From positions 2,863 through 23,184 of the IMG/VR virus record IMGVR_UViG_3300030102_004162: 20,322 nt of DNA; one strand, 5' to 3'. The stretch comes from a virus. Both the position numbers and the translations under genes were made by a program. The notes below the pieces were generated by a model. It worked only from the letters and a program-made list of their open reading frames with translations. It ran no database searches and was not told where the DNA came from. Positions 1-20,322 of this stretch are shown here, piece by piece (positions within the stretch are counted from its first letter, which is position 1; each line of letters starts with the position of its first letter).

Positions 1-1148
1 CCTGTCATAGAAACGCCGATAAGTGCATCCCTTTCGGTAGTTCTTTGCCAAACAGGTCGCAAATAGTGGAAATCGGTGTAGCTTGCTTGAAGTGTGCCGA
101 TAAAAGTCGCTGCCCGAACTCGTGCTTCGTACTCCTCTTGGCTGTCTACATTTGAGACATTAACCTCTGTGAGATTACAGAACTGAAACGGGCGTAGTGC
201 AATTTCACAACATGGATTGGTGCCCCAGTCCTTGTCATATGTAAAATAAAAGCCCGGTTCGCCTGCGCCAGAAGCTCTGACTCGTTCCCACAAATCTTTG
301 AAGAAGTCCTCTGTGATCATGTGTCGCATCAGGGCGACCGAGTTGTTAGCCCGTCCACGTTGCGGGTTAGTTTCCCACCAGTTTCCTGCTTTACAGCCAA
401 TCATTTCGTCATCATCAGCAGAGAACAGCGAGATAAGCGCTGCGCGTCGGATGCCGCCAGCCAGAACAGCATCTGCAATGTGACAGATCATATCATGCAC
501 TTCAATTGGGCTCAGCTTGTCGCCATTTTCTTTAGCCTCTAACATGCCCTCAAGCTTAACAAGGCACTCCTTAAGTGGTTGTGGACCCGGTGCCTTGCCG
601 CCAGATGTCACCAATCTGGCACCCTTGGGTCTAATGTCTGAAAAATCGAAACGCAGCTTGGAAGTGCCCTTAAAATAAGAGCCTACCAAAGCCTTTACTG
701 CGTCTGCCCAACCCTCAATGGAATCACCAACGAGATATCTATAAGTTCTTTTGCCGGATGGCTTTCTGATTTCTGGAAGCTTTTCGACATGATGGCTTTG
801 CACAGAGTAGCCAACCCCTGTGCCCCCAAGGAGCAGGAACATCGCCTCACCAAAAGCTCGCACGTCATCAATTGGCATGTAAGCACAATTGAACACGCGA
901 TTGGGCGCTACTTCAATTGGCTTGCCGCCGAACTGCATCGAACGCATGGAAGGAAGAACTTTCTTGTCATAAACAAATTGATAAACAGCCTCGATCTCAT
1001 CCTTAAGATGAGGAAACTTTTTAATATGCATGTCCTTGTTTCTACTCACAAGCTCGTTAAAAAGCTCGCGACGGTTCTGTTCTGGCAAGTACCTTGCGTA
1101 CTTCATGTGTACCGTGATGTCTGACAAAATCTTCGCTGATAATTCCAT
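1..1148 (-). CDS. nrdJ: Adenosylcobalamin-dependent (class II) ribonucleotide reductase, 5' part
   Basis: Reduces ribonucleotides to deoxyribonucleotides for phage DNA synthesis, using a B12-derived radical, so it needs no separate R2 subunit and no anaerobic activase. I translated 382 residues; the C-terminus lies beyond the window. Seen directly: FNCAY with Cys88, GGTGVGYSVQ (108-117), FSDIRPKGARLVTSGGKAPG (169-188), GGIRRAALISLFS (231-243), and NPCCEIALRPFQFCNL (311-326). In the last motif Asn311, Cys313, Glu315 and Cys324 have the spacing of the thiyl-radical site of the monomeric Lactobacillus leichmannii RTPR (N406, C408, E410, C419), and Cys88 corresponds to C119. The missing C-terminus should carry the re-reducing cysteine pair. 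The ATG follows the helicase stop by one base, with AAGGA about 12 nt upstream inside the helicase gene, so translational coupling is likely. Family assignment is firm. Confidence 0.95.
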   Translation of the reverse strand, partial: MELSAKILSDITVHMKYARYLPEQNRRELFNELVSRNKDMHIKKFPHLKDEIEAVYQFVYDKKVLPSMRSMQFGGKPIEVAPNRVFNCAYMPIDDVRAFGEAMFLLLGGTGVGYSVQSHHVEKLPEIRKPSGKRTYRYLVGDSIEGWADAVKALVGSYFKGTSKLRFDFSDIRPKGARLVTSGGKAPGPQPLKECLVKLEGMLEAKENGDKLSPIEVHDMICHIADAVLAGGIRRAALISLFSADDDEMIGCKAGNWWETNPQRGRANNSVALMRHMITEDFFKDLWERVRASGAGEPGFYFTYDKDWGTNPCCEIALRPFQFCNLTEVNVSNVDSQEEYEARVRAATFIGTLQASYTDFHYLRPVWQRTTERDALIGVSMT

Positions 1149-1149
1149 T

Positions 1150-2505
1150 TTACTTTGATCCTTTATCCTTAAATTTCTTATATTGCTCTCGCAACTTTTC
1201 TCCTTGAGATTTCATATTTAGCTCGATCTCCTCTCTGGAGACTTGCTGCAAAACTTTAATTTTTACATTGCTCGTATCCATTACCATTGGATAGATCAGA
1301 CCATCTGGTCCATTTCTATTCTTTGCAATGAACATGCGCCCTGTATTGGCTACTTTGTCATCGGCTGTTCTAGAGACAGAAAAAATGAAATCTGCTACAA
1401 AACACTTGTTAAAGGCTTCTGAGATAGATTCCATCGTGATAACTTCGGCATTCAAGCCGCTACGATTTGTTTGTGATGCTGTCCATATTGGACACTCTGC
1501 CTCCTGTGCGATTCCTCTTAGCTCTTCATAAATAGTTTCCAACTCATGTCTTTTCTCTCTCAGACCAGAAATTGGTCGTAATAAATCTGCATAATCTACA
1601 ATAATCATATCGGGCTCGATGCCTCGATTCTTCAGCTTCTCAATGTGCATTTTAATAGAATTTGTAGACGCTGACTTGGTTGGGTACTCCTTAACAATAA
1701 GCGAGCCTTCTAGGTCTGTGACCTTTTCGTAGATCATTTCTTTGAATGAAAAGACATCGTTCAATGGAACGCCTGTAATGCAACTATCATAACGGGTTCC
1801 GATAACTGTGTCCGAGAGTTCCAGAGTGTAATGGACAACAGTTTTGCCTGCCTTTACCGCCTGAGAGCCCAGATGCACCAGAACCATGGACTTACCTGCC
1901 CCCGTTGGGGCAATGACAACACCAAGCTCTCCCTTTCCAAGACCACTTTTACAAATAGCGTCTACTTCACTCCAGCCCGTAGAGACAGGATCTCTTGTAC
2001 GAATCTCAAATCGCTTTTCGAAGTCTTTGAGATAGTCGTAACCGTAGTCATTAGATGCTCCCAACTTTAGGGCGTCGTTGATGACTTGCGATATCTCATC
2101 AAACGAAGCCTTCTGCAAAAGACCAACCGAATGCATCATGGCTTCTTTCAGCTTTTGCTTTCGACAAAACTCAAGCGCCGTAGTCTTGACATATTCAGAG
2201 CCTTCGACCTCTACATTAAAAATTCTTGCAAAGTAATCTCGAATCTGCTTCTGGACTGCCTCATTTTCCTCATCAAGCTCAGTTCTGAGGATCGTAATCA
2301 TAATTTTAGTAGTTGGGTGTACGCTGTACTTTTCCCTATATTCAAGTATCTTTTTTACGAATACCTGAAGATATTTAAGTTCTAGAAAGTTTAAATCTAA
2401 AACCTCTGTGATCTGGTCTGCGAAAGGACGATCCAGCAGTATAAGTTGACATAAACTTTCCTGAAACGCCTTACCAAACCGACCAAAGTCAGTCTTCTCT
2501 GACAT
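1150..2505 (-). CDS. DnaB-type replicative DNA helicase (T4 gp41-like)
   Basis: Hexameric 5'-3' helicase expected to unwind DNA ahead of the phage polymerase. The 451-aa length is close to T4 gp41 (475 aa). The N-terminal ~150 residues are helical, as in DnaB N-domains. The RecA-like motor follows: Walker A APTGAGKS at 199-206 (Lys205), conserved ELS at 229-231, Walker B MIIVDYADLL at 300-309 (Asp304), and TASQTNRSG at 342-350 with the sensor Gln345 and Arg348. The start ATG at 2505 lies about 14 nt after the predicted transcription start of the promoter at 2526-2554. The Shine-Dalgarno is a poor G-run. The ribonucleotide reductase gene follows after one base. Helicase identity is certain; equivalence to gp41 rather than a generic phage DnaB is inferred from context. 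Confidence 0.95.
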   Translation of the reverse strand: MSEKTDFGRFGKAFQESLCQLILLDRPFADQITEVLDLNFLELKYLQVFVKKILEYREKYSVHPTTKIMITILRTELDEENEAVQKQIRDYFARIFNVEVEGSEYVKTTALEFCRKQKLKEAMMHSVGLLQKASFDEISQVINDALKLGASNDYGYDYLKDFEKRFEIRTRDPVSTGWSEVDAICKSGLGKGELGVVIAPTGAGKSMVLVHLGSQAVKAGKTVVHYTLELSDTVIGTRYDSCITGVPLNDVFSFKEMIYEKVTDLEGSLIVKEYPTKSASTNSIKMHIEKLKNRGIEPDMIIVDYADLLRPISGLREKRHELETIYEELRGIAQEAECPIWTASQTNRSGLNAEVITMESISEAFNKCFVADFIFSVSRTADDKVANTGRMFIAKNRNGPDGLIYPMVMDTSNVKIKVLQQVSREEIELNMKSQGEKLREQYKKFKDKGSK

Positions 2506-2525
2506 ATAAGCCCCCGCTTTCTTCT

Positions 2526-2554
2526 AATGTATCAAGTTATTGCCCTAGTGTCAA
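2526..2554 (-). promoter_or_regulatory. Sigma70-like promoter for the helicase/nrdJ genes
   Basis: On the minus strand a perfect -35 TTGACA (2549-2554) is followed by exactly 17 bp and then -10 TACATT (2526-2531, 4 of 6 consensus). The predicted start near 2519 leaves a leader of about 14 nt before the helicase ATG. The -10 is embedded in TGATACATTA, a string also present in the promoter at 6799-6827, which supports it as a genuine phage promoter class. Confidence 0.75.
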
Positions 2555-2562
2555 ACACTTAA

Positions 2563-3543
2563 TTAAGTATTCTTGCTGGCAACTACTCTCTTGAAAAATG
2601 CAAACAAATCAGTACAATCCCAAACTCCAAATCCGTCATTAAGCATCATTGCCTTAGTTCCAGTCTGATTGAACTCAGGGACAAAATTGTCAAGAGAATA
2701 TCTAAGCTTTGTCTTTCCTTGTGGTGAAATGGAGGGGTCGTACAATTGCATTAGTCTAAAATTACTAGCCATCAATTGGCTGTTCTCCATAACATTTTTA
2801 TAAATCTTAAGCTTGCTGTCTGTCTTTTCACATCTTTCAATAACGTCTTGAACAGTATATACTTTGTCCTCAGCTAAGAATTCAAACCTCTTAGCCACGG
2901 AGGCAAGCCCAACCCCCCTGATTCCATCTAGATTATCTGAACGGTCTCCCACCATTGCTCTAGCAAGAGCAAAGTTGTTTGGATGGATGCTGTAATCTTC
3001 AATGATTGTATTTCTATTTACGATCTTCTTTTGGATAGGACGATAAATTATTGTCTCATCATCACAAAGCTGGAAGAAATCTTTGTCACTAGAGATGATA
3101 ATCTTTTGCCAGCCAGCATACTTTTTGTCCTGTACAACATAAGAAATAATATCATCTGCCTCGACCGACTCCAGCATAAGCTGAATAATGGGCATATTAT
3201 TCAAATATTCGATGAGGCGCTGTTGTTGCCACATCTTATTCTCTCGCTCCTCGACCTCAGACATTGTACGAATGTCTCGGTTAAGCCGAACAGGGGAGCG
3301 CCCTGCTTTGTAGTTTTTATTCTTTGTCTTTCGACGGCGAGAGCCGCCTGCGCCGTCCCAGCAGATGATGACTTCATCTGGAGACATCTCTCTGATCATC
3401 TTCTGTAGAATTTTTAGGAAACCTTTCAAGCCTCCGATGGGCTGTCCATTTGTTGACAGTGATGGGTCAACTATGTAAGCTCTGAAATACATATTCAGGG
3501 CATCAATAACCAAAAGGCGTCTTACATTCTTTTTTGAAGTCAT
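2563..3543 (-). CDS. 5'-3' exonuclease / flap endonuclease (T4 RNase H-like)
   Basis: FEN-family nuclease expected to remove RNA primers and 5' flaps during lagging-strand synthesis. The 326-aa length is close to T4 RNase H (305 aa). Acidic metal ligands are visible in order: LLVIDALN (Asp14), IICWDGAG (Asp63), VEADDII (Glu128, Asp130, Asp131), ISSDKDFFQL (Asp153, Asp155) and GDRSDN (199-204) leading into the helix-hairpin-helix GIRGVG (207-212). A basic stretch at about 69-81 fits the helical arch that grips single strands. The ATG at 3543 is preceded by GAGGAGG. Because the phage polymerase is a family A palm without the N-terminal nuclease, this stand-alone gene probably supplies that activity. 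Family assignment is secure. Confidence 0.93.
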   Translation of the reverse strand: MTSKKNVRRLLVIDALNMYFRAYIVDPSLSTNGQPIGGLKGFLKILQKMIREMSPDEVIICWDGAGGSRRRKTKNKNYKAGRSPVRLNRDIRTMSEVEERENKMWQQQRLIEYLNNMPIIQLMLESVEADDIISYVVQDKKYAGWQKIIISSDKDFFQLCDDETIIYRPIQKKIVNRNTIIEDYSIHPNNFALARAMVGDRSDNLDGIRGVGLASVAKRFEFLAEDKVYTVQDVIERCEKTDSKLKIYKNVMENSQLMASNFRLMQLYDPSISPQGKTKLRYSLDNFVPEFNQTGTKAMMLNDGFGVWDCTDLFAFFKRVVASKNT

Positions 3544-3559
3544 TCATCCTCCTCTAAAG

Positions 3560-3588
3560 AATATAACACGCCTTAAGGCTTTAGTCAA
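3560..3588 (-). promoter_or_regulatory. Sigma70-like promoter for the 5' nuclease gene
   Basis: On the minus strand -35 TTGACT (3583-3588, 5 of 6) and -10 TATATT (3560-3565, 5 of 6) are separated by exactly 17 bp. The transcription start should fall near 3553, giving a leader of only about 10 nt that is essentially the Shine-Dalgarno GAGGAGG. The spacer contains a perfect 10-bp palindrome, GCCTTAAGGC (3570-3579), that could bind a dimeric regulator. Confidence 0.72.
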
Positions 3589-3593
3589 GCGAT

Positions 3594-3899
3594 TTACAGT
3601 TTAATTTTAACAGTAACCCGCTTTCTCCGATGATGGTGATGGTGGTGATGCGTATGACCGTGAGTTCTAATAATAACTCGTGGATGCCTGTGAACCACCA
3701 CATTTCTACAGTTTCTTTTTACATTGTATGTATAATACCCATCAACCAAGATTCGACCGCGACTGTTAACAACAGCGGGCACCCAAACCCATCCTGTTTT
3801 TACATTTTCGCAAACGGTCCTAACTTCATGGGCTTCAGCTTCCTGCATCAGCCCTAAAGACATAAATGAAAGCAACATTACTGAGAAAAACTTCATCAT
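3594..3899 (-). CDS. Secreted histidine-rich protein
   Basis: Family not recognised. The 101-aa product begins with a clear signal peptide (MMKFF, hydrophobic segment, then EAEA before His) with likely cleavage after about residue 23, so the mature part should be periplasmic or outside the cell. The C-terminus has a run of seven histidines plus HGHTH and HRH motifs, followed by the basic segment RRKRVTVKIKL. Together these suggest metal binding (Zn, Ni or Cu) or a charged surface contact. Two cysteines remain in the mature part. GTG 3902, ATG 3899 and ATG 3896 are all possible starts; AGGAGGAG at 3907-3914 gives the best spacing (7 nt) to ATG 3899. It sits between the recombinase and 5' nuclease genes, an odd place for an exported protein. 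Function is unknown; metal binding is inference. Confidence 0.8.
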   Translation of the reverse strand: MMKFFSVMLLSFMSLGLMQEAEAHEVRTVCENVKTGWVWVPAVVNSRGRILVDGYYTYNVKRNCRNVVVHRHPRVIIRTHGHTHHHHHHHRRKRVTVKIKL

Positions 3900-3917
3900 C
3901 ACTTAACTCCTCCTGTC

Positions 3918-5054
3918 CTAATTAGACGGCTGAACTTCGATATTATTCACTTCTTCATCAGTATTGTAAAAACTATCTGCGGTGCCTTCCCGCTTGTCGA
4001 ACTTCTGAATAACTTCGCGATCCATGATCTCTAGCACGCGCTTCTTAAACTTATCGCTCTCAAGCGCCTTCATCCAACGAGAAGGTTGAAACTTATCTAC
4101 GGTCCCGTCATCATACTCCAATGAATACCATGAGCCAGAATTGCTAAGCGACTTAGACCCCTTGATTGCTTCAAACCATGACTCTTCGTCTTGGACGCCA
4201 ATCTCATCTCCCCACAAGATCTTAAAATTACACTGACGACCCTGTGTCCCAAAACGAGATTTCTCAAGCTTAACCTTAACCTCTGATCCAATTCGGAATC
4301 CCTTATCATCTGTAACGAAGCTTGCTTTCGCTTTTCTGCCTGTTAGCCAAACACGAAGAGAATAGGCATAAATCATAGCTTTTCCTCCCGGCGTCATATA
4401 CGGCGTTGTGAGAGCTTCCGATGGGGATCTGGTAATGTTAGCTTTTAGCTGATTAAGAACCAAGAATGTAGATTGGCTATTTGCAATTGGGACTGTCAAT
4501 TTAGACATACCCTTCGCCAAAATACGAGCCTTGACAGCCATAGAAGATTGAGGATTAAAATCGCCCTCAACATCAGATACAGAAGGCGTCAAAGCAAGGG
4601 AATCCCAGATGAAGAGCATGCGGTTTTCATTAGAGCCCAACAACTCTTCGATGGTTTCCAGCACGAACTCAACAGACGTTGCCTGAACATAAAGTAGCGA
4701 CTCTAGATCACAGCCAGTGCGCTCCAGAAAGGAAGGGTCAATTGCAGACTCAGAATCAAAGTAAACAACATCGATTCCCATTTTCTGAGCATTTGCCGCC
4801 ACCTGAGCAGCCATATAGCTTTTGCCAGTAGCCTCAAGACCTGCAATCTCTGTTACTTTGCCGACTGGGATGCCCGCAAGCTTACCTTTACAAATAATTG
4901 AGTCTAGCCAGCGAGAGCCAGTGGGAATCCACTCTTTGACCTCTGTTGGGTTTTCGCTCGTTAGATCATGTGCTACAGACATACCAGCCTTTCGGTTAAT
5001 AATGTCGCGCATCTTGCTGATAGACAGCTTCCCTGCTTTGACTGCTTTTGCCAT
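3918..5054 (-). CDS. uvsX: RecA/UvsX-like recombinase
   Basis: Strand-exchange ATPase that coats ssDNA for recombination-dependent replication and repair in T4-like phages. The 378-aa length is close to T4 UvsX (391 aa) and bacterial RecA. Visible motifs: Walker A GLEATGKS (72-79), YFDSESAID with Glu102 in the catalytic-glutamate position, Walker B LFIWDSLA (Asp151), FLVLNQLK (about 197-204, the Gln202 switch region), and TTPYMTPGGKAMIYAYSLRV, which corresponds to the RecA L2 and following strand. The C-terminus is acidic. The Shine-Dalgarno AAGGAG is contained in the last codons of the preceding 62-aa gene, so the two are coupled. UvsX is used because of the T4-like context; by sequence alone RecA-like is the safe call. 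Confidence 0.92.
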   Translation of the reverse strand: MAKAVKAGKLSISKMRDIINRKAGMSVAHDLTSENPTEVKEWIPTGSRWLDSIICKGKLAGIPVGKVTEIAGLEATGKSYMAAQVAANAQKMGIDVVYFDSESAIDPSFLERTGCDLESLLYVQATSVEFVLETIEELLGSNENRMLFIWDSLALTPSVSDVEGDFNPQSSMAVKARILAKGMSKLTVPIANSQSTFLVLNQLKANITRSPSEALTTPYMTPGGKAMIYAYSLRVWLTGRKAKASFVTDDKGFRIGSEVKVKLEKSRFGTQGRQCNFKILWGDEIGVQDEESWFEAIKGSKSLSNSGSWYSLEYDDGTVDKFQPSRWMKALESDKFKKRVLEIMDREVIQKFDKREGTADSFYNTDEEVNNIEVQPSN

Positions 5055-5057
5055 TTT

Positions 5058-5246
5058 TTACTCCTTGTAGTAGTTTGAAAAGCCCATGAAAGTTGGTGCC
5101 CAAAGCCCAACAAAGAGTGCTAGCCGCTCAATGTGAGCAGGATCTGCCCCGCCTGTATTCCAGATAACAATCGAGCCTGCAATTGACGCAATTGTCGCTA
5201 ACAGAAAACCATTTGAGACTTTATTATTCTTCTGTAGGTACTTCAT
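5058..5246 (-). CDS. Small two-pass membrane protein
   Basis: 62 residues with two hydrophobic segments, about residues 13-30 (GFLLATIASIAGSIVIW) and 42-57 (ERLALFVGLWAPTFMGFS), separated by a short polar loop, with a basic N-terminus. This suggests an inner-membrane hairpin with both ends on the same side. No family is assigned with confidence. The strong Shine-Dalgarno AAGGAG lies 8 nt before the ATG and directly after the terminator at 5262-5296. The stop overlaps the recombinase ribosome-binding site. Holin-like size and topology are noted, but there is no adjacent endolysin, so holin is only a possibility. Confidence 0.75.
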   Translation of the reverse strand: MKYLQKNNKVSNGFLLATIASIAGSIVIWNTGGADPAHIERLALFVGLWAPTFMGFSNYYKE

Positions 5247-5261
5247 AGTTTACTCCTTTTA

Positions 5262-5296
5262 AAAAAAATAGAGGCACCTGATAACCCTGTGCCTCT
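5262..5296 (-). terminator. Rho-independent terminator
   Basis: On the minus strand AGAGGCAC (5289-5296) and GTGCCTCT (5270-5277) form an 8-bp stem with an 11-nt loop, followed by ATTTTTTTT. This is a standard intrinsic terminator after the 81-aa membrane protein gene. The ribosome-binding site of the next gene begins right after the T-run, so downstream expression needs readthrough, antitermination or an undetected start. Confidence 0.88.
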
Positions 5297-5312
5297 CCCG
5301 TGGGTGACGCTG

Positions 5313-5558
5313 CTACTCGCTTGCGTCATTATTGGCTTCGCTCACTTCGACTGCGGGAACAGTCTCGTGCTTGTCGTCGGAAGACTCTTCTGCTTGATTT
5401 TCATCAGCAGTGCCCTCAACAACAACAATTTCAAGCGTTTCGCCTTGAATTACAGCCACTTCCTCTGTGGTGTCTCCCGTAGAAAACGAGATGTACCCCA
5501 CGAGTGCAACGGCTAAAGTAATGGCTGCACCAATTAGATAATTATTATTCACATTCAT
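5313..5558 (-). CDS. Acidic single-pass membrane protein
   Basis: 81 residues. An N-terminal hydrophobic segment (NYLIGAAITLAVALVGYISF, about 5-24) is followed by a strongly acidic, Glu/Asp/Val-rich tail of about 55 residues with no cysteine. The topology resembles an anchored protein with a periplasmic tail, but the orientation is uncertain. The frame is open further upstream, overlapping the lipoprotein gene; I choose the ATG at 5558 because GAGGAG lies about 8 nt before it and because the upstream part is an Arg-rich shadow of the lipoprotein frame. It begins 13 nt after the lipoprotein stop, so the two are probably co-translated. No family recognised. Confidence 0.75.
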   Translation of the reverse strand: MNVNNNYLIGAAITLAVALVGYISFSTGDTTEEVAVIQGETLEIVVVEGTADENQAEESSDDKHETVPAVEVSEANNDASE

Positions 5559-5571
5559 GTTTTTATTCTCC

Positions 5572-5832
5572 TCAGCTTCCTGCACTTGTTGTGGTGCCTG
5601 TATCAGATCCCGAATCAGATCCGGTGTCATCGGTAGGCGTCTTAGTCTCACCCTCTGTGGTCTCCTCCGTAGTCTCCTCCGTAGTTTCCTCGGTGGTAGT
5701 AGTGGTGGATTCAACAACCGCAGTATCCTCGTCACATGCATCCGAACAGCCAGTCACAAAAGAAAGTGCTGCCAAGATAGCCACGCCAAAAACGGCACCT
5801 GTAACGTGGTCCTTATTGATCATACTAAACAT
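5572..5832 (-). CDS. Small lipoprotein, Thr/Glu-rich
   Basis: 86 residues with a lipoprotein signal: hydrophobic stretch AVFGVAILAALSFVTG ending at lipobox FVTGC (Cys29), which signal peptidase II would cleave before lipidation. Ser after the Cys argues for outer-membrane sorting in enterobacteria, though that rule is not universal. The mature part is low-complexity: T-runs, repeated TTEE, then Asp/Gly/Ser, with no predicted fold. The ATG at 5832 has AGAGGA about 11 nt upstream. It is followed by the acidic membrane protein. An outer/inner membrane pair could be spanin-like, but neither shows the usual coiled coil or proline-rich spanin features; a role at the infected-cell surface such as superinfection exclusion is equally possible. 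Function unknown. Confidence 0.8.
   Translation of the reverse strand: MFSMINKDHVTGAVFGVAILAALSFVTGCSDACDEDTAVVESTTTTTEETTEETTEETTEGETKTPTDDTGSDSGSDTGTTTSAGS
5659..5694 (-). repeat. 12-bp tandem repeat in the lipoprotein gene
   Basis: Three near-identical 12-bp units (agtctcctccgt on the plus strand, one or two changes per copy) encode the TTEE repeats. Unit length is a multiple of three, so copy-number change by slippage would lengthen or shorten the protein without breaking the frame. Confidence 0.8.
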
Positions 5833-5983
5833 TTTTTTATTTTCCTCTTTCTAGTAAAAGGGACATCTATAACGCCATGCCCCAACCTGCGCGACCGACT
5901 ATGATATTGGACACATTACTCGTCGATAAGTAATGCGTGCCCCCCCATTTACGAGGGATTCATCTCACTATTTTTAGTGAGAG
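5833..5983. other. Intergenic region with two hairpins
   Basis: About 150 bp between the ssDNA-binding protein stop and the lipoprotein start. It holds an inverted repeat TCTCACT/AGTGAGA (5963-5969 with 5976-5982) right at the stop codon, and CATTACT/AGTAATG (5914-5920 with 5929-5935), plus a C7 run near 5940. Neither hairpin is followed by a T-run on the minus strand, so I do not call them intrinsic terminators; they may stabilise or end the upstream message. No convincing promoter or small gene was seen. Confidence 0.5.
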
Positions 5984-6742
5984 CTAGGCGCTCTGCTGGA
6001 GAAGATCGTCAAATGCTTTCTGCACCTGATCTTCGTTCTCCGTCGAATACTTGGTAGTTTCAGTGCCGGAATCTTCCGAATCACCTTCTGCAAGCCAAGC
6101 ATCCAGCATAGCCCCTACCTCTTCTGGCGTCTTGCGCTCGAAGAGAGAGTTGAAGTCTGGAATACCATCCAGAAGTTCTCGACAACGGTCTGGACCGCCT
6201 ACAGCCTCATCACACAAGGGCGACGTTCGACGACGTGGCGTAATAGTCGTCTGAGGGTACGAAGCGCCTGCTGGCTTTCCATACTTGATCACCAAGTCGG
6301 TTCCCTCATCGACATCAGTAATGTCGCCATATTCCGGGTTCAACACAAGCTCAAGAAGCTGCTGGTAAGCCATCTTCCCGAAGCCCCAAATCCGAATACC
6401 CTTGCTTTCCTCGCCGCGAACCAGAACTGGCGCGAAGAAACGCTGACGTGCCATCAAGCTCTTAGCCATCTTAATGCTGTCTTCCGTGCCCTCGTTGAAA
6501 AGGTTACGAATAAACTCATCAAGAGGATCAGACTCTCCAAAGTTCTTCTTCGGGCTCAGGAAACCATTGTTGTTTCCGAGGTTGTAGTGGAACCAATAAT
6601 CCTTGAAAGGATCTCCATCGGCGGGCGACACGATACGAATCGTCTGCTCACCGTCTTGTGGACGCCAAAAGACACCGCTCTTGCCACCCTTGTTTTGAAC
6701 TGCTGCGAGCTTTTCTCGCATTTTCTTAAGGTCAATACCCAT
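5984..6742 (-). CDS. Single-stranded DNA-binding protein (T4 gp32-like)
   Basis: Coats ssDNA at the fork and recruits replication and recombination proteins. The 252-aa product has the gp32 layout: a basic N-terminus (MGIDLKKMREKLAAVQNKGG), a core with the OB-fold-like stretch GVFWRPQDGEQTIRIVSP, RFFAPVLVRGEESKGIRIWGFGK (about 101-123) typical of phage gp32 proteins, and an acidic C-terminal tail (GDSEDSGTETTKYSTENEDQ) that normally contacts partners. It is shorter than T4 gp32 (301 aa), and I do not find the His-Cys3 zinc set of T4 gp32; only two cysteines occur, near residues 177-189. Shine-Dalgarno AGGAG with an A-rich spacer precedes the ATG, under its own predicted promoter and leader hairpin. 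Assignment rests on layout and motif resemblance. Confidence 0.85.
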   Translation of the reverse strand: MGIDLKKMREKLAAVQNKGGKSGVFWRPQDGEQTIRIVSPADGDPFKDYWFHYNLGNNNGFLSPKKNFGESDPLDEFIRNLFNEGTEDSIKMAKSLMARQRFFAPVLVRGEESKGIRIWGFGKMAYQQLLELVLNPEYGDITDVDEGTDLVIKYGKPAGASYPQTTITPRRRTSPLCDEAVGGPDRCRELLDGIPDFNSLFERKTPEEVGAMLDAWLAEGDSEDSGTETTKYSTENEDQVQKAFDDLLQQSA

Positions 6743-6766
6743 TTTTTTCTCCTATTAAGTTAAAGT

Positions 6767-6790
6767 CAGGGAAGCTAATCTTCCTCCCTG
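6767..6790 (-). promoter_or_regulatory. Leader hairpin of the ssDNA-binding protein mRNA
   Basis: CAGGGA (minus strand, 6790-6785) pairs perfectly with TCCCTG (6772-6767), and two more inner pairs are possible, leaving a loop of 8-12 nt. With a transcription start near 6792, predicted from the promoter at 6799-6827, the hairpin occupies the extreme 5' end of the message. It is followed by an unstructured A/T-rich stretch and the ribosome-binding site. T4 gene 32 is known to be autoregulated through a structured element at the 5' end of its mRNA next to an A-rich ribosome-binding region, so this could be an analogous operator or a stabilising cap. Confidence 0.6.
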
Positions 6791-6798
6791 CTACCAGT

Positions 6799-6827
6799 AA
6801 TGTATCACGCTTTGGTAGATGTGTCAA
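6799..6827 (-). promoter_or_regulatory. Sigma70-like promoter for the ssDNA-binding protein gene
   Basis: On the minus strand a perfect -35 TTGACA (6822-6827), a 17-bp spacer and -10 TACATT (6799-6804). The -10 sits in GTGATACATTA, nearly the same string as at the helicase promoter. It overlaps the last codons of the upstream 84-aa gene. The start should fall near 6792. Confidence 0.78.
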
Positions 6828-7059
6828 GCGAAAATTCAAACTTTTTTACGTCACCCTGAACGGTGCCCCAGTTAAAAATTCGAAATCCCGCATTATCAAT
6901 GTCCCAGACTAGCTCGTTCCCTTCTTTCAAAGTTCGCTTCTTGCCTGTTCCCTTGACATGCTCCTCAAGCCAATCCGCTGGCATCTCTGAAGTTCGTACA
7001 AAACGAATCTCCCTAGACGAACCGTCTTTCTTGGTGTAAGTTGCTTGATAACCAATCAT
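6805..7059 (-). CDS. Small SH3-barrel-like phage protein (WYL_2/DUF2693-like)
   Basis: 84 residues rich in beta-forming segments: YQATYTKKDGSSREIRFV at the N-terminus, a short basic turn GTGKKRTLKEG, then ELVWDIDNAGFRIFNWGTV. The pattern of a KKDG turn, a VWD strand and an aromatic FRxFNW strand resembles the small proteins of T4-like phages grouped as WYL_2 (Sm-like SH3 beta-barrel, formerly DUF2693), whose molecular role is not established. The ATG overlaps the stop of the tubulin-like gene as ATGA, so translation is coupled. Its 3' end carries the promoter of the next gene. Family call is from memory of the pattern and is moderately sure. Confidence 0.75.
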   Translation of the reverse strand: MIGYQATYTKKDGSSREIRFVRTSEMPADWLEEHVKGTGKKRTLKEGNELVWDIDNAGFRIFNWGTVQGDVKKFEFSLDTSTKA

Positions 7060-7892
7060 AATGTAACCCCCTGAATATGTGGTGTGTGATAAGAAGAGAA
7101 AATAAAATTATCATCGTAGTCGGATGAATAGATGGCGAATGAGGATCTTGAATCAGGCTCTCTCATCTCTTCAACTTGATTGCTGATCGTCTTCAGCAAT
7201 TTTCCACTAGACGTTAAGTCTTCCCTCTTCAGAAGATAAAAGTAACATTTTTCTCTCACATTGTCAATAGAAAAAAGCTTTTTTTCTTCCCCACTTTCAA
7301 AATCAACAATCCCAATCGTTGAAATTCTACATGTGTCCTTGATTTCATTTATCTTGCCTATGACTGGCTCTGAGTTTTTTAGCACGTTTAACATGTGTAT
7401 GACGTTGACTATCATTTGATTTAGAACATCATAATACCCGATAATTGGTAAATCACCTACAACATCCTCTACTACATCGTTGTCTACGATTATCATTCTT
7501 TCAAATACTGCTGAGCGTGCATATTCTTGGAACACACCAAAACAAACATTGTGCATCTTTTCTTTTATATCTGTTAACCTGTCTAAATTTGGCTTTATGT
7601 ACAAGACAGTGATTTTACAATCTTTAATTTGATTCAAAATTTTTAATGAAGCGCCCGCGATCCTAGAAGCCCCGCAAACAATAAACAAAACTTCTTCATC
7701 AATGGATTTGAAAAACTTTTTTAAATTTGGCGCTCTTGCTTCGTATTCCTCTGGGTGGTCGCACTTAGGAAACTTATATGACCTATCGCCGCTTTCAATC
7801 TCATCGTCTATCATATAGCAGTCATATTGCGGATAGTTTGATAGTTCTTTTGCGATGGTGCAGCCTGCTTTTCCTAGCCCAATAACGTTCAT
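7056..7892 (-). CDS. Divergent tubulin/FtsZ-like GTPase (candidate)
   Basis: 278 residues, shorter than FtsZ (~350-400 aa). Features line up in order with the tubulin/FtsZ GTPase fold: strand and phosphate loop NVIGLGKAGCTIAKEL (2-17), close to the tubulin T1 pattern GQAGCQIG; a glycine loop CGASRIAGAS (73-82) where the signature GGGTGSG is expected; then TVLYIKPN (95-102), an amphipathic helix, and ERMIIVDNDVVEDV (131-144), which resembles FtsZ IVIPNDRLL; a long helix H7 (about 153-172); and INEIKD (181-186) in the place of the T7 loop that carries catalytic Asp in FtsZ. The C-terminal part is short. The ATG overlaps the preceding stop by one base. If real, it could form filaments positioning phage DNA or factories, as PhuZ does, but the degenerate glycine loop leaves GTPase activity uncertain. 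An NAD-binding Rossmann protein is the main alternative. Confidence 0.6.
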   Translation of the reverse strand: MNVIGLGKAGCTIAKELSNYPQYDCYMIDDEIESGDRSYKFPKCDHPEEYEARAPNLKKFFKSIDEEVLFIVCGASRIAGASLKILNQIKDCKITVLYIKPNLDRLTDIKEKMHNVCFGVFQEYARSAVFERMIIVDNDVVEDVVGDLPIIGYYDVLNQMIVNVIHMLNVLKNSEPVIGKINEIKDTCRISTIGIVDFESGEEKKLFSIDNVREKCYFYLLKREDLTSSGKLLKTISNQVEEMREPDSRSSFAIYSSDYDDNFIFSSYHTPHIQGVTL

Positions 7893-8962
7893 TAAGCCCT
7901 CAAGATAGGCGTTACTGCCTCTAAAGCTTTTTTATTAGTTGCTTCGATAGTCTCTATCTTGCCCCTTAACTTATCACGTTGTTTCTCATCTTGCAAGTCA
8001 GAAATCTTTTTTTCTATCTTTTTAGAAGTTCTGGTCTTGTGCTCTTCAAGCCCCTCTTCATAATTAAATAATACTTTTTGCAACATGTCTTTTGCAGGCA
8101 TGTAGCCCGCCGACTCCAGCGTCAGCGCCAACCCTCGAATGCCCTTTGCTAATTTTGCAAGTGATATTTCGCCGGTCATTCCACCGTGAGAGCTTAAGTC
8201 TGAATGTATCTTTACGTCGCCATCTTTTGTCACATACCTTGCCAAATCAATAAGAAAGTTTTTTGGACTCGTAGAGACTATTTCGAGATCAACTCCTTTT
8301 CTCATCCTGCTTGAAACAAGCTTGCCATCTTTGGTTCTTGCTATGATCCCTTCAGTTCCAATCGTGACCGGGAATATATCGCCAAGCGCCTTGTATAGTT
8401 TGCCCATGGTGTACCCTTTGAGACCCCGCTCGGGCGTATAACGAACCTTCATCCAATCAGAATACTTTGGGAATGTTACCACTGTGTCAACCTGCACAAG
8501 CAAGCCCGGATGAGCCTCAAGAATGACCATTAGCGGATCAGAGCCATCTTTAATGGTCTCGTATACATTAATCTCAGGCGTAACCATATCAGACTCTAAA
8601 AACTTCTTAAATAAGGAGCGATACTTAGTTTTTGTTGCGTTCTCTAGCTTTCTAACCTCTGTGTATCCTTTGGATGCCTCTTCGGGGAACGGCAACTCAA
8701 CTAGATAATCAACATCGCCGTAGATGACGCTCTCGCCGTCTTGCATGTCTTTCTGGGCATATGAAACGGAGCCGACAGGCTTCACTTCCCTAACAGGAAG
8801 CTCGCTATTTGACTCTAGCCAGCGATTAAAGTCAGAAATTACACGTCTATACACATCAAACGCCTTGATAACAAGGCTGGGAGTCAAATTTGAATCAGTC
8901 TTGGCTGATTTTAAGCCACCCTCAAAAATAAACCTGTTCCAGTTGCCAAAATAATCTTGCAT
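7892..8962 (-). CDS. Nucleotidyltransferase-fold protein (Pol beta superfamily, candidate)
   Basis: About 356 residues from the ATG at 8962. That start is preferred over GTG 8974 because GGAG lies 6 nt before it. The N-terminal half carries the nucleotidyltransferase pattern: VGSVSYAQ (Gly64-Ser65), then YGDVDYLVELP with the Asp83-x-Asp85 pair, and a third acid in LLVQVDTVV (Asp159), consistent with two-metal chemistry on a nucleotide. The C-terminal ~80 residues are a basic, Lys/Glu-rich helical region (KTRTSKKIEKKISDLQDEKQ) that may be a coiled coil or nucleic-acid contact. It lies between the polymerase (18 nt away) and the overlapping tubulin-like gene. Possible roles are tRNA/RNA end modification or protein nucleotidylation; the substrate cannot be told. 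The glycine-to-Asp spacing is longer than usual. Confidence 0.7.
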   Translation of the reverse strand: MQDYFGNWNRFIFEGGLKSAKTDSNLTPSLVIKAFDVYRRVISDFNRWLESNSELPVREVKPVGSVSYAQKDMQDGESVIYGDVDYLVELPFPEEASKGYTEVRKLENATKTKYRSLFKKFLESDMVTPEINVYETIKDGSDPLMVILEAHPGLLVQVDTVVTFPKYSDWMKVRYTPERGLKGYTMGKLYKALGDIFPVTIGTEGIIARTKDGKLVSSRMRKGVDLEIVSTSPKNFLIDLARYVTKDGDVKIHSDLSSHGGMTGEISLAKLAKGIRGLALTLESAGYMPAKDMLQKVLFNYEEGLEEHKTRTSKKIEKKISDLQDEKQRDKLRGKIETIEATNKKALEAVTPILRA

Positions 8963-8980
8963 GCCGTTCTCCACATATAA

Positions 8981-10153
8981 TTAGATGGTCAAGCCCGTTT
9001 TTACTCCAACCATGTACTTTCCAAACCTAGTATCACCAAAAGTTTGAACTGCTTTTCTGATAATCTCGCTATCTTCTTTAGCTACATCTAAAATTATCTC
9101 ATCGTGAATAATAAAAGCAATCCTTGACCTGCATCCACGAAGCATTTTATCTATTTTTATCGCCTGCTCTACTACCATGTCGGATGTTGTGCTTTGAATA
9201 AGGTAATTTAGAGCCCTTCTTTTATCAACAGCGATATTTCTTCCAAAAGGAGTCGAGACCGTGGTGCCATTCCAGTGTTTTTGCACAAGTTCTTGTCTAT
9301 TATATGCCCTTTCAAGTAAACGGTCACTAGAATCTGGATTATATAGCCAAGAAAAAAGACGTTTCTTAGCCTCTTCTCGCGAGCCTGTATTACCGAATAC
9401 GTTTACCTTATTCCACTCATGGATGTCCTCTACGGGCTGCTCAGAGCCTCCCAAGGCAAGTAGAGTTCTAAGTTCTGCACCGTTAAAGTCAAGGCTGATA
9501 AAACTGTCGTTGCTTGGTCGAATCGATTTGCGGTAATCTTTTGGCAATGTCAAGATTGGGAAGCCGCCCTTTTTTGTTGTCAGTCGCCCAGTCTTAGTTC
9601 CAAAAAGATTATATCTACAGTATGGACTTAGATGACGCAGCTTTTTAATATCTTGTCGAACTTTACTCTTGTGCATGCTGTTTCGCATATTAGACCAGTT
9701 TAAGTTTACTTTTTGTAGAGAAATTTTGTGCAAAAGCTTGGCGGCTCCCAACAGATGCTCATAGTTATCTGGCTTTTCATAACTCTCAAACACATGTTGA
9801 CATATTGCATTTTTTACAAAACAGTAGTCCTTTAAGAATCTTTCGGGAACCAAGTCATAGAAACAGTTATCCTCAAGAGAGACTTTTGCTTCGAAGATAG
9901 ATCTCATGAAAGCTTGCAATTTTTTATTTACAAACTTCCAGTCTTCTTTCAGATGATCAGGACAAGCGTCGTCAAGCCCACGCCCACAGTACAGATCAGC
10001 ATACTCAATATCGTATCCTTCCAAGTAGGAAGCATATGTCCATGTTCTTGTCCCTGAGAACCCATCTTTGATACGATCCTCGCCATATAGTAATGCTCCA
10101 TCATTATAAACACCCACGCACTCTTGTTTGCTGTCTAGGGTCTGGAAAAGCAC
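8981..10153 (-). CDS. Compact family A DNA polymerase
   Basis: Replicative polymerase of PolA type reduced to palm, fingers and a short thumb. Numbering the 394-aa frame from TTG 10165: a template-contact region GTKTGRLTTKKGGFPIL (189-205), motif A SLDFNGAELR (Asp226, Glu231), O-helix motif B with Arg263, Lys267, Phe271 and Tyr275 at the canonical four-residue spacing (the glycine after Phe replaced by Ser, and the one after Tyr by Asn), NYLIQSTTSDMV (320-331), and motif C IIHDEIILDV (His354-Asp355-Glu356). No DxE exonuclease motif is visible in the first 180 residues and no 5' nuclease domain is present, so proofreading must be absent or come from another gene. GTG 10153 is chosen because GAGG lies 6 nt upstream; TTG 10165 overlaps the upstream stop and has no clear ribosome-binding site. 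The enzyme family is certain. Confidence 0.92.
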   Translation of the reverse strand: MLFQTLDSKQECVGVYNDGALLYGEDRIKDGFSGTRTWTYASYLEGYDIEYADLYCGRGLDDACPDHLKEDWKFVNKKLQAFMRSIFEAKVSLEDNCFYDLVPERFLKDYCFVKNAICQHVFESYEKPDNYEHLLGAAKLLHKISLQKVNLNWSNMRNSMHKSKVRQDIKKLRHLSPYCRYNLFGTKTGRLTTKKGGFPILTLPKDYRKSIRPSNDSFISLDFNGAELRTLLALGGSEQPVEDIHEWNKVNVFGNTGSREEAKKRLFSWLYNPDSSDRLLERAYNRQELVQKHWNGTTVSTPFGRNIAVDKRRALNYLIQSTTSDMVVEQAIKIDKMLRGCRSRIAFIIHDEIILDVAKEDSEIIRKAVQTFGDTRFGKYMVGVKTGLTI

Positions 10154-10161
10154 CAAGCACC

Positions 10162-11478
10162 TCAATAAATGATTGTGTTCTCGGAGCGACCAAAGAGCTT
10201 AATTATATCCCTAACGTCGCTTGAGTCATATTTTCTTTCCGCTTCCAGAGACTCTGTTAGCTGATCAAACTGTGACGAGTTTGGCGTGCTTGCAAAACCT
10301 CTAAACTTGTAGTCAATATAACCCATTGCTCTCTCTAAGTCAAATGTTCTTTCAAGATCTAGTGCATTTCTTGTAATCTTTTGAACCTCGTTCTCGTCAT
10401 AGCCAAGGTATGTCTCCATAGACTTGAATTGAATATATACCTGAAGCCAGTAAGATGGTTCCCTAAAATCTTCGTCTCTGCTCTGAATGGTGTCTCTCGT
10501 AATCACTTTATAGTATGTACACCCATTTTTCTCATATGGTATCCTAGTCATGGGTTTATCGATTGCCACCTGATTATAGAGCCTTATCATATTATTTCTG
10601 AGAAGTTTAATGTCCATCTCTGACGCTTTCGTGTAGTACCTTTCAAAGAAAGAGTTTAGATCTGAATACTCTGGGTATCTCTTTTTGATATATTCTTGCA
10701 TTTGCGACGAACCAAGATTGGCAACAAGCCTCCAAGGAGCATTCTTGTCAACCCAAAAGCCATATTCAGCAGCAAGATTCTTGTGGATACCAAACCTCCT
10801 GTTGTCTATGAATAAGTTCTGCTTTTTTTCATCATCGCCATGGTCAAGCTCGCCTATCTCAACTGCAAGACCCGTGCTCAAAACTGATCCATATTTAGAA
10901 ATTAAGTAAGAAGATAAATTGAATGGCACAGACGGGAACAAGCCGATTCGAGCAAACTGCGCGAAGATATCTTTGAAGTCTTCAAAATTTTCAATATCGG
11001 CTATTTTGTTTCTGCCTATTAAATAATCCTGATAAAAAATATCAAAGATCTGCCTTATATGATTGTTGTAATTCTTTCCCACATTATCATAGGCTCTGCC
11101 AATCTGATAAGGTCCGATGTATAATTCCTCTGAGTCATCGGCATTTTTCAAAGAGAGACCGCCATCTTGAATTCGTAAAGTAGCGGTCTTCAGCAAATCT
11201 TTAAAAGCGTCCGCAACAAAATCAAAAGCGAAAAAAGGCTTTTTACTTTTGGAGGGGAGACGAGCGAAATATTCTTTATTGGGTAGAACTATGTTCTCGC
11301 TCGTATCTATTCTTCCGTAAAAAAGATTTTCATAAGTTTTAAAATCTTTTATCACAGCGTCCGATGGCATACTTGGGTCAGCCTCATAGGCATATAGATC
11401 GTATGCGATGCGCCGCAAAAACAAATCTGTAGAGCTAGAATCTGTGTTCTTTGCTATGAATTTTTTTCTAATAGACAT
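10162..11478 (-). CDS. Uncharacterised protein, probable virion component
   Basis: 438 residues, no recognised domain. It is rich in aromatic residues (many Tyr and Phe), mixed alpha/beta in appearance, with no signal peptide or membrane segment. Strong Shine-Dalgarno GGAGGTG precedes ATG 11478, twelve nt after the 926-aa gene stop. It follows the tail/baseplate genes, which suggests a baseplate, neck or capsid-associated role. Its stop falls inside the start region of the DNA polymerase gene, so it could equally belong with replication. Function cannot be assigned from sequence alone. Confidence 0.8.
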   Translation of the reverse strand: MSIRKKFIAKNTDSSSTDLFLRRIAYDLYAYEADPSMPSDAVIKDFKTYENLFYGRIDTSENIVLPNKEYFARLPSKSKKPFFAFDFVADAFKDLLKTATLRIQDGGLSLKNADDSEELYIGPYQIGRAYDNVGKNYNNHIRQIFDIFYQDYLIGRNKIADIENFEDFKDIFAQFARIGLFPSVPFNLSSYLISKYGSVLSTGLAVEIGELDHGDDEKKQNLFIDNRRFGIHKNLAAEYGFWVDKNAPWRLVANLGSSQMQEYIKKRYPEYSDLNSFFERYYTKASEMDIKLLRNNMIRLYNQVAIDKPMTRIPYEKNGCTYYKVITRDTIQSRDEDFREPSYWLQVYIQFKSMETYLGYDENEVQKITRNALDLERTFDLERAMGYIDYKFRGFASTPNSSQFDQLTESLEAERKYDSSDVRDIIKLFGRSENTIIY

Positions 11479-11489
11479 CGCACACCTCC

Positions 11490-14270
11490 TTAGCTGCTAA
11501 ACATGCTGAAGAAGCCCTTTGGTTCGGGCGTTTCACATTTGTTACCTTCTTCGTCTTGCGTTCCTCTGCCGCGACCACCGCCTCGATCTGCGCCACTGTT
11601 ATCGTAACGACAGTGAATCTTGGTCTCGTACTTGCCATCTTCCAGATACCCACCAACCTTTGTTATGATATGATAGCCACCCAAGCCCATAAGGAACGAG
11701 AATGACCCTCCAGATCCGTCCTCGTTGTACCCAGCGTCAGGCGAGCCAAGCCTATAGTCTGGGTCGGTATTGTAATTTAGACCCCTTGGCTCAATCCACA
11801 CATATTGACCCGGATAATAAAAGGGTGCGCCAAACGTTGTTATCTCTACTTCATAAACGGCAGATAATTGGTCAAACGGTGAGTATCCTCTATGCGACTG
11901 ATACCTTGCTTCTCTTAGGTATGGCGCGTTTGTTTTAGAGAACTTAGCGGTCTTTAGAATGCCCTTGCTTTCTCCAAAGCCAAAATGATGAATGCCTATA
12001 TGCTTATCATAATCTCTTCTGGTTGGGTATGACGAGGCATCAACTGCTGATTTTGATAGATATGATAACGATCCGTTTTCTAAATATACTACAAAGTAGT
12101 TATATAAGTTGTTTACATCAACGTCTGATTTTCTAAAGGTAAGAGGATCAAGTTCTGTAATCGCTTCAAAATCCACGGTAGAATATCTTATGTACGGATC
12201 TGTTTTCTCATTGCCAGATGGCGAATGGTTCTTCATCCACAAAACAAGAGGATCCTCATCGTCTGTGGTCGGCAAACTGATCGTTGCCGTTCTCAAAATA
12301 ACACGCTGTCTTTTGTCCTCGTCCTTGTTTAGCCATGGACTATTAAGAGCGTCCTGTGCAGCCATCTTGACCACATCTCTTACAAAATGAATCAACGGGT
12401 AGTTATCTCTTCTTGGCTTAATGACTTTTTGAAACCAAAAGTTTTTAAAAGTTTCAAACGATATTGGGACATCTGCTAAGCTCATGTTTATATCTTGCTG
12501 GTTGGGAATGGGGTTCTCTATGTTAATACTGCCTAGCAGTACCTTTATTCTATCGGTTATAGATGGATCCCATAGTGTTTCATTTTCACCTGACTTGATC
12601 GAAGCCATCGCGTTCTTTGCGCCCCACTCAACTAAGTCGCCCAGATAAAAATAATTAATCTTTACTGTCTCAGCGTTTTCTAGATCTAGCTCCTTGTCCA
12701 TGACCGTCTTCCAGTCATCAACAGGCTTCCCTCTAATGCCCTCCGTCAAAACAGTATTCGTAAGTTCAGAGGTTAATTGTTCTACTGTTGCCTGACTAGC
12801 AACCCCTGTACCCAGCATCTGTGGTGTTATAGCATAACCTATGTCTTCTTTTTTTTGTGCAAAGGCGCGCAATATTGATGCATCCACTTCAAGGCTAAAA
12901 AGCTTACCTTGTGTCATCAGCCACTGGGTAGCCAGCCTATATTGATAAGTTCTTAATATATCCTTGTATGCGGAAAGCGCTTCTTTGGCTCGCTTTTCTC
13001 CCTCATCGTCACAGCAAGCTTTTGCATAATTTATGAAATATTCAAAGGCTTGAATAATTTCTTGTGGACTTCCGTTAACCTGCCCTTTGAAAAAGGGATT
13101 GAACCCTCCAAGGCTCGCGCCTGCATAATTAGCCAGACCTTCAGGGAGCCACTGTGCAGAGGCACCATAGGCAACACCTATATCAGATTCAGTAAAGTTG
13201 GTAAGGTTTAGAACATCAGCTTTACTATCAGCGAGAATGCCCGCCAACCTTGCACGGTAGTCTAGCGTGAGCGTGAACGTGCCATCATCCTCAAAAGCAA
13301 AATCATGATCAATAAGGGTTAAAGCAAAAGAATAGTTTGCATTTTTGCCAACCTCTTTGAGCCTGTTGTCTGTGATTGATGATCCGCCCGCCGACATATC
13401 AGCCCATCCGACAACGGCTCTAATCTCAAACGCTGTTGGGTCATAAGAGTTTCGAGTCTCTGGCAGATCCCCCGGATCACAGCCAGCAGGAATTTCGATT
13501 CCAAACTTGCTTGGATCAAAAGTGTTTGTATCTGGTGGCGTATACCCAGATGACTTTTTCTTATCGGTTCCGTTTTTTAATCCTCTCGATCTATCAAACA
13601 GGTCTATGAACGCATACGGAGTCCCATCAGGCGCATATCTTACCCTGAGAAGTTCCGAGAAGTTCTGGAAAAACAGAACCATCTTTGCCTTAACGTCGCT
13701 CCTGACTGTTGCAGGGTTAGAGCCAATAAATTCATAATCAAAGGATTTAATACCCACGCCTGAATTGGTGGTTTGATCCAATATATTTCCGGGCGGCGGG
13801 ATTGCTTTATTGCCACCTCCATACGTCTTATATTGACCGGGCTGGTAATTTTCGTCGCCGGGTGCCTTATCTATTCGTGTTGGAAACTGTAGTTCTATTT
13901 CTTTGTCTAAAGATCCATCTTCATTGTACAACACTTTGAAAAGTCTTATCTTTGGGACAAAGTTAGAAATCTCATGCGGTTTCATCTCAATAAACTCAGT
14001 TGATCCTGAAACCATGGTCAGCTTGTTAATTATTCCAGCAGGCGGTCCTTTGATCTTGATTAACTTTTCATAGTTACCATACTTAAATCTGTTGGTTGTC
14101 AACTGCTCAGAAAGCCCTGCAAATGCACCAATATTATAAATCATGAATGATTGCATGACTGTGCGCTGTCGTGTGGCGCTTAGCTCATCAAAACCCGGCT
14201 CTTCAGATTCGGTTGCGTCCTGCTCTGCCTGAACCGCTGATGCGTTGATAGTTTCGTCACTTATAGGCAT
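11490..14270 (-). CDS. Large tail/baseplate structural protein (hub candidate)
   Basis: 926 residues, beta-rich, with no signal or membrane segments. Notable stretches: FTLTLDYRARLAGIL (about 335-349), a Gly/Asn/Pro-rich region at about 130-160, and a C-terminal domain with FYYPGQYVWIEP, FLMGLGGYHIITKV and ETKIHCRYDN, ending in a Gly/Arg-rich linker and FFSMFSS. The FxLxLDYRA and PGQY...GGYHIITKV patterns look like a large tail protein that packs against the tube. It lies right after the LysM gene, where myoviruses encode hub or spike proteins, so hub is the favoured guess. It starts at ATG 14270, four nt after the upstream stop, with GGAG upstream. No enzymatic motif seen. Confidence 0.75.
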   Translation of the reverse strand: MPISDETINASAVQAEQDATESEEPGFDELSATRQRTVMQSFMIYNIGAFAGLSEQLTTNRFKYGNYEKLIKIKGPPAGIINKLTMVSGSTEFIEMKPHEISNFVPKIRLFKVLYNEDGSLDKEIELQFPTRIDKAPGDENYQPGQYKTYGGGNKAIPPPGNILDQTTNSGVGIKSFDYEFIGSNPATVRSDVKAKMVLFFQNFSELLRVRYAPDGTPYAFIDLFDRSRGLKNGTDKKKSSGYTPPDTNTFDPSKFGIEIPAGCDPGDLPETRNSYDPTAFEIRAVVGWADMSAGGSSITDNRLKEVGKNANYSFALTLIDHDFAFEDDGTFTLTLDYRARLAGILADSKADVLNLTNFTESDIGVAYGASAQWLPEGLANYAGASLGGFNPFFKGQVNGSPQEIIQAFEYFINYAKACCDDEGEKRAKEALSAYKDILRTYQYRLATQWLMTQGKLFSLEVDASILRAFAQKKEDIGYAITPQMLGTGVASQATVEQLTSELTNTVLTEGIRGKPVDDWKTVMDKELDLENAETVKINYFYLGDLVEWGAKNAMASIKSGENETLWDPSITDRIKVLLGSINIENPIPNQQDINMSLADVPISFETFKNFWFQKVIKPRRDNYPLIHFVRDVVKMAAQDALNSPWLNKDEDKRQRVILRTATISLPTTDDEDPLVLWMKNHSPSGNEKTDPYIRYSTVDFEAITELDPLTFRKSDVDVNNLYNYFVVYLENGSLSYLSKSAVDASSYPTRRDYDKHIGIHHFGFGESKGILKTAKFSKTNAPYLREARYQSHRGYSPFDQLSAVYEVEITTFGAPFYYPGQYVWIEPRGLNYNTDPDYRLGSPDAGYNEDGSGGSFSFLMGLGGYHIITKVGGYLEDGKYETKIHCRYDNSGADRGGGRGRGTQDEEGNKCETPEPKGFFSMFSS

Positions 14271-14273
14271 TCT

Positions 14274-14612
14274 TTAGACTCCAAACATTTGCAAAACTCT
14301 ATCGATGGGCTGTGGGATTCTAATAGTGTCACCGACCTTTATCAGACCATCTGTGGGCTTTTGATTATACCAAGCAAGAACCCACCACAATTTTGCATCA
14401 CCATATTTTTGCTGCGCTAGTTTAGCATAATTATCGCCCAGTTTCCACACATATTTTTCTCTTATAAGTTGCGCCCTCTGAGCAGGCGTGATCTCTTTAA
14501 ACTTAGGGGTTGTATAATGCTTAATATTTGATACATCCCTTTTTTCAAAGTGCTCTTCATATAACTCTTCGCGATTAACTCTTCTTGATCTGTTGTCGTA
14601 TCTAATGCCCAT
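14274..14612 (-). CDS. LysM-domain baseplate protein (T4 gp53-like)
   Basis: 112 residues. The C-terminal half is a LysM-type module: YVWKLGDNYAKLAQQKYGD (54-72), KLWWVLAWYNQ, then GLIKVGDTIRIP (89-100), with the usual W/N/P pattern. In T4 gp53 and similar baseplate proteins this module holds the wedge to the central hub/tube rather than binding peptidoglycan in solution. The basic N-terminus is unstructured. ATG 14612 is chosen because it follows GGGGAAG and lies 10 nt after the previous stop; the frame is open further upstream, but that would overlap the preceding gene. It is shorter than T4 gp53 (196 aa). Confidence 0.85.
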   Translation of the reverse strand: MGIRYDNRSRRVNREELYEEHFEKRDVSNIKHYTTPKFKEITPAQRAQLIREKYVWKLGDNYAKLAQQKYGDAKLWWVLAWYNQKPTDGLIKVGDTIRIPQPIDRVLQMFGV

Positions 14613-14622
14613 ATTGCTTCCC

Positions 14623-15420
14623 CTATACAGCCGACTCAGGATACAGAGCAAGATAATCAGCTTCTGCATCTGGATTTGAAACGCTATCTATTTCTGGAAT
14701 AAGATCGGAAGTTTGATCTAGTTCTGGTATAGTGGCTGTTGATTGCGCTGGCGTTGGTGCTGGTATTTCTCTTGGCGTAACTGCGTCCTTAAATGGGAAA
14801 ACGCTACCCCCACCGAAGTCTCCGCGCCAATTTCCTTCAAGGTCCCACCCAAGCTCCTCTTCATGAAGGACGGTAAATTGAAACGATAAGCTCATAACTT
14901 TTGGCGCTAAGCCGCCCGAGTCTGTTCCGCCAAAATCTGATGAAGACCAATCGATATACCCTGCTTCAACTTTATGCTTGAAGCTAAAGCCAGCGACGAC
15001 ACCTAGCAACCCTGTTTCAATTCCGCCCTGCGCTGGTCCCTTGCTTATCAAGTTAAGAAACTTAATTCTCATGAGAGGAGATTTCGCTATTGAAGTTGCT
15101 CCTGAATAGTCTTCATAAGATGGATACAGCATTCTTGCAAGGGTGGAGCATTTATTCATATTTGAGTACGCTTCTCTTACAGAGTGAGCCGGAATATCAA
15201 ATCCTACATTTATAACTCTTTGTGTGTTCTTGAAAGTCTGAACTGCATCGTTTCTTCCGTAGACTTCCGTGGGGTTCCAGCTTTGCTTAAAGTCATCACT
15301 AAAATCTGTTAGGAATGCTTTAAATTCTACAAAAACATCAGGGCTTGGTACAAACTGAAAGATCAGCTTTTTTCCTGCCTCAGCATACCCATCAGTCTGA
15401 TCGGTAAATTCGACTGCCAT
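14623..15420 (-). CDS. Tail tube/baseplate-associated protein
   Basis: 265 residues. It contains FVEFKAFLTDFSDDFKQSW, VINVGFDIPAHSVREAYSNM and a stretch of beta strands (KVMSLSFQFTVLHEEELGW), followed by a Pro/Ala/Asp-rich tail (about 215-265). The FxAFLTDFSDxFxxxW and GFDIPAHS patterns recall proteins that sit between tape measure and hub in contractile tails, in the position of T4 gp48/gp54 or LysM partners. No domain can be named. Shine-Dalgarno GAGGAGGG precedes ATG 15420, and the LysM gene follows 10 nt after the stop. A role joining tail tube to baseplate is inferred from position. Confidence 0.75.
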   Translation of the reverse strand: MAVEFTDQTDGYAEAGKKLIFQFVPSPDVFVEFKAFLTDFSDDFKQSWNPTEVYGRNDAVQTFKNTQRVINVGFDIPAHSVREAYSNMNKCSTLARMLYPSYEDYSGATSIAKSPLMRIKFLNLISKGPAQGGIETGLLGVVAGFSFKHKVEAGYIDWSSSDFGGTDSGGLAPKVMSLSFQFTVLHEEELGWDLEGNWRGDFGGGSVFPFKDAVTPREIPAPTPAQSTATIPELDQTSDLIPEIDSVSNPDAEADYLALYPESAV

Positions 15421-15462
15421 CTGGAGCCCTCCTCATATACTAAATAGGTAGCTGAGTGGTTT

Positions 15463-17973
15463 TTAGCCTCCGGTGATCTTCTTCTCGACTCTAGAGTCAA
15501 TAACTTCAAATAGCTTTCTCATATCACCGTGAATAACACTTTCAACGTTTACAATGGTAGGTCCACCACCAGCGCCCGCTCCACCAAGGACAGCAACTGC
15601 TTGATTGGGTGCTGCGCCTGCTGCTGCCAATGCCTCAAGGAACCTAGAAGACTCTCGCATTGTCATGCTAAACGTGACAGCTTTATCAGTCTCAATCTCA
15701 TTTATAGCGTCAGCCATCTTTTGTAACTCTTCAGCCCCAAGAGAGCCAACGCCTAGCAGTGATCCAATTGATGAAACTAACATAGATATTCCCGCTGCTG
15801 CAACGCCAATCCCTACGCCGACTAAAGCAAAAGCTGCCCCCATCATCATCACAGACGCTCCTATGCCCATTAGCCCAAGCGTTAGGGCGATTCCAACCGG
15901 CGACAAGAAAAAAGCTCCCATGGCTGCAAAAGAGCCCACTAGAGAATACACGCCGATTGAAAGAAGTCCAATCGCAACGGCTGCTGCTAACATTTGACCG
16001 GGCGTAAGTAAGCTAAATGAAGCGATAAAAAGAGCCATACCTCCTGCTGCCATAAGAATACCCGCACCAACCATCAGGGCTGCTGCACCGAATGCCAAGG
16101 TAGGTCCAACAGCGGCACCAGATGCAGTTCCAGTAGCAAATATGCCTCCTGCTCCCGTGACTCCAGCGGGTCCGAGGGAAGACAGAGACAGTGCCTGTTT
16201 CTTTGTCACTTTTTCCTGAACCTTCTGGACACCTGCAAGGATAGCGGTTGAGCCTGCCAAACTTGTTGCCGCAGCAGAAAGTTGGGTCAGGGTTGCGCTC
16301 GTAGCTTGTCCAGCAGCCATGGTCGCCAATAGCAATCTTCTAAATCGCCTAAACGTAAATATCGTTAGTGTGACGGCTCCAGTCAGCATAGCAAAGCCGG
16401 GAAGAGCGGCAAACAAATAACCCCCAAATCCCCCCATCGATTGACCTGCTTGTTGGAATATTGCGATTCCAAAGTTAAATAACGCCACAACTTTCTGTAC
16501 AAGTTGAAGAACAGGTGCCAAAGATGCGACAACACTCAAAAATGCTGCACTCAATTCTTGCTGGAGATCTTTTGTAAATGCAGTTTGTGCTGCAAGGTCT
16601 TCCATTCTCATTTCGGCTTCGCTAGATGCTAGCCCAAGTGCCTCAAGATCTCCCGCCATCAGGGCACCAAGATCATCCACTTCAATCCCAGCGGCAGCGG
16701 CAAGTGCTTGCTTCTGGTAATAGCCCATGTCTTGATATGCGACACCAGCGTCAGCAACGGCATCACGAAGCATAAGCATTCTCTCTGCTGGATCCGTGAC
16801 CGATACCATGTCGATGGTATTCAAGAAGGGACCGCCCAACATGGCGTTAAGTTGCCCCACTCGATCAGCAGCACCCTCAAAAGTATCAAACTGCTCTGTG
16901 ATACCTAAAAGAGTCTGAAGCTCTATGCCTGTTCCCTTGGCGACCTCTTTTAGATCAATAAAAGTCTCAACCGATTGTTTGCCAAACTTTGCCAACTTAG
17001 GAGAAGCAGCAGCAAATTCATCTGCCATTTCTCCCGGTCCAACCTTAAGTTCCTGCGCTGCGGTGAACAACTGCCTTGTTGCTGCCTCTGCTTCTTGTGC
17101 TGACATAGCAAGGGAGGTTGTCATAAATTGAAGATTTTTTGTTGTAGTCTGGGCAGAAACACCAAGTGCGCCAAGCACACCAACTGTATCAATTAGCTGG
17201 TTTTGGGTGGCTTCGGTCTCTGATGTAAAGTCGGTCATGTTCAGAGTTAAGCCTGTCATGTTAGCTGCTGTATCGGCTGCTGAAACGCCCAAAGCTGCCG
17301 ACCTCATAACAGCAGACTGCAACTGTAAGTTAAACTCTCTACTTTGCCCTGTGGCTTTATTAAACTGAGCGTTTAAGCTAACCAGCTCGGTCGAGAGCTT
17401 AATTGTAGCACCGACAAGAGCCGTGGTAACCTGCATAAAGAACCTGTAAGCATTCAGGGCTCCTTGTACACCTGTCACTTGAGCTTTCCACTGACCTGCT
17501 GTAGCGCCCAATGCTTGTCTTAGACCGCCCTCTTTCTCGACAGTCATAATCAAACTAGCGGCATAAGATTGAGTTATGTCTGCGTTGCCGCCAATAATTG
17601 GAGTGATCTGGGCTAAGGAGTCTCCAAGATTCTTTGCACCCTTTGCCCCCTGCTCTTGAAGACTTATCTTCATCTGAAGCTGCGCTATCTCGTCTTCAGC
17701 AGCTTCGTTATAATCTTCGAGCGCCTTTTGTGCCTTAGCCACCACCTCTGGCTCCTCACGCATCGCTTTCAGTTGTTCAACGTGTAATTTAAGCCTCTGT
17801 TCGCCAATACTTATAAGTTCTAGCTGTGTTTGATAAGTACCATTTGTAACTTCGCCATAAGCGCGTGCTGCGGTTTCTAGTTGGTCTAGTTTTTCTATTC
17901 GTTCTTCAAGCGATTCGTTTGCTTCTCTAATTGCTTGTGCTAGTCTTTTTTGTTCTTCTGTTGTCATTGCCAT
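15463..17973 (-). CDS. Tape measure protein
   Basis: 836 residues, the longest helical gene in the tail cluster after the tube and chaperone region. The N-terminal ~110 residues are charged helices (RLAQAIREANESLEERIEKL), then an Ala/Thr-rich helical middle (about 150-490), followed by several hydrophobic helices (about 490-530 and 640-760, for example PVGIALTLGLMGIGASVMMM). That pattern of helical rod plus membrane-active segments is typical of tape measure proteins, which set tail length and help DNA cross the inner membrane. At roughly 1.5 Angstrom per residue the predicted tail is about 125 nm. Length exceeds T4 gp29 (590 aa). No lysozyme or peptidase motif was seen. The start at ATG 17973 has only a weak ribosome-binding site. 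Confidence 0.9.
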   Translation of the reverse strand: MAMTTEEQKRLAQAIREANESLEERIEKLDQLETAARAYGEVTNGTYQTQLELISIGEQRLKLHVEQLKAMREEPEVVAKAQKALEDYNEAAEDEIAQLQMKISLQEQGAKGAKNLGDSLAQITPIIGGNADITQSYAASLIMTVEKEGGLRQALGATAGQWKAQVTGVQGALNAYRFFMQVTTALVGATIKLSTELVSLNAQFNKATGQSREFNLQLQSAVMRSAALGVSAADTAANMTGLTLNMTDFTSETEATQNQLIDTVGVLGALGVSAQTTTKNLQFMTTSLAMSAQEAEAATRQLFTAAQELKVGPGEMADEFAAASPKLAKFGKQSVETFIDLKEVAKGTGIELQTLLGITEQFDTFEGAADRVGQLNAMLGGPFLNTIDMVSVTDPAERMLMLRDAVADAGVAYQDMGYYQKQALAAAAGIEVDDLGALMAGDLEALGLASSEAEMRMEDLAAQTAFTKDLQQELSAAFLSVVASLAPVLQLVQKVVALFNFGIAIFQQAGQSMGGFGGYLFAALPGFAMLTGAVTLTIFTFRRFRRLLLATMAAGQATSATLTQLSAAATSLAGSTAILAGVQKVQEKVTKKQALSLSSLGPAGVTGAGGIFATGTASGAAVGPTLAFGAAALMVGAGILMAAGGMALFIASFSLLTPGQMLAAAVAIGLLSIGVYSLVGSFAAMGAFFLSPVGIALTLGLMGIGASVMMMGAAFALVGVGIGVAAAGISMLVSSIGSLLGVGSLGAEELQKMADAINEIETDKAVTFSMTMRESSRFLEALAAAGAAPNQAVAVLGGAGAGGGPTIVNVESVIHGDMRKLFEVIDSRVEKKITGG

Positions 17974-17989
17974 GGGTCATTATTGCAGC

Positions 17990-18331
17990 CTATTTGATAG
18001 GCCACTTTACTCCTGTTTCTCTTTCGAATGAAGAAATGGCACTTCTTAGTCTCGCGCTGTTAGCTGCGGTTCTTGGATCATCTAAGCCATACTTTCTTGC
18101 AATCTCGATGTATCTCTTCTCGCTTGACATTGTTTTCACAAAAGAATCAATCTCTCTAGGCGTGCCTCTTATGACACCCTTCAAAAATGAAGCTGGGTTC
18201 TGGTCAAGAAGAACGCCCAGAAATAACCTAACACCATTAGCAAAGTTTCTAATTAGGTCTTCATTAATCTGATCTCCGCGAACTGTGGCGAAATCTATGA
18301 CCAATGGCTGCAACTTGTCTTCATTAAGCAT
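17990..18331 (-). CDS. Uncharacterised protein between chaperone and tape measure
   Basis: 113 residues, helical and soluble in appearance, mixed charge, no cysteines. Segments such as EDLIRNFANGVRLFLGVLLD and REIDSFVKTMSSEKRYIEIA suggest a small all-helical fold. Good Shine-Dalgarno GGAG 9 nt before ATG 18331. It follows the terminator at 18371-18413 and precedes the tape measure gene by 16 nt. A role in tail assembly is inferred only from position. No family recognised. Confidence 0.75.
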   Translation of the reverse strand: MLNEDKLQPLVIDFATVRGDQINEDLIRNFANGVRLFLGVLLDQNPASFLKGVIRGTPREIDSFVKTMSSEKRYIEIARKYGLDDPRTAANSARLRSAISSFERETGVKWPIK

Positions 18332-18370
18332 TTATAAGTTCTCCAAACACAGCTTTCTTAGATAATTAGT

Positions 18371-18413
18371 TGTCAATAAAAGAAAGGTCGAAGGTTTTAA
18401 CGCCTTCGACCTT
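18371..18413 (-). terminator. Rho-independent terminator
   Basis: On the minus strand an 11-bp perfect stem, AAGGTCGAAGG (18413-18403) with CCTTCGACCTT (18394-18384), with an 8-nt loop, followed by TCTTTTATT. This is a classic intrinsic terminator after the frameshift extension gene, and the strongest in the window. It would reduce tape measure and baseplate expression relative to sheath and tube. Confidence 0.92.
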
Positions 18414-18434
18414 AAGGTTGGAAAGTTAGGGGGG

Positions 18435-18626
18435 TTACCTTCCACTTTTCTTTGTAACTTTTTCCATTTCTGACTTTTCATCGTCGAATTGCTTCTGAAG
18501 ACGCCTGATAAACCAATTTCTTAATCGAATAGGTAGGTTATAAGCTTCAATGAAGCTCCAGCCTCCGTGATATTTCAACAAAAAGAACGTCTCGTAGACA
18601 CCCTCTATGTATTCATCACTCAGACC
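18435..18626 (-). CDS. Frameshift-expressed extension of the gp26/gp51-like protein
   Basis: A 63-codon open frame, beginning Gly-Leu-Ser-Asp-Glu-Tyr, that starts inside the end of the 282-aa gene in another frame. It is helical and compact: EGVYETFFLLKYHGGWSF, NLPIRLRNWFIRRLQKQF, then a charged tail. No ATG or GTG occurs in frame before a methionine near its end, an in-frame TGA lies five codons upstream of the T7 run, and no Shine-Dalgarno site is evident. A +1 or -2 shift at T7 (18627-18633) would join it to the upstream protein as a 342-343-aa fusion. Position between tail tube and tape measure matches the frameshifted tail-assembly chaperones of lambda (G/GT), P2 and Mu. An indel or use of a TTG start are the alternatives. 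Confidence 0.7.
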   Translation of the reverse strand, partial: GLSDEYIEGVYETFFLLKYHGGWSFIEAYNLPIRLRNWFIRRLQKQFDDEKSEMEKVTKKSGR

Positions 18627-19464
18627 AAAAAAATTTGGCTGTCAGGGGCACCTCCATTTCGGATTCAAAGCCGCAGTTTCCACATACATATTCCTGCTTC
18701 ATGTCAATATTGGGCACAGCCTTCTTATAGACACCTCGAAGGTACCTAGTATCAATAGCTGGAGCATTATTGATGAAAGACTCGATCAGAGCGCGATTAG
18801 ATTGTCCATTAACTTCTGTAATGACCCTGCGAAGCTGATCAGTAACAACAGACTCTGGCAAACCCTTCTTTTTACGATTTGCTGAAAGTTCTGTGAGGTA
18901 CTTTTCATCTTCCCCAGAGAGAATACGCATCTGAACTGTAGCCTTTGTGGCAGGAACAGTTACTGTAAATCTACCTTTATCTGTCCTCTCGATCTCAAAT
19001 CCTTCGATGTTTTCCCAATCATTAGACTTCAGACCTTCAAGATCAAAAATGTGCTCTCCCTGCTCTCCGCAGCTTGGACAAGCAATCTCGACACCATAAT
19101 CGGAGCCAAAGCCGCTAATACGGGAGGCAATGATGAGAGCATTCTTATCGCCAACTGCCATTTCTGCGAGCTTGATTCGCTTATCAACTAGAATGCTCTC
19201 CAGCATCCTATCAATAGCAACACCCTTCTTTAGCAAGGACTGAGAGGTTAGAATATCCTCTTCCTTTGCTGTCATGAACTTGATCTCGACTTGCTCCACC
19301 TTGTGCAGTGGGTGCCCTTCGGGATAAAACATGCCCTTCGTAGGAAGATCCACGAAGGTCGTTGGGGTAGTGAAAGCGAGATGGGGATTCTGATTACTGT
19401 CCGTTGCAGCAGGACTGTCTGACTGCATAGGAGCGCCCATCCGCTCAAGATTATTTCTCGACAT
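18616..19464 (-). CDS. gp26/gp51-like baseplate or tail-assembly protein with zinc ribbon
   Basis: 282 residues matching the T4 baseplate gp26/gp51 pattern: TFVDLPTKGMFYPEGHPL (36-53), VEIKFMTAKEEDILTSQSLLKKG (59-81), VGDKNALIIASRISGFGSDYG (104-124). Two CxxC pairs, Cys129/Cys132 (CPSC) and Cys261/Cys264 (CGNC), about 130 residues apart, should bind one structural zinc. In T4 gp51 is an assembly catalyst and gp26 a hub component; here the gene sits right after the tail tube, so an assembly-chaperone role is attractive. Shine-Dalgarno GAGGTG precedes ATG 19464. Its last codons contain a T7 run where a shift would append another 63 codons instead of the terminal Trp-Ser-Glu. Confidence 0.85.
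   Translation of the reverse strand: MSRNNLERMGAPMQSDSPAATDSNQNPHLAFTTPTTFVDLPTKGMFYPEGHPLHKVEQVEIKFMTAKEEDILTSQSLLKKGVAIDRMLESILVDKRIKLAEMAVGDKNALIIASRISGFGSDYGVEIACPSCGEQGEHIFDLEGLKSNDWENIEGFEIERTDKGRFTVTVPATKATVQMRILSGEDEKYLTELSANRKKKGLPESVVTDQLRRVITEVNGQSNRALIESFINNAPAIDTRYLRGVYKKAVPNIDMKQEYVCGNCGFESEMEVPLTAKFFWSE
18627..18636 (-). promoter_or_regulatory. Candidate programmed frameshift site
   Basis: Minus strand AAATTTTTTT followed by GG, read in the zero frame as AAA TTT TTT TGG, three codons before the TGA stop. A homopolymer of seven T's lets Phe-tRNA re-pair in shifted frames. A +1 or -2 move leads into the 63-codon downstream frame; a -1 move meets TGA after two codons. Confidence 0.65.
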
Positions 19465-19478
19465 TTACACCTCTAATT

Positions 19479-20117
19479 TTAGAATATTTTATCTATGCTT
19501 GGGTTTAGACCCTGAATCTTGGTGAACATTTCTTGAGCCTCAGCGTTTCCAGCGTTAACGTTAATAGCGACTTTGTTGTCAGTCGGAACGATACAAGAAG
19601 CCCAGTCATATCTAAATTCAATATCAATCGAGGAGAGATCATCATTGCTGTAGTCAAGCTCGGACATGTTGACCTTGGTGATAAACGGAGAATGGAGTGT
19701 CCACTCTTCAAGAATTTCTGTATTCTCGCCGTTGATCATTTTGATAACAACTGAGTTAAGCTGCCCAACAGAGGCTGCTTTTGTGGTAGTTGTTCCACGC
19801 TCAGCAAGGTTAAGAACGGATGGGTCATAGCCGCTGAACTTAACAATCTGGAGCAACTGATTAATCGCATCGGGGTTAACCGGATCGACAAGCGTAAGAG
19901 TGACCGGATCCCACTTAGTGCGGGTAGGATAATAGAACGTATGGTTTAGAAACATATGCTCTGTTTGCTCAATAGTAAAATTAGGTCTGCTAACCTTCTT
20001 AGCGAACCACTCGGCGTTACCCTCCATAGAAGTAATACCAACTAGAAATCTAAAATTTCTTTTTGGATCCTCTGATGTTGCGTCAGTCCAGAAATTTTTG
20101 CGTGGTTTTGGTGCCAT
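19479..20117 (-). CDS. Tail tube protein (T4 gp19-like)
   Basis: 212 residues (T4 gp19 is 163). Forms the stacked rings of the inner tail tube. Diagnostic stretches: NFRFLVGITSMEGNAEWFAKK near the N-terminus, IEQTEHMFLNHTFYYPTR (49-66), KWDPVTLTLVDPVNPDAINQ (68-87), and a C-terminal VNMSELDYSNDDLSSIDIEF region containing the S-x-L-D-Y-S motif common to tube proteins. Good Shine-Dalgarno GAGGAG. It follows the sheath gene, the same order as T4 18-19. A C-terminal extension compared with T4 is plausible. Confidence 0.92.
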   Translation of the reverse strand: MAPKPRKNFWTDATSEDPKRNFRFLVGITSMEGNAEWFAKKVSRPNFTIEQTEHMFLNHTFYYPTRTKWDPVTLTLVDPVNPDAINQLLQIVKFSGYDPSVLNLAERGTTTTKAASVGQLNSVVIKMINGENTEILEEWTLHSPFITKVNMSELDYSNDDLSSIDIEFRYDWASCIVPTDNKVAINVNAGNAEAQEMFTKIQGLNPSIDKIF

Positions 20118-20148
20118 GTCTTGTTTTCTCCTCTACAAGTAAGTAGTT

Positions 20149-20168
20149 GGGGTGACGTAAATCACCCC
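20149..20168 (-). other. Hairpin between sheath and tube genes
   Basis: GGGGTGA (20149-20155) pairs with TCACCCC (20162-20168) around a 6-nt loop, one more pair possible outside. No T-run follows on the minus strand, so it is not a standard intrinsic terminator. A role in mRNA processing or differential stability of sheath and tube messages is possible. Confidence 0.5.
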
Positions 20169-20177
20169 ATTATTTTA

Positions 20178-20322
20178 TCAGTCCGTGAACGCTGCCCCGG
20201 TTCTGGTAATATTGAAGTCAATCGCAATGTACTCGATTGCTCTAGCAGGCTTGAGGAAGATCTTGGCATACAAGATGTTTCGATCAATCAAGTCTGGCGT
20301 TGTCGTTGTATCATCAAGAATA
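20178..20322 (-). CDS. Tail sheath protein, C-terminal end (T4 gp18-like)
   Basis: Only the last 47 codons and the stop are in the window; the gene continues past 20322. They read as TTTTPDLIDRNILYAKIFLK followed by PARAIEYIAIDFNITRTGAA and a final FTD. The pattern KPxRxIEYIxIDFxITRTGAxF is the well-known C-terminal signature of contractile tail sheaths, where the C-terminal arm links neighbouring subunits. The adjacent tube gene supports it. Confidence 0.9.
   Translation of the reverse strand, partial: ILDDTTTTPDLIDRNILYAKIFLKPARAIEYIAIDFNITRTGAAFTD

Follow-up and report, generated by a model that had tools for sequence, protein, structure and literature searches.

Gene content of the locus

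The window, that is, the whole stretch of 20,322 nucleotides analysed here from the IMG/VR virus record IMGVR_UViG_3300030102_004162, carries on its minus strand a block of DNA replication genes that encloses an open reading frame for a predicted tubulin-superfamily protein, termed TUB. The relevant genes are as follows.

1150..2505, minus strand: gp41/DnaB-like replicative helicase (DnaB_C 2.6e-19; PHROG 19 1.9e-72)
2563..3543, minus strand: 5'-3' exonuclease, FEN (PF02739 4.1e-30)
3918..5054, minus strand: UvsX-like recombinase (PHROG 97 6.4e-54)
5984..6742, minus strand: gp32 single-strand DNA-binding protein (gp32 Pfam 1.8e-9; PHROG SSB 2.8e-24), the conserved gene 3' of TUB
6805..7059, minus strand: small WYL_2/Sm-like protein, optional, found in 40 loci (PF10902 E 0.0012, below cut-off)
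7056..7892, minus strand: TUB, 278 aa, ATG start, with an AlphaFold2 model and at least 587 relatives
7892..8974, minus strand: 360-aa protein between polymerase and TUB, found in some relatives only (12 loci)
8981..10165, minus strand: family-A DNA polymerase (DNA_pol_A 4.6e-14), the conserved gene 5' of TUB

The TUB reading frame had been singled out, together with its short length, in a preliminary description of this DNA, and both points hold: the frame is intact and encodes 278 residues. It overlaps both of its neighbours: the start of TUB shares TAATG with the stop of the preceding gene, that of the 360-aa protein, and the stop of TUB shares ATGA with the start of the following gene, that of the WYL_2/Sm-like protein. 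TUB is single-copy within its own virus record of 24,876 bases. Four pairs of close relatives give dN/dS values of ~0.05-0.07, so TUB is a real, constrained gene, and purifying selection acts on the family.

Extent of the family and visibility to sequence searches

Relatives of TUB in IMG/VR numbered 10 in a first scan, then 271 and finally at least 587 loci in profile scans, the last figure being a lower bound on the size of the family; 93 diverse relatives make up the alignment used for the counts given below and for the structure model. Exactly one copy is present in each of ten large viral records (72-193 kb). Outside this collection the family was not encountered: 50,697 records of cultured phages yielded no match beyond a single chance hit at E 2, and the 31 pattern matches among 84,980 GTDB genomes include no relative of TUB. 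Searches of Pfam, PHROG, PADLOC and PDB sequences assigned TUB to no significant family. The curated cut-off of PF00091 was not reached, the window protein giving no match and 6 of 93 members matching weakly (best 0.0055). Sequence methods thus barely detect the relationship to tubulin. With no entry in PHROGs or Pfam and hardly a trace in sequence searches, the family amounts to an unannotated tubulin in hundreds of viral genomes.

Predicted fold

The AlphaFold2 model built from the 93 relatives has a pLDDT of 95.8 and a pTM of 0.93, and contains the two-domain arrangement of the superfamily, with a Rossmann-like GTPase domain, helix H7 and a C-terminal alpha/beta domain. Against the PDB, Foldseek matches the model to FtsZ (7ojd) at E 4.6e-13, and VIA aligns it to the archaeal tubulin-like protein CetZ (3zid) with Z 25.0 and an rmsd of 2.8 over 256 residues at 16% identity, followed by TubZ (2xka, Z 23.9), FtsZ (2r6r, Z 22.9) and tubulin (9n9g, Z 21.8). 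The VIA alignment covers residues 1-278 and thus both domains, with Z scores of 21.5-25.0 across the tubulin superfamily, to which all of the best PDB matches listed by either program belong. A model from a shallower alignment of 10 sequences shows the same fold at a pLDDT of 71.7 and finds FtsZ at Foldseek E 3.6e-8 and VIA Z 19.1. Among the viral models of BFVD, the best Foldseek match is the phage 'FtsZ' A0A6J5RW92 (E 3.8e-13) and the fourth is the PhuZ of phage Noxifer (E 1.2e-7). A profile comparison with eight FtsZ-like sequences (hhalign) is collinear across 256 columns at E 0.017, although E-values from such single comparisons are rough and are not the main evidence.

By DSSP of the model, and with helix and strand names assigned by element order, the N-terminal part comprises S1 (2-6), H1 (7-17), S2 (24-29), S3 (38-40) and H3 (47-52), followed by S4 (67-72), H4 (77-88), S5 (93-100), H5 (108-126), S6 (132-137), H6 (138-145) and H7 (153-172). 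A T7 segment of 17 residues then leads into S7 (190-196), S8 (214-222), H10 (223-243), S9 (249-257) and S10 (263-270). The segments of TUB that bear on its activity map to the window as follows.

7851..7886, minus strand: T1 loop and start of H1, residues 3-14, VIGLGKAGCTIA (from conservation in 93 relatives)
7647..7676, minus strand: degenerate T4 loop, residues 73-82, family consensus GGSGxISGAS (93-member alignment)
7512..7529, minus strand: QEYARS, residues 122-127, at the C-terminal end of helix H5 of the model, the most conserved patch of the family
7467..7487, minus strand: T6 loop VDNDVVE, residues 136-142, with candidate guanine contact N138 (paired by hhalign with FtsZ IPND)
7377..7436, minus strand: central helix H7, residues 153-172, a helix in the model, with candidate guanine contacts Y154 and N158
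7326..7376, minus strand: remodelled T7 segment, residues 173-189, containing INEIKD, with no NxDxxD motif and no H8 (model and alignment)
7083..7325, minus strand: C-terminal domain, residues 190-270 (S7, S8, H10, S9 and S10; H8 and H9 absent; DSSP of the model and VIA alignment)

The assignment to a divergent phage tubulin/FtsZ-like protein, first made from scattered motifs, is upheld by this confident predicted structure: since the whole chain matches the tubulin superfamily with Z up to 25.0, the motif resemblance is more than chance. The model supports placing TUB as a new family within the tubulin/FtsZ superfamily. That TUB is instead a classical NAD(P)-binding Rossmann protein of the TrkA_N or dehydrogenase type, mistaken for a tubulin, is very improbable. 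A GxGxxG loop is common to both folds, and TrkA_N (PF02254) matches 10 of 93 members weakly (best 4.2e-5), with the window protein at 8.6e-5, below the cut-off; these matches are set aside because the predicted structure disagrees. The outcome that would have spoken against the first reading, a classical Rossmann fold or a chain devoid of H7 and the C-terminal domain, did not appear: the model has both elements, and all of the top PDB matches listed belong to the tubulin superfamily, which contradicts this candidate.

The predicted nucleotide pocket

The phosphate-binding side of the predicted pocket is divided between a well-kept and a degenerate loop. In the T1 motif GxGxxG, G7 and G10 are invariant across the 93 relatives, with G5 in 92, C11 in 85 and A14 in 84 of them. 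The T4 loop retains G74 in 85/93 and G76 in 65/93, and neither GGGTG[SA]G nor the wider signature [SAG]GGTG[SA]G is kept by any of the 93 members. On the guanine side, the T6 pattern reads (V/I)DNxxxE and H7 begins YxxLN, motifs similar to the beta-tubulin segments IDNEAL and YGDLN. In tubulin, N206, Y224 and N228 contact guanine. The corresponding positions in TUB, an equivalence set by sequence alignment and not by superposition, are N138 (84/93), residue 154 (mostly Tyr, His or Phe) and N158 (85/93), and all three candidate contacts are present in the window protein. The first reading of this gene had recognised GLGKAGC as a phosphate loop, GASRIAGA as an altered glycine loop, IIVDND as an FtsZ-like strand and loop, and a long central helix behind them; these segments are borne out as T1, T4, T6 and H7, respectively.

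The two Asn positions vary together. Both are present in 84 of the 93 sequences and both absent in 8, one sequence being mixed, which ranks N138-N158 first of 37,675 column pairs by strength of association; the next partners include A9 of T1 and G76 of T4. On the tree, the states of the pair change ~3 times, and well-supported branches force only one of these changes; the alignment thus shows a strong coupling that is not proven by many independent events. The coupled pair suggests that TUB binds a guanine nucleotide, and the pattern across the family points to a guanine-nucleotide pocket present in most members and lost in a minority, such that the 8-9 members lacking N138/N158 may be unable to bind guanine nucleotides. 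Since most members keep T1, the Asn of T6 and the Tyr/Asn of H7, TUB most likely binds GTP or GDP.

The T7 region and the loss of H8

In an active, polymerising tubulin or FtsZ GTPase, the catalytic motif of T7 completes the site of the neighbouring subunit, and helix H8, which follows T7, lies in the longitudinal interface. The segment that follows H7 is 17 residues long in 93/93 members, the catalytic motif NxDxx[DE] occurs between H7 and S8 in 2/93 members only, and the model, which has no helix between residues 172 and 223, lacks H8. INEIKD, originally proposed as the catalytic T7 loop, does lie in the T7 region and is probably not the catalytic motif: N182 is present in 6/93 members. An acid is found at position 214 in 97% of members, and acids at 175, 183 and 186 are partly conserved; together these residues could still support hydrolysis, and because of the acid at 214 the loss of hydrolysis is likely and not proven. 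With the T4 loop degenerate and both the T7 motif and H8 gone, GTP hydrolysis coupled to polymerisation in the usual way is unlikely in TUB. In tubulin, FtsZ and the TubZ of phiKZ, a common protofilament interface is filled by the T7 loop together with S9 and the base of H8 (PMC3678025).

Within the most conserved patch, QEYARS, residues Q122, R126 and S127 are found in 93/93 members and Y124 in 92/93. R189, just past the T7 segment, is present in 86/93. By fold topology, Q122, R126, S127 and R189 should lie on the T7 side.

Comparison with known tubulin-like proteins

CetZ (e.g. 3zid, 4b45), the best structural match, shares with TUB the GTPase domain, H7 and the C-terminal domain; TUB differs in being a viral protein of 278 aa, encoded in a replication operon and devoid of H8, H9, GGGTG[SA]G and the T7 motif. 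FtsZ (e.g. 7ojd, 2r6r) is similar by Foldseek, VIA and the collinear profile alignment, whereas in TUB the T3, T4 and T7 motifs are absent or degenerate and there is neither a C-terminal linker nor a C-terminal peptide. The closest viral fold, A0A6J5RW92, is annotated 'FtsZ Cell division GTPase' and comes from an uncultured Caudovirales phage (TM 0.78 on TUB); at 452 aa it is far longer than TUB, with which it shares 14% identity.

Moving or segregating DNA is the task of the phage tubulins known so far (PhuZ, TubC/TubZ), TubZ acting together with TubR and a centromere. The plasmid and phage partition tubulin TubZ (e.g. 2xka, 4ei7) matches TUB over 273 residues and likewise serves mobile or viral DNA. 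Unlike TubZ, TUB lacks the T7 catalytic acid motif and has no recognised TubR or centromere beside it: no TubR-like adaptor gene was recognised, and no convincing iteron array found, in the three loci scanned. PhuZ of the nucleus-forming jumbo phages (e.g. 201phi2-1 gp59, 315 aa) is, like TUB, a phage member of the superfamily and appears among the BFVD matches, although a direct profile comparison (hhalign) gave no useful signal (27 columns, E 0.19). The two occur in different virus groups, PhuZ in the Chimalliviridae and TUB in T4-like phages bearing gp23. In phage RAY, PhuZ has the T4 signature of tubulin; a third of the PhuZ clade is without this protein, which can be deleted in phiKZ (PMC10299810). 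PhuZ is optional in its clade; TUB, in contrast, is present in every locus judged.

These comparisons bear directly on whether TUB could be a dynamic filament of the PhuZ or TubZ kind, one that polymerises with GTP, hydrolyses it by means of a rebuilt T7 segment and serves to position or segregate the DNA of the phage. The whole-chain matches to TubZ and CetZ argue for it, as do the guanine-site residues retained in most members and the acids at 214 and, in part, at 175 and 186, and there are precedents for cytoskeletal proteins that serve phage DNA in PhuZ (PMC4244570) and in the actin-like AlpC, which is needed for efficient prophage replication (PMC4446434). TUB nevertheless lacks the T7 motif and H8, elements of the protofilament interface, and the TubR-like gene and iterons of a partition system were not recognised next to it in the three loci scanned; its constant presence also differs from the optional PhuZ. 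A filament of this kind is unlikely, although it is one of the two main rivals of the scaffold proposal made below.

Position of TUB in the replication module

The gene neighbourhood is strongly conserved. Wherever the position could be judged, the family-A polymerase is 5' of TUB (120/120 loci) and gp32 is 3' of it (132/132 loci), and gp32 is followed by UvsX, the FEN nuclease and the helicase. The result is the same when loci are selected by polymerase: TUB is found in 76/76 of those nearest the query polymerase, in the order polA-TUB-gp32 that is also seen in the TUB-selected loci. The T4-like genes in the window include gp32, UvsX, the helicase and a T4 baseplate protein, and the T4 capsid protein gp23 is encoded by 7/7 large TUB genomes (160-193 kb). 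The genome is thus T4-like, as first described, with a gp23-type capsid in its large relatives and gp32, uvsX and gp41 replication genes in the window itself. The gene is not a peculiarity of one such genome; it is present at all the loci judged across a large uncultured clade, each time between the polymerase and gp32.

The gene order suggests co-expression and does not point to physical interaction. On the strength of the polA-TUB-gp32 order, the overlapping genes and the single copy per large genome, a role in replication is favoured for TUB. We lean towards an explanation in which TUB is a tubulin-superfamily protein recruited to the replication module, where it would act as a scaffold that binds nucleotide, couples little or no hydrolysis to polymerisation and organises phage DNA or replisomes. 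According to this proposal, an uncultured clade of T4-like phages would have taken up TUB as a core component of its replication module, co-expressed with the polymerase, the single-strand DNA-binding protein, the recombinase and the helicase. What the analysis establishes is the predicted fold, the conservation, the gene order, the lost motifs and the coupled Asn pair; nucleotide binding, absence of hydrolysis, the part in replication and the oligomeric state are inferences. TUB would keep the two-domain tubulin core and, in most members, a guanine pocket, and it probably does not go through the usual cycle of polymerisation followed by hydrolysis, being devoid of the T4 signature, the T7 motif and H8. 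Its most likely form would be a nucleotide-gated scaffold, whether an oligomer or a stable polymer, that holds or positions the replicating phage DNA or the replisome.

A sister clade with a different protein in the same slot

Flavobacterium phage immuto and Microcystis phage Mel-JY01 come closest among cultured phages when gp32 and the order of the genes are compared. Together with environmental relatives they form a sister clade that has no TUB and carries, in 74/74 loci, a different, conserved protein of 130-150 aa in the polymerase-gp32 slot (examples are L181:1346-1798, plus strand, and L180:5675-6061, plus strand). This protein was not found in the TUB loci. Because the two clades have different proteins at this position, one slot holds two apparently unrelated proteins. 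The possibility that the immuto and Mel-JY01 slot genes are split or fused tubulins was considered and dropped, as profiles gave no sign of it.

The slot exchange, together with the fixed position of TUB between polymerase and gp32 and the loss of the H8/T7 interface elements, is what one might expect of a replisome subunit that works as a monomer or dimer, never builds filaments and acts as a nucleotide-switched accessory of the polymerase or the single-strand DNA-binding protein, for instance in loading, processivity or coupling; a partner site could then be formed by R189 and the conserved QEYARS patch. Occupation of the same slot need not, however, imply equal function, and the finding that the sliding clamp Pfam model matches 0/7 genomes comes from one model without a positive control above the cut-off. 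We regard such a subunit, the other main rival of the scaffold, as rather unlikely. A broader proposal is offered tentatively, with the balance against it: TUB would be an obligatory, possibly non-filament-forming subunit or scaffold of the replisome, for which guanine nucleotide is a switch and not the fuel of polymerisation, and whose slot is filled by an unrelated protein in the sister clade.

A second phage tubulin

A further, canonical-looking tubulin-superfamily protein, T2, is a 364-aa product (L344:1027-2121, minus strand; also L347-L426) whose family occupies at least 107 loci in IMG/VR and has no match in the cultured-phage records. One TUB genome (G005) also encodes a 364-aa T2, with GGGGTGS and a T7-like FDSKDLE, which scores 3.1e-7 against PF00091 in a genome search, below the curated cut-off. 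GGGTGS is found in 69/69 members of the T2 family, and FDSKDLE is conserved after H7. Like TUB, T2 belongs to the tubulin superfamily and occurs in T4-like genomes with gp23 (13 of 15), sometimes alongside TUB; unlike TUB, it keeps the GGGTGS T4 loop and FDSKDLE, shows no linkage to polA or gp32 in the loci scanned and is rare in TUB genomes. A full-text search for phage and marine tubulin homologues, with subscription papers and preprints outside its scope, returned no published description of either the TUB or the T2 family.

Among 16 large genomes chosen for T2, 5 also carry TUB, and an interaction of the two proteins is possible where both occur. Co-occurrence of this sort, and the retention of the fold despite the loss of catalytic elements, would suit a regulator or cap that co-assembles with another tubulin, either the FtsZ of the host or a second one of the phage, and blocks or templates it. 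Most TUB genomes examined, however, lack a second tubulin: T2 was not found at E <= 1 in 10 other large genomes of the TUB clade (6 picked by TUB and 4 by polymerase), so TUB is not dependent on T2. An inhibitor of division, moreover, need not sit in the polymerase-SSB slot in every genome, and a capping or regulatory function is improbable.

The scaffold reading, if correct, would make TUB a naturally occurring example of a cytoskeletal fold enlisted for DNA replication. TUB differs from known phage tubulins in its presence in every judged locus of an uncultured T4-like clade, in its place within the replication gene block and in the loss of the parts required for filament turnover, and it would offer a test of what remains of tubulin without catalysis and H8.

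Other features of the window

The family-A polymerase of the window (8981-10165, minus strand) is only 394 aa long, and Pfam matched no exonuclease domain in it; the polymerase of T4 belongs to family B. Directly before the polymerase, in most TUB loci, lies a gene for a 438-aa protein (10162-11478 in the window, minus strand) with no significant Pfam or PHROG match. At the other end of the block, a class II (B12-dependent) ribonucleotide reductase (3-1148, minus strand) is cut by the window edge (PHROG 367 2e-84; RNR-II insertion domain 7.6e-9). Two small reading frames also lie on the minus strand. The first, of 102 aa (3594-3902), has a signal-like N-terminus and a histidine-rich tail, HTHHHHHHHH, and is rare among relatives (3 loci). 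The second, of 86 aa (5572-5832), overlaps another reading frame and combines a lipoprotein-like start with a TTEETTEE repeat, which makes it a candidate low-complexity secreted protein or lipoprotein.

What the first reader, a model, noticed from the sequence alone, without database searches (positions are those of the whole stretch)
18435..18640. Likely programmed +1/-2 frameshift in a gp26/gp51-like tail gene, at the tail-chaperone position
The 282-aa zinc-ribbon protein ends three codons after AAA TTT TTT TGG. A shift of +1 or -2 at the T7 run enters a 63-codon frame with protein-like composition (aromatic and basic helices) that has no in-frame ATG/GTG until near its end, no ribosome-binding site, and a stop just upstream. 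The pair sits between the tail tube and tape measure genes, where lambda, P2 and Mu encode frameshifted assembly chaperones. I know of no such frameshift in T4 gp26 or gp51 themselves, so this would link that family to the chaperone paradigm.
Basis: partly seen in the sequence, partly recalled or inferred. Interest (0 to 1): 0.78.

Follow-up and report, generated by a model that had tools for sequence, protein, structure and literature searches.

The report
+1 frameshift in T4-type tail chaperone
A phage tail-assembly gene, related to T4 genes 26 and 51, appears to be read in two ways: some ribosomes slip forward one base at a conserved run of Ts and add a 63-residue tail, so one gene makes the short and long chaperone forms that T4 makes from two genes.

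Summary
On the minus strand, the 282-aa gp26/gp51-family protein (PF12322) ends AAA TTT TTT TGG TCT GAG TGA, and the +1 frame continues for 63 codons. In 99 of 101 homologous loci with readable junctions the same small domain lies in the +1 frame (93 at YTT TGG); two have it at -1. Non-homopolymer sites favour +1 over -2. The tail evolves as protein and has no conserved start codon. GGAGG sits exactly 20 nt before the slip codon in 60 loci, with strong codon constraint. In T4-side phages (cyanophages, KVP40, phiM12, a pelagiphage) the same tail is at -1 behind U UUU UUY. T4 instead has two genes: gp26 is the short form, gp51 the long form with the tail fused. Some contractile injection systems fuse or overlap the two parts. 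Best reading: a programmed +1 frameshift making a short/long tail assembly chaperone pair. That T4-like phages have such chaperones was reported by Vladimirov et al. 2022 (not held; known through citing papers). What looks new is the +1 branch with its GGAGG element and the DUF6760 link. No product was observed.

The parts
18616..19464 (-). Gene 1, short product (TAC-N; T4 gp26-like), 282 aa, two CxxC zinc-ribbon motifs, stop TGA 18618-18616
   Evidence: PF12322 E 4.4e-10, 40.1 bits over cut-off 24.5; PHROG 150 E 1.6e-10
18649..18655 (-). GGAGGTG, internal Shine-Dalgarno-like element; GGAGG ends 20 nt before the slip codon
   Evidence: GGAGG at exactly 20 nt in 60 of 93 YTTTGG loci against one per 2967 nt elsewhere in the same genes; where the codon is the Glu of E-[VI]-P it is GAG with a preceding G in 62/62, while GAG is 35% of Glu codons elsewhere
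18642..18644 (-). TGA closing the +1 frame upstream of the slip site
   Evidence: sequence
18627..18633 (-). T7 run; slip codon TTT 18630-18628 followed by T 18627 (UUU-U), zero-frame A-site codon TGG 18627-18625
   Evidence: YTT TGG in 93 of 99 +1 loci; TTC never used as slip codon in those 93 although it is 24% of Phe codons elsewhere
18435..18626 (-). +1-frame tail, 63 codons plus TAA (C-terminal part of the long product; DUF6760-like; homologous to the C-terminus of T4 gp51); expected fusion 279 + 63 = 342 aa
   Evidence: third-position-dominated substitutions (5/4/24 by codon position against L001) and conserved residues without a conserved start; profile matches to cyanophage tails and eCIS tails
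18384..18413 (-). Terminator-like hairpin after the tail frame
   Evidence: 11-bp stem followed by TCTTTTATTG; consensus match only
19479..20117 (-). Tail tube protein gene upstream
   Evidence: PHROG 4542 tail tube E 6.9e-25
15463..17973 (-). 836-aa putative tape measure protein downstream
   Evidence: size and position; the analogous gene in Flavobacterium phage immuto is annotated tail tape measure; no family hit of its own

Best explanation
[quoted passage not shown] Most ribosomes read TTT TTT TGG TCT GAG TGA and release a 282-aa short form (TAC-N, gp26-like). A fraction slip when the second UUU is in the P site: tRNA-Phe re-pairs from UUU to the overlapping +1 UUU before UGG is decoded. 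Decoding resumes at GGU and the ribosome makes a 342-aa long form carrying a helical tail domain (TAC-NC, gp51-like). A GGAGG(U) element fixed 20 nt upstream probably pauses or strains the ribosome through anti-SD pairing. By analogy with lambda G/GT, the short form would coat the tape measure and the long form's tail would recruit tube subunits. Shown here by sequence: frame, site, element, coding of the tail and homology. Inferred: slippage itself, the ratio, the element's role and the chaperone function.
For: 99 of 101 readable homologous loci have the tail in the +1 frame, 93 of them at YTT TGG. Synonymous slip-site bias: 0/93 TTC against 24% elsewhere. Gene-1 codons 271-279 are identical 9/9 among three relatives against 31% of comparable codons overall. 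GGAGG lies at exactly 20 nt in 60/93. Tail: positions 5/4/24 substituted, residues conserved before any start codon; 19/93 loci, including the window, lack any ATG/GTG/TTG from the upstream stop to tail codon 11. Fused homologues exist: T4 gp51 against the cyanophage fusion (prob 98.3, E 2e-14) and the cyanophage fusion against the window-clade fusion (prob 98.1, E 1e-13); tail-only profiles E 2.5e-9 and 1.6e-10, with column shuffles far lower. eCIS carry both parts in one ORF. The -1 side has T TTT TTC in 80/80 cyanophage contigs.
Against: No protein or reporter data. About one third of loci have an in-frame ATG at tail codon 7, so secondary initiation is possible in those. Downstream RNA structure is not conserved (window z about -2, mean near -0.15 over 17 loci). 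A 20-nt SD spacing matches neither the short spacing of prfB nor the roughly 10 nt of dnaX. The direct T4 gp51-tail to window-tail profile match is not significant alone; the link runs through cyanophage-type tails.
Confidence: 0.88

Rival explanations
1. The same frame is reached by a -2 shift, as reported for phage Mu, rather than +1; the product would have one more Phe.
For: On the T7 run both shifts re-pair perfectly. GGAGG upstream is of the kind that pulls ribosomes backwards in -1 shifts.
Against: L031, L070, L009, L014 and L006 keep the frame with TTC TTT TGG, TTC TTT CGT, CTG TTT CGC and AAC TTT CTA, where -2 would put tRNA-Phe on UCU, UGU or ACU, while +1 puts it on UUU or UUC.
Confidence: 0.06
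2. The tail is a separate small gene started on its own or by termination-reinitiation; the overlap is ordinary gene packing.
For: The -1-side phages KVP40, phiM12, phiW-14 and the cyanophages have an ATG right at the zero-frame stop; Actinomycetota eCIS overlap the two ORFs by GTGA or ATGA.
Against: Window and L001-L003 have no ATG/GTG/TTG before tail codon 16; no start position is conserved in the +1 set; conserved residues lie before any start. GGAGG is 20 nt before the slip codon and the window has no tail-frame start after it. HTVC008M also lacks an in-frame ATG.
Confidence: 0.06
3. RNA polymerase slippage on the T7 run makes mixed mRNAs.
For: Runs of 7 T can provoke slippage.
Against: Loci with TTTCTTTGG (L008, L033, L048, L058), TTCTTTTGG, TTTCGT and TTTCGC keep the arrangement with runs of only 3-4 T. 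The conserved GGAGG at fixed spacing looks like a translational signal.
Confidence: 0.04
4. Sequencing or assembly indel, or a decayed gene.
For: Metagenomic contig; homopolymer.
Against: Same frame relation in about 99 independent records, including isolate phages such as Bacillus SP-15, RM378, Mel-JY01 and immuto.
Confidence: 0.01

Closest known systems
T4 gp26 and gp51 (hub assembly chaperones; tail assembly chaperones according to Vladimirov et al. 2022 as cited)
   Same: Same family PF12322; gp26 corresponds to the short product, gp51 (201 aa of PF12322 plus 48 aa of tail) to the long one
   Different: T4 uses two divergent neighbouring genes, no frameshift; gp26 and gp51 group together inside the -1 side of the tree (98/87, long branches)
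Single-gene T4-side phages: cyanophages P-SSM2 and S-PM2, pelagiphage HTVC008M, KVP40, phiM12, phiW-14 (gp26 plus short 'gp51' ORF)
   Same: One PF12322 gene followed by the same tail domain in another frame at the same FF motif
   Different: Shift is -1 at U UUU UUC/U, with GGAGG exactly 10 nt upstream in 53/80 cyanophage contigs; most also have an ATG at the stop
Lambda G/GT and other frameshifted tail assembly chaperones (P2, Mu, Vandenendeviridae)
   Same: Gene position between tube and tape measure; short form plus rare frameshifted long form
   Different: No Pfam TAC hit here, so treated as analogous; direction +1 instead of -1 or -2. Review PMC5009743 calls the G-T shift conserved among long-tailed phages 'except T4'
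prfB (RF2) +1 frameshift
   Same: YUU-U P-site slip; CUU-U in four loci; SD-like element upstream
   Different: Sense codon UGG instead of UGA; SD spacing 20 nt instead of a few nt; zero-frame product is itself functional by inference
PF20546 DUF6760 in extracellular contractile injection systems
   Same: Phage tails match it weakly (window E 0.085; L096 tail E 0.0044 or 7e-4; eCIS to phage tails E 1.4e-7) and it sits directly after a PF12322-type gene
   Different: There the two parts are fused (L210-L212) or overlap by GTGA/ATGA, no slip site

Membership tests
T4-type tail assembly chaperone (PF12322; TAC-N/TAC-NC) | PF12322 domain over the curated cut-off | tested here: met
   40.1 bits against 24.5
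T4-type tail assembly chaperone (PF12322; TAC-N/TAC-NC) | Located between tail tube and tape measure genes | tested here: met
   Tube gene directly upstream; 836-aa putative TMP downstream after a 113-aa ORF; same order in immuto, SP-15, LIS04
T4-type tail assembly chaperone (PF12322; TAC-N/TAC-NC) | Short form plus long form with homologous C-terminal extension | tested here: met
   Frame-fused sequences align to T4 gp51 through cyanophage forms, tail included
T4-type tail assembly chaperone (PF12322; TAC-N/TAC-NC) | Both forms made, long form in minority, bind TMP and tube, absent from virion | not testable with these tools
   Needs proteomics and binding assays
Programmed +1 ribosomal frameshift | Conserved slippery codon with +1 re-pairing and conserved downstream frame | tested here: met
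   99 of 101 loci, coding signature of the tail
Programmed +1 ribosomal frameshift | Stimulator element | tested here: inconclusive
   GGAGG at exactly 20 nt in 60/93 but its effect is untested and its spacing unusual; no conserved downstream structure
Programmed +1 ribosomal frameshift | Shifted product observed | not testable with these tools
   Needs mass spectrometry or a reporter
Canonical -1 (X XXY YYZ) frameshift | Open -1 frame after the slip site | tested here: not met
   -1 frame stops right after the run in the window
prfB-type autoregulatory +1 site | UGA stop next to the slip codon and SD a few nt upstream | tested here: not met
   Next codon is UGG, GGAGG is 20 nt upstream
Lambda G/GT homologous family | Sequence match to a Pfam phage TAC family | tested here: not met
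   Only PF12322 plus weak zinc-ribbon and YnfU hits; filed as working like G/GT, not as a homologue

The most novel reading that the evidence does not exclude
A distinct class of SD-assisted recoding: in this +1 branch a GGAGG(U) element held at exactly 20 nt from a YUU-U slip codon drives forward slippage, while the sister -1 branch uses the same kind of element at 10 nt before U UUU UUC. Spacing and slip site would then have co-evolved to switch shift direction within one gene family. The same two-part chaperone (PF12322 + DUF6760) would run from T4-type and jumbo phages to contractile injection systems, solved as +1 shift, -1 shift, duplication, fusion or overlapping genes.
Probability: 0.45. 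Interest if true: 0.7.

Novelty: new variant of a known kind. Interest (0 to 1): 0.58.

Why it matters
It explains, for a very large and mostly uncultured branch of T4-related phages, how one gene supplies both chaperone forms, and corrects annotations: the small tail frame is missed, or called 'hypothetical' or a truncated 'gp51'. It offers a natural experiment on recoding: one protein family with +1 shift, -1 shift, duplication, fusion and overlapping ORFs, and an SD element at two fixed spacings that can be tested in E. coli. It also suggests a role for DUF6760, until now of unknown function, in assembling contractile injection systems.

Tried and rejected
-2 shift, transcriptional slippage, independent start and indel were each tested against homologues and are less likely (see rivals). 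A conserved downstream RNA structure was sought and not found. Its fold matches only gp26/gp51 relatives in BFVD and nothing in PDB. PDB sequence search gave nothing. SPO1 has no PF12322 match. The idea that the gp26/gp51-chaperone link is new was dropped after finding citations of Vladimirov et al. 2022; that paper is not held, so whether it mentions +1 sites is unknown. L078 and L064 were set aside because their contigs end at or inside the tail; L012 and L013 were kept apart because their tail is at -1.

Full report
CHECK. The window is part of a 24.9-kb virus record. Everything of interest is on the minus strand. The 282-aa ORF 19464-18616 ends GCC AAA TTT TTT TGG TCT GAG TGA. The +1 (= -2) frame, closed by a TGA at 18644, runs through the T7 run and codes 63 residues (GLSDEYIEGVYETFFLLKYHGGWSFIEAYNLPIRLRNWFIRRLQKQF...) to TAA at 18437-18435. 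The 282-aa protein is PF12322 T4_baseplate and PHROG 150 baseplate hub; the gene upstream is a tail tube gene.

CONSERVATION. Close relatives L001-L003 (73-89% identical) keep AAATTTTTTTGG, the frame and the tail. Scans of viral and genome contigs gave about 90 more, and isolate phages as far as Bacillus SP-15, Listeria LIS04, Streptococcus GXN1, Streptomyces BRock, Flavobacterium immuto and Microcystis Mel-JY01 were added. Of 101 readable junctions, 99 have the tail in the +1 frame, reachable at a [TC]TT[TC] site: 87 TTT TTT TGG, 4 TTT CTT TGG, 2 TTC TTT TGG and 6 others. The two exceptions, Atu_ph07 and LR756511, have it at -1. Rhodothermus phage RM378, read by hand afterwards, also has TTT TTT TGG and the +1 tail. 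The slip codon is never TTC in the 93 YTTTGG loci, though TTC is 24% of Phe codons elsewhere in these genes (the sequences are related, so this is not a formal probability).

THE TAIL IS PROTEIN. Between the window and L001 the tail differs at 5, 4 and 24 first, second and third positions. In 88 gap-free tails (chosen for G1, L2 and Y6), Y11, E12 and F15 are nearly invariant too. No start codon position is conserved. 19 of 93 loci, including the window, have no ATG/GTG/TTG between the upstream stop and tail codon 11.

CIS ELEMENT. Gene-1 codons 271-279 are identical in all nine comparable places among window, L001 and L003, against 31% overall. Where the sequence is E-[VI]-P, Glu is GAG and the preceding base is G in 62 of 62, although GAG is 35% of Glu codons elsewhere. 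GGAGG lies exactly 20 nt before the slip codon in 60 of 93 loci, after Met, Leu, Val, Thr or Ala codons that all end in G; elsewhere in these genes GGAGG occurs once per 2967 nt. It is rarely placed to start the tail. I read it as an internal Shine-Dalgarno stimulator. Its 20-nt spacing is unusual and its effect unproven.

DIRECTION. Sites without a long T run (TTC TTT TGG, TTC TTT CGT, CTG TTT CGC, AAC TTT CTA) re-pair for +1 but not for -2. The same sites and TTT CTT TGG also speak against polymerase slippage.

THE T4 SIDE. P-SSM2, S-PM2, HTVC008M, KVP40, phiM12 and phiW-14 each have one PF12322 gene and the same tail in the -1 frame behind U UUU UUC or U UUU UUU. 80 of 80 cyanophage contigs have T TTT TTC, the codon before always ending in T (AGT, AAT, TCT, GCT), with GGAGG exactly 10 nt upstream in 53. 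Most also have an ATG at the stop, so both a fusion and a free tail are possible; HTVC008M has no such ATG. T4 has gp26 (PF12322 over 206 of 208 aa) and gp51 (PF12322 over 201 aa plus 48 aa). The gp51 extension is homologous to the cyanophage tail (E 2.7e-9 for the tail alone, 2e-14 for the longer alignment). Campylobacter phage CPX also has two PF12322 genes in a row, the second with a tail-like end. In a tree, the single-gene -1 phages of the T4 side and the duplicated genes fall on one side (93/98), and all 24 +1 members, with the eCIS fusions and the two divergent -1 phages (Atu_ph07, LR756511), on the other. gp26 and gp51 group together (98/87, long branches, so provisional).

INJECTION SYSTEMS. 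In Bacteroidota eCIS loci L210-L212 the PF12322 and tail parts are one ORF; in several Actinomycetota loci the DUF6760 tail overlaps the preceding ORF by GTGA, ATGA or CTGA. eCIS tails match phage tails (E 1.4e-7).

PRIOR KNOWLEDGE. T4 gp26 and gp51 are listed as hub assembly chaperones (PMC3004832). The review PMC5009743 states that the G-T frameshift is conserved among long-tailed phages 'except T4'. GenBank's KVP40 note and Sullivan et al. 2010 (PMC3037559) recognised that cyanophage and vibriophage 'gp51' are only the C-terminal part. Vladimirov et al. [quoted passage not shown] according to PMC10885494 some carry a short gene plus a long fusion gene, and according to PMC12846349 poly-T -1 signals are known in T4-like TAC-N genes. 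So the kind is known. The +1 branch, its fixed GGAGG element and the eCIS/DUF6760 link were not found in the papers searched (searches are limited to open PMC text).

VERDICT. A programmed +1 frameshift making the short and long tail assembly chaperone is the best explanation (0.88). It works like lambda G/GT and is a member of the T4-type (PF12322) chaperone family; it is not shown to be homologous to lambda G/GT.

Noticed in passing
L130-L209, L112, L113, L241, L240, L242: T4-side phages combine a conserved U UUU UUC/U heptamer with an ATG overlapping or just after the gene 1 stop, so a fused and a free tail could both be made; relative use is unknown.
   Followed up: partly
L213 (G076), L222, L223, L226: eCIS in which the DUF6760 ORF is in the -1 frame over the stop of the PF12322-type gene after a G-rich stretch (GGGGGAATC, GGGGCGATCC); starts would be ATA, GTG or CTG. 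Coupling or a frameshift cannot be told apart here.
   Followed up: partly
L012 (Agrobacterium phage Atu_ph07), L013 (LR756511): Two jumbo-phage members on the +1 side of the tree have the tail in the -1 frame with T TTT TTC at the FF motif: the shift direction may have switched.
   Followed up: partly
window 17990-18331 (-): 113-aa ORF without family hits between the tail frame and the putative tape measure; a small ORF sits in a similar place in Mel-JY01.
   Followed up: no
window 8981-10165 (-): DNA polymerase ORF with a TTG start of only 394 aa that matches only the C-terminal polymerase region (PHROG 17 positions 963-1202 of 1445); the 438-aa neighbour 10162-11478 has no hit. Possibly a split or shortened polymerase.
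   Followed up: no
window 3594-3902 (-): 102-aa ORF (GTG start) with a signal-like N-terminus and a run of eight histidines, possibly metal binding; no PHROG hit.
   Followed up: no
L243/L247 (Campylobacter phage CPX): Tandem short and long PF12322 genes, a second case of separate genes for the two chaperone forms; the annotated start of the second gene (105269) is probably too late.
   Followed up: partly
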